From positions 372,001 through 436,000 of the forward strand of contig CP073750.1 in NCBI GenBank assembly GCA_024398135.1: 64,000 nucleotides of DNA. The letters are read 5' to 3'. The notes below the pieces were generated by a model. The model saw nothing but the letters and a program-made list of their open reading frames with translations. It had not been told where the DNA came from and made no database searches. The position numbers and the translations under genes are program-made. Positions 1-64,000 of the stretch are shown in pieces (position 1 is the stretch's first letter; each line of letters begins with the position of its first letter). Origin of the DNA: a bacterium SCSIO 12643. Lineage in GTDB: Bacteria > Bacteroidota > Bacteroidia > Flavobacteriales_G > Salibacteraceae.

Positions 1-1373
1 GATTCTACATGAATAGGCGGTGTGAAGTTCGCGAATGCAGGTTGATTTTTTGCTCTGGAAAAAGAATATTCAATTCCAAACAGGACATCAAAGTTCAAGA
101 ACGCAAAGTTTTTTCCCGCAGAAAAATGATAGTAATCGGTCTTTGCATTTAACAGCTTATTTAGAGGTGCCAATTCTTTATAATCAAAGTTATTGAGTGC
201 ATCGAAATCTGTTTTAAAGCCAAATAACCACGATCTGTTATTTGGTAAAAACTTCTCCATTCCTATTGCGATATTTAAAATACTGTTCCCACCAGCGGCA
301 AAAGACAAAAACTCATCTTGTTGCTCCACATTTTCCGTAACGGTGGTTTCCACGTTTCCCTGACGCTCATCCACCAATCTATACGGTTTTAATCCGGCAA
401 ACCATTCCATCGTTAGATTCCAACGGTAAAATTTATTATATCTATAATCCACCCCCATCGCAATAGACATCGGATCCTTAATTTTAAAACCCAAATTACT
501 TCCTACTTCATCGTACATATAATCCGGCAAGAACTCAGTATTATCCTTATTCAGTACATTTACATAGGATATATTACTTGCTGCATCCGCACTACCAAAA
601 ACAAACATAGATGGCGAGGTAAATACCAAACCTACTTTCACTCTATCATTTATCGCGTAATTCGCTCCAACTTTAATTGTAGCCCGCCAGCAGTAACCTT
701 TAATATAAGAGGTGGAATTATTCACTGATACCATTTCAGAATTATCTACAGTATCTCGAGAAGTGACCTCAACTTGTTTTCTGGCATTGTATCTTAGATT
801 CGAATTTCGTGCGAAAAAACTGGCTCCAACAGAAAAACGAGAATTAAAGAATTTCGCCACTCCCAGCCCATACCAATAATCATTATACTCTCTTCGAGAA
901 CTCACCTTTCCCAAATACTGTTCATTCCCCGGGATATTCTGATATACATCAAACTGTGTACGGTGTTCCCCGGAAAAACTATTATCGAAATTGGTTTTAT
1001 TAAACACAGCGGCTTTCCAAACCAATCCAAATTTATCTTTTGGATATAAGCCCACAGATATAAACCCAGAAGCTACCGTTGGCTCCCAGTTTTGCACATC
1101 CAAACCTTCGCCCATTGCATTCTCATAACGCACCATATCAAACTTAACCAGGCCATTCGAAAAGGTAAAGCTACTTTCATTGCTATCTCTTAATATGGAC
1201 GGGTTATAGTAAATTGATGTCTCATCAGCATATCCTCCTACTACTGCTCCGGAAAGCAATGCCGCTTTGGTACTAAAACTTTCGTTCCAGTGTCGGGTAA
1301 ATTGTCCCAGACTATTCTGAGTCCAGAAAAACACCCCCAAAAAGCAAAGTAGTAGAATTCTATTTCGATTCAT
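1..1373 (-). CDS. Outer-membrane beta-barrel protein, 3' end outside window (partial)
   Basis: An open frame runs from the ATG at 1371-1373 to the window edge with no stop, giving about 457 residues. It begins with a signal peptide (MNRNRILLLCFLGVFFWTQ..., likely cut after SLGQ). An early segment, YADETSIYYNPS, resembles the N-terminal part of FadL/OmpP1-type transporters and related Bacteroidota porin-like proteins, and the rest alternates aromatic and polar residues as beta-barrels do. The start codon overlaps the stop of the upstream M14 peptidase gene (TAATG), so the two are probably translationally coupled. The FadL-like assignment is inference; an undefined barrel is equally possible. 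The C-terminus cannot be seen. Confidence 0.75.
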   Translation of the reverse strand, partial: MNRNRILLLCFLGVFFWTQNSLGQFTRHWNESFSTKAALLSGAVVGGYADETSIYYNPSILRDSNESSFTFSNGLVKFDMVRYENAMGEGLDVQNWEPTVASGFISVGLYPKDKFGLVWKAAVFNKTNFDNSFSGEHRTQFDVYQNIPGNEQYLGKVSSRREYNDYWYGLGVAKFFNSRFSVGASFFARNSNLRYNARKQVEVTSRDTVDNSEMVSVNNSTSYIKGYCWRATIKVGANYAINDRVKVGLVFTSPSMFVFGSADAASNISYVNVLNKDNTEFLPDYMYDEVGSNLGFKIKDPMSIAMGVDYRYNKFYRWNLTMEWFAGLKPYRLVDERQGNVETTVTENVEQQDEFLSFAAGGNSILNIAIGMEKFLPNNRSWLFGFKTDFDALNNFDYKELAPLNKLLNAKTDYYHFSAGKNFAFLNFDVLFGIEYSFSRAKNQPAFANFTPPIHVE

Positions 1374-3070
1374 TATAAAATCTTAAGGATCGGTAATCGG
1401 TTATGCGATGGTTCATAATATGGTGATTTTTTATACAACCAATATAGTCTGTAATCTCCACTCTCAGAAAATCTTTTATCCTTAGCCATCATTTGATCAT
1501 ATTCCATTTGCAGCAACGGATCTTCTTCTAACATTTGCTGTGCATACGGTTCAAAGACATAGGCTGAATACCATTCTTTTTGCTGCACAATTTCATCATA
1601 AAAATTCCACGCAAAAAAACTATCCTCAGATTTAGGTTCCAAAACATTAATTAAATATCTCCACCCAGCCTGTCCCGTTGGAATAATATAATCTCCTTTC
1701 TTAAATGTCATTTGAATCACAGAATCCGTCACCTCTACATGAGAATGTAAAAAATGTCCTTCGTATGGAGTTCGCTTACTTTTATAGGATTTGATAAACA
1801 TTCCCACGCCATCCATCACGGAATCTTGTTCCAAAAGCATCATTTGAATCTGATTTCTTTTCAGACGATCAATCACATCTCCCCAGGCCGCAGAGACTAC
1901 ATAATACTTTGGTATTTGAATCTCATCTACTTTATCAAAGTAATTGTAATACTTAATAGATATTTCTTCAGGAGCGTTTCTATCGTAATACAATTGCTTT
2001 CTCCCCAAAATTTCACTATATCGATATTCCGCTTTGTATGATTTGAATGGAATCATATCAAATCTGGTAGTATCCAGTTTCAAATTCACCGCTTCGAAAG
2101 GCATTGGTAATTCCGTATCCGAAGTTCTTTTGTTTTGAATAATTTCTTTAGAATTTGCATTTGAGAACGTAGCAATTAAATCAATAAACTTTTTGGTCGC
2201 CTCCACACGATCATCATAGGGTTTCCACATATGTGCTTCGGTAGTAAAACCGATACAGTTGAATAAAGATACATAGCCGGTGGAAAATCTAGGTAAATCA
2301 TTAAACGCATGAATTCCATTGTTCGGTGTGGTACCAAAAACATTTACATATGGAGTTAAAGGTTTAAAATTATCGTAAATGTACGGCTCTAACTTTCCTA
2401 CCAAAAACTGACTCAAATGAGCGTCCAGACGTTCTTTTCTTGGAGATAATAACGTCATGGTGTACTCATAATCCGCACCATTTGAGGTATGCGTATCTAT
2501 AAAAATATGCGGTTTCAACCAATGAAATAAGCGCGTAAATGAAGTTGCATTTTTACTATCGTTCTTGATATAGTCACGATTTAAATCCAGATTTCTGGCA
2601 TTTCCTCTAAACCCATGTGTTTCCGGACCATTCTGATTGGCTCGGCTACAACACCCGCGATTTAACATACCTCCAACATTATACACTGGGATAATTCCGA
2701 TCACGACATTTTCAGGGATCTTATTATTCTCAATGGTAGATTTTGCCCATTCCAAACTCGCATCAATACCACATGGCTCGCCTGCATGAATTCCATTTTG
2801 GATCAAAATAATCGTCTTCTGTTGTAAAGCTTCAGGATAAAAAGCACTATCACCATTTATTAAAAACAGATGCAACGACCTTCCTGAATCGGTCTCCCCA
2901 AAAGTAATCAGATCACATGTTTGATATCGATTTGAAAGTTTTTGATACTGATGAATTAACGCATCATAGGTGATCGTTTGGTTAGATGCTCGGGAATATT
3001 GTTGAGCGAATGCATCATTTACATTCCAAATGAGCGCACTAATGAATAATAATCGTAGATATGTTTTCAT
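1373..3070 (-). CDS. M14-family zinc carboxypeptidase, secreted
   Basis: Predicted metallocarboxypeptidase of the M14 family. Numbering from the upstream ATG at 3091, the zinc ligands are H102 and E105 (IHAGE) and H201 (IDTHTS); substrate-binding residues lie in FRGNARNLDLNRD (about 161-173) and the catalytic glutamate is probably E285 (GFTTEAHMW). I place the start at the internal ATG at 3070, because it puts a clean signal peptide (MKTYLRLLFISALIW...) at the N-terminus and removes seven unlikely residues. The catalytic domain takes up the first 300 residues; the C-terminal 270 residues are a less conserved extension. It acts in the periplasm or outside the cell on unknown peptides. Coupled by TAATG to the following barrel gene. 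Confidence 0.9.
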   Translation of the reverse strand: MKTYLRLLFISALIWNVNDAFAQQYSRASNQTITYDALIHQYQKLSNRYQTCDLITFGETDSGRSLHLFLINGDSAFYPEALQQKTIILIQNGIHAGEPCGIDASLEWAKSTIENNKIPENVVIGIIPVYNVGGMLNRGCCSRANQNGPETHGFRGNARNLDLNRDYIKNDSKNATSFTRLFHWLKPHIFIDTHTSNGADYEYTMTLLSPRKERLDAHLSQFLVGKLEPYIYDNFKPLTPYVNVFGTTPNNGIHAFNDLPRFSTGYVSLFNCIGFTTEAHMWKPYDDRVEATKKFIDLIATFSNANSKEIIQNKRTSDTELPMPFEAVNLKLDTTRFDMIPFKSYKAEYRYSEILGRKQLYYDRNAPEEISIKYYNYFDKVDEIQIPKYYVVSAAWGDVIDRLKRNQIQMMLLEQDSVMDGVGMFIKSYKSKRTPYEGHFLHSHVEVTDSVIQMTFKKGDYIIPTGQAGWRYLINVLEPKSEDSFFAWNFYDEIVQQKEWYSAYVFEPYAQQMLEEDPLLQMEYDQMMAKDKRFSESGDYRLYWLYKKSPYYEPSHNRLPILKIL

Positions 3071-3154
3071 ATGATGATTTAAACCTCGCAAGCAAAGTTA
3101 ACAGGAGTTTTAAATGCACCAACGACCAGGTTATGAATCGCTAATTTTTGGCTT

Positions 3155-3859
3155 TTAATCTTCAGATTCAAACTTATACCCTACACCACGTACCGAAAAG
3201 AAATGTTCTGGTTGTCTTTGATTTTTTTCAAAATACTTACGGTACGCCAGAATATAATTATCAATTGTTCTGGTAGATGGGAATACATCATACCCCCAGA
3301 TTTTCTGTAGGATTTCTTCTCTTGAAACCACTTTCCCCCGCTTTTCAATCAACAACTTCAATAGCTTCATTTCACGTTTGGAAAGCGTTTTTTGTTCCCC
3401 ATTCCAGGTCTCAATTTCAAAACTTAAAAAATCAACTTTATTCCCTCCAAACTCAAAGTTATCAAAGTTTTCCAACTGCGAATCCGACAATTCATGGCCT
3501 CTTTTCACCAATAAATTCACACGAAGTAAAAACTCCTCCAAATTAAATGGCTTAGCCATATAATCATCTGCTCCGGTCTTTAATCCATTGATCTTATCTT
3601 CTGCACTGTTCTTCGCAGACAAGAACATAATCGGCACTTTAGAATTCTCCAATCTAATGGTTTCACAAACCACAAACCCATCAATCTTAGGAATCATGAC
3701 ATCCAAGATAATCAAATGAAAATGTCCAGCCTTAAACTTTTCTAACGCCTGTTCCCCATCCACAGCAACGGTTACATTATAACCTTCAAGTTCCAGGTTC
3801 AGTTTTAAAGCTTCATATAATGACGGTTCATCTTCAACGATTAAAATACGGTCTGCCAT
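3155..3859 (-). CDS. OmpR/PhoB-type response regulator
   Basis: Two-domain regulator: receiver (1-120) with acidic pair E9/D10, phospho-acceptor D53 (ILDVMIPKIDG) and switch lysine in YMAKPF, followed by a winged-helix DNA-binding domain (about 135-232) with LSKREMKLLKLL and the typical end FSVRGVGYKFE. Length 234 is normal. No histidine kinase is adjacent, so it is an orphan here; the soluble kinase at 13687 has its own receiver. A -7 box TAAATTTG lies at 3876-3883 on the minus strand, close upstream, with no well-spaced TTG. In related bacteria such orphans pair with kinases encoded elsewhere. Confidence 0.93.
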   Translation of the reverse strand: MADRILIVEDEPSLYEALKLNLELEGYNVTVAVDGEQALEKFKAGHFHLIILDVMIPKIDGFVVCETIRLENSKVPIMFLSAKNSAEDKINGLKTGADDYMAKPFNLEEFLLRVNLLVKRGHELSDSQLENFDNFEFGGNKVDFLSFEIETWNGEQKTLSKREMKLLKLLIEKRGKVVSREEILQKIWGYDVFPSTRTIDNYILAYRKYFEKNQRQPEHFFSVRGVGYKFESED

Positions 3860-3968
3860 AGTTTTTGATTTTTCACAAATTTAAATGTTTATGTACGCAT
3901 TATTTCTGTCCAATATCATTTATCCATTCCCATTTTGAAAATTTACAGAATAATGACAGTTACAAATA

Positions 3969-3999
3969 TTGTATGCGCCCTTGAATACTCATATTTTTG
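3969..3999 (+). promoter_or_regulatory. Bacteroidota promoter, almost touching the start codon
   Basis: TTG at 3969-3971, a 20-base spacer, then TATTTTTG at 3992-3999 fits the phylum consensus TTG-N19-21-TAnnTTTG. The ATG of the M43 gene is at 4004, only four bases after the -7 box, so the transcript would be leaderless or nearly so. Confidence 0.7.
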
Positions 4000-4003
4000 A
4001 ACC

Positions 4004-5257
4004 ATGCAGAGTGTCTATGTCAGCTTGATTTTATTTTTTTCAGTTTTAGGTGGTTTTGCCCAGACATCATCTCATATTCACAAGTGCAGCCAGCAACAGC
4101 ATAGTGACTCGATTCGAAAAGCTCATCCTGAAATTAATGAGCTCATCAATCAAAACGAACAGGAACTTCAACAATGGCTGAAATATACTTCTCAATATCC
4201 TCAAGTACAATCGGTCATTACCATTCCTGTGGTTTTTCATGTATTATATGCCAATGAGGATCAGAATCTTCCTGATGATCAAATTATGGCACAATTAGAT
4301 GTGCTCAATAGAGACTTCAGACGTCAAAATGCCGATACGATCCTCACGCCTCAAAGATTTAAATCCATTTCAGCCGATACTGAAATTGAATTTTGTTTGG
4401 CCACTCAAAAGCCAGATGGTCAGCCAACAAATGGTATTATTAGACAACAAACAGATATTCCAAATATTGGGAATACTAATAAATACTATAGACCTACGCA
4501 GGGTGGTTCTCAAATTTGGGATCCGCGATACTATTTGAACATCTGGGTTTGTGAAATCACAGACACTTTATTAGGATTTACCTATCTACCTGGAGAAGCT
4601 CAACCCAATTATGACGGAGTCGTTTTGAACTACAAAGTTTGTGGGGACAAATCCTATATTCCAGCACCTTTTAACATGGGGCGAACATTGGTTCATGAAA
4701 TCGGTCACTGGCTCAACTTGCAACACGTTTGGGGGCCACAAGATGGTTGTCAATATGATGATGGCATTGCTGACACACCTCCACAGGAAAAATCCAATTC
4801 TAAATGCCCAAACACCGTGGTCTTATCTTGTAATAACGGCCCAAATGGAGATATGTGGGTCAATTACATGGATTACACCTACGATCAATGTCAAACTGCA
4901 TTTACCTATGGTCAAAAAAACAGAATGTTAGGCACTTTAAATACCAGCAGAAAACTTCTGCCATCTTCTCAGGGTTGTGCGCCTCCGGATACCACACAGC
5001 CATTTGTTGAATCTCTCAAAGTCTATCCTAATCCGGTTAGAGAGGTTTTAAACATTGACTTTAATTTATCCAATCAACAAACAACCACTGTTTACATTTA
5101 TGATATTACAGGCCGTTTAATAATGAGTTCAACCGAACTGATGGATATAGGAACATCATTTATTGATGTGAGTCACCTAAACTCCGGATGCTATATTGCA
5201 TCGATTTCAACCTCCAACCTGAATCAAAAAATTAAATTTATAAAGACGGACATATGA
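4004..5257 (+). CDS. M43 (pappalysin-like) zinc metalloprotease, T9SS cargo
   Basis: Signal peptide 1-20 (ends GGFAQ), propeptide, metzincin catalytic domain and C-terminal T9SS type A sorting domain. The zinc site is HEIGHWLNLQH, with H231, E232, H235 and H241; the usual metzincin glycine is replaced by N238. The Met-turn is VNYMDYTY. The sorting domain starts at KVYPNPVREV (about 340) and ends in a basic tail typical of such domains. Expected to be exported through the Sec and T9SS routes and to act outside the cell or on its surface. Its stop overlaps the menF start (ATGA), an odd coupling of a secreted protease with quinone synthesis that may be only gene packing. Confidence 0.92.
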   Translation: MQSVYVSLILFFSVLGGFAQTSSHIHKCSQQQHSDSIRKAHPEINELINQNEQELQQWLKYTSQYPQVQSVITIPVVFHVLYANEDQNLPDDQIMAQLDVLNRDFRRQNADTILTPQRFKSISADTEIEFCLATQKPDGQPTNGIIRQQTDIPNIGNTNKYYRPTQGGSQIWDPRYYLNIWVCEITDTLLGFTYLPGEAQPNYDGVVLNYKVCGDKSYIPAPFNMGRTLVHEIGHWLNLQHVWGPQDGCQYDDGIADTPPQEKSNSKCPNTVVLSCNNGPNGDMWVNYMDYTYDQCQTAFTYGQKNRMLGTLNTSRKLLPSSQGCAPPDTTQPFVESLKVYPNPVREVLNIDFNLSNQQTTTVYIYDITGRLIMSSTELMDIGTSFIDVSHLNSGCYIASISTSNLNQKIKFIKTDI

Positions 5258-6321
5258 GTCTATTTCAGAAGATCGTAAATATCTGTTTAGATAAAAATTT
5301 AAACTTCGTTGTATTTAGTTATCCTGGAAAACAAGATTTTCAACTCGTTATTGAAAATCCGGATTCTGATCTTCGTACCGATTCGGAGTTTATTTTTCAT
5401 CCCTTTAAGGTATCGAAAGCGACTCCGGAAATCAGAATCCAATCACATTTTTGCTTCAACTCTTCAGAGCTTAACGATCACAATTTGGAAGAAATTCAAA
5501 CGCTTAAGTCAGCTCCTAAAATTGAAATTAGTGAAGAAATTGAAGAGATTTCTAAGGATCAATACGTAAATGACCTTGGAAAAGGGATCAAAAACATGGG
5601 AACAGCAGGGTTAGATAAATTCATCTTCTCAAGAATCACAACACACATAAAATCAAATAATTTAGATTTATCGAATTATTTGATTAGCCTTAGAAAAAAC
5701 CACAAAAAAACCTTCACCTACCTACTTCAACACCAAAGTTCAGGCATTTGGATGGGAGCCACTCCCGAAACTTTACTCAGTTGGAAAAATCAAATGATCT
5801 CAACTATGTCTTTGGCCGGCACACAAAAATCTGATTTGAACGTTTTGCCGCTATGGACACAAAAAGAAATTGAAGAACACGAATACGTCACGCAATATAT
5901 TGAACGCACATTTGCGGACCTCAAAATTCCCATTATCACTAAAGCCAGAGAAACAGTTCATGCCGGTCCGGTTGTTCATCTTAGAACATTAATCTCATCC
6001 AAAGGTCAGGTTGATTTTAAATCCGCTTTACAATGTGCGAATGCTTTACATCCTACCCCAGCCGTTTGTGGGTTACCCTTAGAAAAAGCACAACAATACA
6101 TCTCAGAAATTGAATCTTATGACCGCACCTATTACACAGGATATTTGGGTTGGATACATGCAGATAAAGAATTAGAATTATTTGTGAATTTAAGATGTAT
6201 GCAAATACACCCAAAGAAACTAGCTTTGTACGTTGGTGGTGGAATCACCTCAAAGTCTGATGTAGAAAAAGAATGGGAAGAAACAATGCTTAAAGCACAA
6301 ACATTGTTGAACGTTCTCTAG
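5254..6321 (+). CDS. menF: Isochorismate synthase (menaquinone pathway)
   Basis: Chorismate-binding enzyme converting chorismate to isochorismate, first step of menaquinone synthesis. Diagnostic segments: MSLAGT (185-190), HPTPAVCGLP (266-275), SYDRTYYTGYLGW (288-300) and a C-terminal YVGGGIT plus EKEWEET, the last supplying Mg-binding glutamates in this family. Length 355 is slightly short, as the N-terminal half is divergent. The following menD makes MenF more likely than the siderophore enzyme EntC or a salicylate synthase. The start overlaps the stop of the preceding protease gene by four bases. Confidence 0.93.
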   Translation: MSLFQKIVNICLDKNLNFVVFSYPGKQDFQLVIENPDSDLRTDSEFIFHPFKVSKATPEIRIQSHFCFNSSELNDHNLEEIQTLKSAPKIEISEEIEEISKDQYVNDLGKGIKNMGTAGLDKFIFSRITTHIKSNNLDLSNYLISLRKNHKKTFTYLLQHQSSGIWMGATPETLLSWKNQMISTMSLAGTQKSDLNVLPLWTQKEIEEHEYVTQYIERTFADLKIPIITKARETVHAGPVVHLRTLISSKGQVDFKSALQCANALHPTPAVCGLPLEKAQQYISEIESYDRTYYTGYLGWIHADKELELFVNLRCMQIHPKKLALYVGGGITSKSDVEKEWEETMLKAQTLLNVL

Positions 6322-6362
6322 TAATTCATCGGACCTTTTTTTGAACTTTTTATTGCTATAAA

Positions 6363-8045
6363 TTGATAACAACAAATAAAAAAAGTGTTCAACAGCTTCT
6401 AGATAAACTTTGGCAAAAAGGTGTTCAACACATTGTTATTTCTCCGGGGTCCAGAAATGCCCCAATGATTTTAGGTTTTACTTCACACGATAAATATACT
6501 TGTCTCTCTGTTCCGGATGAGCGCGTAGCAGCATTCGTTGCTTTAGGAATTGCAGACGAAACAAAACAACCGGTAGCATTGGTTTGTACCTCCGGTTCTG
6601 CATTGTTAAATTATTATCCTGCAATTGCGGAAGCTTATTACCGTCATATTCCTCTGATCGTATTATCTGCAGATCGTCCTGCGTATTTAATTGATCAGGG
6701 AGATGGTCAAACCATTCGACAGAAAAACGTTTTTTCAAATCATATTTTATATTCAGCGGAATTACACGAAGCGCCTCAAAACAAAGAAGATGAACAGGAA
6801 AATATGGATCGCATCCAAGCTGCACTACGATTTTCAAAACCAAATATGCTTTCCAATGGAGGTCCCGTTCATTTAAATATGCCCTTTGAAGAACCGCTAT
6901 ATGATAGTGAAGAATATCAGCCGAATGTGGACTCCTCAAAAACAATTCAAATCGCGGAAGAAGTTTCCAATGATGATGTGCAGTTAATTCTCAATCTTTG
7001 GAATCATGCGGAAAAGAGAATGATTCTTATCGGACAAATGGATGCGGATACGGAATTAAAGGAGTCGCTCCAAGGGTTATCCCCAAACGCACTCATCCTT
7101 TCTGAAACTACCTCCAACATTGAAATACCGGGAGTTGTTAAGAATATTGATCGTTTGATTACACCTTTTTCTGAAGAGGAAAAAGAATCATTTCAGCCGG
7201 ATATACTGATTACGTTTGGTGGAAATGTAGTTTCCAAAAGAATTAAATCAGTCTTAAGATCGTATCAACCTAAAAATCATATTCATATTCAGCGTACCTC
7301 TCCTCCACTCAATACGTATCAATGTCTCACACATCATGTAGAGTATACACCTTCTGTATTTTTAAAAGCGTTTGCAAAAAATGTAAATTCAGAGTCTTCC
7401 GATTGGGTTAAACACTGGATAAACCTGGACCTGTCGAGACAACAAGCGCATACGAATTATATCGCAAAAGCACCTTATTCTGATTTAACAGTCATTCATA
7501 AAATCAGTCAATTAATTCCGGACGATAGTATTGTGCATTTAGCCAATAGTACCCCGGTCAGATATGCCCAACTATTGGATTGGAAAAACAATTTGGAGTT
7601 TAAATGTAACCGTGGAACCAGTGGTATTGATGGAATCGTTTCCACTGCAGTGGGTAATGCCATTGCCAGTAGCAAACAAGTATACCTAATCGTTGGAGAT
7701 TTGTCTTTTTTCTACGACACCAATGCGTGGTGGCATAGACATATCCCTCAAAACATCAAGGTTATTGTAATCAATAATGCAGGTGGAGGAATCTTTAGAT
7801 TTATTGACGGACCAAATAGTACCGGTCAATTAGAGAATCACTTTGAAACGCACCAGAAAAACAGTGTTGAACACATTGCTTTAGGTTTTGACGTTAATTA
7901 TCTTTGCGCGTCAAATTTGGATATGGTAGAAGAACAATTTAAAATACTTTCAACGTCTGATCAGGCTGGTATTTTAGAAATTACCACACCACAAATCCAA
8001 AATGCAGAAATTTTAAAACAATATTTTAAGAATCTTATCAATTGA
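6363..8045 (+). CDS. menD: SEPHCHC synthase MenD
   Basis: Thiamine-diphosphate enzyme that joins isochorismate and 2-oxoglutarate to form SEPHCHC, second committed step of menaquinone synthesis. Seen: SPGSRNAP (28-34), catalytic-type glutamate E53 in PDERVAAF, CTSGSALLNYYPAIAEA, and the ThDP/Mg site GDLSFFYDTN with VIVINNAGGGIF. Length 560 is normal. The start is a TTG at 6363; the next ATG lies inside the SPGSRNAP loop and would delete conserved residues, so TTG is preferred. A gap of 41 bases separates it from menF. The stop codon lies inside a 16-bp palindrome. Confidence 0.95.
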   Translation: MITTNKKSVQQLLDKLWQKGVQHIVISPGSRNAPMILGFTSHDKYTCLSVPDERVAAFVALGIADETKQPVALVCTSGSALLNYYPAIAEAYYRHIPLIVLSADRPAYLIDQGDGQTIRQKNVFSNHILYSAELHEAPQNKEDEQENMDRIQAALRFSKPNMLSNGGPVHLNMPFEEPLYDSEEYQPNVDSSKTIQIAEEVSNDDVQLILNLWNHAEKRMILIGQMDADTELKESLQGLSPNALILSETTSNIEIPGVVKNIDRLITPFSEEEKESFQPDILITFGGNVVSKRIKSVLRSYQPKNHIHIQRTSPPLNTYQCLTHHVEYTPSVFLKAFAKNVNSESSDWVKHWINLDLSRQQAHTNYIAKAPYSDLTVIHKISQLIPDDSIVHLANSTPVRYAQLLDWKNNLEFKCNRGTSGIDGIVSTAVGNAIASSKQVYLIVGDLSFFYDTNAWWHRHIPQNIKVIVINNAGGGIFRFIDGPNSTGQLENHFETHQKNSVEHIALGFDVNYLCASNLDMVEEQFKILSTSDQAGILEITTPQIQNAEILKQYFKNLIN

Positions 8046-8057
8046 TCATATGATCAA
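8042..8057. repeat. Perfect 16-bp palindrome at the menD stop
   Basis: TTGATCATATGATCAA is an uninterrupted dyad (8042-8049 against 8050-8057) containing the menD stop TGA at 8043-8045. It could be a protein site or a small RNA hairpin between menD and menB. Confidence 0.6.
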
Positions 8058-8094
8058 CTGATTGAAACATATTATTCACCATAAATTTAAATCA

Positions 8095-8916
8095 ATGGCA
8101 AATAGAGAATGGACCACCATCAAAGAATACGAAGACATTTATTTCGACTTTTTTGAAGGTATTGCAAAAATCACAATCAACCGTCCGGAAGTATATAATG
8201 CTTTTAGACCACAAACCAATATGGATATGCTAGATGCGATGACGATCGCTAGAGAAGATCCGAAAATTGGAGTTGTGGTTTTAACTGGAATTGGCGACAA
8301 AGCATTTTGTTCAGGTGGAGACCAAAACGTAAAAGGAATTGGTGGATACGTTGGAAAAGACGGAGTTCCAAGACTAAATGTATTGGATTTACATAAAGCG
8401 ATTCGTTCATTACCTAAACCAGTAATTGCTATGGTAAATGGTTATGCCATCGGTGGTGGACACGTTTTACACGTAGTTTGTGACCTGACCATTGCTTCTG
8501 ATAATGCACGATTTGGACAAACAGGTCCTAAAGTAGGAAGTTTTGATGGCGGATTCGGTTCAAATTATTTGGCACGCCACGTTGGACAGAAAAAAGCACG
8601 TGAAATATGGTTCTTATGTGAACAATACACTGCTGCTGAAGCTGAAAAAATGGGTATGGTCAACAAAGTAGTTCCTCTTGCTGATCTGGAAGATACTACG
8701 GTTGAATGGTGTAAAACCATTATGAAACGTAGTCCAATGGCGATTAGAATGCTTAAACGTGCACTAAATGCAGAATTAGATGGACAGCACGGAATGATGG
8801 AGTTCGCTGGTGATGCAACTATGATGTATTATTTGATGGAAGAAGCTCAGGAAGGAAAACAAGCATTCCTGGATAAGCGTGATCCTGATTTCCAGAAATA
8901 TCCAAAATTCCCTTGA
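8095..8916 (+). CDS. menB: 1,4-dihydroxy-2-naphthoyl-CoA synthase
   Basis: Crotonase-fold enzyme closing the second ring of the naphthoquinone nucleus from o-succinylbenzoyl-CoA. Seen: oxyanion-hole segment [32 protein letters not shown], and [15 protein letters not shown]. The glycine in QTGPKVG is the signature of bicarbonate-dependent (type I) MenB; type II enzymes such as the mycobacterial one have aspartate there. ATG at 8095 (MANREWTTI) is chosen over a TTG at 8062, because it matches the usual N-terminus and follows an A/T-rich leader; this gives 273 residues. menA, menC and menE are not in the window. Confidence 0.95.
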
Positions 8917-8938
8917 TCCACTGAAAGATTTTTAATCC

Positions 8939-9925
8939 ATGAAATTAGCAACAGTTAAAAATAATACCAGAGATGGACAATTGGTCGTAGTCAATAAGAC
9001 TATGACCAAAGCTGTTTCTGTAGCTCACATTGCTTCAACAATGCAAGATGCAATGGACAGATGGGCCGAAGTTGAACCACAATTACAAGAAGTTTCTCAA
9101 AAATTAAATTCTGACGAATTATCCGATGTATTTGATTTTGATGTAACACAAACTATGGCGCCTATCCCAAGGGCATATCACTGGGCAGATGGCAGTGCAT
9201 ATGTAACACATGTGGAATTGGTACGTAAAGCGAGAAACGCGGAATTACCGGATACATTTTGGACCGATCCTCTGATGTATATGGGCGCAAGTGATGCTTT
9301 CATTGGTTCTACTGACGATATTGAAATTGAAAACGATGAATGGGGTATCGACTTCGAATCTGAAGTAGCCGTGATTACTGATGATGTTCCTGCGGGAGTT
9401 TCGGCAGAAAAGGCTCTGGATCATATCAAACTCATCGCGATTGTAAATGACGTTTCTTTAAGAAACTTGATTCCGCAAGAATTACACAAACAATTTGGAT
9501 TTTACCAATCTAAACCATGGACCTCATTTTCACCGGTTGCAGTAACACCGGACGAACTGGAAGATTCGTGGAAAGAAGGAAAGGTACATTTGCCTTTGGT
9601 TTCCACCTTAAATGGTCAAAAAATTGGGACTCCAAATGCGGGAGTAGATATGACATTTAATTTCGGACAGCTCATTGCGCATGCTGCAAAATCCAGGTCG
9701 TTAATGGCCGGAACGGTAATTGGATCAGGTACAGTAGCCAATCAAGGGAGTCCAACAGGCTCAAGTTGTTTGGCCGAAGTAAGATGTTTGGAAATTATCG
9801 CTGATGGTAAGCCTTCTACTCCATTTATGACTTATGGCGATCAAATTGAAATTGAAATGTTTGATCAAAACAATGCTTCTATATTTGGAAAAATCAACCA
9901 AAAGGTAGTTCAATACAATCCATAA
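8939..9925 (+). CDS. Fumarylacetoacetate hydrolase (FAH) family protein
   Basis: FAH-fold hydrolase of 328 residues. The metal-binding acidic residues are visible in IDFESEVAVITDD and the catalytic loop region in SPVAVTPDEL and GTVIGSGTVANQG. Related Bacteroidota proteins are annotated as fumarylacetoacetate hydrolases and may act in tyrosine breakdown or as oxaloacetate/acylpyruvate hydrolases; the substrate cannot be told from sequence. It sits 22 bases after menB and 11 before the rhomboid gene, so it is probably in the same transcript; a direct role in quinone synthesis is not established. Confidence 0.88.
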   Translation: MKLATVKNNTRDGQLVVVNKTMTKAVSVAHIASTMQDAMDRWAEVEPQLQEVSQKLNSDELSDVFDFDVTQTMAPIPRAYHWADGSAYVTHVELVRKARNAELPDTFWTDPLMYMGASDAFIGSTDDIEIENDEWGIDFESEVAVITDDVPAGVSAEKALDHIKLIAIVNDVSLRNLIPQELHKQFGFYQSKPWTSFSPVAVTPDELEDSWKEGKVHLPLVSTLNGQKIGTPNAGVDMTFNFGQLIAHAAKSRSLMAGTVIGSGTVANQGSPTGSSCLAEVRCLEIIADGKPSTPFMTYGDQIEIEMFDQNNASIFGKINQKVVQYNP

Positions 9926-9936
9926 TTTAAAATAGA

Positions 9937-10554
9937 ATGATCACTTTTCTCATCATCGGAGCCACTGCGTTACTTTCCATTCCGGCATTTAACAATCGAG
10001 ATTTATTTAATAAATACTTGTTTGATCCATACCTGGTTTCTCATAGAAAACAGCATTATAGAATCGTCACGCACGCTTTCTTGCACGGTAGCTGGATGCA
10101 TCTATTAGTCAATATGTTTGTACTATGGCAATTTGGTGGTGCCGTGGAATCTTCCTTTGAAGCTTTCTTTGGTCAGATTGGGACATTCTATTATTTGGTT
10201 CTTTATTTCGGTGGGATTATCGCATCTTCTCTACCCACATTAAAGAAAGAAGCGAACAATCCTTACTATCGTTCTATTGGGGCTTCAGGGGCTGTATCAG
10301 CAGTACTGTTTTCATATATTCTGATGTATCCAACAAGCATGTTAGGCTTTATGATTGTAATTCCAATTCCAGCTATTGTATTTGGGGTACTATACATATG
10401 GTATGAAAAGCGTATGGCTGAACAAGGAATTAATGATGGGATCGGACATGATGCCCATTATTTTGGTGCACTATTCGGAGTAGTAGCGACTATCGCATTT
10501 AAACCTGCTTTAGTAGTGAACTTCTTTCAACAAATTCTTGGCGTTTTCTCATGA
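9937..10554 (+). CDS. Rhomboid-family intramembrane serine protease
   Basis: Polytopic membrane protein, 205 residues, with about six hydrophobic segments. Rhomboid hallmarks: H55 and N59 in GSWMHLLVNM (oxyanion side), catalytic S117 in the GASG loop (IGASGAVSA), and catalytic H174 in HDAHYFGALFG. It would cleave transmembrane helices of unknown client proteins in the inner membrane. The last four bases overlap the start of the HAD gene (ATGA), linking the two in translation. No obvious client is encoded next to it. Confidence 0.9.
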   Translation: MITFLIIGATALLSIPAFNNRDLFNKYLFDPYLVSHRKQHYRIVTHAFLHGSWMHLLVNMFVLWQFGGAVESSFEAFFGQIGTFYYLVLYFGGIIASSLPTLKKEANNPYYRSIGASGAVSAVLFSYILMYPTSMLGFMIVIPIPAIVFGVLYIWYEKRMAEQGINDGIGHDAHYFGALFGVVATIAFKPALVVNFFQQILGVFS

Positions 10555-11042
10555 TCTCAAAAAACAAAGCGCTCTTTTTGGACAGGGATGGTGTAATTAA
10601 TAAAGAACGTGGGACATACACCTATAAGGTTGAAGATTTTGAAATTTTACCATCTGTACCCTCAACGTTAAAAAGGGCTCAGGATTTAGGTTATCAGCTT
10701 ATCGTGATTACCAATCAAGGTGGAATTGCTAAAGAAATCTATTCGCATAAAGACGTAGAAAAAGTACATCAATATCTGAGGGAAGAACTAAATACTCATG
10801 ATATCCAACTTACGGATATTTTCTATTCTCCACATCACGATGCTATTGGAAAATCGTTAGATCGCAAACCGAATTCTCTGATGCTAGAAAAAGCCATTGC
10901 GATATATAACATTGATCCCAAACAAAGCTTTATGATTGGGGATAGTGAGCGCGATATTATTGCAGCAAAAAAAGTGGATGTTTCTGGATTTCTGATCCAG
11001 CCCAATGAATCTATTGAGTTTATTTTAAATCATTTGAAATGA
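10551..11042 (+). CDS. HAD-IIIA phosphatase, GmhB/HisB-N-like, without zinc-loop cysteines
   Basis: HAD-superfamily hydrolase of 163 residues. Motif I LFLDRDGVINKE, motif II ITNQGG, motif III lysine in DRKP, motif IV MIGDSERDI. This architecture is that of D,D-heptose-1,7-bisphosphate phosphatase and histidinol phosphatase. The loop that carries zinc-binding cysteines in those enzymes reads YSPHHDAIGKSLDRKP here: the histidines remain but the cysteines are gone. A heptose-kinase-like gene lies far away at 32425, so a role in heptose synthesis is possible but unproven. Overlaps both neighbours by ATGA. Confidence 0.85.
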   Translation: MISKNKALFLDRDGVINKERGTYTYKVEDFEILPSVPSTLKRAQDLGYQLIVITNQGGIAKEIYSHKDVEKVHQYLREELNTHDIQLTDIFYSPHHDAIGKSLDRKPNSLMLEKAIAIYNIDPKQSFMIGDSERDIIAAKKVDVSGFLIQPNESIEFILNHLK

Positions 11043-11881
11043 GCGGTTATATCAGTTTAAACGGTAAATTACTTCAAAAAGATGCTGCAATTTTATCTGT
11101 AGCCAATCGCGCATTTAGATATGGTGATGCCTTATTTGAAACCGTGAAATGTGTCAACGGACTTCCGTTGTTTTTGGAAGCGCATCTGCAACGTTTGTAT
11201 TCTGGTATGGAAATATTAGAATATACATGGAACGACCAATTACTAAAAACGGTTTTAAATGAAGAAATCAAACGCTTACTGGTTCGAAATCGTTTAAAAG
11301 AAGGCGCACGTTTAAGAATTACAGTGTTTAGAAATGATGGTGGTTTTTATACCCCGGAGACCAACGAGGTTTCTGTTGTATTGGAGACCACTCCGGATAT
11401 TGACAGTTATCAGCTAAATGAATCGGGATTATCTATAGGTGTGTTTGACGAAATTTTCAAACCCATTCATGCTTTCAATGGTTTAAAATCCGCGAATGCC
11501 TTACTCTTTGTCAAAGCTGGTTTAGCTAAAACCAGAAAACAAGTTGATGACCTAATTATCCTGAATTCCAAAGGACTCGTTTGCGAAACAATTAGTTCAA
11601 ATATTTTCATGATCATTCACAAAAGGCTGATCACCCCTCCTCTTTCAGAAGGCTGTTTACCGGGAATTATGCGTCAAAATATATTGGCACTGGCCCCTAA
11701 ACTCGGCCTGGAAGTATTGGAAACTCCGGTAGGTGTAAATGCTTTGGATCAGGCCGAAGAGGTTTTTGTGTCAAATGCGATTCATGGAGTTCAGTGGATT
11801 AAAGGTTATGAAAACAAAAGATATTTCCATAAAATCTCCAAGCGAATCATTGATGAACTCAATACTTTAATTCAGGTTTAA
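11039..11881 (+). CDS. Class IV PLP aminotransferase / aminodeoxychorismate lyase-like
   Basis: Fold-type IV PLP enzyme, 280 residues, with the N-terminal family signature FRYGDALFETVK (26-37), PLP lysine K150 (NGLKSANAL) and phosphate-binding C-terminal segments ETISSNIFM and PPLSEGCLPGIMR. Candidates are 4-amino-4-deoxychorismate lyase (PabC, folate route) or a branched-chain or D-amino-acid aminotransferase. Length and the SEGCLPGI segment favour PabC-like. Its start overlaps the HAD phosphatase by four bases; it ends the plus-strand run that begins with the M43 gene. Confidence 0.82.
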   Translation: MSGYISLNGKLLQKDAAILSVANRAFRYGDALFETVKCVNGLPLFLEAHLQRLYSGMEILEYTWNDQLLKTVLNEEIKRLLVRNRLKEGARLRITVFRNDGGFYTPETNEVSVVLETTPDIDSYQLNESGLSIGVFDEIFKPIHAFNGLKSANALLFVKAGLAKTRKQVDDLIILNSKGLVCETISSNIFMIIHKRLITPPLSEGCLPGIMRQNILALAPKLGLEVLETPVGVNALDQAEEVFVSNAIHGVQWIKGYENKRYFHKISKRIIDELNTLIQV

Positions 11882-12028
11882 TTCATTCTACACCTTTACG
11901 AATTAAACCTTTATAAACGTGCACCTTACCTCACTTTTAACCCGAGGTAAAAAATAATTTAAGATTTAATTACTTTTCCCTAATTTAGAGCCCAAATTAA
12001 TTTACGAACTATTATTAAGAAATAACTT

Positions 12029-12772
12029 ATGAAAAAACTTCTACTTTTTGCTTTATCCTTAGGTCTTGGTGCTACTGGATTTTCTCAGGGAACTCCAACC
12101 AACTTATCGGTAAATTCTTTTATTCAACCTACAGGAACAGTATACATTGATGGTACTGGAAACGGAAACGTTTTAACAACTATTGAAATTGAAATTCAAA
12201 ACAATGATCCAGCTGTAACTTTCCCAAGTGGGGCTCAAGTATCTTATGGGGTTACTCTTGATGGAACACCGCTTACAGATCCAAACGGAACAGCATGGGT
12301 TAAAAATTTAGCCGTTGCATTAGCTCCAAATGCAACACAAAACGTTGTATTGACAAGTGCATGGGGTGCTTCTACTACTGCTGGAACGCATAATCTTTGT
12401 GCATCTTTAAATGGTGTTGTAATTGTTGCGGCTCCTCCGGTATTATATACCAATCAGGATCAAAACAAACAATTATGTAAAGATTTCACTTTTGACTTCG
12501 CTTCAAGTGTAAACAATTTAAGTTTAGCTGAAATTTCTCAGATTAAAACTGAAGGTGATATAATGACCGTATTCGTAAAGAATTCTAGTAATAACGCACA
12601 AGTTCAAATCATGAGCATTACCGGTCAAATTGTAAAGACTGTAAACGCTGCTAGCGGAGGCCAAAACTTCTATCAGGAAATCAACATCTCTGATTTAACT
12701 TCAGGTGTTTATGTAGTTGCGATCCAAACCGAAAAAGGTATTTCAGCTGCACAAAAAGTAATGGTACAATAA
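12029..12772 (+). CDS. Secreted protein with degenerate T9SS sorting domain
   Basis: Signal peptide (MKKLLLFALSLGLGATGFSQ), a single beta-rich domain of about 140 residues with few charged residues, then a C-terminal segment ending SGVYVVAIQT..KVMVQ that resembles the type A sorting domain. The usual YPNP at the domain start is missing: the region reads SLAEISQIKTEGDIMTVFVKN instead when scanned in pieces. No enzymatic motif is seen. Most likely a small surface or secreted structural protein. It is monocistronic, followed by an exceptionally strong hairpin. Confidence 0.75.
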   Translation: MKKLLLFALSLGLGATGFSQGTPTNLSVNSFIQPTGTVYIDGTGNGNVLTTIEIEIQNNDPAVTFPSGAQVSYGVTLDGTPLTDPNGTAWVKNLAVALAPNATQNVVLTSAWGASTTAGTHNLCASLNGVVIVAAPPVLYTNQDQNKQLCKDFTFDFASSVNNLSLAEISQIKTEGDIMTVFVKNSSNNAQVQIMSITGQIVKTVNAASGGQNFYQEINISDLTSGVYVVAIQTEKGISAAQKVMVQ

Positions 12773-12788
12773 TCAATAAAAGTTTATT

Positions 12789-12827
12789 GCATAAAAAAAC
12801 ACGGTCGATGACCGTGTTTTTTTATGC
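12789..12827. terminator. Bidirectional terminator with 18-bp perfect stem
   Basis: Stem arms 12789-12806 and 12810-12827 are perfect complements around a 3-base loop; the lower part is a 7-base A tract paired with a 7-base T tract, so it works on either strand. It separates the convergent gene ends at 12772 (plus) and 12846 (minus). Confidence 0.92.
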
Positions 12828-12845
12828 TTTATTTTTAATTCTTTC

Positions 12846-13556
12846 TTAGTAGATATTCCCTACTTTAACCAAACGTTGCGCGTCTAATACCATGATCTTA
12901 CGCCCATTGGTTTGAATCAAATTCTCTTCTTTAAAATCGTGTAGTAAACGAATAATTGTTTCCGTTGCCGTACCTACGATATTCGCTAAATCCTCTCTGG
13001 TCAAATTAATCTCAGCAGGTTCGTTCGGGCGATCTTCATCGATGTAAATATCCTTTAGCATCAATAACGAAACAGCTAATCTTTCTCTTACTGACTTTTG
13101 TGCCAAGTTCGTTAATGATTCGGTCATCATACCCAATTCATGACATGCTTCTCTTAATAGCATCTTAGAAAAGTCAGGAGAATCAGTTAGCAATCTTTCA
13201 AACTCAGACTTTGGTATAAAACAAACCTGTACATCTTCCAATGCTTCTGCAGTCACCGGATATAAATCCTCACCAATCATGGCACGGTATCCCAATAAAT
13301 CACCTGGCTTTGAGACCTGAATAATTTGATCCTTTCCATCATCACCAGTTTTATAAACTTTTAGTCTTCCTTTATTGATACAGAAAACTCCCAAAGGTCT
13401 GGTATCCTCATGAAAAATGATTTGCCCTTTTTTATATGCGGTACAAGATTTATTGTAATTCACCTTGTCTAAATTCTTCGCACAAAGGGTTCCGAATTTT
13501 GAAATTTTCTGAACCTGGCATTCATCACAAGTAATACTAATTCTGCGGCCTCTCAT
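12846..13556 (-). CDS. Crp/Fnr-family regulator with N-terminal cysteines
   Basis: Cyclic-nucleotide-binding-fold sensor (about 35-150) plus winged-helix domain with NLTREDLANIVGTATETIIR, whose E and R positions match the Fnr-type recognition helix. The N-terminus carries Cys10, Cys13, Cys25 and Cys38 (CDEC at 10-13), an arrangement that could hold a metal or Fe-S cluster as in Fnr; whether it does is unknown. Target genes cannot be told. It is divergent from the receiver-kinase gene at 13687, with 130 bases between them. Confidence 0.9.
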   Translation of the reverse strand: MRGRRISITCDECQVQKISKFGTLCAKNLDKVNYNKSCTAYKKGQIIFHEDTRPLGVFCINKGRLKVYKTGDDGKDQIIQVSKPGDLLGYRAMIGEDLYPVTAEALEDVQVCFIPKSEFERLLTDSPDFSKMLLREACHELGMMTESLTNLAQKSVRERLAVSLLMLKDIYIDEDRPNEPAEINLTREDLANIVGTATETIIRLLHDFKEENLIQTNGRKIMVLDAQRLVKVGNIY

Positions 13557-13686
13557 ACATAGTCAAATTTGCATTGCAAAGTAACAATTTTACGGTTACA
13601 TTACATAATACCGCTAGTTTTATTTTAACAGAAAGTATTTTAACAAGCAACATGTAATCGTTACTTTAGCTACAAATATTGAGGCC

Positions 13687-14928
13687 ATGTCATACAAAAT
13701 TCTAATTACCGAAGACGATAAAGTGACCGCACTTTTCGTTCAGCGTGTGATCACGCAAATGGGGCACCAATCAGTCGGTATAGCTTACTCTGGTACAGAG
13801 GCTTTACAACTGGTTGAAAGTTCCAATCCTGATCTGGTTTTAATGGATATCTCTCTCCCCGGAGAAATCGATGGTATTTCGGTGACAAACCAATTGATGA
13901 ATGACTACGATCTTCCCGTAGTTTACATCACTGGATTATCAGATAAGGATACCATGAATCGTGCATTGAATACGCATCCTTACGGCTATATTTCAAAGCC
14001 TGTTAAAGAAGGGGTGCTACGGACCGTTATCGAACTTTCCATGCAACGATTCAATCTGGAGAAAGAGCTTCTAAGCAGTCAGGATCAACTTAAACAACTC
14101 AATTCTAATCTGGAGGAAAAAGTTAAAGAACGTACACAAGAATTAAACTCCAAAAATCAAGCACTGAACAAAGAGGTTGCAAAAAGAAAAAAATCAGAAG
14201 CGCAACTGAAAGTTTCTTTGGCCAGAGAAAGAGAATTAAATGAGTTAAAGTCGCGAATTGTAAATATCATTTCTCATGAAATCAAAACACCTTTAACCAG
14301 TGTAAAGAGTTCTGCAGAACTGATTGAAATGCATCTCGAAAACAATTCTCCTGCTGAAAAAGTAAGTAAACACATTAAGAATATTGATCGCTCGGTAAAC
14401 TCACTAACCAATATTATCAATGAAACCTTATTAATCGGTAAAATTGAGTCCGGAAATCTCAAACCGGAAATTGAACCTACGCATCTTAGAGAACTGGTAG
14501 ATGAAATTGTTCAAACCGTTGAGAATGGAGTGGGTAAAAATCATTCTATCTTACTTGAATTTGGACCTGAGGTCCCGGTTTTGTTTAAAACGGATAAACG
14601 TTTATTTACTCAAATTTTTACCAACCTCTTAAGTAATGCTGCTAAATATTCTCCTGATGCTGAAATTATTGAAGTGAAATTCAATATAGATGATGGCATG
14701 TTGCATTTCGCAGTTATTGACTATGGTTTAGGGATACCTGAAAAAGATCAGAAATTCTTGTTTGAGATGTTCCACAGGGCTTCAAACACCAATGATATTG
14801 AAGGTGTTGGTTTAGGACTGGCTATCGTAAAAAAATCTATTGAAGAATTAAACGGTCAGTTAGATTTTGTAAGTTCAGAAAATCAGGGAACCACTTTTAT
14901 GGTTAGCCTACCGCAATCTGAAGGTTAA
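13687..14928 (+). CDS. Soluble hybrid: receiver plus histidine kinase
   Basis: Order is receiver (1-120; acceptor D54 in LVLMDISLPGE, switch lysine K104 in ISKPV), a coiled coil (about 120-185), the HisKA dimerisation helix with phospho-accepting H197 (ISHEIKTPLTS) and the HATPase domain with GLGIPEKDQ and GVGLGLAIVKK. No membrane segment or sensor domain is seen, so the input is probably phosphorylation of the receiver by another kinase, or a protein partner. All catalytic residues look intact. The next gene starts two bases after its stop. Confidence 0.93.
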   Translation: MSYKILITEDDKVTALFVQRVITQMGHQSVGIAYSGTEALQLVESSNPDLVLMDISLPGEIDGISVTNQLMNDYDLPVVYITGLSDKDTMNRALNTHPYGYISKPVKEGVLRTVIELSMQRFNLEKELLSSQDQLKQLNSNLEEKVKERTQELNSKNQALNKEVAKRKKSEAQLKVSLARERELNELKSRIVNIISHEIKTPLTSVKSSAELIEMHLENNSPAEKVSKHIKNIDRSVNSLTNIINETLLIGKIESGNLKPEIEPTHLRELVDEIVQTVENGVGKNHSILLEFGPEVPVLFKTDKRLFTQIFTNLLSNAAKYSPDAEIIEVKFNIDDGMLHFAVIDYGLGIPEKDQKFLFEMFHRASNTNDIEGVGLGLAIVKKSIEELNGQLDFVSSENQGTTFMVSLPQSEG

Positions 14929-14929
14929 T

Positions 14930-15862
14930 ATGATTCAAGCTAAAGATATCATTGAAGCGCACGAAAGGATTAGTCCTTTTATTCATCAAACACCTGTTCT
15001 AACTTCAAAATCTATCAATCAGATGGCACAGGCTTCTTTATTCTTTAAATGTGAAAACTTCCAAAAAGCAGGTGCATTTAAATCCAGAGGGGCCACAAAT
15101 GCGATTCTTAAAATTCCAGAAAATCAACGACAATTTGGAGTCGTAACACACTCTTCTGGAAATCATGCACAAGCGTTGGCTTTAGCAGCACTTCGTAACG
15201 ATATCAAATGTTATGTAGTTATGCCTGAAAATGCACCTCAAATCAAAGTTGATGCAGTAAAAAGTTATGGTGGTTTAATCACCTTCTGTCCCCCTACGCA
15301 AGCAGATCGGGAAAAGTATACTCAGGAAATAATTTCAAATACTGGAGCTACATTTATCCCTCCATATGATCATAAACATATCGTTACAGGTCAATCTACT
15401 GCTGCCAAAGAAGTATATGATGAACTATCCGAATTAGACTTTATCATTACTCCGGTTGGAGGTGGTGGCCTGTTATCTGGTACTATTCTCTCTACCCAAT
15501 ACTTTTCACCTAATACCCAGGTCATTGCTGCGGAACCATTTGGCGCAGATGATGCTTATAGAAGCTGGAAATCCGGAGAACTGGTTCGCCAACAACAACC
15601 CAATACCATTGCAGATGGTCTGTTAACAACCCTGGGAAATCTAAACTGGTCTATTATTCAACATGGTGTGCATGACATTATTCGTGTGGATGATGATGAA
15701 ATTCGCCACGCGATGGAATTGATTTTCCAAAGAATGAAGATTATCATAGAACCTTCATCTGCAACAGTTTTAGCAGCTGTTCTCAAAAATCAAAACTATT
15801 TCAAGGGTAAAAAAATTGCTTTGATTTTATCCGGTGGGAACTATGCGCCCTCTATCCCTTAA
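14930..15862 (+). CDS. Threonine dehydratase / serine racemase-like PLP enzyme
   Basis: Fold-type II PLP enzyme of 310 residues without the regulatory ACT domain of biosynthetic IlvA. PLP lysine K51 in AGAFKSRGA, substrate loop SSGNHAQA, phosphate-binding GGGGLLSG, and C-terminal ILSGGN. This matches catabolic threonine/serine dehydratase and serine racemase, which cannot be separated from sequence alone. Starts two bases after the kinase gene, so co-transcribed with it. Confidence 0.88.
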   Translation: MIQAKDIIEAHERISPFIHQTPVLTSKSINQMAQASLFFKCENFQKAGAFKSRGATNAILKIPENQRQFGVVTHSSGNHAQALALAALRNDIKCYVVMPENAPQIKVDAVKSYGGLITFCPPTQADREKYTQEIISNTGATFIPPYDHKHIVTGQSTAAKEVYDELSELDFIITPVGGGGLLSGTILSTQYFSPNTQVIAAEPFGADDAYRSWKSGELVRQQQPNTIADGLLTTLGNLNWSIIQHGVHDIIRVDDDEIRHAMELIFQRMKIIIEPSSATVLAAVLKNQNYFKGKKIALILSGGNYAPSIP

Positions 15863-15919
15863 AATAGATTCAATTTGTTTCAACAAAAGTTATTTCATTT
15901 CTCCTTTTTAATAAAAGTA

Positions 15920-15927
15920 TATTTTTG
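15920..15927 (+). promoter_or_regulatory. Probable -7 box of the M23 gene
   Basis: TATTTTTG matches TAnnTTTG and ends seven bases before the ATG at 15935, again predicting an almost leaderless message. No clear TTG is found at the expected -33 spacing. Confidence 0.5.
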
Positions 15928-15934
15928 ACCTTGC

Positions 15935-17056
15935 ATGACGAAACCAACTTTACATTTCTATTGGGGAATAAAGATGTGTATTGCCCTGATTTTAGGTCTT
16001 TCTACGCTTTCTACCCAGGCTAGTGATAAAGGTCCAAAAAAGGATACCTTGATTGCCCAGGTCGTCTATGGAAATCAATACTTATTCAAAGGTATTGATA
16101 CCATGAGTATCGCTCAATTACAGGTATATGAAGATTCCCTAAATAATGCATCTACTCCGCCAACCGAGCTGATTTCTCAATTGCATCTTTATTTAAAGAT
16201 TAAATCAATGAAATTTGATGCGATCTACGAAACTATCGACTCTTTATTTGAACTGGAACAAGTTCCTTTTGCATTGATAAATGAACTCAATAAATACATT
16301 GCCAATCATCAAAAAGAGACTTTAGCGGAAGAAATTATTGATACCAGTCAATATCCCGCAGATTACTATTATCAGGACTGGAATACAATTACACCAAATC
16401 CTTATAATTCTCAGAAATTGGCGAGTTCGGATTCTGTAATTGAACTCCAACTTATTGGAACAAAACAAAGTCCAAAGTTTGTGATGCCCATAAATGATGT
16501 CTTAACTTCAAAATATGGTTGGCGAGATGGACGTATGCATAATGGAATTGACATAGACCTTCAAGTTTGGGATACCGTAGTATCGGCTTTCTCCGGTATG
16601 GTTCGTGTGGCCAGAACTTACGGTGGTTACGGTCGTGTAGTTGTCGTAAGACATTTCAATGGATTAGAAACACTTTACGCTCACTTACATCGCATAAAGG
16701 TAAAGCCAGGGCAAATTGTTCAGGCAGGTGAACTTATTGGACTGGGAGGTAGTTCCGGGCATTCTACCGGTAGCCATTTACACTGGGAGGTTCGATTTAA
16801 AGGTGTTCCTATCAACCCTTTAAATTTTATCGATTATTCAGAGCAAAATCTAATCAATTCTACGCTGGTTTTAAGAAAAACCAAACACGGATTTGCAGGA
16901 TATCCTAAAGGAAGTGTATTCTATACCGTGCGAAATGGAGATTATTTATATAAAATTGCAGCGCAATACGGCACAACTGTTTCAAAGCTTTGTAAATTGA
17001 ATGGAATTCGTAGAAATTCCAGTCTTTGGGTTGGCCAAAAGATACGTGTAATATGA
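15935..17056 (+). CDS. M23-family peptidoglycan endopeptidase with LysM domain
   Basis: Signal/anchor segment near the N-terminus (KMCIALILGLSTLSTQAS), a variable region of about 140 residues, then a lysostaphin-type M23 domain with zinc motifs HNGIDIDLQ (HxxxD) and LYAHLHRI (HxH), the second His also in GSHLHWEVRF. A LysM module at the C-terminus (YTVRNGDYLYKIAAQYG to VGQKIRVI) would bind peptidoglycan. Expected to cut peptide cross-links in the periplasm during growth or division. Its stop overlaps the ATG of the next gene (ATGA at 17053-17056). Confidence 0.92.
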   Translation: MTKPTLHFYWGIKMCIALILGLSTLSTQASDKGPKKDTLIAQVVYGNQYLFKGIDTMSIAQLQVYEDSLNNASTPPTELISQLHLYLKIKSMKFDAIYETIDSLFELEQVPFALINELNKYIANHQKETLAEEIIDTSQYPADYYYQDWNTITPNPYNSQKLASSDSVIELQLIGTKQSPKFVMPINDVLTSKYGWRDGRMHNGIDIDLQVWDTVVSAFSGMVRVARTYGGYGRVVVVRHFNGLETLYAHLHRIKVKPGQIVQAGELIGLGGSSGHSTGSHLHWEVRFKGVPINPLNFIDYSEQNLINSTLVLRKTKHGFAGYPKGSVFYTVRNGDYLYKIAAQYGTTVSKLCKLNGIRRNSSLWVGQKIRVI

Positions 17057-17397
17057 ATCTTCCTTCCTTTGATTTTACCAATTGGCGTGAGCATCCTAGT
17101 GACAATAGGTATACCATATTCTTTTTTAAAAACAAATTGGAAAGTGATTACTTTGAGAAACTCTTACGTTCTCATAATATATGGTTTGAACATAATTTTG
17201 ACGATGAGGAACCTACCTATAAGTACTTTTTTGCCGTTAATAAATTAAACACCAAGGAAGTCATTAAGTTAAATCACTTGGCGATTGGCGAATACAGAAA
17301 ACCTTTTATCTCAAATACTTTTTTGAGATATGGGCTCGTTATTCTGATGTTAATTATAATGACGATTGCAATTACAGGATATATTAAATCTCTTTAA
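17053..17397 (+). CDS. Small membrane protein, C-terminal anchor
   Basis: Hypothetical protein of 114 residues. The soluble part (about 85 residues) has no recognised motif but reads as alpha/beta (YTIFFFKNKLESDYFEKLL), somewhat like a small signal-transducing DUF2007-type domain, without being sure. One transmembrane helix at the end (GLVILMLIIMTIAITGYI). The start at 17053 is chosen because it overlaps the M23 stop as ATGA; an in-frame ATG at 17026 would overlap further into that gene. Confidence 0.72.
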   Translation: MNLPSFDFTNWREHPSDNRYTIFFFKNKLESDYFEKLLRSHNIWFEHNFDDEEPTYKYFFAVNKLNTKEVIKLNHLAIGEYRKPFISNTFLRYGLVILMLIIMTIAITGYIKSL

Positions 17398-17400
17398 ACA

Positions 17401-18105
17401 TTGAAAAAGACAGTTTTATTTGTTACGATTTTACTTTTAGGACAGCTAGTTTATGGCCAATCCAAGGGATATAGTGGTGGCTTCCAATTTAAAGGGATGG
17501 TGGCCAATAATTTTTTATCCGGAGGTACTGAAACTATTGGTTTAGACTCCGTTCAAATTAATAATAGTCAAAAGTTTGGCTATGTTTTTGGGATGACCAT
17601 CCGTAAACAATTCAATAAAACTTTAGCTGTTGAATCCGGTTTAAGATTTGTACAAAGAAACTATAACACCAAAATTGACAGTACGTTTGGGAATTATAAT
17701 GGTTCTATTGACTATCGAATTATTGGATATGAAATTCCATTCAAAGGGATGGTTAGATTAAGAGCTTCTGATCACTCTTACTTTAGTGTGTCTTTGGGAG
17801 CACAATTGGATTTTTATCCAAGTGATATATTCAATGAGGACAACGAATGGCAAGTTGAAGTAAGACGTGTAAGCTGGATTCAGGGTTCATTTTTAGCCAA
17901 TATGGGCTGGGAAATTCATCCGCCCAACAACGGGACATTCTATGTCGGTTTTTCATTTAATCAACCTTTTGCAGATCCGTTTGTAGCTAATATTGGATTA
18001 TATAATACTCCGGTCGCAATAGCAAATACGAAACTGAATGCCTCTTACTTATCTTTAGACTTAAGATACTACTTTGAGCAAAAAAATGATCGCCCTTCCA
18101 AATAG
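17401..18105 (+). CDS. Outer-membrane beta-barrel protein, PorT-like
   Basis: Signal peptide (MKKTVLFVTILLLGQLVYGQ) and about 210 residues of beta-barrel-like sequence ending in LSLDLRYYFEQ. Resembles the PorT/OmpW-sized outer-membrane barrels common in Bacteroidota, so it may be a structural porin or T9SS-related part; this is inference from pattern only. Start is a TTG three bases after the previous stop, with no better ATG before the signal peptide. Probably one transcript with the M23 gene and the small membrane gene, suggesting an envelope role. Confidence 0.75.
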   Translation: MKKTVLFVTILLLGQLVYGQSKGYSGGFQFKGMVANNFLSGGTETIGLDSVQINNSQKFGYVFGMTIRKQFNKTLAVESGLRFVQRNYNTKIDSTFGNYNGSIDYRIIGYEIPFKGMVRLRASDHSYFSVSLGAQLDFYPSDIFNEDNEWQVEVRRVSWIQGSFLANMGWEIHPPNNGTFYVGFSFNQPFADPFVANIGLYNTPVAIANTKLNASYLSLDLRYYFEQKNDRPSK

Positions 18106-18138
18106 TGATTTTATGAGGTAATTTAAATCTAAAAAAAA

Positions 18139-18167
18139 TTGCCTTCATTCATAAAATAATATATTTG
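18139..18167 (+). promoter_or_regulatory. fabI promoter
   Basis: TTG at 18139-18141, 18-base spacer, TATATTTG at 18160-18167. It lies 18 bases before the ATG at 18186 and supports that start. Confidence 0.75.
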
Positions 18168-18185
18168 CTTCAAACAAATTTTACA

Positions 18186-18998
18186 ATGGGAAAAGATCTT
18201 TTAAAAGGAAAAAGAGGAATCATTTTTGGTGCCCTTGATGCAAACTCGATTGCTTGGAAAACTGCTGAAAAAGCACATGAAGAAGGTGCTACTTTTGTTT
18301 TGACAAATGCACCAATTGCTCTTAGAATGGGTGCTTTGGATCAACTTGCTCAAGATACCGGATCTACTATTATTCCAGCTGACGCTACTAACAACGAAGA
18401 TTTAGAAAAGCTAATTACTCAAGCTGTTGAAATACTTGGAGGACCTTTAGATTTCATTTTACATTCTATTGGAATGTCTCCTAACGTTAGAAAAGGAAAA
18501 CCTTATTCAGACTTAAATTACGACTGGTTCCACAAAACATTAGACGTATCTGCGATGTCATTACACCGTGTACTTCAAACTGCATATAGATTAGATGCAA
18601 TGGCAGAGTGGGGTTCTGTAATTAGTTTATCGTTCGTTGCTGCTCAAAGAGCATTCCCAGGTTACAATGATATGGCTGATGCAAAATCTTTAATGGAGTC
18701 TATCACTCGTAACTTTGGTTACCAATATGGAAACAAGAAAAAAGTTCGTGTAAATACAATTTCTCAATCTCCTACCCTTACCACTGCTGGTAAAGGTGTT
18801 GGTGGATTTGATCAGTTTATCAACTTTGCTGAAGATATATCTCCTTTAGGAAATGCATCTGCTGAGCAATGTGCGGATTATACAGTAATGATGTTCTCAG
18901 ATTACACCAGAATGGTGACCATGCAGAACTTATTCCATGATGGCGGATTCTCTTTCACAGGAATTAGTGAAAAAGTAATGAAAAAATACGGAATGTAA
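18186..18998 (+). CDS. fabI: Enoyl-ACP reductase FabI
   Basis: Short-chain dehydrogenase-fold NADH-dependent enoyl-[acyl-carrier-protein] reductase, last step of each round of fatty-acid elongation. Nucleotide-binding segment at the N-terminus (RGIIFGALDANSIAW), catalytic pair Y160 and K167 (GYNDMADAK, the FabI Y-x6-K spacing), and SFVAAQRAFPGY. Start taken at ATG 18186 (MGKDLLKGKRG), not the upstream TTG at 18165, which would fall inside the promoter. Length 270 is typical. Monocistronic, with its own promoter and terminator; this FabI type is the triclosan target in other bacteria. Confidence 0.96.
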   Translation: MGKDLLKGKRGIIFGALDANSIAWKTAEKAHEEGATFVLTNAPIALRMGALDQLAQDTGSTIIPADATNNEDLEKLITQAVEILGGPLDFILHSIGMSPNVRKGKPYSDLNYDWFHKTLDVSAMSLHRVLQTAYRLDAMAEWGSVISLSFVAAQRAFPGYNDMADAKSLMESITRNFGYQYGNKKKVRVNTISQSPTLTTAGKGVGGFDQFINFAEDISPLGNASAEQCADYTVMMFSDYTRMVTMQNLFHDGGFSFTGISEKVMKKYGM

Positions 18999-19020
18999 TA
19001 TTCCATAATACGATAAGTCG

Positions 19021-19046
19021 AGGGGTGGTTTTTCCACCCCTTTTTT
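19021..19046 (+). terminator. fabI terminator
   Basis: AGGGGTGG (19021-19028) pairs with CCACCCCT (19034-19041), followed by a T run to 19046. It ends before the ATG of the methyltransferase gene at 19054. Confidence 0.9.
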
Positions 19047-19053
19047 GTGTCTT

Positions 19054-19839
19054 ATGAATCAACTTCAAATCATAATCTCTTATCTCAAACATCAATGGAG
19101 TGCCAATAATCGTCATGGTATCCATTCTCCGTTTGTCTATAAGTTTTTAGATGAAGTTTTATATCATGACATTAAAAACCCTGAATACAATCAACTGCGG
19201 AACCTTAAACGAAGTTTATTGAAAGACTCCAGAACCATTTCCATTACGGATTTAGGCGCTGGATCAACTATCAATAAAAGTCCTAATCGTCTGGTACGTG
19301 ATATTGCCAAAAATTCTTCCAAACCTGAGAAATATGTGCGACTGTTCTTCAGAATGGTCAACTACTTTCAACCGAGAAGTATTATTGAACTGGGGACTTC
19401 ATTAGGGCTTAGCACAATTTATTTTGCAAAAGCTCAAAATACAATTCCGGTTCATACCTTAGAGGGATGCCCCGAAACTCTTGCTATTGCTCAAGAAAAT
19501 TTTGGGAAGCTCCATCTCAAAAATATCACTGGTCATTTAGGAGACTTTAATGATACGCTTCCTAATGTTCTAAAAGAAACCAGTACCGCTGATCTGGTAT
19601 TCTTTGACGGAAACCATCGTGCTGAACCTACTTTAAATTATTTTGAATTGTGCCTAAAACACATGACTGATCAAAGCATATTCGTATTTGACGATATTCA
19701 CTGGTCGGATGAAATGCACCAGGCATGGGAAAAAATAAAAGGCCACCCCAAAACTGTGGTGACCTTAGATTTGTTTTTTATTGGGATCGTATTCTTTGAT
19801 GCCAGACTATCCCCTCAACACTTTAAAATCAGATTCTAG
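19054..19839 (+). CDS. Class I SAM-dependent methyltransferase
   Basis: Rossmann-fold methyltransferase, 261 residues from ATG 19054. SAM site SIIELGTSLGLSTIYFA; then acidic strand-2 HTLEGCPE and the D-containing strand 4 LVFFDGNHR, as in O-methyltransferases of the catechol/caffeoyl type. The long N-terminal region (GIHSPFVYKFLDEVLY) recurs in Bacteroidota homologues. Substrate unknown. An in-frame TTG at 19045 lies in the fabI terminator T run, so the ATG is preferred. Confidence 0.85.
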   Translation: MNQLQIIISYLKHQWSANNRHGIHSPFVYKFLDEVLYHDIKNPEYNQLRNLKRSLLKDSRTISITDLGAGSTINKSPNRLVRDIAKNSSKPEKYVRLFFRMVNYFQPRSIIELGTSLGLSTIYFAKAQNTIPVHTLEGCPETLAIAQENFGKLHLKNITGHLGDFNDTLPNVLKETSTADLVFFDGNHRAEPTLNYFELCLKHMTDQSIFVFDDIHWSDEMHQAWEKIKGHPKTVVTLDLFFIGIVFFDARLSPQHFKIRF

Positions 19840-19841
19840 TT

Positions 19842-21323
19842 TTACTTTTTCTCCGATTTCTTTGCTTTTTCTGCTTCCTCAGCTTCTGCTGCTTGTCTTG
19901 TTTCATATTGCTTAATGAAATCAGGCATTTGCTCTGCATTGATTTTCTTCGCAATAATCATTTTATTTTCATCCAGTAAATAAAACTGCGGAGTTGAGAA
20001 GATATCCCAGTAATCCCTGAAGTTCAAGCTATTCAATGTTGTCTTACCTTCTAAAATGTATTTATGTGCATCCTTATTTATTTCAGGATTATCTGATACA
20101 TCAATCCAGGTATAACCCTGCTCCTTGATATAAGCAGGCCAATCTTTATTGTCAAACTCTGTACTTACTGCAAATACCTCTACTTCACCTTTATTCTCTT
20201 TGTAAAACTCCTGAAGTTTCGGCATTTCTTTTTTACAGTGTCCACAATTTGGATCCCAAAATACCACCACAGTATATTTTGCTTTAACATCATATAAAGA
20301 CCTCCAGTTAGAATCCACATCCATTAATACGATATTTTCAGCCTTTTTCCCAATCAACAAATTCTTTCTGGTGTTATACATCTTTAAAATCTCGTCCAAT
20401 TTGTCATCTTCAACCCACCAGGCTTTTCCTTCAGCGTAATAGTTTTCAGCGATACACACAAATACACCATCCATTCCCATAATATCCGACTTTTCAAAAG
20501 TGTTTGTTGTATACTGAATAATATACTTGTACATCAAACTTGTATCCGATGCAGTTTGGCTGGTCAAATACTGAACGGCAGCACAAATAGAATCCGGTAC
20601 CTGTGGAGTTAGCTTAGTTAGATACGTCTCAATCTTTTGGTTTAACACCGGAGTTCTTAACAAACGGTCATCTTTTAGATCTACATTATCGAAATAGTGA
20701 TCATGATAATATCTAAAGCGTTTTTGATCATCCTTTGAACCATCTTCTTTCTTGAATTCAGGTACATTGATTTCATCAGAAGTACTTAACACTTTTGCGG
20801 CAAAAAGCTTTTCATTCTTCTTTAAATACTCCGCCTTAAATTTTTCTGCTTTTTCCTGTTCCTCCTTAATTTGCGCATCAATCTTTTTAACGTTTGCTCC
20901 TTCTTCTGCTTTTTGGTTATTCAAATCTGTCATTCTTTTTTGAACACCGGTTACAAATTTCAACTACGCATAAAAAGCTTTATTTTCTTCAGAAACCTTC
21001 ACAATCATATTGGCCTCAGGATTCTGAATTGTGGTTTCCATAACAATCTTTTCTTCATTTATAACCACTTGAAAATAGGTCTTATTATCTGGAAATATCA
21101 CAGCATAAATACCGCCTGGTTTCGTTTCTTTCCCTTTGAATCTTACCACTCCATTTGCATCGGCAACTGTTGTATCATTATAATACATTTTACCCCCAAA
21201 ATAGTTGGCTAAATACATCGTAGTATCGGCAATACCGTCAATTTTAAATGTGAAATCGTGCTGAGCGTAAGAACTAATTGTTGATAGAAATACAGTAGTT
21301 AAGAGTAATACCTTTTTGATCAT
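19842..21323 (-). pseudogene. DUF4369-TlpA thiol-disulfide oxidoreductase, split by an in-frame TAG
   Basis: One reading frame from ATG 21323 to the stop at 19842 is interrupted only by TAG at 20964-20966; with it read through the protein would have 493 residues. N-terminal half: signal peptide and DUF4369-like beta domain, ending KAFYA. C-terminal half: starts LKFVTGVQ, coiled coil, then a TlpA/thioredoxin domain with CGHC (DPNCGHCKKEMP) and a charged tail. Separately the halves are a secreted orphan domain and a redox protein without a signal peptide, so neither makes sense alone. Either a recent nonsense mutation, a sequencing error or readthrough. No frameshift is seen and both halves look well preserved. 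Confidence 0.85.
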
Positions 21324-21350
21324 ATTTATTCTATTATTTTCTGAGGTTTA

Positions 21351-21382
21351 CAAATGTAATTGCTTTGGCATAATGACTCCAA
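21351..21382 (-). promoter_or_regulatory. Promoter of the DUF4369-TlpA gene
   Basis: On the minus strand TTG (plus-strand CAA 21380-21382), 21-base spacer, TACATTTG (plus-strand 21351-21358). It lies 28 bases before the ATG at 21323. An intact promoter argues that the interruption downstream is recent or tolerated. Confidence 0.75.
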
Positions 21383-21553
21383 AAATGAAGATAAAATGCC
21401 GCACAAATTTGGCTTAACAATTCTTTAACAGCATAAAAAAAGTTAAATGGTTTGATTCTAAACCGCTAGATTCCCTGGTCTCTACCATAATCCTACGTTG
21501 TTCTTTTATAACTTATAAAACTTCTATTTATCCATCCTTATTTCTCCTCAAAA

Positions 21554-21591
21554 CCCATACGGAAACATTGTATTTAACAAATACGTATGGG
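21554..21591. promoter_or_regulatory. 8-bp inverted repeat in the divergent promoter region
   Basis: CCCATACG (21554-21561) and CGTATGGG (21584-21591) are perfect complements 22 bases apart; TTGT and ACAA inside form a nested pair. It stands in the 384-base gap between the TlpA gene and the mbnP-like gene, about 40 bases upstream of a likely -7 box (TATATTTG, 21631-21638). Could be an operator or an RNA hairpin. Confidence 0.5.
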
Positions 21592-21707
21592 GTAGTATAA
21601 AATATCACTGACTTCATTTTTAAAGTCTCATATATTTGTCAACGATCATTAAATAGTTTGAAGCAAACAAATATTTGAGTATTATTACCGAACGTATTCT
21701 TTTAAAT

Positions 21708-22469
21708 ATGACTATGAAATTTACTGCGCGAAATACCTTCCACTTCCTAACCATGATCTCTATAGCTGTAGTTTTACAATCTTTTTCAGGTTGTTCAGGT
21801 GGGGATCCTGAGCCGGATCCGGTAATTAAAGAGCCTATAAATATTCATATCAAACACTTCTATAACGGACAAGCTTTAGAATTCAATCATATTTATAAAA
21901 GTCCTCAAAACAACAATATGTGGTTTACGAAAAAGAAATACTACTTATCTAATATTGTGGGGGTCAAATCAGACGGAAGTAAAGAGCTTATCGCAGATGT
22001 GGGACTTATTAATGCGTTTGAAAATAGTTCAACAATAAGTGGAAACATCGTTCGTGGTAATTATACCGCAATTATGTTCGACTTAGGTGTCCGTCAGGAT
22101 TTAAACGCAATGGATCCCGCTACTTTTGTTGTTTCTCACCCTTTAAGCGTTACCAATAACATGTATTGGGGTTGGTCTACACAATATATTTTCTCTAAAG
22201 TAGAAGGTTATGAAATTGGCCAGCAAGACACAGCAAGTTTCGTCATTCATACTGGAACTCAAGGATTATACCGTCCGGAAGTATCTGTAGCAAGAAAATT
22301 CACTTTAGGCTCAGGAGGTACCGATGTTACGGTTAATTTGGATTTATATGCTTTACTAAAGCAAAATGATTATACTTTTGATTTGATTCAGGATGGGCAA
22401 TCTCATACTGTGGATAACAAACCTCTTGCCGTCCAATACATGGATAACTTTGAAAATGCGTTCAACTAA
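21708..22469 (+). CDS. MbnP-like copper-binding lipoprotein
   Basis: Lipoprotein signal with lipobox SFSGC and an MbnP-family domain over the rest. Family landmarks: HIKHFYNGQALEFNHIY, MWFTKKKYYLSNI, the aromatic run NNMYWGWSTQYIFSKVEG and the Gly/Thr-rich C-terminal region. In characterised MbnP proteins a tryptophan is oxidised to kynurenine by the partner MbnH and takes part in copper binding; tryptophans are present here in MWF and YWGW. It lies two bases before the di-haem peroxidase gene, the usual arrangement. Start at ATG 21708 or 21714; an upstream TTG at 21675 gives an unlikely N-terminus. No methanobactin genes are nearby. Confidence 0.82.
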   Translation: MTMKFTARNTFHFLTMISIAVVLQSFSGCSGGDPEPDPVIKEPINIHIKHFYNGQALEFNHIYKSPQNNNMWFTKKKYYLSNIVGVKSDGSKELIADVGLINAFENSSTISGNIVRGNYTAIMFDLGVRQDLNAMDPATFVVSHPLSVTNNMYWGWSTQYIFSKVEGYEIGQQDTASFVIHTGTQGLYRPEVSVARKFTLGSGGTDVTVNLDLYALLKQNDYTFDLIQDGQSHTVDNKPLAVQYMDNFENAFN

Positions 22470-22471
22470 AA

Positions 22472-23452
22472 ATGAAATGGGTTTATAGCCTTCTCATATT
22501 ATTTCTTTTTATTCGTTGTGAAACAACATCTAATGAGCAGCAGGATGTTGTAGAAATTCCTACGCATTTTGACACATTAAACCTTGATTTTTTAAATGAT
22601 CTCACTCCTGCGAAGATTGAGTTGGGTAAACGGCTGTTTTTTGACAATAGACTGAGTAAAAACCAAAACATTTCGTGCGCTTCCTGTCACCAACCTCAAC
22701 ACGCTTTTGCAGATAGTGTATCTGTCAGTGTTGGAACTAATGGAGAACCCGGGTTTCGCAACTCTCCCTCAATCGTTAATGTAGCTTTTAAAGAACTGTT
22801 TCATAAAGATGGTGGAGTAAAAACTTTAGAACTACAGGTTTTAGCTCCAATCATTGATACCAATGAATTAGGGGCTGATTTTCTCGTGGTGTTAGAGCGT
22901 TTAACTCAAGATTCCAATTATGTCAAAATGTTTAAAGATGCTTTTGATACCTTACCTAATGTTTTTGGAATTACCCGTTCTATAGCGGCATTCGAACGGT
23001 CATTGGTCATGGGCAACTCAGCATACGACAGGTATATTCTCGGAGATTCCAATGCGCTCAATTCTAATGAAAAAAACGGATTGCGATTGTTTAACTCTTC
23101 CCGTTTAAACTGTACTTCTTGCCATTCGGGAGTACTCTTTACCGATTACTCTTATCAAAATATTGGGTTGGAACATCAATTCGAAGATAGCGGGCGTGCC
23201 AGAATTACGTATCGACCTTTGGATGCTGGAAAGTTTGAAGTACCCAGTTTAAGAAATGTTGCGATAACTGCTCCTTATATGCACGATGGTTCCATGGACA
23301 CTTTGGATGAAGTTATCCGATATTTAGAAAAAGGAGGCGGAAGTCATCCGAATAAAAGTGAACTGTTAAAACCATTCACTTTAACTGCCAATGAACGTAA
23401 TGACCTTATTGAATTCTTATACGCCTTAACCGACCAACAGTTCTTAAATTAA
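22472..23452 (+). CDS. Di-haem cytochrome c peroxidase, MbnH/MauG-like
   Basis: Lipoprotein (lipobox FIRC at 13-16) with two c-type haem sites: C69-x-x-C72-H73 (CASCHQ) and C214-x-x-C217-H218 (CTSCHS). The general layout (GKRLFFDNRLS, RNSPSIVN, FEVPSLRNVAITAPYMHDGS) is that of the bacterial CcpA/MauG family. Next to an MbnP-like gene, the most likely task is MbnH-type oxidation of a tryptophan on that protein; detoxifying hydrogen peroxide is the alternative. It acts outside the inner membrane. Ends just before a csp terminator. Confidence 0.9.
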   Translation: MKWVYSLLILFLFIRCETTSNEQQDVVEIPTHFDTLNLDFLNDLTPAKIELGKRLFFDNRLSKNQNISCASCHQPQHAFADSVSVSVGTNGEPGFRNSPSIVNVAFKELFHKDGGVKTLELQVLAPIIDTNELGADFLVVLERLTQDSNYVKMFKDAFDTLPNVFGITRSIAAFERSLVMGNSAYDRYILGDSNALNSNEKNGLRLFNSSRLNCTSCHSGVLFTDYSYQNIGLEHQFEDSGRARITYRPLDAGKFEVPSLRNVAITAPYMHDGSMDTLDEVIRYLEKGGGSHPNKSELLKPFTLTANERNDLIEFLYALTDQQFLN

Positions 23453-23458
23453 AGGCAT

Positions 23459-23483
23459 AAAAAAACCTGTCCGAAGACAGGTT
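23459..23483 (-). terminator. Terminator of the cold-shock gene
   Basis: AACCTGTC (23464-23471) and GACAGGTT (23476-23483) around a CGAA loop; the A tract at 23459-23465 is the T run for the minus-strand gene. It may also stop the plus-strand peroxidase transcript, less efficiently. Confidence 0.85.
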
Positions 23484-23507
23484 TGTGATATAAAAAAATA
23501 TAAATAC

Positions 23508-23699
23508 TTACGCAATCTTAACGTTCACAGCGTTTAATCCTTTTCTACCTTCTTTTAGTTCAAATTCAACTTGATCATTTTCTCTGATCTCATCGATTAA
23601 ACCTGTTACGTGTACGAAGTACTCGCTATTAGAGCCTTCTTCAACAATAAAACCGAAACCTTTAGTTTCATTGAAGAACTTTACTTTTCCTTTGTTCAT
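23508..23699 (-). CDS. Cold-shock domain protein (CspA family)
   Basis: Single OB-fold nucleic-acid-binding protein of 63 residues. RNP1 is KGFGFI and RNP2 YFVHV, flanked by GKVKFFNETKG and DQVEFELKEGRKG. Binds single-stranded RNA/DNA and acts as an RNA chaperone in the cytoplasm. Slightly shorter than the E. coli proteins, common in this phylum. A -7 box TAACTTTG lies at 23723-23730 on the minus strand, with TTG 16 bases upstream. Confidence 0.95.
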   Translation of the reverse strand: MNKGKVKFFNETKGFGFIVEEGSNSEYFVHVTGLIDEIRENDQVEFELKEGRKGLNAVNVKIA

Positions 23700-23812
23700 T
23701 ACAATTATGTTATATAAAAATCCAAAGTTAAGTTATTTAATTAATGCAAAAAGTCGATCATCGTGTTTTTTATTGAAAATCAACAAAAAACAATGATCGC
23801 TTAACAATGAGA

Positions 23813-24679
23813 CTAATAGGTTTTAGTCATATCCTCTGTGATGACCAAAATATAATCCCCTAATTCCTTATACTTCTCTTTGAATTCCATTTCTCCACCA
23901 GCTTCAACTGTACTTATGGTTAATACATCCAAACTGGATTTCCAGTGCTTTAAATACCAATAAATTCCACCATAATGCGCTGAATGAAAATCACCCTGAT
24001 AATGAATAAAAGTGGTTTTCTTTTCGATGTTTTCTAAAATAAAATGTGCCATTGTTGCATCTTTAACAGACTGCGCCTTAACCATAGACTCTACCTTAGG
24101 GCCTCCTTTACCGTGCCCAAAATCCATTTGTAACATTCTTTGCGCACTTGGATTGGTGGTATCATACACCATTGGTAATGGCATCATATAAGATTTCGAT
24201 TCATCCGATAAAGAATCCAACACCGTAAAACCTTTTCGATTCACTAATGCCGCATATCTACGCGGAATATTTGTCGCCACAAAATTCACCTTATGCTCTC
24301 TCGCAAACTCTAATAAAGGTTTATAGTCCGTTTCGTAATTTTTCCACAAACGCATTTCTTTCTCAAAGTCTTTTTGACGAATAAACCCTTTAAAGTATTC
24401 ATCAATCAACAACTGGTTATCTGCTTCAAACATTTCAGCCCCCATAGTTAGTTTCTGATTCTTTTCATAAATGGCCTGGGTTACTTTTAACTGCATCCAG
24501 TGACAAATTGGATTATTATGTAATTCACCAAACAATACCACATCAGATTTTGCTAAAGATTTTACCATTTTATCCATGGACACTTCTTTGCCGTCTTTTG
24601 TGTATAATTTATATGTTGCCTGTCCATATGACAACATCCCTATGAGCATAAATGCTAATCCTAAAATCTTAGATTTCAT
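23813..24679 (-). CDS. ChaN-family haem-binding protein
   Basis: Signal peptide (MKSKILGLAFMLIGMLSYGQ) followed by a ChaN domain of about 260 residues: FGELHNNPICHW near the start, GAEMFEADNQ, the alpha-helical insert with ATNIPRRYAALV and the C-terminal FIHYQGDFHSAHYGG. ChaN-like proteins bind haem and are linked to iron uptake in other bacteria; several carry a lipobox, but none is seen here, so this one may be periplasmic. Twelve bases separate its start from the DUF192 gene upstream, suggesting one operon. Confidence 0.88.
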   Translation of the reverse strand: MKSKILGLAFMLIGMLSYGQATYKLYTKDGKEVSMDKMVKSLAKSDVVLFGELHNNPICHWMQLKVTQAIYEKNQKLTMGAEMFEADNQLLIDEYFKGFIRQKDFEKEMRLWKNYETDYKPLLEFAREHKVNFVATNIPRRYAALVNRKGFTVLDSLSDESKSYMMPLPMVYDTTNPSAQRMLQMDFGHGKGGPKVESMVKAQSVKDATMAHFILENIEKKTTFIHYQGDFHSAHYGGIYWYLKHWKSSLDVLTISTVEAGGEMEFKEKYKELGDYILVITEDMTKTY

Positions 24680-24691
24680 CTTTTGTAATAC

Positions 24692-25216
24692 CTAATTTCT
24701 ATTATAAATAAATTTTGTCCCTTTTCTTAATTGATGACGCTCCATATAACCTCCGTTAACTTCCAAAACATATTGCGCAGCTCCGGACGATGGTAATGGT
24801 TCTACTGAATATGGCGTAGTGGATTGATAATATGAGTCAATTAATCCTTCTTGTGTGATATAAATAATATCTAAAGGAATCTTCGTGTTTTTCATCCAGA
24901 AAGATCTTTTTTCCATATTGTTAAACACAAATAACATCCCTTGATTTTCTCTCATTTGCGAACGATCCATCAAACCTTTGGTGATTTTGTAATCTGTATC
25001 CGAAATCTCTACATCGACATTCGCCAAAGTATCTCCGGTTTCTGATATAAACCATGCACTTCCCTGACTATAGTCCTCTGCAGCATTATTCAACTTCACT
25101 TTACTTGAAACATGTGTCTTTGTTTTCGTTTTAAATGTCGGTAAAACCTTTACCAGAAGAAATGCGACCAGCGCAATTGACATAACGATTATAGTAGTTT
25201 TCTGATTCCCGATCAT
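24692..25216 (-). CDS. DUF192 protein
   Basis: N-terminal membrane anchor (TTIIVMSIALVAFLLVKVL) and a DUF192 domain: LMDRSQMRENQGMLFVF, KRSFWMKNTKIPLDIIYI and YVLEVNGGYMER. Family members are exported small beta-barrels of unknown function. No catalytic residues can be named. It sits 18 bases after the M1 peptidase gene. Confidence 0.87.
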   Translation of the reverse strand: MIGNQKTTIIVMSIALVAFLLVKVLPTFKTKTKTHVSSKVKLNNAAEDYSQGSAWFISETGDTLANVDVEISDTDYKITKGLMDRSQMRENQGMLFVFNNMEKRSFWMKNTKIPLDIIYITQEGLIDSYYQSTTPYSVEPLPSSGAAQYVLEVNGGYMERHQLRKGTKFIYNRN

Positions 25217-25234
25217 CTTCCCCTCTTTTACGAC

Positions 25235-27112
25235 CTACTTCTTTTTGTTTTTGCTTTTCTTTTTCTTCTTGCCTTTTGATTTTGACTTAGGTTCTTCTTT
25301 CTCCGGAACTTCTTTTCGAGGATATATATTATTCTCCATATGGATATCTGCTAACATTCTATTTGGATCAATCTCCACACTTTGAATATCATTCATAGAA
25401 TACTCCACATCGAAACTATAATTTGGATCTACCCACGCCCATGGTTTTAATGTTTTCGCATCCGTAGATTTTGCACCTCTCATTTGTCTTAGAGGAATAT
25501 AATACCAGATCTCTTTCCCATCTTTCAGTGTAACTCTTACATCAATTGGCATCGGAAAATTTCCTGCATTTTTAATTTGAATTTGAGTCCCCTTATCCGT
25601 ATTTGCTACATTTATATCGTAATCAATATGATGTAAGGTATATACCCAATGTTCGAAAAACCAATCCAATTCCATATCCGACTCCAACTCCATAATTCTC
25701 AATAAATCATTTGGAGTAGGATGTTTGAATTTCCATTCTTCAAAATATCTTAATACCGCACGATAATACACTTCATCTCCAACAATGTATCTCAACATAT
25801 TTTGTGTGATTGCTCCCTTAGAATATGCACTGATACTATAAACTCTATTGTAATCAAACAAATCTCCCGGAGTAGCTAATGGCTCTTCTTTTTCAGCCCA
25901 TTTAACCGCTAACGCTCTATAAGAGTCGTAAGAATGCATTAGGAAATTCTCCCCATTCAAACTATCCAGTTTATCCATGGCATATTCTTCAGCATAAGTC
26001 GTCATTCCCTCATCCATCCATGGATATCTGTATTCATTTGTTCCTAACACCCCATAATACCAGTTATGAATGCTTTCATGTGTAATCAAACCAACCATTC
26101 CATGGCGAGAACCATGCCCAAGAACCATCGTACACATCGGATATTCCATTCCTCCATCTCCACCTTGAATAATTGAAAAATCAGAATATGGATAGCGTCC
26201 AAATGTTTCATTGGTTATTTTAAACATCTGTACCACATCGGGTTGAATTTCTTTCCATTGATCTGCTAAAGTATCTGCCTGATAAAAGAAATGTAGCTGT
26301 AATTGATCGTCAACCGGTACAATATCATGTTGATAATCCGGATCAGCAGCCCATCCAAAATCATGTACTTTATCTGCTTTAAAATGCCAGTTTAATTTAT
26401 CAGTTTTTGCTTGCGAATTACTATAACCATGTCCTACTTCTTCGGGGTTTTGAACGACACCCGTTCCCGCTAAAACATAGTTAGAATCTATTGTAATATG
26501 TACGTCAAAACTTCCCCATACGCCATAAAACTCTCTTCCTACATACTCATTTGCATGCCATCCATCTCGATCATACTCTGCCATTTTAGGATACCATTGC
26601 GTCATGGTATATTCAATACCTTCAGCATTATCTCTTCCCGACCTACGAATTTGCTTAGGTACCTGTGCTTTAAATTCCATATCGAATACCACTTTCTCAC
26701 CCGGTACAATGGGATCTGCTAATTTCACGGTAAGAATAGTTCCTTCAATAGAATACTCCACATTTTTTTCATTTTGCGTCAGAGATAGAATCTTTTGATA
26801 TCCTATTTCGTCCGGTGACAACTTATAAATTCTGTCTTTTACCCTACGATCCGGATCCGAAATTGTTCTACTTCTCACATCCATCATACTTCCGGGTTGA
26901 AACGCATTAAAATACAAATGATAGTATACTTTGTGTAAAGTATCGGGTGAGTTATTGGTATAAATCAATTCCTGTTTTCCATTAAACTGGTTCGTTTCAA
27001 CGTTCATATCAATGTCCATAGAATAGGCCACATGTTGCTGCCAATAACCTTGAGCTAAAACATTTACACCAAGAAAGGTTAAGATAAAAATACTTAGGAG
27101 TTTACTTCTCAT
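25235..27112 (-). CDS. M1-family aminopeptidase, secreted
   Basis: Zinc aminopeptidase-type protein, 625 residues from ATG 27112 (the upstream ATG 27172 would put 20 residues before the signal peptide MRSKLLSIFILTFLGVNVLA). Beta-saddle N-terminal domain, substrate strand GGMEYPMC (in place of GAMEN), zinc site HESIHNWYYG with the downstream ligand in PWMDEGMTTYAEEY. The C-terminus is a short tail of almost only lysine, serine and glutamate, unusual for an exported enzyme. Probably periplasmic or surface-exposed peptide breakdown. Likely first gene of the run with DUF192 and ChaN. Confidence 0.92.
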   Translation of the reverse strand: MRSKLLSIFILTFLGVNVLAQGYWQQHVAYSMDIDMNVETNQFNGKQELIYTNNSPDTLHKVYYHLYFNAFQPGSMMDVRSRTISDPDRRVKDRIYKLSPDEIGYQKILSLTQNEKNVEYSIEGTILTVKLADPIVPGEKVVFDMEFKAQVPKQIRRSGRDNAEGIEYTMTQWYPKMAEYDRDGWHANEYVGREFYGVWGSFDVHITIDSNYVLAGTGVVQNPEEVGHGYSNSQAKTDKLNWHFKADKVHDFGWAADPDYQHDIVPVDDQLQLHFFYQADTLADQWKEIQPDVVQMFKITNETFGRYPYSDFSIIQGGDGGMEYPMCTMVLGHGSRHGMVGLITHESIHNWYYGVLGTNEYRYPWMDEGMTTYAEEYAMDKLDSLNGENFLMHSYDSYRALAVKWAEKEEPLATPGDLFDYNRVYSISAYSKGAITQNMLRYIVGDEVYYRAVLRYFEEWKFKHPTPNDLLRIMELESDMELDWFFEHWVYTLHHIDYDINVANTDKGTQIQIKNAGNFPMPIDVRVTLKDGKEIWYYIPLRQMRGAKSTDAKTLKPWAWVDPNYSFDVEYSMNDIQSVEIDPNRMLADIHMENNIYPRKEVPEKEEPKSKSKGKKKKKSKNKKK

Positions 27113-27283
27113 ATTTGATTCTTTAATTTGGGTGCCGAAGATAGAATTTAAAGTTAATTCATTCGAATCCATTTAGGATCTTAAGCAAATATTATTCTTA
27201 TCAAAAAGTTCACTTTTTTATATCTACTTAATCATAATATATTTACGATCTAAATATTCAAATCCATTTTCAAAAAGCTATAC

Positions 27284-30200
27284 ATGAAATCCCCAGATTT
27301 TTTCCTGAAATTTATTCTCATTTCAGTATTCTTTTTTATTCAACATCTATATGCTCAGGATATGTCTTTGGATTGGGCACATGGATTTGGTGGTACGTCA
27401 TATGATGTTAGTCAAGATATGACCATTGATGATTCAGGTTATGTTTATGTGACCGGATACTTCAATACAAATGTTGATTTTGACCCTGGAGTTAATTCAG
27501 TTTTATATACTGCATATGGCAATGACGATATTTTTATACAAAAACTGGATTCATTCGGAAATTTGGTATGGGCTAAACATATCGGAAATGGTTACAATGA
27601 TAGGGCTAATTCAATTGCTACAGATGATTCAGGTTATGTTTATGTGACCGGATACTTCAACGACACTATTGACTTTGATCCTGGAGTTGGTGTCTATAAT
27701 GTAATTTCTACAGGAGGGCCGGATATGTTTATTCTAAAACTCAATTCATCTGGTGATTTTATTTGGGTAAAAAGTACAGAAGGAGCATATTCCAGCGGTG
27801 AAAATATATGTTTGGATCACACAGGAAACATATATGTATCTGGTGAATTTGGAGGAATAATAGATTTAGACCCTGGATTAGGTGTCTCCAGTTTTACTTC
27901 ATACGGTCAATCAGATGCTTTTATCTTAAAACTGGATACGCTTGGAAATTTTGTTTGGGCCAAACGAAGAGGAAGTATTCATGTGGATAAAGACAATGAT
28001 ATGATATTGGATAGATTCCATAATATTTATCTGACCGGTTATTTTGCAGATACCGTTGATTTTGATCCCGGAGTTGGGGTTACCAACAAAATTTCAAATG
28101 GAGATGCGGATATTGTCATTCAAAAATTAAATTCTTCAGGAGATTTAATTTGGGTAAAGACAATGGGGGGAAGTTATATTGATATGGGAATGAGTATTTC
28201 GTTAGATACAAATGGATATGTTTACTCTGCAGGTCTTTTTTCTAATCTGGTTGATTTTGATCCAAATTCTGGAACACAAATGATCAGTTCCCAGGGGGAA
28301 TACGATGCATTTGTACTCAAGCTTGATACACTTGGTAACTTTATTTGGGTAAAAACCATTGGAGGGGTTTCCAATGATGTAGCAAGATCTATTACTGTAA
28401 AACCTAATGGAGATATTATTTGTTCTGGTGTGTATTCCAGTACATGTGACTTAGACCCAAACTCAGGTGTGATCTCAAGAAGTACATCTGGAATCTATGA
28501 TTTTGATATTTATATTCAAAAGTTAGATGCCAATGGAAACTTAATTTGGGTAAAAACGATGGGAAGTACTTTCAATGATTTACCCAATGCTATTATCTCA
28601 ACAGCAAATAATCAGATTTATACTACAGGTTATTTTTCAGCAAACATGGATTTTGATCCCAATGCAGATACTTTCAGTATTTCCAATCAAGGTAACTCGG
28701 ATTATTTTATTCAAAAATTAAAACCATGCGTTTCTACATCTAGTATTGACCATCAAACTGCTTGTAATAGTTATACCTGGATCAATGGAGTGACCTATAC
28801 CGCAAATAATAATACTGCTACCACTATTCTGGCCAACAACGCAGGATGTGATTCTGTGGTTACTCTAAATCTTACTTTATATCAACCATCATCTGATACT
28901 CAAACAATCACCGCTTGCGGAAATTATACTTGGATTGATGGAAATTCTTATTCTTCAAATAATAATACCGCCACGCATACATTAACAAATAGTCAGGGGT
29001 GTGATTCTGTGATTTATTTAGATTTAACCATTTTAAATAACGCCGCCTCAACAGACATTCAAATGCAGTGTGACTCATTAGTATGGATAGATGGGATCAC
29101 ATATTATACCTCAAATAATACCGCAACTTATACGTTTGCTAATGTAGCTTCCAATGGCTGTGACTCCATTGTAAGTTTGAATCTTACGATATTATCAGAT
29201 TCAACCACCTATACCGTTACCGCATGTGATAGTTTCAATTGGATTGATGGGAATACCTATTACTTGAGCAATAATTCTGCTAGCCACACGCTAACGAACA
29301 GTCATGGTTGCGATTCAACAATTATCCTGGATTTAACATTAAATCATTCAACCAATTCTATGGATTACATCACCGCATGCGACAGTTTTACCTGGTTAGA
29401 TGGAATCACTTATACCTTGAGTAATAATACAGCTGTTCATACAATTACCAATAGTTTGGGATGTGATTCCATTATCACACTTGACCTAACGATCCATAAT
29501 TCGGATCAAACAACTGAAACCATTACATCATGTGATTCATATACCTGGATAGATGGAATTACCTACTACTCCAACAACAATACCGCTACACATACACTTA
29601 CAAATAGTAACGGTTGCGACAGCATCATCACGTTAAATCTTATCATCAATCAATCTGATAGCATTACCGATATAATTTCAGCTTGTGGTAGTTATACATG
29701 GATTAATGGAACAAACTATACGTCAAATAACGTTATAGATTCTATGCTTTTTGTAAACTCTAACGGATGCGACAGTATCGTCTATTTGGATTTAACTATA
29801 AATTATCCTTCTTCTTCAATTGATACTATTGTTGCATGTGATAATTATACATGGATTGATGGAATAACGTACACTTCAAATAATACAACAGCAACCCATA
29901 CTTTAATTAATAGTTTAGGTTGTGATTCCGTAGTGACATTAAATCTAACAATCCATCATTCTAATAATAGTACCGATATCATCACTGCCTGCCAGAACTA
30001 TACGTGGATCAATGGAGTAACTTATACCACTAGTACCAGTAATGTAAAGCATACACTCGCAAACGCTCAAGGTTGCGATAGCATTTTAGTACTAGACTTA
30101 ACCATTATTCCAGTAGATACCTCGGTTATAAGAAATGGATTAACACTTGACGCCCAGGCCACAAACGCTAGTTTCCAATGGGTTAACTGTAATACAAATG

Positions 30201-30583
30201 CATATATCCCCAATCAAACCAATTCCTCATATCAAATAGAAAATAGCGGTCAATATGCCGTAGAAGTCACCCAAAACAATTGTACCGATACTTCTTCCTG
30301 TTTCACATTTATTAATGTTGGTATAGAACAAAATAGGTCAATTGGAGACATATCAGTCTACCCCAATCCAACCAAAGATGCTATTTTCATAAGTATCAAA
30401 GGGAGTTTCAGCACTTCAAAAATTCGATTGTTGGATCAAGTTGGACATCAATTAATGTATAAACAGTCAGATATACGACAATTGAATTATAGCTTAGATT
30501 TAACTCATTTAGCTACCGGAACATACTATATTGAAATTATTATTGATGAATCTATCTACAGATATCCTGTGTTTAAACTTTAA
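27284..30583 (+). CDS. Large secreted protein: SBBP beta-propeller plus nine Cys repeats, T9SS cargo
   Basis: Order: signal peptide (cut near HLYAQ), seven beta-propeller (SBBP) repeats of about 64 residues, each with a G-Y/F-VTGYF-like strand, a DFDPG-type loop and a LxxxGNxxW end; then nine repeats of 51 residues, each with a Cys pair (pattern AC-x2-Y-x-W-x2-G-x-T-Y ... GCDS); a spacer; and a T9SS type A sorting domain from SVYPNPTKDAIF. The DFDPG loops may bind calcium. The array suggests a rod displaying or supporting a propeller head, as in adhesins or matrix proteins. Its stop shares the palindromic TTAA with the stop of the convergent gene. Confidence 0.9.
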   Translation: MKSPDFFLKFILISVFFFIQHLYAQDMSLDWAHGFGGTSYDVSQDMTIDDSGYVYVTGYFNTNVDFDPGVNSVLYTAYGNDDIFIQKLDSFGNLVWAKHIGNGYNDRANSIATDDSGYVYVTGYFNDTIDFDPGVGVYNVISTGGPDMFILKLNSSGDFIWVKSTEGAYSSGENICLDHTGNIYVSGEFGGIIDLDPGLGVSSFTSYGQSDAFILKLDTLGNFVWAKRRGSIHVDKDNDMILDRFHNIYLTGYFADTVDFDPGVGVTNKISNGDADIVIQKLNSSGDLIWVKTMGGSYIDMGMSISLDTNGYVYSAGLFSNLVDFDPNSGTQMISSQGEYDAFVLKLDTLGNFIWVKTIGGVSNDVARSITVKPNGDIICSGVYSSTCDLDPNSGVISRSTSGIYDFDIYIQKLDANGNLIWVKTMGSTFNDLPNAIISTANNQIYTTGYFSANMDFDPNADTFSISNQGNSDYFIQKLKPCVSTSSIDHQTACNSYTWINGVTYTANNNTATTILANNAGCDSVVTLNLTLYQPSSDTQTITACGNYTWIDGNSYSSNNNTATHTLTNSQGCDSVIYLDLTILNNAASTDIQMQCDSLVWIDGITYYTSNNTATYTFANVASNGCDSIVSLNLTILSDSTTYTVTACDSFNWIDGNTYYLSNNSASHTLTNSHGCDSTIILDLTLNHSTNSMDYITACDSFTWLDGITYTLSNNTAVHTITNSLGCDSIITLDLTIHNSDQTTETITSCDSYTWIDGITYYSNNNTATHTLTNSNGCDSIITLNLIINQSDSITDIISACGSYTWINGTNYTSNNVIDSMLFVNSNGCDSIVYLDLTINYPSSSIDTIVACDNYTWIDGITYTSNNTTATHTLINSLGCDSVVTLNLTIHHSNNSTDIITACQNYTWINGVTYTTSTSNVKHTLANAQGCDSILVLDLTIIPVDTSVIRNGLTLDAQATNASFQWVNCNTNAYIPNQTNSSYQIENSGQYAVEVTQNNCTDTSSCFTFINVGIEQNRSIGDISVYPNPTKDAIFISIKGSFSTSKIRLLDQVGHQLMYKQSDIRQLNYSLDLTHLATGTYYIEIIIDESIYRYPVFKL
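27374..28735 (+). repeat. Seven SBBP repeats in the coding sequence
   Basis: Seven diverged units of about 64 codons each. Conserved marks are W(A/V)K at the unit boundary, D(F/L)DP in the loop and QKL/LKLD-x-x-GN/D near the end. DNA identity is modest, so this is an old array, not recent duplication. Confidence 0.8.
28760..30118 (+). repeat. Nine tandem 153-bp units encoding a Cys-paired domain
   Basis: Unit starts (codon before the first Cys) at 28760, 28913, 29066, 29222, 29375, 29528, 29681, 29834 and 29987: spacing is 153 bp seven times and 156 bp once, after an extra codon in unit 3. Each unit keeps W-x-D/N-G near its start and GCDS in its second half. Confidence 0.92.
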
Positions 30584-31086
30584 TTAGATTCTTTCCTCAC
30601 CGCATAAATCAGTTCATCTAAAAAGACTCCATTCTTAAAAAACGTTTTTTCCAATCTGGCTTCCAGAGTGAAGCCTGCTTTTTCTAAAACACGTTGTGAT
30701 GCTAAATTCGGACCATATGGTCTTGCATATATTCTGGTAATATCAAATGTTTCAAATGCATACGAAACAATCTGCTGGATGGCTTTGGTAATGATTCCAT
30801 TTCCCCAATAAGGTTCAGCCAACCAATACCCTAATTCCATATTTTTAGCATATACATCATTATGATCATGAACTCCTATTCCACCTACTGCATTACCATC
30901 GACATCGATTGTAAAAATTTGTGTCGGCTGATAACTCATCGCCATTTGAATAAATGCTTTGGCATTTTCCAATGTATATGGGTGCGGAAATTTATTTGTA
31001 AGGTTATTTGCGATCTTTTTATTGTTTGCAAAATGTGCCAGGTTTTCAGCATCTGACTCTTGCCAGGCTCTAAGTTGAAAGTCCAT
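30580..31086 (-). CDS. GNAT N-acetyltransferase, RimJ/RimL type
   Basis: 168-residue acetyl-CoA-dependent acetyltransferase. MELGYWLAEPYWGNGIITKA matches the acetyl-CoA motif of this subgroup (Q/R-x-x-G-x-G/A variant), and NLASQRVLEKAGFTLEARLE is the family's C-terminal motif. Known members acetylate ribosomal protein N-termini, antibiotics or small metabolites; the substrate here is unknown. Stands alone; its stop codon shares bases with that of the convergent repeat protein. Confidence 0.9.
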   Translation of the reverse strand: MDFQLRAWQESDAENLAHFANNKKIANNLTNKFPHPYTLENAKAFIQMAMSYQPTQIFTIDVDGNAVGGIGVHDHNDVYAKNMELGYWLAEPYWGNGIITKAIQQIVSYAFETFDITRIYARPYGPNLASQRVLEKAGFTLEARLEKTFFKNGVFLDELIYAVRKESN

Positions 31087-31178
31087 CTGTAATTGTATTA
31101 AGAACCCAAATTTATATCAAATTGAAAATCTAAATATCAGTCTATAAAATACACAAGACAAAAACACGTCTTACACCT

Positions 31179-31207
31179 TTGTATAACCCCAATCTATTAT
31201 ACTTTTG
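31179..31207 (+). promoter_or_regulatory. Aminotransferase promoter
   Basis: TTG 31179-31181, 18-base spacer, TACTTTTG 31200-31207; the ATG at 31228 follows 20 bases later. Confidence 0.72.
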
Positions 31208-31227
31208 AAACGATCTATATTTAGAAT

Positions 31228-32424
31228 ATGAGTAAACATATATCGAACCGCATTCTGAACCTTAGCGAATCTCAAACACTTGCTATGGCAGCAAAAGGGA
31301 GAGAACTTCGTGCTCAAGGAATTGATATCATCAGCTTAAGTTTAGGTGAACCTGATTTTGATACACCGGACTTTATCAAAGAAGCTGCATATGACGCTAT
31401 TCGCAATAACTATACGCATTATCCTCCGGTTACCGGATATTTGGAAGTTAGGGAAGCGATTGCACGTAAATTCAAAAGAGATAACAATCTGGATTATGGT
31501 CCCGAAAATATTATCATTTCCACCGGAGCAAAACAATCATTAATGAATGTTGTTTTGAGTCTGGTAAATCCAGGAGAAGAAATTCTACTTCCAGCGCCAT
31601 ATTGGGTAAGTTATCACGCAATGGCGGAAGTTGCAGAGGCAAAACCGATAATCATTCCAACGACTATTGAGAGCAACTTTAAAATTACTCCTGAACAACT
31701 TAAAGCGCATCTATCAGAAAATACACGTTTAATGATCTTCAGTTCCCCTTGCAACCCAAGTGGAAGCGTGTATACCAAAGAAGAATTAGAAGCCTTGGCG
31801 GATGTTGCAGCGGAAAAAGAAGACTTTTATATCATTTCTGACGAAATATATGAACACATCAATTTCTCGGGAAAACACGCCAGTATTGGAACGATTGAAA
31901 AAATTAAAGATCGTGTAATTACCGTAAATGGTGTAGCCAAAGGCTTTGCCATGACAGGTTGGAGATTAGGCTATATCGGAGCTCCGGAATGGATTGTAAA
32001 AGCAGCAGCTAAAATCCAGGGACAATTTACATCTGGTGCAAATACCATTGCGCAAATGGCAGCCAAAGCAGCTGTTGAAGCTGATCCGGAAGTCACTAAA
32101 GAAATGCAAGCTACATTCTTGAAAAGACGTGGAATTATCATTGATGCCTTAAGCCAAATTGAAGGAATTCAATTAAATGTTCCTCAAGGGGCGTTTTACA
32201 TCTTCCCTAATATCAGCAGTTTCTTTGGGAAGAAATATAAAGATTATCATATTCAGAATGCATCGGATTTATCCATGTATATTTTGGATGAAGCACGTGT
32301 GGCTACCGTAACAGGAGATGCTTTTGGAAATCCGGAATGTATCCGGTTGAGTTATGCCACTAGTGATGAGATCATCATTGAAGCTGCAAAAAGAATAAAA
32401 ACTGCATTAGATAAATTACAATAA
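31228..32424 (+). CDS. Class I/II aminotransferase, probable aspartate aminotransferase
   Basis: Fold-type I PLP enzyme of 398 residues. SLSLGEPDFDTPDF near the N-terminus, substrate/PLP segments FSSPCNPSG and DEIYEHI, and PLP lysine K238 in NGVAKGFAMTGWRLGY. Sequence type is the bacterial 1-beta subgroup of aspartate aminotransferases (also acts on prephenate in some species). Transfers amino groups between aspartate and 2-oxoglutarate in the cytoplasm. The next gene starts on the base after its stop (TAAGTG), so the two are co-translated. Confidence 0.9.
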   Translation: MSKHISNRILNLSESQTLAMAAKGRELRAQGIDIISLSLGEPDFDTPDFIKEAAYDAIRNNYTHYPPVTGYLEVREAIARKFKRDNNLDYGPENIIISTGAKQSLMNVVLSLVNPGEEILLPAPYWVSYHAMAEVAEAKPIIIPTTIESNFKITPEQLKAHLSENTRLMIFSSPCNPSGSVYTKEELEALADVAAEKEDFYIISDEIYEHINFSGKHASIGTIEKIKDRVITVNGVAKGFAMTGWRLGYIGAPEWIVKAAAKIQGQFTSGANTIAQMAAKAAVEADPEVTKEMQATFLKRRGIIIDALSQIEGIQLNVPQGAFYIFPNISSFFGKKYKDYHIQNASDLSMYILDEARVATVTGDAFGNPECIRLSYATSDEIIIEAAKRIKTALDKLQ

Positions 32425-33417
32425 GTGAATCCGCATTTAGTAAACAGAGTTTTTGATATATTTCCTAATCTTAACGCACTGGTTATCGGTGACGTAATGA
32501 TCGACTCCTATTTGTTTGGGTCCGTTGATCGAATTTCGCCTGAAGCTCCAGTTCCGGTGGTTTCAGTAAATCAAAAGGAAAATCGATTGGGCGGAGCGGC
32601 CAATGTTGCATTAAACATCAAAGCACTAGGAGCACATCCCATTCTTTGTTGTGTAGTAGGCGATGATCAAAATGCCAATCACTTTTTTGATCTGATGAAC
32701 CAAAATGAATTAGATACCATTGGAGTTCTAAAAGATGATTTCAGACCAACTACCGTAAAAACTCGGGTGATTAGTCAGCATCAGCAAATGCTTCGCATTG
32801 ACGAGGAAGATTCAACCAACTTAAATAGAAGTGTTACTGAACAAATGACCACTAAGATTCTAAAAATCATGGACGAATCTAAAATTGATGTGGTCATTTT
32901 TGAAGATTACGATAAAGGTCTCATCACACCCGAATTAATTCAGGCGGTTGTGGCTAAAGCAAATGAAATGAATATTCCAACCACTGTTGACCCTAAAAAA
33001 AGGAACTTCAATGCCTATGAGAATGTGACTTTATTTAAGCCCAACTTAAAAGAGCTCAGAGAAGGTTTAAATATTTATGTTGAGCCGGTTAATCTAATCA
33101 ATTTGAAAACCGGGGTGAATACGCTCAAAGAGATTTTAAATTGCGAAAATGCTTTGGTTACCCTCTCTGAATTAGGAATGTTTATTAGTGATGGTGAACA
33201 TGGTGAAATTATTCCTGCACACGTCAGAAATATTGCAGATGTTTCAGGAGCCGGTGATACAGTGATATCAGTAGCTTCGCTGAGTTTAGCTGCAGGTATG
33301 GATGCGGTATTCTCTACAAAATTGGCAAATCTGGCAGGAGGCCTGGTGTGCGAAAAAGTAGGGGTAGTTCCAATTGATGGAGAACATTTAAAGAACGAAG
33401 CTTTAAGACTTTCGTAA
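32425..33417 (+). CDS. PfkB-family kinase, HldE N-domain-like (heptose-7-phosphate kinase)
   Basis: 330-residue ribokinase-fold kinase. DVMIDSYLFGSVDRISPEAPVPV and the RLGGAANVALN segment are characteristic of the kinase half of HldE/RfaE; the anion hole and catalytic base are in SGAGDTV (D278). The nucleotidyltransferase half of HldE is absent, so it corresponds to HldA-like single-domain kinases. It would phosphorylate a sedoheptulose-derived sugar for LPS core synthesis; a GmhB-like phosphatase is at 10551. Start is GTG 32425, next to the upstream stop. Confidence 0.88.
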   Translation: MNPHLVNRVFDIFPNLNALVIGDVMIDSYLFGSVDRISPEAPVPVVSVNQKENRLGGAANVALNIKALGAHPILCCVVGDDQNANHFFDLMNQNELDTIGVLKDDFRPTTVKTRVISQHQQMLRIDEEDSTNLNRSVTEQMTTKILKIMDESKIDVVIFEDYDKGLITPELIQAVVAKANEMNIPTTVDPKKRNFNAYENVTLFKPNLKELREGLNIYVEPVNLINLKTGVNTLKEILNCENALVTLSELGMFISDGEHGEIIPAHVRNIADVSGAGDTVISVASLSLAAGMDAVFSTKLANLAGGLVCEKVGVVPIDGEHLKNEALRLS

Positions 33418-33424
33418 AACAAAA

Positions 33425-33481
33425 AGGGTATAAATAGAAAAAGTTCCACCTCCCGGTGAAACTAGTTCTTTTCTTTACCCT
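33425..33481. other. Structured intergenic element after the kinase gene
   Basis: AGGGTA (33425-33430) pairs with TACCCT (33476-33481), continued by A-rich against T-rich flanks; inside, CACC and GGTG form a second helix. A second hairpin follows at 33515. No T run directly follows the first. Confidence 0.5.
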
Positions 33482-33514
33482 GCTACGAGATTCTTAAATA
33501 TTTTGTAAAATCAG

Positions 33515-33549
33515 GCGGGTTGGAAAAAAGGGGTATTTTCCCAACCCGC
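33515..33549. terminator. Probable bidirectional terminator
   Basis: GCGGGTTGG (33515-33523) and CCAACCCGC (33541-33549) are perfect 9-base arms; an A/T stretch extends the stem after one bulged base. Lies between convergent gene ends at 33417 and 33568. Confidence 0.7.
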
Positions 33550-33567
33550 ATTACTATCAATCCTGAC

Positions 33568-34047
33568 TTATTGACTTAATTTATTGGTGTTGATTAATTG
33601 ATTACCGCGATATACGTTTACTGTATACTCTCCTTTAGGCATTGCTTCCAGATTATACATCTCGCTAGAATCTTTTGAAGAATATACCTGGTTTCCTTTT
33701 GCATCAACAACGATTACAGTAATTACATCTTGAGATACCGGCATATTAGACATTGTTGTGGTATTGATGACCTGATCACCTTTCTTTACACGAACAGTGT
33801 ATTCTCCATATGGTAATTCTTCCAAATTATAGTCTAATGTTGGATCCGTTGAAGTCACTACATCTGTAAATTTTACATCACCGTTTACATCTACAACCTC
33901 TACATTCATTGTAGCAAGCGGTGCTGCTTTTTCTCCTTTCTTGCCATCAAAATCTGATTCTGAAGCCCAGGACTGTACTCCTAATAAAAGCATTACCATT
34001 GTAAGGCCTGTAAGTACGAATTTGAATTTTAGTTTACTTGTTTTCAT
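33568..34047 (-). CDS. Small secreted protein with two tandem beta-sandwich repeats
   Basis: 159 residues from ATG 34047 (signal peptide: VLTGLTMVMLLLGVQSWAS). The mature part is two homologous units of about 55 residues: VVDVNGDVKF ... YNLEELPYGEYTVRVKKGDQVINT and VVDAKGNQVY ... YNLEAMPKGEYTVNVYRGNQLINT. The fold is probably the same as the T9SS sorting domain or a DUF3244-like Ig domain, although it has no YPNP start and stands alone. No enzyme motif. A -7 box TACGTTTG is at 34095-34102 (minus strand), leaving a leader of about 45 bases. Function unknown. Confidence 0.8.
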   Translation of the reverse strand: MKTSKLKFKFVLTGLTMVMLLLGVQSWASESDFDGKKGEKAAPLATMNVEVVDVNGDVKFTDVVTSTDPTLDYNLEELPYGEYTVRVKKGDQVINTTTMSNMPVSQDVITVIVVDAKGNQVYSSKDSSEMYNLEAMPKGEYTVNVYRGNQLINTNKLSQ

Positions 34048-34273
34048 CTTGTATTTATTAATAATTTTAAATGGTTTAGTTTGATTTGTTGAAACAAACG
34101 TACCACGTAAATACAAGGCCTGAAATAACTTTATATACGAGCTACCTTATGAATAATTTGAATTACAATATGGGGTATGTGAAATGCAATAGTGCAATTT
34201 GAAATGCATCAAAATTTTAGATGATATGCATTTTTAAATCCTTTTTTAATACCGAAAAAAGCGTCTAACTGCA

Positions 34274-36742
34274 CTAATACGGATCAACATCAATAAAAAC
34301 CTGTACAGATCCAAACTCTTTGTTTTGTCTGAAATCTAAAATCTTGGATTGCAAAATAGATTTGGCTTTCTTAATCGAAGCTTCTTGTTCAATCTTAATA
34401 TAAAGGTGATTGATGTATTTATTTCTAATTCGAGGAATTCCCGGAAATTCCGGTCCCAGAATCCGCGAACCAAATGTTTGATTCAGAATCTCACCCAATA
34501 TCGTAGCAGCATCTACCAACTTATCTCTGTTAGCGTGCTTCATCACCAATTTCAATAATTTAAAATACGGTGGATACATATACTCTTTTCGCAGATTTAA
34601 CTCTCTTGTATACATCCCTTCATAGTTATTCTGTACGACCTGTTGTATAATGGGATGTTTTGGTTGGAAAGTTTGAATAATCACCAACCCTTGTTTGGAA
34701 CTCCTTCCTGCACGACCTGCAACCTGAGACATCAACTGATAACTTCTTTCATGCGCACGAAAATCCTGGAAGTTTAACGATTGATCCGCATTTAACACCC
34801 CTACCAAACTCACATTTTCAAAATCCAGACCTTTAGTCACCATTTGGGTTCCTACCAGAATATCAATATTATGATCTTCAAATTCAGAAATAATTCTCTG
34901 ATACGCATTTTTCGAACGTGTGGTTTCCAAATCCATACGTCCTACTCTGGCATCCGGAAACATCAACGAAATATCCTCCTCAATTTTTTCCGTACCAAAC
35001 CCACTTAACTCTACCTCATGCGAACCACAGGCTTCACACTTTTTGACGACATGACTTTCGAAACCACAGTAGTGACATTTTAATCGATGCAAATATTTAT
35101 GATAGGTTAAACCAACATCGCAACGATTACAATACGGAGTCCATCCACAAGATTTACATATGATATAAGGTGAAAATCCACGCCTGTTTTGAAACAAAAT
35201 CACCTGCTCCTTTTTCTCCAGGGCTTGTTGAATACTTTCCATCAACTGCATGGAAAAATGCCCTTGCATCTGCTTCTTTTTATGCGCATATGCCAAATCA
35301 GCGATTTCGATTCTTGGCATCTTCACTCCCCCATGTCTTTTCGATAAAGTCACCAAACCATACTTTCCTGTCTCTGCATTATGCATAGTTTCAACAGCAG
35401 GAGTAGCAGAACCCATCAATACTTTTGCACCAAACATATGCGCCAGTACTACTGCTGAATCACGCGCATGATATCTTGGAGCAGGTTCATATTGTTTGAA
35501 ACTTGAATCATGCTCTTCATCGATTATGATTAATCCGAGATTGTCAAATGGTAAAAATATAGACGAACGTGCTCCTAATACAATATCGTAACAGTCAGAG
35601 CTTAATTGTTTATTCCATATCTCTACGCGCTCACTTTGATTAAATCGAGAGTGGTATACACCAACCTTATCTCCAAAATATTTTCGTAATCGATTAATTA
35701 TTTGGGTAGTCAGTGCAATTTCGGGTAACAGATAAAGCACCTTTTGCTTCTTTGCCAAAACCGATTCTATGAGCTTCACATATACCTCTGTTTTTCCCGA
35801 GGAAGTCACCCCATGCAATAAAACCGTGTCCTTACTTTCAAACTGAGCTTTTATGGAATGCAGCGCTTTTTCCTGATCAGGATTTAACGTCACCTGATGA
35901 GATTCCGATTTGGAATACTGACCTAATCTCCCAACAATGACCTCATCCACAGTAAATATCCCTTTTTCAACCAAGGACTTAAGTTGTGCCGAAGATGCCT
36001 GACTCGATTCTAAGAGTACTTTTTGCTTTACAGCTGATTCTTTCTCACTAAACATTTGACTCAACTCGATATATTTCATCAAAATCGCCAGTTGCTTCGG
36101 TGCTTTACCCAGTTTATCAAACAAAGCGCGCAGCACTTCCTCTTCCTGATATTCGGAATTCAGCTTTACATATTTATCCTTTTTGGGTTTAAATTTAGAC
36201 TTGATTTCCTCCAACACCACAATGACATTTTGCTCCAACATGGTCTTAATCACCGGATAAATCGTTTTACGATCTAATATTTTTGAGATTTCGTCCAGAG
36301 ACAAAACCTGATTGATTTCCAATGCTTCGTAAATTAAGTATGCATCATCACTTAATGTTGAAGTATTAATTTGAGAATCTGATTGCAATAAAACCTGAGT
36401 CTCACTGCTTAACTTGAGTCCACTTGGCAAAGCAGCACTCATCACATCTCCTGGGTGACATAAATAATAGGATCGAATCCAGTCCCAAAACTTTAGTTGA
36501 GTTTCTCTCACCACTGGTTTCTCATCCAAAACCATGTGAATATCCTTTGCCACATACTTTTGGGGAGCATCATGATGAATTTGATACACAATTGCACTAT
36601 ACAATTTAGATTTACCAAATTGCACAATTACACGATGACCTAACCCCACCTGATCCACCCATTCTTCTGGCAACCGATAGGTATACATATTCGGAATACC
36701 TAATGGCAGGATCACATCTATATATGTTTCTTGAAACAGCAA
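34274..36742 (-). CDS. priA: Primosomal protein N' (replication restart helicase)
   Basis: 822-residue superfamily 2 helicase that reloads the replisome at stalled forks. Walker A is GVTSSGKTEVY, the Walker B is IIDEEHDSSFKQYE, and eight zinc cysteines come as CKSC, CNRC, CHYC and CEAC. Later motifs ILVGTQMVTKGLDFENV and AGRAGR are intact. The N-terminal 3'-binding domain begins YIDVILPLGIPNMYTYRLP. Full length for the family. Upstream 112 bases to the GyrI-like gene show no clear promoter. Confidence 0.96.
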   Translation of the reverse strand: MLFQETYIDVILPLGIPNMYTYRLPEEWVDQVGLGHRVIVQFGKSKLYSAIVYQIHHDAPQKYVAKDIHMVLDEKPVVRETQLKFWDWIRSYYLCHPGDVMSAALPSGLKLSSETQVLLQSDSQINTSTLSDDAYLIYEALEINQVLSLDEISKILDRKTIYPVIKTMLEQNVIVVLEEIKSKFKPKKDKYVKLNSEYQEEEVLRALFDKLGKAPKQLAILMKYIELSQMFSEKESAVKQKVLLESSQASSAQLKSLVEKGIFTVDEVIVGRLGQYSKSESHQVTLNPDQEKALHSIKAQFESKDTVLLHGVTSSGKTEVYVKLIESVLAKKQKVLYLLPEIALTTQIINRLRKYFGDKVGVYHSRFNQSERVEIWNKQLSSDCYDIVLGARSSIFLPFDNLGLIIIDEEHDSSFKQYEPAPRYHARDSAVVLAHMFGAKVLMGSATPAVETMHNAETGKYGLVTLSKRHGGVKMPRIEIADLAYAHKKKQMQGHFSMQLMESIQQALEKKEQVILFQNRRGFSPYIICKSCGWTPYCNRCDVGLTYHKYLHRLKCHYCGFESHVVKKCEACGSHEVELSGFGTEKIEEDISLMFPDARVGRMDLETTRSKNAYQRIISEFEDHNIDILVGTQMVTKGLDFENVSLVGVLNADQSLNFQDFRAHERSYQLMSQVAGRAGRSSKQGLVIIQTFQPKHPIIQQVVQNNYEGMYTRELNLRKEYMYPPYFKLLKLVMKHANRDKLVDAATILGEILNQTFGSRILGPEFPGIPRIRNKYINHLYIKIEQEASIKKAKSILQSKILDFRQNKEFGSVQVFIDVDPY

Positions 36743-36854
36743 ATCTTGTCTTGTCTGACAAAGATGATGGCTTCAAAGGATTTCTTCACTATTCGTTTAA
36801 GGATTTTTTTGAACCAAATTCCACCCTATTGATTTGATGTAGGATAAACTCCTA

Positions 36855-37310
36855 TTAGACAGCAATGTAAATATCTACCTCTGCATTTTCCGGGTTTTGG
36901 GCTTTTGCTCCGTAGATTTCAAAATCGGAGGTGTATTTACGATCTAAATCTGAGTTCCAGATCTTTTGCCATTCTGCAACAACCACCCCTTCGTTTAGAT
37001 TTCCTTTCGCAACAAAAGGTTGATAGGTTCCTTTTACTACTTTATGCGCAACCATTCCCTCCGGGACTTCATCAACACTGTTGACTTTACATCCTAAGAT
37101 GGTCGTATAAGGCAAAGTATAATCCCCCTCATATTCGGTATACACAGAATAAATATCAAATCCTGATTTATTTGGAATTTTCTCGGCTATTCCTTCACCA
37201 ATAAATCTATTCCATAGTGCACCAATGTCTTTAGCTCCTTGTCCATTTGCATTGGTTGTTCTCACTGAGATTCCAATAATGTGGAATTCTTGAATGTCTT
37301 GTATTTCCAT
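36855..37310 (-). CDS. GyrI-like / AraC effector-binding-domain protein
   Basis: 151 residues consisting of one SOUL/GyrI-type small-molecule-binding domain; the recurrent pieces FHIIGISVRTTN, NKSGFDIYSVYTEYEG and GMVAHKVVKGTYQPF identify it. In larger regulators this domain binds drugs, and stand-alone versions may inhibit gyrase, bind ligands or hydrolyse cyclopropanoids. Which applies is unknown. Begins a run of short minus-strand genes with the HEAT protein 82 bases upstream. Confidence 0.82.
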   Translation of the reverse strand: MEIQDIQEFHIIGISVRTTNANGQGAKDIGALWNRFIGEGIAEKIPNKSGFDIYSVYTEYEGDYTLPYTTILGCKVNSVDEVPEGMVAHKVVKGTYQPFVAKGNLNEGVVVAEWQKIWNSDLDRKYTSDFEIYGAKAQNPENAEVDIYIAV

Positions 37311-37391
37311 TTTTTAATTTTTGATTTCTCAAAAGAACATCGCACTTATGACACATGATGTCAGACGTCTATTCTCTTATCAAAAATATGA

Positions 37392-38018
37392 TCATAGTTT
37401 AGACACTTTATCCAGGACTTTCAGAATACGCTTCTTCTTACTCTCTTTTTCTACTTCAGGTAATCTGGATTCCAAAGTTTGCGTAAAGCCAGATTTATTG
37501 TGCACATCAACAACTTTTAATGCTTTTTCGGCATACATAGGTAATTGATTTGTTGGACAACTTAACAGTTGCTCTCGTAACAATTCATACGCCTCAACTT
37601 TATACGGTTCCAAACCTGCTAAATAAATGAGCAGATACACGGCTTGATCTCGTGTGATGACCGAACCTTTATCAACGGTCTCCATTATGATATCCAGATG
37701 TTTATATATCACCTCAGGATTTAATCTCACAATCTGATTTAAAGCAGTCATTGCCCCCCACTGTAATCTGTTATTTTTAGTTTGTAATGCCTGAAGAAAG
37801 ACGTTCCAATGTGGCTCAATTAATTGAGGCTCCAATACTCCAACTTCATAGAGTACTTTGATACTATCATTTTGGACAGCTTTGCTGCTCCCCAATAATT
37901 CAACTAACTCTGCTATGGATTTTTCATTTTTTGTAGCAATGATATCCAAAGCCAATTCAATATTAGGTTGTTCATCTTTTCTATTTTGTGATGATGCCAA
38001 TCTATCTTTTATACCCAT
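37392..38018 (-). CDS. HEAT-repeat-like alpha-helical protein
   Basis: 208-residue protein made of about five antiparallel helix pairs, e.g. RLQWGAMTALNQIVRLNP and ITRDQAVYLLIYLAGLEP, which read as HEAT repeats. Charged C-terminal tail (KESKKKRILKVLDKVSKL). No catalytic motif, signal or membrane segment, so a cytoplasmic binding scaffold. Spacing of 13 bases from the small gene upstream suggests one transcript. Partner unknown. Confidence 0.78.
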   Translation of the reverse strand: MGIKDRLASSQNRKDEQPNIELALDIIATKNEKSIAELVELLGSSKAVQNDSIKVLYEVGVLEPQLIEPHWNVFLQALQTKNNRLQWGAMTALNQIVRLNPEVIYKHLDIIMETVDKGSVITRDQAVYLLIYLAGLEPYKVEAYELLREQLLSCPTNQLPMYAEKALKVVDVHNKSGFTQTLESRLPEVEKESKKKRILKVLDKVSKL

Positions 38019-38031
38019 TCTCCAAAGATAT

Positions 38032-38265
38032 TTAACGACCTATATTATGAACTCTTCCTTTCAAATTATGTCTGTTAAATTTACTTACTCGATCACTATC
38101 TTGTTTCTTGAGTAATGCATAAACAACTCCTGGAAACAATAATGAACCGGAAGTCACATATATTCCATATGGGTTATTGGTTTTATATAGCAGTGGGTAA
38201 ACAAAAAGATATGTTGAAAAAGCTATTTCTTCTTTACATTCCGTGCATTTGGAATATACTTTCAT
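38032..38265 (-). CDS. Small CxxC protein, possibly shortened
   Basis: 77 residues, hypothetical. Cys7-x-x-Cys10 at the N-terminus (KCTECKEEI) has no second pair to complete a zinc site; the centre (YGIYVTSGSLLFPGVVYALL) is a possible membrane helix, and the end is basic. From memory, related flavobacterial proteins are longer with a second CxxC, so this could be a deletion derivative; that is a guess. It starts four bases after the acetyltransferase stop region, inside the same operon. Confidence 0.6.
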   Translation of the reverse strand: MKVYSKCTECKEEIAFSTYLFVYPLLYKTNNPYGIYVTSGSLLFPGVVYALLKKQDSDRVSKFNRHNLKGRVHNIGR

Positions 38266-38269
38266 AGGG

Positions 38270-38749
38270 TTAAATTTTTAATTTCATTTCTAAAACGACC
38301 TGATGTTTACATTGAATCCCATTCTCGTATATCGGCTCAGGATAATTTTTGATAAAATGATCTTTTACAATTTCAACCATCTCAAATCCCATTTTTTGAT
38401 ACAACGCCAGTTGTCCAATACTTGAATTCCCTGTAGCAATCATCAGTTTTTGATATCCGGAATCCAATGCAACCTCCTTTGCAAGCATCAACATTTTTTT
38501 CCCATATCCCTTACCCTGGTGAACTTCTGAAATTGCCACATTTTTTACCTCCAACTTTTCGGGGGTTAATTCACTTAATACAAGTACTCCTGCAATTTGG
38601 TTTTCCAACTTTAAAACAAAACACCTACCTTGTTTTAAGTACAATTCAATCTGTCTGCGAGATGGATCTGCCAATTCCAGCAAATCAAATGGAGCGTCCT
38701 TAGGGTCTTGTAATTCTTCTATGGTCATTTTTGACGAATTCGTATTCAC
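38270..38749 (-). CDS. GNAT N-acetyltransferase
   Basis: 159-residue acetyltransferase. The acetyl-CoA loop VHQGKGYGKKMLML (Q-G-K-G-Y-G) is textbook GNAT, preceded by strand VKNVAIS and followed by IATGNSSIGQLALYQKMGF. Substrate unknown. ATG at 38749 is used; a second ATG seven codons later (MTIEELQDP) is also possible. Confidence 0.88.
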   Translation of the reverse strand: MNTNSSKMTIEELQDPKDAPFDLLELADPSRRQIELYLKQGRCFVLKLENQIAGVLVLSELTPEKLEVKNVAISEVHQGKGYGKKMLMLAKEVALDSGYQKLMIATGNSSIGQLALYQKMGFEMVEIVKDHFIKNYPEPIYENGIQCKHQVVLEMKLKI

Positions 38750-38783
38750 GTATTATACTTTGATTCGTCTAAAGTACAGTTTT

Positions 38784-39383
38784 TTAATGTACCTGAAGTT
38801 GATATTCTTTGAGTCGCTTTACTGTTCGACATGCCTGACGCACATGCCTTTGGTTGTGAAGTATTTCAACTCGAATGGTATCTCCTAATCTTAATCTAAC
38901 CATAGGTATAGTTGAATCAGTTCTAACTTTATTTAAATCAATTTTCTCTGCCTGATTCAATAACTCTTTTAATTCATCCTGTTGCTTTAAAAACTTATCC
39001 AAGACGGAAATATCCAAAGGTTTAGATATCGGATTTAACTTTTTAAACGCATTCATTTTATTCAACTCAGCTTCAGGTCTTGGAGCTACTGCGTTTGCAA
39101 AATAATTACCCCACCAACTATATTTAAAGTTCAAACTTTCGGGATTGTTCCCAGGAGTTACAGATTGAATTCTTTTTCGAATTTCAGGAATATAGAAGTC
39201 TCCATACATATTTAAATGCTCAATACATTCCAAAGCATTCCAGCTATCCGGGTTTTCTTTCCACATTAAAATTTCAGGATCCAATTGTGTTAACTGCTTC
39301 ACACTTTGCACACATTCTTCTAACCCTTCCTGTAATTCATTGATCAGCGCTTTATTCGATATCTTCATTTGATTTATTTTCAA
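38784..39383 (-). CDS. DinB-like metal-binding protein
   Basis: 199-residue four-helix-bundle protein of the DinB/YfiT class. Metal-ligand histidines are expected in ALECIEHLNMYGDFY and HNQRHVRQA. Members include thiol transferases and many uncharacterised enzymes. The start may be five codons later (MKISNK). It is near but not clearly linked to the Crp-like gene upstream. Confidence 0.85.
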   Translation of the reverse strand: MKINQMKISNKALINELQEGLEECVQSVKQLTQLDPEILMWKENPDSWNALECIEHLNMYGDFYIPEIRKRIQSVTPGNNPESLNFKYSWWGNYFANAVAPRPEAELNKMNAFKKLNPISKPLDISVLDKFLKQQDELKELLNQAEKIDLNKVRTDSTIPMVRLRLGDTIRVEILHNQRHVRQACRTVKRLKEYQLQVH

Positions 39384-39424
39384 ACAAAGTACGCGAATCG
39401 AAAATCTTTAAATCTTGATTGAGA

Positions 39425-39967
39425 TCAAGATTTTTTTAAGCGTGTAAATGTTTCAGGAGTCATCCGTAAATACGATGCAATATATTTCCCCGGAACAATT
39501 TGAAACAATTTAGGGTTACGTTTCAAGACCCTTAAATAACGTTCTTTGGGAGATGATGTCAACAAATCCAGTTCTCGTTCTCCCTGATCCAGTATTACAC
39601 CATTCATCAGGTCCTGCCATAATTTTTGATGCGCAGAATTACTTTCTAAAAACTGTACAAAATTTGATTTTTTAATCACACGAACTTTACTCTTTTTGAT
39701 CGCCTTTATCCCAAAATCAGATGGCTTTTCAGAGATATAAGAATCTAAGGCTGAAATAAAATTTCCATTATAAGCAAACCGAAATGTGATTTCCTCTTCT
39801 TCTCGTTCTAAGATAATTCTTAGACTTCCTTCCTCAATAAAGTAAACGTTGGTGTCTTTGGTTCCTGGTACTTTTAAATATCCATTTCGTAAGACCGTAA
39901 TGTCTTTCTCCCAGATATCAATAGGATACTGATCTATTCTTAATTTAAGCTCAGCAAATAGATCCAT
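39425..39967 (-). CDS. Crp/Fnr-family regulator, short form
   Basis: 180 residues: cyclic-nucleotide-binding fold (YFIEEGSLRIILER..) then a helix-turn-helix at the very end (PGKYIASYLRMTPETFTRLKK). This short form without wing is common in Bacteroidota. Phosphate-binding residues of true cAMP binders are not evident, so the ligand is unknown. No operator can be named. Confidence 0.88.
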   Translation of the reverse strand: MDLFAELKLRIDQYPIDIWEKDITVLRNGYLKVPGTKDTNVYFIEEGSLRIILEREEEEITFRFAYNGNFISALDSYISEKPSDFGIKAIKKSKVRVIKKSNFVQFLESNSAHQKLWQDLMNGVILDQGERELDLLTSSPKERYLRVLKRNPKLFQIVPGKYIASYLRMTPETFTRLKKS

Positions 39968-39991
39968 AAATCATGAATTCAGGTGGGTGAT

Positions 39992-40237
39992 TTATTTCAT
40001 AAATCGCAATAAAAATGCAGGTAGGTATTTCATTGCCAGCCTTTGACCCAATGATTTTCCTTCCTCTCTAAAAGTCTCTTTAATGCTTTCAGGTTGAAGA
40101 TTCATTTGCACTTGAATCAAACTGGCTTTAAACTCTAATTGCTTTAACTGCATTTCATATTTCTTTTCCAATTTCAAACGATTCAGGTCTTCCACGGACT
40201 TAATCTCAGAAATCAGTTTAACTCTTCGCTTCATCAT
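39992..40237 (-). CDS. Small helical protein of the YtxH/holin-like operon
   Basis: 81 residues, highly charged and helical (VEDLNRLKLEKKYEMQLKQLE), probably coiled coil. C-terminal patch AMKYLPAFLLRFMK looks amphipathic and may touch the membrane. Overlaps the holin-like gene by four bases, so co-translated. No family recognised. Confidence 0.72.
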   Translation of the reverse strand: MMKRRVKLISEIKSVEDLNRLKLEKKYEMQLKQLEFKASLIQVQMNLQPESIKETFREEGKSLGQRLAMKYLPAFLLRFMK

Positions 40238-40650
40238 ATCGCATCCGGTTTTGATGTTTCATTTTTTTCATCATCCGATGAATCTAATCCTAAATCATGT
40301 GCAGTTTCTTCTACTGCTTCAGTTAGCGCTGCAATAATTGGATTTAAAATCCATTGTACTCTGTTTCGCCACAAAATCCAACCACCAATGCCATATAACA
40401 CAGCCACAATTAAATAACCAATTGAAATATGTGCCAACAGTTCACCTAAAAACTCAGCCAATGCAAACGAGCCAAAAAAGATGACCATAAATACAGTAAA
40501 TCCCGCTATCGCTGATGAAATCGATTTAGATAGTAAGAACACCAGCTTATCAAATGCAACGATTTGATAATAGTCCAAATGGGCATTTACCAAATCAATA
40601 ATCTTGTTGGCAGCATCTTTTATGGACTCCGATATTTTAAGAAATGACAT
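40234..40650 (-). CDS. Holin-like membrane protein (phage holin family III-like)
   Basis: 138 residues with two closely spaced membrane helices (IAGFTVFMVIFFGSFALAEF and ISIGYLIVAVLYGIGGWILW) and an acidic C-terminus. This layout is shared by the chromosomal 'phage holin family' proteins of Bacteroidota, which sit beside YtxH genes and are not viral. Likely part of a stress-induced envelope group; precise job unknown. Confidence 0.8.
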   Translation of the reverse strand: MSFLKISESIKDAANKIIDLVNAHLDYYQIVAFDKLVFLLSKSISSAIAGFTVFMVIFFGSFALAEFLGELLAHISIGYLIVAVLYGIGGWILWRNRVQWILNPIIAALTEAVEETAHDLGLDSSDDEKNETSKPDAI

Positions 40651-40718
40651 ACGAATAATTTAAATCACTGATCTTCATTGATCAAAATGAATTTACTCCT
40701 GAAAAATACTCAGAGTTA

Positions 40719-41027
40719 TTAAGCCATATTCTCTTTTAACGCTTCTGTAGCATCCTCTAACCTGGATTTTACATCAGCTGCTTTGTCTTTTATTCCCGAC
40801 TCTTCCACTTTAGTCTTCAACTCGTCAGTGAGTTCAGATACTTTTGCTTTTAGTTTTTCGATCTCCGTTTGATAGTGCTTATCCAACTCATCACCCAACT
40901 CTGAAGCTTTATTTTTAATATTTTCTCTTGTTTTCTCTCCCATTTCTGGTGCAAACAAAACTCCTGCTACAACACCTGCTGCAAATCCTGCAGTAAGGGT
41001 TACTAATAATTTACTCATATCATTCAT
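40719..41027 (-). CDS. YtxH-domain protein
   Basis: 102 residues: a glycine/alanine-rich membrane segment (TAGFAAGVVAGVLFAPEMG, the YtxH hallmark) and a coiled coil of about 75 residues. First gene of the YtxH/holin/81-residue run. Family members are general-stress proteins. A -7 box TAAATTTG lies at 41052-41059 on the minus strand. Confidence 0.88.
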   Translation of the reverse strand: MNDMSKLLVTLTAGFAAGVVAGVLFAPEMGEKTRENIKNKASELGDELDKHYQTEIEKLKAKVSELTDELKTKVEESGIKDKAADVKSRLEDATEALKENMA

Positions 41028-41119
41028 GGTCGGTTATTTTTTAATTACACACAAATTTACGATTTAATACGAACCAATGTTCCTATCCATATTTTACTAT
41101 TTGTTTAAAGAATCATAAA

Positions 41120-41134
41120 ACAACATTATGTTGT
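41120..41134. promoter_or_regulatory. 15-bp palindrome between YtxH and DtxR-family genes
   Basis: ACAACAT-T-ATGTTGT is a perfect dyad about 70 bases before the DtxR-family ATG and 93 before the YtxH ATG. Candidate operator for the regulator next door. Confidence 0.55.
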
Positions 41135-41177
41135 AGATAAAATAACATCTGAGTCAAACCTCACCCAGCTTTTTAAA

Positions 41178-41185
41178 TAAATTTG
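41178..41185 (+). promoter_or_regulatory. -7 box of the DtxR-family gene
   Basis: TAAATTTG, 21 bases before ATG 41207; no TTG at good spacing. It supports the 41207 start over an upstream alternative at 41183 that would overlap the box. Confidence 0.6.
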
Positions 41186-41206
41186 TATGCTCAAATTTCG
41201 AAAATC

Positions 41207-41872
41207 ATGTTATCACATACAGAAGAAAATTATCTTAAAACTATTTTTTCACTTATCGAAAACAATAAAGGTACTGCCTCTACAAATGAAATAGCTGAAA
41301 AAATAAAAACTAAGGCTCCTACTGTAACAGATATGCTAAAAAGGTTATCGTCAAAAAACATGATTGTTTACAAACCTTATCAAGGAGTTCAATTTACCGA
41401 TGAAGGATTACAAACCGCTGTGATTCTGGTTCGTAAGCATAGAATTTGGGAAACTTTCCTGGTTAAGAAATTAGGGTTTGGCTGGAGCGAAGTTCATGAT
41501 ATTGCAGAGGAATTAGAGCATGTAAAAAGTATTGAGCTTATTGATAAACTAGACGAATTCTTAGGCTTCCCCAAGCATGATCCTCATGGAGATCCAATTC
41601 CGGATTCGAAAGGACGTATGGAATACCATCAGGATGTAACCATAGCTACGTTAGGATTAAATCAATTCGGATTAATTGTAGGCTTAAAAGATACATCTCC
41701 GGATTTCTTAAACTATTTGGTAAAATCCGGTTTGACTTTGGGCCAATCTGTTGGGGTTAAGGATATCAATGACTATGATAATTCTATAGATGTATTAGTG
41801 GGTTCCAGTAATAACCTCACGATTTCAAATATCGTAGCTCAAAATATTTATATCAAAAAACTTTCGCGCTAA
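41207..41872 (+). CDS. DtxR/MntR-family metal-dependent regulator
   Basis: 221 residues from ATG 41207. Winged-helix N-terminus (TASTNEIAEKIKTKAPTVTDMLKRL), a dimerisation/metal domain with HRIWETFLVKKLGFGWSEVHDIAEELEH and GFPKHDPHGDPIP, and a C-terminal FeoA/SH3-like domain. This is the usual Fe or Mn sensor layout in the phylum. Target promoters and metal cannot be told. It is divergent from the YtxH operon, and smpB starts two bases after its stop. Confidence 0.92.
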   Translation: MLSHTEENYLKTIFSLIENNKGTASTNEIAEKIKTKAPTVTDMLKRLSSKNMIVYKPYQGVQFTDEGLQTAVILVRKHRIWETFLVKKLGFGWSEVHDIAEELEHVKSIELIDKLDEFLGFPKHDPHGDPIPDSKGRMEYHQDVTIATLGLNQFGLIVGLKDTSPDFLNYLVKSGLTLGQSVGVKDINDYDNSIDVLVGSSNNLTISNIVAQNIYIKKLSR

Positions 41873-41874
41873 AC

Positions 41875-42327
41875 ATGTCGAACGATATTGTGATTAAAAA
41901 TAAAAAGGCTTCACACGAATATGAATTTCTGGAAACCTTTACGTGTGGTATTGTTTTACAAGGCACCGAAATCAAATCAATTCGACAAGGCAAAGCCAGC
42001 ATTATGGAGGCATATTGCCGATTTGATCGTAGTGAATTGTTTATTTATCATATGCATATTTCAGAATATGATAAGGGTGGCTTTGTAAATCATGTTCCAA
42101 CACGAACAAGAAAGTTATTACTCAATAAACTGGAGCTTAAACGACTTGAAAAGAAACTTAAAGATCAGGGGTTAACCATCGTTCCAACACGACTATTTAT
42201 TTCTGAAAGCGGCTATGCAAAACTCAATATCGCACTAGCGAAAGGAAAGAAACTCTTTGATAAAAGAGAGTCTTTAAAACAAGCGGATAGTAAAAGAGAT
42301 ATGGACCGCGCGATGAACAGGCGCTAG
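41875..42327 (+). CDS. smpB: SsrA-binding protein
   Basis: 150-residue partner of tmRNA in rescue of stalled ribosomes. Seen: NKKASHEYEFLETFTCGIVLQ in parts, GTEIKSIRQGKASI and the positively charged C-terminal tail ESLKQADSKRDMDRAM that reads the mRNA channel. Full length. Coupled to the DtxR-family gene, a common filler position rather than a known functional link. Confidence 0.96.
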   Translation: MSNDIVIKNKKASHEYEFLETFTCGIVLQGTEIKSIRQGKASIMEAYCRFDRSELFIYHMHISEYDKGGFVNHVPTRTRKLLLNKLELKRLEKKLKDQGLTIVPTRLFISESGYAKLNIALAKGKKLFDKRESLKQADSKRDMDRAMNRR

Positions 42328-42331
42328 AACT

Positions 42332-44014
42332 TTAGTTCTTAAGCACCTTCACAATTTGAATTCCATCATCCGTTTGTACTCTAATCATGTACACACCATT
42401 AGGATAAATAGATAAATCCAACTCTATGGTTGATCCGGCTATTTGAGGTTGATTGATTTGTGCAACTTCATGTCCTATGTAGTCATATATAGATACAGAC
42501 TGTACTTTGGAATTTCTGGATGAAATATAAAAATATCCATTCGTTGGATTTGGATACCCTGAAATGCTTACTTGATTCTTATTAACTTCCTCTAAATCTG
42601 TGATCAGATAATGCGCCATTCCCATATTAGGAATTCCATAACCATAATGGTCATTTGGAGATAAATACTTATCCGCACTTTCTTCAATTGCGTGGAATAT
42701 TTCCATATTATTATAGCTTGATCTGGATTGCCATAAACAAGCTGCAGCACCCGCTAAAATAGGTCCGGAAAATGAGGTTCCATTGATAAATTGCACATCA
42801 GAGTCTCCAATAGGTTGTGGTACTCCTCCCCCCATTGCCATAACATTTGGTTTTACTCTTCCATCTGCCGAAGGACCTCTTGAACTAAAATTGGTAACCA
42901 CTCTATTCGCAGAAACAGCTCCGATAGCCAAAACGCTATCTCCATCCGCAGGTGCACCAATATAATACCAGGAGCTCGCTCCGGAATTACCAGCACTATT
43001 TACCATTAACATTCCTTTAGACGCTGCAATATCCGCTCCTCTGGTAATCACTGTCGTATTTCCATCTAAATCTGCATACGTATGATCTTTTGAAGGATCG
43101 TCAAATGTGGTATAACCTAAAGAAGTATTTACAACATCCGCTCCAACACTATCTGCAAATTCAGCTCCAGCCACCCAGTTATACTCTTCAATTATATTTT
43201 CTGTAGGCGCATCTTCCGTACGAATCAACCAATAGTTGGCATCAGGTGCTGACCCAATATAAAAGCCTGGAATATTTGCTCCCATACAATCCAATACGCC
43301 CGTTCCATGGCCAGAATGTTGAGTATAATCCACCGTTTGTCCATCTACAAAATCCCAGGTTCCCATAATTTGATTGTTATTAAATAAGGGTAACAATGCT
43401 GTAGTGGTATCTGCACCATAAAATCCTGCATCCAATACCGCTATGGTCATGCCTGCTCCGGTAAATCCCAAATCATGTAAATAATCTACTCCAATCATGG
43501 TATTCTGGTGTTCCGAGATTCCATAATCTAAAGCTTCAGACCCTCCGGTTTCCAGATCTTCTGCCTTATAGGTCATTCCGGCTGTTTCCATTTTTACCGA
43601 TGCAACCTCACCACCTTCTGTGATCACACTTTCAGCATTTGCCGAATCTACATATGGCAATGCCATAATCTGAGCCAATCCCACGGTATCGGTAGTTTGA
43701 ATGATAATCCCATTTAACCACCTGGATTGTAACAGTACATTTACATTCGCAGCTTGCTGCACACCTTGAATGTAAGATGGGTTTACCGGAAAATCTTGAG
43801 ATGTAATTGCTATACCCTGAGCATTTCGTCTATCAATTGCTTTTTGAGATAAAAACACCAAAGGGGCATTCACCGAATATGGACTGTTATTCTTGTCTGT
43901 AAAAGGAATCCAATATTTTTCAGGAGCGACCTGCCCCCAAACAGATGATATTCCACCCATCATCAACAACATACATATTCCGATATTTTTAATCTTTTTT
44001 AATCCCCAGTTCAT
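42332..44014 (-). CDS. S8 subtilisin-like protease, T9SS cargo
   Basis: 560 residues: signal peptide (IGICMLLMMGGISSVWGQ), propeptide, S8 catalytic domain with Asp in VLDAGFYG, His in HSGHGTGVLD and Ser in GTSFSGPILAGA, then a T9SS type A sorting domain from ISGYPNPTNGYFY. Secreted or cell-surface protease. Its 5' end overlaps the MORN-repeat gene by 26 bases; no later ATG preserves the signal peptide, so the overlap seems real and suggests coupling. Confidence 0.93.
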   Translation of the reverse strand: MNWGLKKIKNIGICMLLMMGGISSVWGQVAPEKYWIPFTDKNNSPYSVNAPLVFLSQKAIDRRNAQGIAITSQDFPVNPSYIQGVQQAANVNVLLQSRWLNGIIIQTTDTVGLAQIMALPYVDSANAESVITEGGEVASVKMETAGMTYKAEDLETGGSEALDYGISEHQNTMIGVDYLHDLGFTGAGMTIAVLDAGFYGADTTTALLPLFNNNQIMGTWDFVDGQTVDYTQHSGHGTGVLDCMGANIPGFYIGSAPDANYWLIRTEDAPTENIIEEYNWVAGAEFADSVGADVVNTSLGYTTFDDPSKDHTYADLDGNTTVITRGADIAASKGMLMVNSAGNSGASSWYYIGAPADGDSVLAIGAVSANRVVTNFSSRGPSADGRVKPNVMAMGGGVPQPIGDSDVQFINGTSFSGPILAGAAACLWQSRSSYNNMEIFHAIEESADKYLSPNDHYGYGIPNMGMAHYLITDLEEVNKNQVSISGYPNPTNGYFYISSRNSKVQSVSIYDYIGHEVAQINQPQIAGSTIELDLSIYPNGVYMIRVQTDDGIQIVKVLKN

Positions 44015-44681
44015 AGTGTTCTACTTTAATCTGTTTTCCGTTTTCATCGAAATATACCCAGTCTCCATCTTTAACAGCATGTTTGTATGCACCCTTAACA
44101 CTTACTTTTCCATTGGTGTAAATAATTTGCATTCCATCCATCTGTCCATCTTTGATTTCCCCTTCAGTAAGCAAATTACCTTCACTATCGTAAGTCTTTC
44201 GGTATCCGTTCTCTACACCTTTTACAAAATATGTTTCTCTTGAGATTGATCCATTCAAATTGTATACGATGTATTTTCCGTCCTTTTTACCATTAGAATA
44301 CGCTTCTTGACTGGCTATAATTCCTTTTCTATCATAGAAACGCCAAATTCCTTCCTTTTGTTGGTTCACATAGTAACCATATGCTGCTTTTTTTCCATTG
44401 GAATGATAATGCGTAGCCATAACGGTGTCCGGAGTAATGTACTCCAGGATGGAAGAAATAGTTCCTTCTTTATCGTAATATTTAAACTTCCCATATGGTA
44501 TATTATCCTTAAACTGACCCTTATAGTGAATTTTCCCACTTGGTCTTTTCTTTTCCCAATAGCCTTGTTTACGACCTTCTTTATCGGTCACATTCGTTTG
44601 AGAAAACACTTGAGAACTTACGAGTACAGCAAGTAAAAAAAAGCTAGCTTTTAAGAATGGAAATACTAATTTATTTTTCAT
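43989..44681 (-). CDS. MORN-variant (YwqK-like) repeat protein, secreted
   Basis: 230 residues: signal peptide (MKNKLVFPFLKASFFLLAVLV..) then about eight MORN-variant repeats with the theme YYxxGxxxxxxxYxxGxxxGxWxxY, e.g. QQKEGIWRFYDRKGIIA and GKKDGKYIVYNLNGS. Database names call this a 'toxin-antitoxin antitoxin', but the signal peptide and isolated setting argue for an envelope repeat protein. Overlaps the downstream subtilase gene. Confidence 0.85.
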   Translation of the reverse strand: MKNKLVFPFLKASFFLLAVLVSSQVFSQTNVTDKEGRKQGYWEKKRPSGKIHYKGQFKDNIPYGKFKYYDKEGTISSILEYITPDTVMATHYHSNGKKAAYGYYVNQQKEGIWRFYDRKGIIASQEAYSNGKKDGKYIVYNLNGSISRETYFVKGVENGYRKTYDSEGNLLTEGEIKDGQMDGMQIIYTNGKVSVKGAYKHAVKDGDWVYFDENGKQIKVEHYELGIKKD

Positions 44682-44701
44682 AGATTTAACTATTTCAAAA
44701 A

Positions 44702-45700
44702 TTAATCGTAAAACGAATTATCGAATGCAGAATACAAATCCTGTCCCAAAATAATTCTCTTCCAACCAGCCATGATAAATCCTAAACCATAGCTTAGTAA
44801 TTGAATATAGCTCGTTATCACAGAAAGTAACCCAATTAAAAGGTTTTTATTCTGTATAGAAGAATCAATAAAAATAGTTGTTATATGAATCAGCGGGAAA
44901 ATCAATAAATATTTGGAATAGAAAATACTCCCTAAAAGAACGGTCAACAAACCCATAAAAAAAACCGAAGGCGCAAAATGAACCAATTTCAGCGATGATG
45001 GATAGAGTTTATATAAATTAATTCGTGCAATACCCGAATTATAAATCTGTTTGTAAAACTGTCTTAAATTCGTTCTTCTTTTATGATACACATATGCATC
45101 TTTGAACAACCTGGTTTGAAAACCATTACCCAGAATTCGAATACTCATATCTATGTCCTCCCCAAAACGCATTTTCGAAAACCCACTAGTTTTATTGAAC
45201 ACGTCTCTCGAGTATCCCATATTAAAACTTCTTGGGTAAAATTTATCCAATTTCTCCCCTCCGCCCCGAATACCTCCGGTGGTAAAAAAAGAAGTCATTG
45301 AATAATTAATCGCCTTTTGTAAACTGGTAAAATCAGCATGAGCGGCATCCGGACCTCCGAATGCATCTACATAATTACTAGTCAATTGCTCAGATACAAT
45401 TTCAAAATACTTTTTAGGAATAACACAATCTGAATCCAGGAAAATAGCATAATTACCTTCAGCTTTTTCAAATCCGTAATTTCTACTTTGACCGGGTCCA
45501 GAATTTTTTTTATAGAAATATCTAATATCCAGAACATCTTTAAATTGTTCTACAATATTATCAGACTTGATTTTCGAACCATCTTCGACAATAATTATTT
45601 CGAATCCTTTTTTTGTTTGTTCGCTGAGGCTTTGCAATAGTTCGTTTACCTCATCGGGTCTATTAAAAACTGGAACAATAATTGAAATATTCAAATCCAT
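44702..45700 (-). CDS. GT2 glycosyltransferase with C-terminal membrane anchor
   Basis: 332 residues. GT-A fold: IIVPVFNRPDEVNELLQSL, nucleotide site IIVEDGSK and the metal-binding DSD in AIFLDSDCVIP. After the catalytic domain come two or three membrane helices (about 245-320). Likely adds sugars to a lipid-linked or surface glycan at the cytoplasmic face of the inner membrane. Follows the second GT2 gene by 16 bases. Confidence 0.9.
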   Translation of the reverse strand: MDLNISIIVPVFNRPDEVNELLQSLSEQTKKGFEIIIVEDGSKIKSDNIVEQFKDVLDIRYFYKKNSGPGQSRNYGFEKAEGNYAIFLDSDCVIPKKYFEIVSEQLTSNYVDAFGGPDAAHADFTSLQKAINYSMTSFFTTGGIRGGGEKLDKFYPRSFNMGYSRDVFNKTSGFSKMRFGEDIDMSIRILGNGFQTRLFKDAYVYHKRRTNLRQFYKQIYNSGIARINLYKLYPSSLKLVHFAPSVFFMGLLTVLLGSIFYSKYLLIFPLIHITTIFIDSSIQNKNLLIGLLSVITSYIQLLSYGLGFIMAGWKRIILGQDLYSAFDNSFYD

Positions 45701-45716
45701 TTTCCTTTACAAACTA

Positions 45717-46691
45717 TTAATCATTATTTGTGATTTTCTCTATTTGATATTTGTTTCGATCGCTTGACGATCTGGAAATCATTTCGCCTAAGAATCCAGC
45801 TAAAAACATCTGAGTTCCCATAATCATCATCGCTAAAGCTATGTAAAAATAAGCACTGTCCGTCACCAATCTTAACGGTTCGTGGATAAACAAATAATAT
45901 AGTTTTTCCGCTCCAAGAAAAGTAGCCAAAACAAAACCCACGAAAAACATAAAAGTCCCAATAAAACCAAAAAAGTGCATTGGTTTTTTGCTGTACTTGG
46001 TCACGAATGAAATAGATAATAAATCTAAAAAACCATTGATAAATCGTTCCAATCCGAATTTGGTTACCCCATATTTTCTGGGATAGTGTTTTACCACTTT
46101 TTCTCCAATCTTAGTGAAACCACTTCTTTTAGCTATCACCGGGATATAACGATGCATTTCACCATATACCTCAATGGAGCGGACTACCTGTCCTCTATAC
46201 GATTTCAATCCGCAGTTAAAATCATTCAATTCGATTCCTGACAACTTACGTGTTGCCCAGTTAAACAACTTGGTTGGAATCGTTTTTGAAATAGGATCAT
46301 GACGCTCTTTTTTCCAACCGGAAATTAAGTCATACCCATCTTTCATAATGAGATCATACAATTCAGGAATTTCATCCGGGCTATCTTGTAAATCTGCATC
46401 CATGGTCATCACCACATCTCCCTTCGTCTCCTGAAAACCTACATGTAAAGCACCGGATTTACCGTAATTTCTTCTAAACTTAATTCCCTTAATGTTCTTA
46501 TTCGAACTACAAATGGATTCTACAATACTCCAGGAAGTATCCGTACTCCCATCATCTACAAACAAAACCTCGTAGCTAAAGTTGTTGGCATCCATTACTC
46601 TGGCAATCCAATCTGCCAGTTCTTGTAGTGATTCTTCTTCGTTGTAAAGAGGAATAACCACTGATATATCTAATGTACTCGATTTATTCAT
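45717..46691 (-). CDS. GT2 glycosyltransferase, polyprenyl-phosphate type
   Basis: 324 residues from ATG 46691 (MNKSSTLDIS). DPM1/GtrB-like: VVIPLYNEEESLQEL, LFVDDGSTDTSW, MTMDADLQDSPDEIPEL, and two C-terminal membrane helices. Would transfer a sugar from a nucleotide donor to undecaprenyl phosphate. An upstream in-frame ATG at 46754 lies inside the DUF4199 gene; the chosen start overlaps that gene by eight bases. Confidence 0.9.
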   Translation of the reverse strand: MNKSSTLDISVVIPLYNEEESLQELADWIARVMDANNFSYEVLFVDDGSTDTSWSIVESICSSNKNIKGIKFRRNYGKSGALHVGFQETKGDVVMTMDADLQDSPDEIPELYDLIMKDGYDLISGWKKERHDPISKTIPTKLFNWATRKLSGIELNDFNCGLKSYRGQVVRSIEVYGEMHRYIPVIAKRSGFTKIGEKVVKHYPRKYGVTKFGLERFINGFLDLLSISFVTKYSKKPMHFFGFIGTFMFFVGFVLATFLGAEKLYYLFIHEPLRLVTDSAYFYIALAMMIMGTQMFLAGFLGEMISRSSSDRNKYQIEKITNND

Positions 46692-47250
46692 GTAAGTTAA
46701 TCGAATCTTCGTGGAATGGATTCGGATTTTCTTTTTTGGTAATTGCTGCACCAATCAATGCACCTATGGTTCCCATGGCTACCATAGTTACATATGTTTG
46801 TATGAAACCACCTATTGTGTAATTGTCATGGATATCTTCTCTAACGGTACCCATTTCATTATAAGTCTCTTCTAAAACCTCTTCCGGCACATCAAAACTT
46901 TCCATCATTGACATGGTTTTCTCAATCGTGGCCTCAGCCATTTTTCCTGGAAGTTCCGGATCAATTACTGTACCTAGCAGGTGATTGAATAACAAGTATA
47001 AAAACGTACCCAAAGCATATATTACCATAAGCGATTTAAATCCTTCGCTTAAAGTCATGTATCCACCTCTTGCCTTTCTCACCTGGGTTCCCATAAAAAT
47101 CATAATTGCCAAACTAAAGACCAAAGAGAATCCGATATTCCAGAAACTAATCATGGTTTCTATCCCCATAACGTAAGTTACCATCATGTATACAATATTG
47201 ACAACCCCGTAGATTAATCCGTTTTTGATGTAAAATTCTTTATCCAGCAT
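46684..47250 (-). CDS. DUF4199 membrane protein
   Basis: 189 residues from ATG 47250. Four hydrophobic segments, two near the N-terminus (YGVVNIVYMMVTYVMGI and GFSLVFSLAIMIFMGTQV), then a loop and two more. DUF4199 proteins regularly precede GT2 genes in Bacteroidota; function unknown, perhaps flipping or scaffolding. -7 box TATATTTG at 47283-47290 (minus strand). Confidence 0.88.
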   Translation of the reverse strand: MLDKEFYIKNGLIYGVVNIVYMMVTYVMGIETMISFWNIGFSLVFSLAIMIFMGTQVRKARGGYMTLSEGFKSLMVIYALGTFLYLLFNHLLGTVIDPELPGKMAEATIEKTMSMMESFDVPEEVLEETYNEMGTVREDIHDNYTIGGFIQTYVTMVAMGTIGALIGAAITKKENPNPFHEDSINLHE

Positions 47251-47428
47251 CTTTAAGTCTTTTTTAGGTTTTTCAGTGCCAGCAAATATATTCAAATGCA
47301 TAGAATTTATGGCTTTTGATTCACGTTATTACATAGATGGTTTCGCTTCAATTTCAAATACTCAGATTTTCATCAAACTATTTTTTTAACTATTTCAGAA
47401 ATATATTTTTGAAGCCACTTTTAAGAAT

Positions 47429-48610
47429 ATGAATTTACTTCGATTAACTTTTCTTACTCTTCTCTTATTCACCGGAATAATTGGAAACGGACAAGAGAGC
47501 CTGGATGAAAAAGCCTCTTTAAATAGTCCAATTTCTTTTAGGTTGAATTATGGGCACGCCAGTGTAATTGCCACCAATGATTTTTTAAGAACGGAAAACA
47601 AAAATGGAACTCCAATCACCGAAGCAAGAAATATTACGGGAGAAATTCTATTTCAAACAGTTGGAAAAAAAGACTGGCATCAATTAAACAGTTTCCCTAA
47701 ATATGGTTTTGGAGTCCAGTATATGTGGTTTCCGCAAACAGATGAAATTGGAACTCCTCTATCCATTTATGCATTAATGGAAGGCCCCATACACCGATGG
47801 AAAAATGCACAATTGGATTGGGCATTTCATTTTGGGATGAGCGTGGGATGGAATCCTTTTGATTCAATTTCCAACCCCTATAACGTTTTATTAGGGTCTA
47901 CAGCATCCATCTATGCACATTTAGGTGTTTTGTATCATCAACGAATTACCGATAGATTTGGATTAGAAGCAAGCCTGGGATTAAGTCATTCAAGTAATGG
48001 AGCCCTTAAAATGCCCAACTTTGGAATTAATATTTTAGACCCCAGAATTGCAGTGACGTATAGTTTGAGTAAGGAACGTCCTCAGTTCATATCCAAAAAA
48101 TTATCGGAATTTAAACCTTCAAATGAAATCTCATTGACCTACGCCATGGGCTCCAAACAAATTGATGTATCCGGATCTGACCCTCAATATCAACAACAAT
48201 TTGGTAAAATGAGTTTTACGGTGTATAACTTCGTTCTGGCATATCAAAGACAAATATCCCGAAGATCAAAAATCGGTGCAGGAATCGATTTTACCGTTGA
48301 TCCATCCGATAATGTTCATGGATTGGCTTATGGTGATGAGAATGCTGCCTTCCCTGTACCTTTTAGCGAACAAGCTAAACTGGCTTTGGTTTTGTCTTAC
48401 GAATACAATATCGATAAATTCTCACTACTCTTACAACCGGGCTTTTACTTTTACCGAACCACGCATGATCCTACTCCATTCTTTTATCAAAGAATTGGTG
48501 GACGGTATATGCTTTACAAAGGCTTATATGCCGGAGTTTCTCTAAGAGCCGTGAACTTTGGTCAGGCAGATTGGATTGAATTTAACTTCGGATATAAAGT
48601 TAAATTCTAA
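47429..48610 (+). CDS. Acyloxyacyl hydrolase, PagL-like lipid A deacylase
   Basis: 393 residues: signal peptide (MNLLRLTFLTLLLFTGIIGNGQ) and an outer-membrane barrel. The PagL catalytic His-x-Ser is present as H187 and S189 in GLSHSSNGALKMPN. Would remove an acyl chain from lipid A in the outer leaflet. A -7 box TATTTTTG at 47404-47411 precedes the ATG by 17 bases. The family is well known in Bacteroidota, longer than proteobacterial PagL. Confidence 0.85.
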   Translation: MNLLRLTFLTLLLFTGIIGNGQESLDEKASLNSPISFRLNYGHASVIATNDFLRTENKNGTPITEARNITGEILFQTVGKKDWHQLNSFPKYGFGVQYMWFPQTDEIGTPLSIYALMEGPIHRWKNAQLDWAFHFGMSVGWNPFDSISNPYNVLLGSTASIYAHLGVLYHQRITDRFGLEASLGLSHSSNGALKMPNFGINILDPRIAVTYSLSKERPQFISKKLSEFKPSNEISLTYAMGSKQIDVSGSDPQYQQQFGKMSFTVYNFVLAYQRQISRRSKIGAGIDFTVDPSDNVHGLAYGDENAAFPVPFSEQAKLALVLSYEYNIDKFSLLLQPGFYFYRTTHDPTPFFYQRIGGRYMLYKGLYAGVSLRAVNFGQADWIEFNFGYKVKF

Positions 48611-48663
48611 ACCTTTAGGTTTTGATAATTCTTTATATTTATCGATCATTATTACTATACTTA

Positions 48664-50415
48664 ATGAAATTTAAAAAAGTTTTACTCTGGTTTCTCGGTA
48701 TCCTGATTCTTGCCCTGGGAATAGGTTTGGGTTATTTGTACTTCAATGCACAACAAATTGCACAAAACATTATCCGAAATAAGATCATTAAAAGCTATAA
48801 TGAAAGTCCTGAAACCAAATACCTTTTATCTTTAGAAAGTATTAAACTTAATCTTATGGATGGCTCCATCCGACTCATCAATATCGATGCAACTCCCAAG
48901 GATAACCTGGTAACATTTGAACGAAATCTTGATGGAAAAACCATCGCAAATACGAGTATCAATGTACACATTGATGAAATAGCGCTACTTGGATTTGATT
49001 ACATGAAAGCGCTAAATGAGCGCAACATCAGTATTGATGAATTTGAAATCAATCAACCGATTATCGATGTCTATCAATACGAAGGTGTCCCGGATGAAAA
49101 TACAGCACAACAAGATACTATTGATTTGAGGAGTATTTTCTTAACTAATTACGACACTTTTAGGATTAAGGAGATTCACCTGGGAGATATGCGCATGACA
49201 TTTTACAAATTGAATGAGCAGTTCGATACTCTGAATCAAATCAAACTAGAGCAAATAGATTATCGAATTACCAACGTTACGGCCAACAAAAAAACACTTT
49301 ATAGCTCTTATTATTTTGAATTTGAGGATTACTTCATTCATACCGGGAATGTAATAGCTGATATTAAAAACAATCCGCATTTAAGTCTCAAATCGGTTGA
49401 CTATGATAGTGAAAAGGAACATTTAACCATTGAAGACTTTGAGCTTAAACCCAGAGTTACACCTACCGCATTTTGGAGGGGTAGAAAATACAAAAAGGCC
49501 TGGCTACAGTTGAATGTAAATAAAATCCAAATGGATAGTTTGAACATTAAAGACTGGTTGGCAAATGAAGAAATTGATATTTCAAATTTAAAAGTCGAGA
49601 AACCTAAACTTTTGGTTTTTACCAACTCCACACTTGAGTTTCACCCTAACGATAATAAACCCATGCTGGGAGATATCATCAAATCATTACCGATACCTAT
49701 ACATGTAGATGAAGCGGATATCACAGATGCACATATTGAGTTGGACATCATTGGAAAAAACACGACCCAACACGGTAAACTCATGTTCCATAACATGAAT
49801 ATTATGGCTTACAATGTGACCAACATTCCACAAAAAATCGATCAAAATAAGAACCTGGACATCCTGGTCAATACAAAATTGAACAACACCGGAAACATTC
49901 ATTCCAAACTCAAAATTGATCTGGCCAGTAAAGAAAGCACCACCAAATTTGATGTAAATGCTAAAAATCTGGATTTAAAGAAATTCACTTCTATCCTGAA
50001 ACCTATTCTTAGAATCAGTATTCTGGATGGTAAAATGGTTTCTTTAAAAATAAATAGCACGCTTGATATCCATGGTGGCCAGGGACAGATGGATGCCCAT
50101 TATCGTGATTTAAAACTTCAGTTAGAATCTAAAGAACTTTCCAAGAACCCTGGTTTCTTTAACAAAGTTGTTTCGGATTTAGCTAATGGTATCCTTAAAA
50201 CCCAGAATATTCCCGGGGATAAATTTTACCATCAAGGGAACTTTGAATTCACTAAAAGCAAGCACGATGCGTTCTTTAAGATGCTCTGGTTAACCACTCT
50301 ATATGGTCTGGAAGACTCTGTATTTGGTAGTGAAAGTAGAGATCAACGCAGAATCAAACAAGAGCAACGTAAGAAAAAGAACAAAGACAAATGGTGGAAG
50401 AGCGCTATACTGTAA
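48664..50415 (+). CDS. AsmA-like envelope protein
   Basis: 583 residues from ATG 48664: one N-terminal membrane helix (VLLWFLGILILALGIGLGYL) and a long beta-rich periplasmic part with AsmA/DUF748-like strands (LDGKMVSLKINSTLDIHGG). Such proteins form lipid-transfer bridges or tethers between the membranes. Basic C-terminal tail. Its last 11 bases overlap the convergent exonuclease gene. An ATA-rich upstream extension to 48622 is unlikely. Confidence 0.75.
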   Translation: MKFKKVLLWFLGILILALGIGLGYLYFNAQQIAQNIIRNKIIKSYNESPETKYLLSLESIKLNLMDGSIRLINIDATPKDNLVTFERNLDGKTIANTSINVHIDEIALLGFDYMKALNERNISIDEFEINQPIIDVYQYEGVPDENTAQQDTIDLRSIFLTNYDTFRIKEIHLGDMRMTFYKLNEQFDTLNQIKLEQIDYRITNVTANKKTLYSSYYFEFEDYFIHTGNVIADIKNNPHLSLKSVDYDSEKEHLTIEDFELKPRVTPTAFWRGRKYKKAWLQLNVNKIQMDSLNIKDWLANEEIDISNLKVEKPKLLVFTNSTLEFHPNDNKPMLGDIIKSLPIPIHVDEADITDAHIELDIIGKNTTQHGKLMFHNMNIMAYNVTNIPQKIDQNKNLDILVNTKLNNTGNIHSKLKIDLASKESTTKFDVNAKNLDLKKFTSILKPILRISILDGKMVSLKINSTLDIHGGQGQMDAHYRDLKLQLESKELSKNPGFFNKVVSDLANGILKTQNIPGDKFYHQGNFEFTKSKHDAFFKMLWLTTLYGLEDSVFGSESRDQRRIKQEQRKKKNKDKWWKSAIL

Positions 50416-51160
50416 TTCCTACAGGACAGTGATCTGACCCCATTACTTCATTCATTATGTAGGAGTCTTTTACGTTAGAAAAATAGGCTTCTGAAACTAA
50501 AAAATAATCCAATCGCCAGCCGATGTTTTTCTGTCTGGCTCCACCTCTATAACTCCACCAGGAATATTTCACTTCTTCAGGATATAACTTTCTGAAAGTA
50601 TCTACCAACCCCGAATTGATATAATTTGACATCCCATCAATTTCTATTTGTGTATATCCGGCAGATTTATTGTAATTCGGTTTTGGTCTGGCAATATCAA
50701 TTTCCTGATGACAGACATTCATATCACCGCAAAAGATGACTGGTTTCTTTGCTTCCAAAGCTTTTAAATAAGCCAGCATATCCACGTCCCATTGTTGGCG
50801 GTAATCCAAACGTTTTAATCCCTGGCCTGAATTCGGCACATAAGAATTCACCACATAAAAATCTTCAAATTCTGCAGTAATCGTTCTTCCTTCCTGATCA
50901 TGTTCTTCAACTCCTATTCCATTTGCAACGGAAATTGGTTTTACTTTAGAGACAATGGCAGTTCCAGAATACCCTTTTCTTTCTGCTTCATTGGCGACCA
51001 CGTGTAAATTTAATGGCGCTAAAACTTCCTCTACCTGATGAACCTGTGCTTTAGTTTCCTGAAAACAAACAATGTCAGCGTCAAATCCTTCTACAATTTC
51101 TAATAGTCCTTTTTTAGCTACAGCACGAATGCCATTTACGTTCCATGATACCAATTTCAT
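50405..51160 (-). CDS. xth: Exodeoxyribonuclease III
   Basis: 251-residue AP endonuclease/3'-5' exonuclease of base-excision repair. Metal and catalytic residues are visible in SWNVNGIRA, VCFQETKAQ, GDMNVCHQEIDIARPK and GSDHCPVGI. Full length for the ExoA/Xth class. Converges with the AsmA-like gene with an 11-base overlap of coding ends. Confidence 0.95.
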   Translation of the reverse strand: MKLVSWNVNGIRAVAKKGLLEIVEGFDADIVCFQETKAQVHQVEEVLAPLNLHVVANEAERKGYSGTAIVSKVKPISVANGIGVEEHDQEGRTITAEFEDFYVVNSYVPNSGQGLKRLDYRQQWDVDMLAYLKALEAKKPVIFCGDMNVCHQEIDIARPKPNYNKSAGYTQIEIDGMSNYINSGLVDTFRKLYPEEVKYSWWSYRGGARQKNIGWRLDYFLVSEAYFSNVKDSYIMNEVMGSDHCPVGITV

Positions 51161-51235
51161 ATGCGTTGATTTAATCTTATTCGACTCCCAAAATTAACTT
51201 TCTATTCCAATAAGGAATACCTGTTCCAATGAATT

Positions 51236-52039
51236 TTACTGAGCTCTTTCCAATTCAAATACGACTTTATTATCTGCTAATAACACCATCTCATCGTCCG
51301 ATACAAAGCTATACGCCAGGGATACACCTGATATATTCTTTGCCAGTTTTTCTTCAAGGTCCATGTGCTTATCACACATCATCAATGTTGTAATCGTATT
51401 TTTATTGAAGTGTAAAATATTCTTATCCAAGACATAACCTCCTCCCATGGAATTACAGCTAATCCGAGCGCCTACTCTATCATTTTTGCTATCGAAAGTG
51501 AGGGTTCCGTAATTTCCATTATTGGTTTTCCCCATCTTTTTTCCATTCATTTTACGAATCCACCATTTACCATTTAATCTCGGGTCTTCCACATAAACCC
51601 CACAACCATTTTGCCCTGATTCTGATTCACTATTGGTGCGCGTGACACTCACTCTAAATGGTCGGGTGATTCCTTCAAACTGATCTCTACAGTCTGCTTT
51701 TACAAAATCAATAATAATCTTATTCCCCAATGAATCTATCCCGGTATAGGTTACTTGATTGGAATCAAATGTGGTCATCAAATGATAAGTAACCGGTTCA
51801 CTCAATCGAATATCCGAATATATCATATCATCATTCTCCAATTTGACTTTCCACTCCGGGTTATGCCCAACAGCCTCAAAACTTTCTCTGTAGCTCTGAA
51901 ACATATACTGACTCGATTCAAATCCCTTTTCATCCGGACCATATGTCCAGCCCACCGTTTTGTTCACACATGCTTTTCGATTACATGATGTAAAACCTAA
52001 AATCACAACGAGTATCCATAAAACTTGATTTCCATTCAT
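51236..52039 (-). CDS. META-domain lipoprotein
   Basis: 267 residues from ATG 52039; lipobox at FTSC. The second half is a META/HslJ domain (NGKWWIRKMNGKKMG, ISCNSMGGGY, LMMCDKHMDLEEKL). The upstream part (about 110 residues) has no recognised motif. A longer frame to 52114 is rejected, because a terminator lies at 52049-52074 and the N-terminus would be unlike a signal peptide. HslJ-type proteins are outer-membrane stress lipoproteins. Confidence 0.85.
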   Translation of the reverse strand: MNGNQVLWILVVILGFTSCNRKACVNKTVGWTYGPDEKGFESSQYMFQSYRESFEAVGHNPEWKVKLENDDMIYSDIRLSEPVTYHLMTTFDSNQVTYTGIDSLGNKIIIDFVKADCRDQFEGITRPFRVSVTRTNSESESGQNGCGVYVEDPRLNGKWWIRKMNGKKMGKTNNGNYGTLTFDSKNDRVGARISCNSMGGGYVLDKNILHFNKNTITTLMMCDKHMDLEEKLAKNISGVSLAYSFVSDDEMVLLADNKVVFELERAQ

Positions 52040-52048
52040 AAGCATAAA

Positions 52049-52074
52049 ATAAAAAGGCCTGCGTATAGCAGGCC
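52049..52074 (-). terminator. Terminator of the 52118 peroxidase gene
   Basis: GGCCTGC (52056-52062) and GCAGGCC (52068-52074) with loop GTATA; on the minus strand a T run follows (52049-52055). Rules out a start upstream for the META gene. Confidence 0.88.
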
Positions 52075-52117
52075 AATCTAACATATTATCATGGAAGTTT
52101 AAAACTCCGTTCAAACT

Positions 52118-53191
52118 TTACATCTTTAATTCTGCTGGAACTTCTCCGGTAAGCGCATTTAAGAAAACTTCAATTTGAGCCACCTCAGTATCGGTCAAAT
52201 CTTTATTCAACTGCAATTTCCCCATGATTTGAATCGCTTTTGCCAAATCATCCACGCTTCCATCATGAAAGTATGGTGCAGTTTTAGCCACATTCAATAA
52301 CGATGGTGTTTTAAACATGTATTTATCCGCTTCATTTTGGGTCACTTCAAATCTTCCTTCATCTTGTTTTTCACTTCCGGTTAGCGCCCAGTAATCTCCA
52401 TAAACGCCAAACTTCTGATACATATTTCCACCCAGCGTTGCAGATGAATGACAAGTCACACAACCTACAGAAATAAACGTTTCCATACCAGCAACTTCTT
52501 CATCGGTTAAGGCTGCATCATCACCATGCATAAACTGATCAAACCTACTTTTAGTGATTAATTTACGTTCAAATGCCCCAATCGCTTTTTTCATGTTTTC
52601 GTAGGTAATCGCTTCCGCATCTTCCGGGAATGCTGCATCAAACATATCGATATACTGATCTTCTTCAGACAGACGTTCTACAACCTCTGCTTCACTGCTC
52701 ATTGCCATTTCTACAGGATTTAGCACTGGTCCTCCAGCCTGGGCTTCCACATCAGGTTCTCTACCATCCCAGAATTGCGCCATATGCAATGCCGCATTTA
52801 AAGTACTTGGGGAATTTCGACCACCTAAGGTTCCATCATTACCCGGTGAAAAACTAAGATTATCCACACCATAGGTATCCAGGTTATGACATGAATTACA
52901 TGAAATTGTACGGTCTTTAGATAAAATCACATCGTAATACAATGCCTTACCTAATGCCACCTTTTCAGGAGTTATTGGATTCTCCGGATTCTCAGCTACA
53001 TCCGGTAAAACATCAAAAAAGGTTTGTGCCTTCTTTAAAGCTTCCAAATGGCTGGTACCTGTTTGCTCGCTTTTAACTTCTTGTACCGGTTCACTTTTGG
53101 GTGTCGATACTTCTTTTTGTTCGGTATTAGATGGTTCGCAACTTACTGCTCCCAACAAGATAACTCCTAATAATAAATGATGACTTTTCAT
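52118..53191 (-). CDS. Di-haem cytochrome c peroxidase, lipoprotein
   Basis: 357 residues with lipobox AVSC (15-18). Haem sites C98-x-x-C101-H102 (CNSCHN) and C244-x-x-C247-H248 (CVTCHS). Layout is that of CcpA-type peroxidases: reduces hydrogen peroxide with cytochrome c electrons in the periplasm. Unlike the 22472 homologue it has no MbnP partner. Promoter with a palindrome at its -33 box, and its own terminator, indicate a single-gene transcript under specific control. Confidence 0.9.
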   Translation of the reverse strand: MKSHHLLLGVILLGAVSCEPSNTEQKEVSTPKSEPVQEVKSEQTGTSHLEALKKAQTFFDVLPDVAENPENPITPEKVALGKALYYDVILSKDRTISCNSCHNLDTYGVDNLSFSPGNDGTLGGRNSPSTLNAALHMAQFWDGREPDVEAQAGGPVLNPVEMAMSSEAEVVERLSEEDQYIDMFDAAFPEDAEAITYENMKKAIGAFERKLITKSRFDQFMHGDDAALTDEEVAGMETFISVGCVTCHSSATLGGNMYQKFGVYGDYWALTGSEKQDEGRFEVTQNEADKYMFKTPSLLNVAKTAPYFHDGSVDDLAKAIQIMGKLQLNKDLTDTEVAQIEVFLNALTGEVPAELKM

Positions 53192-53207
53192 GCTGACAAT
53201 TTTGTGA

Positions 53208-53238
53208 CAAATGTAAAAGCCATCATTTAATTAAACAA
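53208..53238 (-). promoter_or_regulatory. Peroxidase promoter
   Basis: Minus strand: TTG (plus CAA 53236-53238), 20-base spacer, TACATTTG (plus 53208-53215). Matches the consensus fully and lies 17 bases before the ATG. Confidence 0.8.
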
Positions 53239-53249
53239 TTTAATTGTTT
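53233..53249. promoter_or_regulatory. 17-bp palindrome on the -33 box
   Basis: AAACAATT-T-AATTGTTT is a perfect dyad and includes the -33 TTG of the peroxidase promoter. A repressor bound here would block sigma factor access. Confidence 0.55.
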
Positions 53250-53269
53250 CTATATATTTATAACTAATA

Positions 53270-54427
53270 CTAATACGACATCTCTACGATCTCTTTTGCT
53301 TCTTTAGGTCCAATCTCTTTTCGCTCTCCCATTTCTAACCAGCCCCTTTCTTCAAATCGGTTGAATACCACCTGAGAAGTTTGCTCATAGTTTTCCGCAT
53401 TCTCAGAAAGTTTTGTCTTCATTCCCATTTGATGATAAAATGCAATGGTCTGTTCTATGGCTTGCTTTGCTACCTGCGCATCATCACCAGACAGTCCCCA
53501 TACACGTCTACCATATTGTGCCAACTTCTCTTTCTTGTTTTCAAACTGGTGCTTGTACAAATTTGGTCCAATGATCGCCAATGTACGTGCATGATCAATC
53601 CCATGAAGCGCGGTCAATTCATGCCCAATCATATGAGTTGCCCAATCGGTTGGAACACCTTTTTGGATTAAACCATTTAAAGCCATTGTACAAGCCCACA
53701 TAAAGCTAGCCGCTAAATCATAATCTTTTGGATTTTGTACAATCTTTGGCCCTACTTCAATCAGTGTCTGCAAGATCCCTTCAGAAAATCTATCCTGGAT
53801 GTAGGCATTGTGTGGATATGTTAAATATTGTTCCATAACATGCACATAAGCATCAATCACTCCATTTTGCAATTGTCTTTCCGGAATGCTATAAACCACA
53901 GTTGGATCTAAAATCGAGAACTTTGGGAATAACCCTCTTCCGCCCATCACTCTTTTTTCCTGGGTAGCTGCTTTAGTAATCACTGCCCCTGAATTCATTT
54001 CCGACCCGGTAGCCGGCAAAGTCAATACAGTTCCAAATGGCATTCCGGTTAAACTTGGAATTCCCCGTGCCAAAATTTCCCATGGATCTTCTCCATCGTA
54101 CACTGCCGCACCACTTAAGAATTTAGTTCCATCAATGACAGAACCACCTCCCACAGCCAACAAATAGTCTACATTTTCAGATTTAATAATCTGGTACGCT
54201 TCCATTAAAATCTCATATTCAGGATTAGCCGGGATCCCTCCAAACTCAATCACCTCATACGATTCCAATGCCTGCATCACTTGCTCGTAAATCCCATTAC
54301 GTTTAATACTTCCACCTCCATACAGCATCAATACTTTAGAGTTCGCAGGGATTTCATTTTTTATATTCTCGATTTGTCCTTTTCCAAAAAGGATTTTCAC
54401 CGGATTTTGAAATTCAAAATTGTTCAT
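53270..54427 (-). CDS. Iron-containing alcohol dehydrogenase, YqhD/BdhA-like
   Basis: 385 residues. Rossmann-like N-terminus (KVLMLYGGGSIKRNGIY), GGGSVIDGTKF, and metal ligands in GVIDAYVHVMEQ and MIGHELTALHGIDHARTL. Sequence type is the NADPH-dependent aldehyde reductase YqhD group, which removes reactive aldehydes. Transcribed away from osmC. Confidence 0.9.
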   Translation of the reverse strand: MNNFEFQNPVKILFGKGQIENIKNEIPANSKVLMLYGGGSIKRNGIYEQVMQALESYEVIEFGGIPANPEYEILMEAYQIIKSENVDYLLAVGGGSVIDGTKFLSGAAVYDGEDPWEILARGIPSLTGMPFGTVLTLPATGSEMNSGAVITKAATQEKRVMGGRGLFPKFSILDPTVVYSIPERQLQNGVIDAYVHVMEQYLTYPHNAYIQDRFSEGILQTLIEVGPKIVQNPKDYDLAASFMWACTMALNGLIQKGVPTDWATHMIGHELTALHGIDHARTLAIIGPNLYKHQFENKKEKLAQYGRRVWGLSGDDAQVAKQAIEQTIAFYHQMGMKTKLSENAENYEQTSQVVFNRFEERGWLEMGERKEIGPKEAKEIVEMSY

Positions 54428-54601
54428 CTCGTCAAATTTTATCTAACAAACTTATAGAATCCTGAAATGTCATTTCAAGTGAATCAAAATTTTCACTAAA
54501 ATTTCACATAGTCTACATATTTTATTTGTCTGCAATATTTATCACAAAAAGTCAGCACCAAATCGTCTCAAATTTGCAGCACAAAACAAAAGTTAAACAA
54601 A

Positions 54602-54982
54602 ATGGAAATTGAAATAAAATTTGATCAACACGGGCGTATCGTCCCATATATGAATGGAAGTGAAATCACCATGGATGTTTCACCATTCCTAATCTTTTTG
54701 GCTACTGCCGGTATGTGTTCCGCAGTATTTGTACAAGCGTTTATGAACCAAAGAGGAATGTCTACGGACGGAGTTAAGATCATCCAACGAATGAATTACG
54801 ATTACGCGACTAACAAAGTAAAAGACATCGACATTCATGTAGATTTACCGGAATCATTCCCAGAAAAATACAATACTGCTATTAAAAGAGTTGTAGACCA
54901 ATGTCCGGTGAAACAACACTTGCTGGCTCCACCAACATTTAATGTAATCACCAACATCGATAAAAAGGTAGCGGTTAACTAA
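54602..54982 (+). CDS. OsmC/Ohr-family protein
   Basis: 126 residues. Redox cysteines C39 (TAGMCSAVFV) and C101 (VVDQCPVKQHL) match the OsmC/YhfA pattern. Reduces organic hydroperoxides or serves an unknown thiol role. Stands alone, divergent from the YqhD-like gene; both handle lipid-derived toxic products, so shared regulation is possible. Confidence 0.88.
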   Translation: MEIEIKFDQHGRIVPYMNGSEITMDVSPFLIFLATAGMCSAVFVQAFMNQRGMSTDGVKIIQRMNYDYATNKVKDIDIHVDLPESFPEKYNTAIKRVVDQCPVKQHLLAPPTFNVITNIDKKVAVN

Positions 54983-55000
54983 TACTGACGCACCTAAACC

Positions 55001-55032
55001 AAAGAAGTCCGGCAAAACCGGACTTCTTCTTT
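55001..55032. terminator. Bidirectional terminator
   Basis: AAGAAGTCCGG (55002-55012) against CCGGACTTCTT (55018-55028), loop CAAAA, A tract before and T tract after. Between convergent osmC-like and flavodoxin genes. Confidence 0.9.
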
Positions 55033-55051
55033 ATAATTAAAACAATGGATT

Positions 55052-55564
55052 TTAGAATCCGAATGCTTCTTTGACCATCGGTACCCACTTTTCCAATCTC
55101 TCTTCAGTATAATCATCCTGATTATCCTCATCTAAAGCCAGTCCCATAAAATATCCATCTCCCATATCTGCTTTAGATTCTTCAAAGTCATAATCATCGG
55201 TAGGCCATTTCACCACCAATTCTCCACCTTGATCCGTTACATATTTTCCAATGATTCCTACTCCATCGATAAAGTAATCCGCATATCCAAATTGATCTCC
55301 CAATCCAAATAACGCCACTTTTTTCCCGGTAAAATCTATAGATTGAAAAGACAATTCAAAATCGTCAAACGCACTCACCAATTGTCCATCATACCAGGTA
55401 GACAAACCAAAAATGATTTTATCATATTTGGCAATATCCTCTACTTTCACATCATAGATATCGTAAATATCTACGATATCCTCTCCCATCATTTTCTGAA
55501 CTAACCCTGCAACAACTTCCGTGTTTCCAGTGTCAGAACCGTAAAACAATCCTATCTTATTCAT
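55052..55564 (-). CDS. fldA: Flavodoxin (long chain)
   Basis: 170-residue FMN electron carrier. Phosphate loop GSDTGNTE (9-16), flavin-flanking aromatics in STWYDGQL and GLGDQFGYADYF. Replaces ferredoxin when iron is short in many bacteria. Lies 20 bases downstream of the LuxR-type regulator gene and should be in one transcript with it. Confidence 0.93.
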   Translation of the reverse strand: MNKIGLFYGSDTGNTEVVAGLVQKMMGEDIVDIYDIYDVKVEDIAKYDKIIFGLSTWYDGQLVSAFDDFELSFQSIDFTGKKVALFGLGDQFGYADYFIDGVGIIGKYVTDQGGELVVKWPTDDYDFEESKADMGDGYFMGLALDEDNQDDYTEERLEKWVPMVKEAFGF

Positions 55565-55584
55565 TCGTATTTTTAATTTGATTG

Positions 55585-56220
55585 TTAGTTTAATTCAGCA
55601 TGCAATCCATTTTGCACGGCATAAATCACTAATCCAGCTGTGTTTTTTAAACCCAATTTACTCATCAGGTTCTTTCTATGGGTTAAAACAGTATGTACAG
55701 ATAAAAACATTTCTTCTGCAATCTGTTTATTAGAATATCCTTGAGCAACCAATCCAATCACTTCCAACTCTCGCTTCGACAATTTAATCCCTTCACAAGT
55801 AAACGATTTTTGAGAATTCTCTTTGTCTATGACTTCAATCACCTTTCCACAAAAGAAACGTTCGCCTTTTAAGGTATAAGTCATCGAATCTGAAATCTCC
55901 TGAAAGTCGCATGAATATAATAAGTGACCATCAATTCCATTTTTGATGTATCGCATTACACTCGTTCGCTCCGGTCTATCTGTAATTCCTATCACCTTAA
56001 TATCCGGTAAAGTGTTCATGATCAGCTCCACATCACTTTCCACAATTAAAGGAGAAGAATAATTAATAAACAAAATATCCGGAGATGCGTTTACTAACAT
56101 AGGAATCAGTTCTCCACTATTTTCAGCTTCACCTACAAGAGATGCTCCCGGAACCTTATGGATAACAGATTTTAAACCTTCTCGTACTAAAAAACTACTT
56201 TCGGCAATAAAAACTTTCAC
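55585..56220 (-). CDS. LuxR/NarL-type regulator with degenerate receiver
   Basis: 211 residues: receiver-like domain (1-120) and LuxR helix-turn-helix (LSKRELEVIGLVAQGYSNKQIAEEMF..). The phospho-acceptor position is N53 (ILFINYSSP), the acidic pair is replaced by A6-E7-S8, and the switch lysine position reads HLLYSCD. So it probably cannot be phosphorylated, and acts constitutively or via a ligand. Upstream of flavodoxin in a two-gene operon; an iron or redox link is inference. Confidence 0.9.
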   Translation of the reverse strand: MKVFIAESSFLVREGLKSVIHKVPGASLVGEAENSGELIPMLVNASPDILFINYSSPLIVESDVELIMNTLPDIKVIGITDRPERTSVMRYIKNGIDGHLLYSCDFQEISDSMTYTLKGERFFCGKVIEVIDKENSQKSFTCEGIKLSKRELEVIGLVAQGYSNKQIAEEMFLSVHTVLTHRKNLMSKLGLKNTAGLVIYAVQNGLHAELN

Positions 56221-56251
56221 GACTCACTATTTAGAATAATTCTTAATAACG

Positions 56252-56283
56252 CAAATGTAATTTTTTTACAGATACAAACACAA
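56252..56283 (-). promoter_or_regulatory. Promoter of the regulator-flavodoxin operon
   Basis: Minus strand: TTG (plus CAA 56281-56283), 21-base spacer, TACATTTG (plus 56252-56259). Confidence 0.75.
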
Positions 56284-56361
56284 AAAGAAATGATGATAAA
56301 AATCAGTTTTTAGTAGCAGGCAAAAATTTACTATTTTGCACACTCCTTAAAACGTTACATT

Positions 56362-56901
56362 ATGTGGAAAAACGCATTTCTTTTTATCCTGATTTCCAGC
56401 TTTTTTACCTTTCAATCATGTAAAAAGTCATCTGGTGATGGCGGAACTCCTCCTACTCCGATAAACAACCATATTTCATTTAAGGTAAACCAAACTCCGG
56501 TTGAAGCAAAATTCAAAGTAATTCTTCAGGATCAGATTTTCAATGCGTATTTCGTTAAGGACCAAACCATAGAAATGCAAAGACTGGTGGAAAACGGAAA
56601 TCCACAGCGTTTGATCTTTAAAGTAGAACGTATCGATTTGGAAAACATTGATTTTCCACATGTGGTAAAATACAGTTTACTTCAAACAGAATCTTCGGTT
56701 TCTGTTACTTATGTGGATGCAAACAATGTCCCATATGGTTCAAATACTTCTAACCCGGATGATTTTGTACTTACGGTAAATGGATATGACAATAAAGTAC
56801 TCAATTGCTCTTTTGAAGGCTCATTATATGCTGCGGATCCAACACAAACTCCAGCGGTAATTTCGGAAGGTACTTTAAATCTGGAATTGGTCGAATATTA
56901 A
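56362..56901 (+). CDS. Hypothetical lipoprotein
   Basis: 179 residues, lipobox TFQSC, followed by a Gly/Pro linker and a beta-rich domain of about 140 residues without recognised motif (ends NLELVEY). Likely an outer-membrane lipoprotein of the 'DUF-like' sandwich kind frequent in Bacteroidota. Alone between the regulator and folE. Confidence 0.75.
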   Translation: MWKNAFLFILISSFFTFQSCKKSSGDGGTPPTPINNHISFKVNQTPVEAKFKVILQDQIFNAYFVKDQTIEMQRLVENGNPQRLIFKVERIDLENIDFPHVVKYSLLQTESSVSVTYVDANNVPYGSNTSNPDDFVLTVNGYDNKVLNCSFEGSLYAADPTQTPAVISEGTLNLELVEY

Positions 56902-57022
56902 TTCTTCCTATACGTCTTTAACAAAAGAATATATCTTTTTCCGCTCCCACATCTTATATATAGGTTAACTTTGTCCGCTAAATTTGGAGTGACTATAGTG
57001 TTACTCACAACCATTTAAAAGG

Positions 57023-57691
57023 ATGAAATATAAAGAAAATCTAATGGATGAAATGGGTGATGCTCATGCTTCATCTTCTTCAGAAACTCCATTGCGCGCA
57101 GACGCTTTTGACTTACAACCAAAAGAGAAGAAAGAAATTATTGAAAAGCATTTCTTTAAAATCATGGAGACCCTTGGATTGGATATGACCGATGATAGTT
57201 TGAAAGGAACGCCTCATCGGGTTTCTAAAATGTTTGTCAACGAAATCTTTAGCGGATTAGATCCTGCGAATAAGCCAAAGATGTCTACCTTCAGTAATAA
57301 GTACGATTACAACAAAATGTTGGTAGAAAAGCATATTTCAGTCAATTCTACCTGTGAACATCACTTCTTACCAATCGTTGGAAAAGCGCATGTTGCATAC
57401 ATTTCTACAGGTAAAGTGATTGGTTTATCAAAAATCAATCGTATCGTAGATTATTATTCCAGAAGACCTCAGGTTCAGGAGAGGCTGACTATTCAGATCA
57501 TGGAAGAACTGAAAAAAGCTTTGGATACGGATTCTGTTGCGGTAATTATTGAAGCACAACATCTATGTGTTACCAGTAGAGGTATTACAGATAGAACCAG
57601 TACTACTGTAACGGTAGAATACAGTGGTGAATTCAAGAAAGAAGACATTAAAGCTGAATTCTTAAAATACATTGGAGATGGTATCAACTAA
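57023..57691 (+). CDS. folE: GTP cyclohydrolase I
   Basis: 222 residues. Zinc ligands C111 and H114 (CEHHFLPIVG) and C182 (CVTSRGI); substrate site SRRPQVQERLTIQI. First step of tetrahydrofolate (or pterin) synthesis: GTP to dihydroneopterin triphosphate. Two -7 boxes precede it (TAACTTTG 56966-56973, TAAATTTG 56979-56986). The next small gene overlaps its end. Confidence 0.95.
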   Translation: MKYKENLMDEMGDAHASSSSETPLRADAFDLQPKEKKEIIEKHFFKIMETLGLDMTDDSLKGTPHRVSKMFVNEIFSGLDPANKPKMSTFSNKYDYNKMLVEKHISVNSTCEHHFLPIVGKAHVAYISTGKVIGLSKINRIVDYYSRRPQVQERLTIQIMEELKKALDTDSVAVIIEAQHLCVTSRGITDRTSTTVTVEYSGEFKKEDIKAEFLKYIGDGIN

Positions 57692-57920
57692 AACAAACTT
57701 TCACTTTGAAGATTTAATCATTAAAACTTTAAAGGAACGAAAAGATCTTATTGGTACTGATCCTGGTACAGATGCTTTGGTTAAATTCCTGGTGGAGATT
57801 AGAGAAAGTGCTCGAAAAAATGAAAACTATGAGGCCTATGAACACATCACGAGTGCCTTTGAAAATGAGCTTTCCATCCAATTAAAGGAAGAAACCAGAA
57901 TTACGGCTTTCAAAAAATAG
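57678..57920 (+). CDS. Small protein overlapping folE
   Basis: 80 residues from ATG 57678 (or 82 from 57672), overlapping the end of folE in another frame. Helical and charged (LVKFLVEIRESARKNENYEAYEHITSAFENEL), no signal or known motif. The overlap suggests co-translation. Function unknown. Confidence 0.65.
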   Translation: MVSTKTNFHFEDLIIKTLKERKDLIGTDPGTDALVKFLVEIRESARKNENYEAYEHITSAFENELSIQLKEETRITAFKK

Positions 57921-58060
57921 TCGTGAAAATGTCAAAAGAGGACATATTGGTCGATTAGTTTTGACCAGTTCTAATTTTGAACATATATTTACGCGGTTCG
58001 AAATTCACACCAATGCTACGAAGCGTATTCAAGTTTCGGACACATAAGTAATATTGTTTG

Positions 58061-58075
58061 TAACCATTATGGTTA
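58061..58075. repeat. 15-bp palindrome before the 58103 gene
   Basis: TAACCAT-T-ATGGTTA, a perfect dyad 27 bases before the ATG; operator or leader hairpin. The rest of 57921-58060 shows nothing recognisable. Confidence 0.5.
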
Positions 58076-58102
58076 TAAATTCAAACGTATCAATATATTT
58101 TA

Positions 58103-60793
58103 ATGAAAATATCTAAGTTATTTTTTGCGTCCGTTCTGACAGCAACGTTTATTTCATGTGCGCATAATGAGACTAAAGAATTATCCAAACATGAAGCTAC
58201 AGTATTAGGGCGCGCGGAGTTTCAGTTTGAAAGATTAAAAGATCCTGCTACCGGTCAAATTCCGGAAAATATTAGAATGCGTGAATTGGCATTCGCATCA
58301 AGTGTTCCAAAAACTTTTTCTAAAAACGCCAGAGCCAGTGCTCAGGAGTTTATTCCTATCGGGCCAAGAAATGTGGGAGGAAGAACACGAGCTATTTCTT
58401 TTCATAAAGACAATCCCAATATCATTTTAGCCGGAGGTGTTTCCGGAGGAATGTGGCGTAGTACCGATTTCGGTCAATCTTGGGAACGTGTAACTAACTA
58501 TGAAGATCAATCTGCTGTTTCTTGTGTGATTCAGGATCAAAGACCAGGTAAATCAAATGTTTTCTATTACGGTTCAGGAGAATCTGTAGGAAACTCAGCC
58601 AGTAAAAGTTTCTCTGCAAACTATTATGGTAGCGGAATGTATAAATCTGTAGACCATGGAGCTACCTGGACGCATATTGCTTCTACGGCAGCATTGGTTC
58701 AAAAACGTACAGAATGGAGCTATATCTATAATATCGCTATTGATAATTCGCGTACGGATAAAGATATTTTATATGCCGCAACTTCTAACGGTATTCGCAG
58801 AAGTGAGGATGATGGCCAAACCTGGACATTAGTTTTAGGGGGAAATTCCGGGGCAGATTATACCAATGTAGTATTGACCAGTACCGGAGTTTGTTATGCA
58901 ACTATTAGCGGAACCGGAAGTTCTCCAGGTTTCTGGCGTTCGGATGATGGAACCAACTGGACCAACATTTCCCCTGCAGATCTTCCACCAAATCACCAAC
59001 GTACCTTAATGGCTATTGCTCCGAGCAATGAAAACACGGTGTATTTCTATTCTGCGACACCTAACTCAGGTTCTTCTGATGTCACTTTCTGGAAGTATAG
59101 CTACGTTTCAGGTAATGGAAGTGGCGCTGGTGGCCAATGGAATAACAGAACAAATAATTTACCTCCTGTAAACGGATATAGCTTAAATACGCAAGGTTCT
59201 TATTGTATGAGTTTAGCTGTAAAGCCTGACAACGAAAACATGGTTTTCTTGGGTGGCACCAATCTTTTCCGTTCCAACAATGCTTTCTCAAACAATTCGA
59301 GTATGAGACAGTTGGGAGGGTATGATGCTGATGGGTATTCTAACTTCGATTACTATCAGGATAACCAACATCCGGATCAACAAAGTTTAGCTTTCAATCC
59401 ACACAACCCGAATGAACTATTGGCGGGTACTGACGGTGGATTACACTTCACTACAAATCCTACTGGATCAAAAGTGGTATGGCAAAGCTTTAACAAAGGG
59501 TATCAAACCACACAATTTTATGGAATTGCAATTGATCACCAATTAGAAACTGAAATTGTATGTTCGGGTTATCAGGATAATGGTAGTTGGTGGACCAACT
59601 CTGCGGACACCAATACAGATTGGTTATTTACACTAGGTGCGGATGGCTCCTATTGTGCAAAGCAAAACGGACAAGACAATTATTATTTCTCTTCTCAATA
59701 TGGTAACATTCGTAGAATCAAATTGAATGCGAATGGTGATGTACTTTCAAGAAGAAGCGCAAATCCTCAGGGCTTAAGTGGAGGTTACTTATTTGTACAC
59801 CCATTTATCTTAGATCCTTCGGATAACAACCGTATGTACTTACCAAATGACAATACAGTTTGGAGAAATAGCAACTTAAATGCAATTGATAACAATCAGT
59901 ATTTATGGACGCAAATTGCGACTCTTCCTGTAACGAATGACATTACAGCAATTGCTGCTTCTAAAAGTTCTCCGGGTATTGTTTATGTAGGAACACGTAA
60001 TAGAAAGATCTATAAAATTGAAGACAATGGTTCTTCAAATGCAACCATTACAGATTTAACTACGGGTATTTCTTCCGGAACTTATACTTCTTGTATTGCG
60101 GTTGATCCGGATGATGCAGATAAGATTCTAGTTGTATACTCTAACTACAACGTTATTAGTATTTGGTACACTGAAGATGGTGGTAGCAACTGGAGTAATG
60201 TAGAAGGAAACTTAAAAGGAAATACCGATGCAGGTGTACCACCTCAATTGGATTACATTGGCGATGGACCTTCCTTCAGATGGGCTAGATTTATCAAAAC
60301 CGATAATGGTTCTTCTGTATTGATTGGAACATCTATTGGTCTATTCGCTACGCCTACTCTGGATGGAGCAAATACAGAATGGATCCAACAAGCTTCTGAT
60401 GTTGTAGGTAACGTGGTTATTGAGCAAATTGATTACCGTGAAAGTGATGGATTCTGTGTGGTAGGAACACATGGTGCCGGAGCTTATAAGACTTATTTTA
60501 AAAACAACTGGGATATTACTTCTGTAGAAAATGTAGAAACTGATAAATTGAATGTTTCAGTATATCCAAATCCAGTAGTTTCTAATGCATGGGTAGCATT
60601 TAATTTAGATGCTCCTGAAGAAATTAGAATTGACTTAATGAATGCAAACGGACAAATTGTTCAAACGAAATATACGCAAGGCGTAAATGGTGAAAATAAA
60701 GTTGAATTGAATTTATCTGACATGGCACAAGGTGTGTATTATGTAAGATTGAATTCTCAATATGGTAACTTTACAAAGACCATTATCAAATAA
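58103..60793 (+). CDS. Large secreted BNR/sortilin-like propeller protein, T9SS cargo
   Basis: 896 residues. N-terminal export signal ending FISCAHNE (possible lipobox), a linker, then a beta-propeller with Asp-box/BNR-type units such as SGGMWRSTDFGQSWERV, GMYKSVDHGATWTHI and GIRRSEDDGQTWTLV, resembling VPS10/sortilin and xyloglucanase propellers, and a type A sorting domain from SVYPNPVVSNAW. Function probably glycan binding or matrix; no catalytic Asp pair can be assigned. Ends with its own terminator. Confidence 0.9.
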   Translation: MKISKLFFASVLTATFISCAHNETKELSKHEATVLGRAEFQFERLKDPATGQIPENIRMRELAFASSVPKTFSKNARASAQEFIPIGPRNVGGRTRAISFHKDNPNIILAGGVSGGMWRSTDFGQSWERVTNYEDQSAVSCVIQDQRPGKSNVFYYGSGESVGNSASKSFSANYYGSGMYKSVDHGATWTHIASTAALVQKRTEWSYIYNIAIDNSRTDKDILYAATSNGIRRSEDDGQTWTLVLGGNSGADYTNVVLTSTGVCYATISGTGSSPGFWRSDDGTNWTNISPADLPPNHQRTLMAIAPSNENTVYFYSATPNSGSSDVTFWKYSYVSGNGSGAGGQWNNRTNNLPPVNGYSLNTQGSYCMSLAVKPDNENMVFLGGTNLFRSNNAFSNNSSMRQLGGYDADGYSNFDYYQDNQHPDQQSLAFNPHNPNELLAGTDGGLHFTTNPTGSKVVWQSFNKGYQTTQFYGIAIDHQLETEIVCSGYQDNGSWWTNSADTNTDWLFTLGADGSYCAKQNGQDNYYFSSQYGNIRRIKLNANGDVLSRRSANPQGLSGGYLFVHPFILDPSDNNRMYLPNDNTVWRNSNLNAIDNNQYLWTQIATLPVTNDITAIAASKSSPGIVYVGTRNRKIYKIEDNGSSNATITDLTTGISSGTYTSCIAVDPDDADKILVVYSNYNVISIWYTEDGGSNWSNVEGNLKGNTDAGVPPQLDYIGDGPSFRWARFIKTDNGSSVLIGTSIGLFATPTLDGANTEWIQQASDVVGNVVIEQIDYRESDGFCVVGTHGAGAYKTYFKNNWDITSVENVETDKLNVSVYPNPVVSNAWVAFNLDAPEEIRIDLMNANGQIVQTKYTQGVNGENKVELNLSDMAQGVYYVRLNSQYGNFTKTIIK

Positions 60794-60810
60794 AGGCGTT
60801 ATTACCTGAG

Positions 60811-60847
60811 AAAAGGGCGAGTTTCATTTTTGATCTCGCCCTTTTTT
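60811..60847 (+). terminator. Terminator of the 58103 gene
   Basis: AAGGGCGAG (60813-60821) pairs with CTCGCCCTT (60835-60843), then a T run. Confidence 0.9.
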
Positions 60848-60867
60848 ATGCGCTAAAGTTTAGACAT

Positions 60868-60904
60868 AAAAAAATCCCTTAGCATTTCTGCTAAGGGATT
60901 TTTA
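60868..60904 (-). terminator. sucC terminator
   Basis: ATCCCTTAGCA (60874-60884) pairs with TGCTAAGGGAT (60889-60899), A tract on the left and T tract on the right, able to work on both strands. Confidence 0.9.
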
Positions 60905-60923
60905 TTTGAATATGTTTAACGGA

Positions 60924-62111
60924 TTAAACCGCTTCTCTTACTCTATCTGCAGCATCTTGCAATGTAATTGCAGACGTTACCTGAAGTCCTGAGTTATCGA
61001 TCAATGCTTTTGCTTCTTCAGCATTTGTACCTTGTAAACGAACGATTACCGGAACTTTGATGTCACCGATTGATTTGTATGCATCAATTACACCTTGCGC
61101 CACACGGTCACATCTTACGATACCTCCGAAGATGTTTACCAAAATAGCCTCAATCTTAGGATCTTTCAAGATCAAACGGAAAGCTTGCTCTACTCTTTGT
61201 GCATCAGCAGTACCACCTACATCAAGGAAGTTTGCCGGATTACCACCTGACATTTTAATAATGTCCATAGTAGCCATTGCCAAACCAGCTCCGTTTACCA
61301 TACAACCTACATTACCATCTAACTTCACGAAGTTCAATCCTACTTTGTCTGCTTCGTATTCCGCTGGATCTTCTTCAGTAACATCACGCATTTCAGCGAT
61401 GTCTTTATGACGGTACAATGCACTGTTATCAACAGTTACCTTAGAATCTACTGCGATGATGTTATCATCACTTGTTTTTAACACCGGATTGATTTCAAAT
61501 AATGAAGCATCAATACCTTCGTATGCTTTATATAATGAAGAAACGAATTTCACCATTTGCTTCATTGACTTTCCAGATAAACCTAAGTTAAAAGCGATTT
61601 TTCTAGCTTGAAAACCAGTTAAACCTACTTTAGGATCAATTTGCTCTGTAAAGATTCTTTCAGGAGTTTTTTCCGCAACAGCTTCAATATCCATACCTCC
61701 ATCCGGAGAATACATTACGATATTTCTACCTGCCTGACGGTCCATCATTACAGACATGTAATATTCTTCCGGCTCAGAATCACCAGGATAATATACATCC
61801 TGCGCTACCAATACTTTGCTTACCAATTTACCCTCTTTTGAAGTTTGAGGAGTAATTAAGTTCATACCGATGATGTTACCAGCGATCTCTTTTACTTCGT
61901 CAAGAGATTTTGCCAATTTAACACCGCCACCTTTACCACGGCCACCTGCGTGAATTTGCGCTTTGATTACCCACCAGTCGGTACCAGTAGTTTTGTTTAA
62001 TTCCTTCGCAGCCTCAACAGCTTCTTCAGGAGTATTTGCTACGATTCCTTCCTGGATCGCTACTCCGTAACTTTTCAAAAGGGACTTACCCTGATATTCA
62101 TGCAGATTCAT
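60924..62111 (-). CDS. sucC: Succinyl-CoA synthetase beta subunit (ADP-forming)
   Basis: 395 residues of ATP-grasp fold: NLHEYQGKSLLKSYGV, KAQIHAGGRGKGGGVKLAKS (nucleotide), and the CoA/phosphohistidine segments ANFLDVGGTADAQ and VNIFGGIVRCD. Citric-acid-cycle substrate-level phosphorylation. The alpha subunit gene is not adjacent, which is common in Bacteroidota. -7 box TACATTTG at 62150-62157 (minus strand). Confidence 0.96.
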   Translation of the reverse strand: MNLHEYQGKSLLKSYGVAIQEGIVANTPEEAVEAAKELNKTTGTDWWVIKAQIHAGGRGKGGGVKLAKSLDEVKEIAGNIIGMNLITPQTSKEGKLVSKVLVAQDVYYPGDSEPEEYYMSVMMDRQAGRNIVMYSPDGGMDIEAVAEKTPERIFTEQIDPKVGLTGFQARKIAFNLGLSGKSMKQMVKFVSSLYKAYEGIDASLFEINPVLKTSDDNIIAVDSKVTVDNSALYRHKDIAEMRDVTEEDPAEYEADKVGLNFVKLDGNVGCMVNGAGLAMATMDIIKMSGGNPANFLDVGGTADAQRVEQAFRLILKDPKIEAILVNIFGGIVRCDRVAQGVIDAYKSIGDIKVPVIVRLQGTNAEEAKALIDNSGLQVTSAITLQDAADRVREAV

Positions 62112-62314
62112 TGATATATCTTTAAAAAATTAGTTCAAATTTAAAGCCCCAAATGTAACATTTAATTGTAGAAAATACGGAGCTAAAAAACATCAATTTA
62201 AAAGGGCTTACTAACAATTGTTTAAACCATCTTTATTTAATTTATTCATCCTATTATTCCTTGCTTTAAATATAAAGTGGAATCCCGTATTTTCGCAGCA
62301 CCAAAAAAGAACGT

Positions 62315-62974
62315 ATGACCGTTATTGAAGCCAAAAACATTTATAAAAACTATGATGATTTACAAATTCTAAAGGGAATTGATTTGTCGATCAACAAAGG
62401 TGAAGTGGTTTCAATTGTCGGGGCATCCGGAGCGGGAAAAACTACGCTGTTACAAATTCTGGGAACACTGGATGCTGTAGATCAGGGAAGTTTAAAAATT
62501 ATGGATACCGAAGTCAGCCAATTAAAATCTAAAGCATTGGCCAAATTTCGAAATAAGAACATTGGTTTTGTATTTCAATTCCATCATTTATTGCCTGAAT
62601 TTACTGCATTAGAAAATGCGTCACTCCCACTCTACATTGCCGGATATTCCAGGTCAGAAGCAGCTAAGACAGCAACGGAATATTTGACTTTTATGGGACT
62701 GGAACATCGTTTGCACCATAAACCTTCAGAACTATCGGGCGGGGAACAACAAAGAGTAGCCGTAGCCAGATCGCTGGTTAATAAACCGGCTATTGTTTTT
62801 GCAGATGAACCTTCGGGAAACCTTGATTCAGCTTCTGCCCAAGAACTCCATCAATTGTTTTTTGATCTCCGCGATCGGTTTGATCAAACGTTTGTAATTG
62901 TAACCCATAACAACGAATTGGCCAATATGGCCGATCGTAAACTTTTGATTCAGGATGGTAAAATCAGCCAGTAA
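62315..62974 (+). CDS. lolD: ABC transporter ATPase, LolD-like
   Basis: 219 residues. Walker [10 protein letters not shown] (36-44), signature [15 protein letters not shown], Walker [13 protein letters not shown]. Sequence closest to LolD/MacB-type ATPases, which drive lipoprotein release or efflux through partner permeases not in the window. A -7-like TATTTTCG at 62288-62295. Confidence 0.88.
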
Positions 62975-62982
62975 CCATTTCC

Positions 62983-63759
62983 ATGACGAAATCAGAATTA
63001 CAAGGCTTTTTAGATGAAAAAGCCGAATATTACGAAACCTTGAATTTTATCGAATCTGATCCCATTCAGATTCCACATCTCTTCTCAAAAAAAGAGGACA
63101 TTGAAATTTCTGGTTTTCTGGCGGCATCCATTGCCTGGGGCCAACGCAAAACAATCATTCGAAATGCCAGGTTTTTGATGGAACATATGGACATGGCTCC
63201 TTATGACTTCATTTCTCATTTCGAAGATTCTGATCTGGATGCTTTTGCGAACTTTAAACACCGTACGTTCAATTTTGACGATCTCAAAGGCTTCTTTACG
63301 GCACTGCAAAATATCTATCGGAATCATGGTGGGTTGGAATCTGTATTCGCCACCCATACCGAAGATATGGCAGCCAATATTTCTAACTTCAAAAAAGTAT
63401 TTTTTAAAGCTGAACATTTGCCACGTACCCACAAACATGTCTCCGATCCTTTAAAAGGTTCCGCAGCCAAACGCATCAATATGTATTTACGTTGGATGGT
63501 GCGTTCTGCAGATAAAGGGGTAGATTTTGGGATTTGGAATCAGGTGCAACCGCAACATTTGTATTTACCACTAGATGTGCATACGGCCAATGTATCCCGG
63601 CAGTTAGGTATTCTTAAACGGAAACAAAACGATTGGAAAGCCCTCAATGAGCTGATGACCCAACTACGATCTTACGATGCGACCGATCCGGTAAAATACG
63701 ATTTTGCTTTGTTTGGATTAGGAGTATTTGAAGGGTTTGGAAAACCCAAAGACAAATAA
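62983..63759 (+). CDS. TIGR02757-family protein
   Basis: 258 residues. Family landmarks: ASIAWGQRKTIIRNARFLM, MVRSADKGVDFGIW, and the C-terminal PLDVHTANVSRQLGI with DPVKYDFALFGLG. Conserved of unknown function in Bacteroidota and others, related in sequence type to HhH DNA-glycosylase folds by some annotations; that link is not shown here. Nine bases after lolD. Confidence 0.85.
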   Translation: MTKSELQGFLDEKAEYYETLNFIESDPIQIPHLFSKKEDIEISGFLAASIAWGQRKTIIRNARFLMEHMDMAPYDFISHFEDSDLDAFANFKHRTFNFDDLKGFFTALQNIYRNHGGLESVFATHTEDMAANISNFKKVFFKAEHLPRTHKHVSDPLKGSAAKRINMYLRWMVRSADKGVDFGIWNQVQPQHLYLPLDVHTANVSRQLGILKRKQNDWKALNELMTQLRSYDATDPVKYDFALFGLGVFEGFGKPKDK

Positions 63760-63768
63760 TAATTTAAA

Positions 63769-63799
63769 GACCTCTCCACGTCTGAAACGAAGAGAGGTC
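63769..63799. terminator. Probable terminator
   Basis: GACCTCTC (63769-63776) and GAGAGGTC (63792-63799) between convergent genes; T tracts are weak. Confidence 0.65.
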
Positions 63800-63806
63800 A
63801 ATTTCA

Positions 63807-64000
63807 TTATGCTCCTTTTAGCTGGTCAAACATTCCCGCAAGATCTTCGACATGCCAAATTTCAACTACTTTACCGTCCTCGACTTTTAGTAAATCATGT
63901 CCAACAAAGTTTACCATATTGTTGGTTGCAGGTACACCAAAAAACGCTCCGGTATGCTTTGCGGTCATTCTCCATCTCACAAAAACTTTATCATCTCCAA
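63807..64000 (-). CDS. SnoaL-like/ester-cyclase protein, 5' end outside window (partial)
   Basis: Open frame from the window edge to the stop at 63807-63809, about 64 residues: ...VFVRWRMTAKHTGAFFGVPA... and VEIWHVEDLAGMFDQLKGA at the end. This is the C-terminal half of a SnoaL-like polyketide-cyclase fold, where the WHVEDxxxMxxQL motif is typical. Function unknown. Confidence 0.78.
   Translation of the reverse strand, partial: GDDKVFVRWRMTAKHTGAFFGVPATNNMVNFVGHDLLKVEDGKVVEIWHVEDLAGMFDQLKGA

Follow-up and report, generated by a model that had tools for sequence, protein, structure and literature searches.

In the 64,000-nucleotide stretch of DNA analyzed here (the window), a gene for a predicted thiol-disulfide protein is interrupted by an in-frame amber codon. 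This raises the questions of whether the locus holds one gene or two, and whether the stop is a mutation, a misread base, or a codon that is still translated.

Layout of the interrupted gene

The reading frame occupies positions 19842–21323 on the minus strand (493 codons plus stop). Its ATG start codon lies at 21323–21321 and its terminal TAA at 19842–19844. Translation revealed a single interior stop, a TAG at 20964–20966 (minus strand), which corresponds to codon 120 and gives the junction FYA-stop-LKFV. The sequence and its translation thus agree with the original prediction that the frame is broken by this TAG only. The part upstream of the stop (residues 1–119; 20967–21323, minus strand) comprises a signal peptide, with cleavage expected by eye near SSYA/QH, and a DUF4369 beta domain (residues 26–117 in Pfam; strands at 22–110 in the structure model). 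The downstream part (residues 121–493; 19845–20963, minus strand) comprises a helical region, in which DUF5106 matches at residues 197–301, and a thioredoxin-like domain (AhpC-TSA/Thioredoxin_8, residues 324–456), and has no signal peptide of its own. All three Pfam domains (PF14289, PF17127, and PF00578) scored above cut-off. The CGHC active-site motif (residues 360–363; 20235–20246, minus strand) was invariant in a 26-sequence alignment, in which the Thr-Pro loop (T444-P445) was also conserved. Taken through the TAG, the frame therefore contains both DUF4369 and a thioredoxin-like domain with CXXC. The DUF4369, signal peptide, and CGHC TlpA domain had been described correctly beforehand, whereas the proposed coiled coil proved to be the helical region that includes the DUF5106 match.

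Based on its domains and motif, the interrupted gene is predicted to belong to the DUF4369-TlpA thiol-disulfide oxidoreductases. It has the domains, CGHC motif, Thr-Pro loop, signal peptide, and domain order of these Bacteroidota proteins, and differs from them in the stop at codon 120, which is found in the window copy alone. Full-length orthologues have the same domain order, and because they continue past codon 120 without a stop, the locus is one gene and not two. Pfam and these orthologues bear out the assignment of both sides to a single protein; in the full-length homologues, the halves are not separate genes. A TTG immediately after the TAG opens a 373-codon ORF, from which a second protein could be made. 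It is nevertheless extremely unlikely that the two parts are now produced and used separately, given that full-length homologues are encoded by a single gene, that the second part lacks a signal peptide whereas the intact protein is exported, and that the break does not fall at a domain border.

The position of this break was evident from the structure model of the read-through protein, which was confident (mean pLDDT 91.7). Codon 120 is located within a predicted helix (residues 112–138), just past the beta domain. According to the model, truncation would remove the thioredoxin-like domain together with the helical region. Among solved structures, the nearest were Bacteroidota thioredoxin-like proteins: the possible thiol-disulfide isomerase domain 3hcz from Cytophaga hutchinsonii, which matched the thioredoxin-like domain in sequence (E 2.9e-30) and fold (TMt 0.87), and the Bacteroides caccae protein 4yod, which matched in fold (TMt 0.70 over 297 columns). 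ResA was listed beside these two among the closest solved thioredoxin-like proteins. By sequence, all these solved chains match the C-terminal part only (residues 200 onward) and not the DUF4369 domain. No second protein of DUF4369-DUF5106-TlpA architecture was found in the genome. The other matches cover the thioredoxin-like domain only, with about 30% identity, so there is no protein of the same architecture to stand in for the interrupted one.

Codon 120 in relatives and the state of the downstream part

Homologues were gathered from whole genomes and GTDB contigs and aligned in 100 rows, with two same-genus loci entered twice. At codon 120, three rows were gapped and one was masked. Among the 95 readable homologue rows, the residue was Tyr in 77, Phe in 9, His in 8, and Asp in 1, and none had a stop at this position; only the window copy has one. 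Both same-genus relatives carry TAT, from which (or from TAC) TAG arises by one transversion. A single base change is thus sufficient to restore the Tyr codon, as had been proposed. The gene neighbors are in identical order in these two relatives. In a sample of the order, an orthologue was present at E<=1e-50 in 37 of 42 genomes (including the genome of the window), and none of these orthologues besides the window copy had a true interior stop. A TAA inside each of the G002 and G025 homologues was rejected as an interior stop, as both are natural gene ends. Intact orthologues therefore have a sense codon at position 120, as is expected for a recent nonsense pseudogene.

The sequence beyond the stop showed no decay. 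None of the 51 downstream columns that are conserved in the family and the genus was lost in the window copy, no second stop occurs in the 373 codons after the TAG, and the divergence of the downstream part from the outgroups was no greater than in intact relatives. With zero events, neutral decay limits the age of the stop to below about 0.017 substitutions per site (95%). The nearest relatives are ~70% identical in protein and their synonymous sites are saturated, so that dN/dS is uninformative at this distance and these relatives are too far removed to date the change. The absence of decay implies that the stop is young, that the protein is still produced, or that the base was miscalled, and the downstream data alone do not separate these three. 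Their ranking follows from two findings described below: no tRNA that decodes TAG was recognized, and the surrounding sequence appears to be accurate.

Decoding of TAG and accuracy of the sequence

The genome (4.12 Mb, one contig) was searched for a means of decoding TAG. The whole-genome search, which scored 150 of its 367 first-look candidates, gave 49 tRNA matches, and ARAGORN found the anticodon CUA in none of them. The search for an amber-decoding tRNA that the original prediction had called for was thus negative among these 49 matches. Two weak matches without an ARAGORN call were interpreted as Pro UGG and Lys UUU. Release factor 1 (RF1) was present above cut-off. Pyrrolysine insertion was rejected, as the best PylS match reached 21 bits against a cut-off of 178. 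TAG terminates 55 of the 216 long coding-like ORFs in the 464 kb sampled; it is an ordinary terminator in this genome, and there was no sign of general readthrough.

Two side observations concern the tRNA genes. A dense array of at least nine of them (L137:169-1180; G000:C1:2647068-2648079) includes an unusual tRNA-Phe with the anticodon AAA and degenerate Pro-like copies, and resembles the tRNA arrays of mobile elements or phages. An amber-decoding tRNA in this region (genome 2646900-2648300) was considered and rejected, since the ARAGORN calls all have other anticodons and the weak match is Pro UGG by hand. Tandem tRNA remnants lie near a tRNA-Phe on the minus strand (L149:145-280; G000:C1:3945544-3945679) and scored 42.9 bits as YrlA, short of the cut-off of 69. 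Since the genome gave no match to a TROVE (Ro) protein, these remnants are probably tRNA pseudogenes.

These results bear on whether a near-cognate tRNA reads codon 120 often enough to be useful, which would yield some full-length protein, perhaps in reduced amounts. No CUA tRNA was found, RF1 is present, and the stretches screened showed no further conserved gene interrupted by TAG. The same TAG was shared by no relative in the alignment or the order sample, which argues against programmed readthrough. In addition, the base after the TAG is T, and UAGU is not a favorable context for amber suppression. On the other hand, the downstream part is conserved as in intact relatives, and bacterial genes with in-frame stops and dN/dS below 1 have been described, many of which were argued not to be pseudogenes (PMC7918605). 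Overall, useful readthrough of this kind appears improbable, and it is highly improbable that a near-cognate tRNA (such as tRNA-Tyr) decodes the TAG efficiently enough to give useful low-level full-length protein from a gene that is still under selection.

The accuracy of the surrounding sequence was assessed on 29 window genes that could be compared with same-genus relatives. An interior stop was found only in the thiol-disulfide gene, and frameshifts in none of the 29; the other flagged rows were shadow frames or extensions ahead of the start codon. The window contains nine in-frame ORF pairs that are parted by one stop, and this gene was the sole pair found with both sides in one known protein. 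No further conserved split gene was found when the screen was extended to 464 kb (the window and 400 kb of sampled stretches; 11% of the genome). Of the other in-frame pairs that were followed up, those with an early ATG past the stop or with differing Pfam families on the two sides were rejected as neighboring genes. One pair (L162:16715-18142) had a Pfam match on neither side. Elsewhere, a run of 83-codon ORFs with an exact 252-base period (L169:11340-13607, minus strand) is probably a long tandem-repeat gene viewed from one strand.

A base error in sequencing or assembly would mean that codon 120 is in fact Tyr in the organism and that the gene is intact. The isolated single substitution at a conserved codon, the undecayed downstream part, and the wide retention of the gene are all consistent with such an error. 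The 29 compared genes, free of frameshifts and other interior stops at 37% GC (the GC content of the window), and the assembly of the genome into one contig speak against it. We consider a base error possible but doubtful.

The most likely reading and its meaning

The most likely reading, which we hold to be probable, is a recent nonsense mutation at codon 120. A single recent substitution would have changed TAT or TAC to TAG in a single-copy gene that is otherwise intact and encodes a secreted DUF4369-DUF5106-TlpA protein. Translation would then end after 119 residues. What remains would be a secreted DUF4369 fragment that stops within the first helix past the beta domain, a few residues from the start of that helix, and lacks the catalytic domain. 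Any product restarted from the following TTG or an ATG would be without a signal peptide and would remain cytoplasmic. We regard the allele as probably young and strain-level, either a loss of function or a polymorphism. We infer both the loss of the protein and the reality of the TAG base in the organism. Two points weigh against recent loss: the family widely retains the gene, which makes its loss somewhat unexpected, and the absence of decay is equally expected from readthrough or a base error. The original prediction had listed error, loss, suppression, and readthrough as options. Recent loss is favored by the tests, followed by error, given the missing suppressor tRNA, the presence of RF1, the lack of other in-frame TAG patterns in the screened stretches, and the undecayed downstream part.

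In-frame stops are widespread in bacterial genes and tend to be short-lived (PMC7918605), and the case in the window is therefore ordinary: it is a broken (or misread) gene and not a new decoding mode. It resembles the nonsense-interrupted genes of that study in its single in-frame stop, conserved flanks, and apparent youth, but it would fail the artefact filter used there, since the stop is not shared by a second genome. The locus calls for annotation as one interrupted gene rather than a pair of proteins. A real stop would leave the genome with no intact copy of a protein that most of the family keeps, making it a small natural knock-out; if the codon were read through, the gene could serve to test how nonsense codons are tolerated in Bacteroidota.

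The region upstream of the gene was also conserved. A non-coding block with TGTTAA-N5-TGTTAA direct repeats (21370–21450, minus strand) is intact in comparison with both same-genus relatives and is a probable promoter or regulator site. The earlier statement that the promoter looks intact thus stands as conservation of this upstream region, while the promoter itself is a prediction. The repeats resemble direct repeats to which OmpR-type regulators bind, a likeness that serves as a lead only, and the block is possibly a candidate site for such a regulator. The longer TGTTAA-repeat pattern occurs once in the genome, upstream of the thiol-disulfide gene. Several homologues in the family (L008, L010, L011, L013, L014, and L019) likewise have GTTAA repeats upstream.
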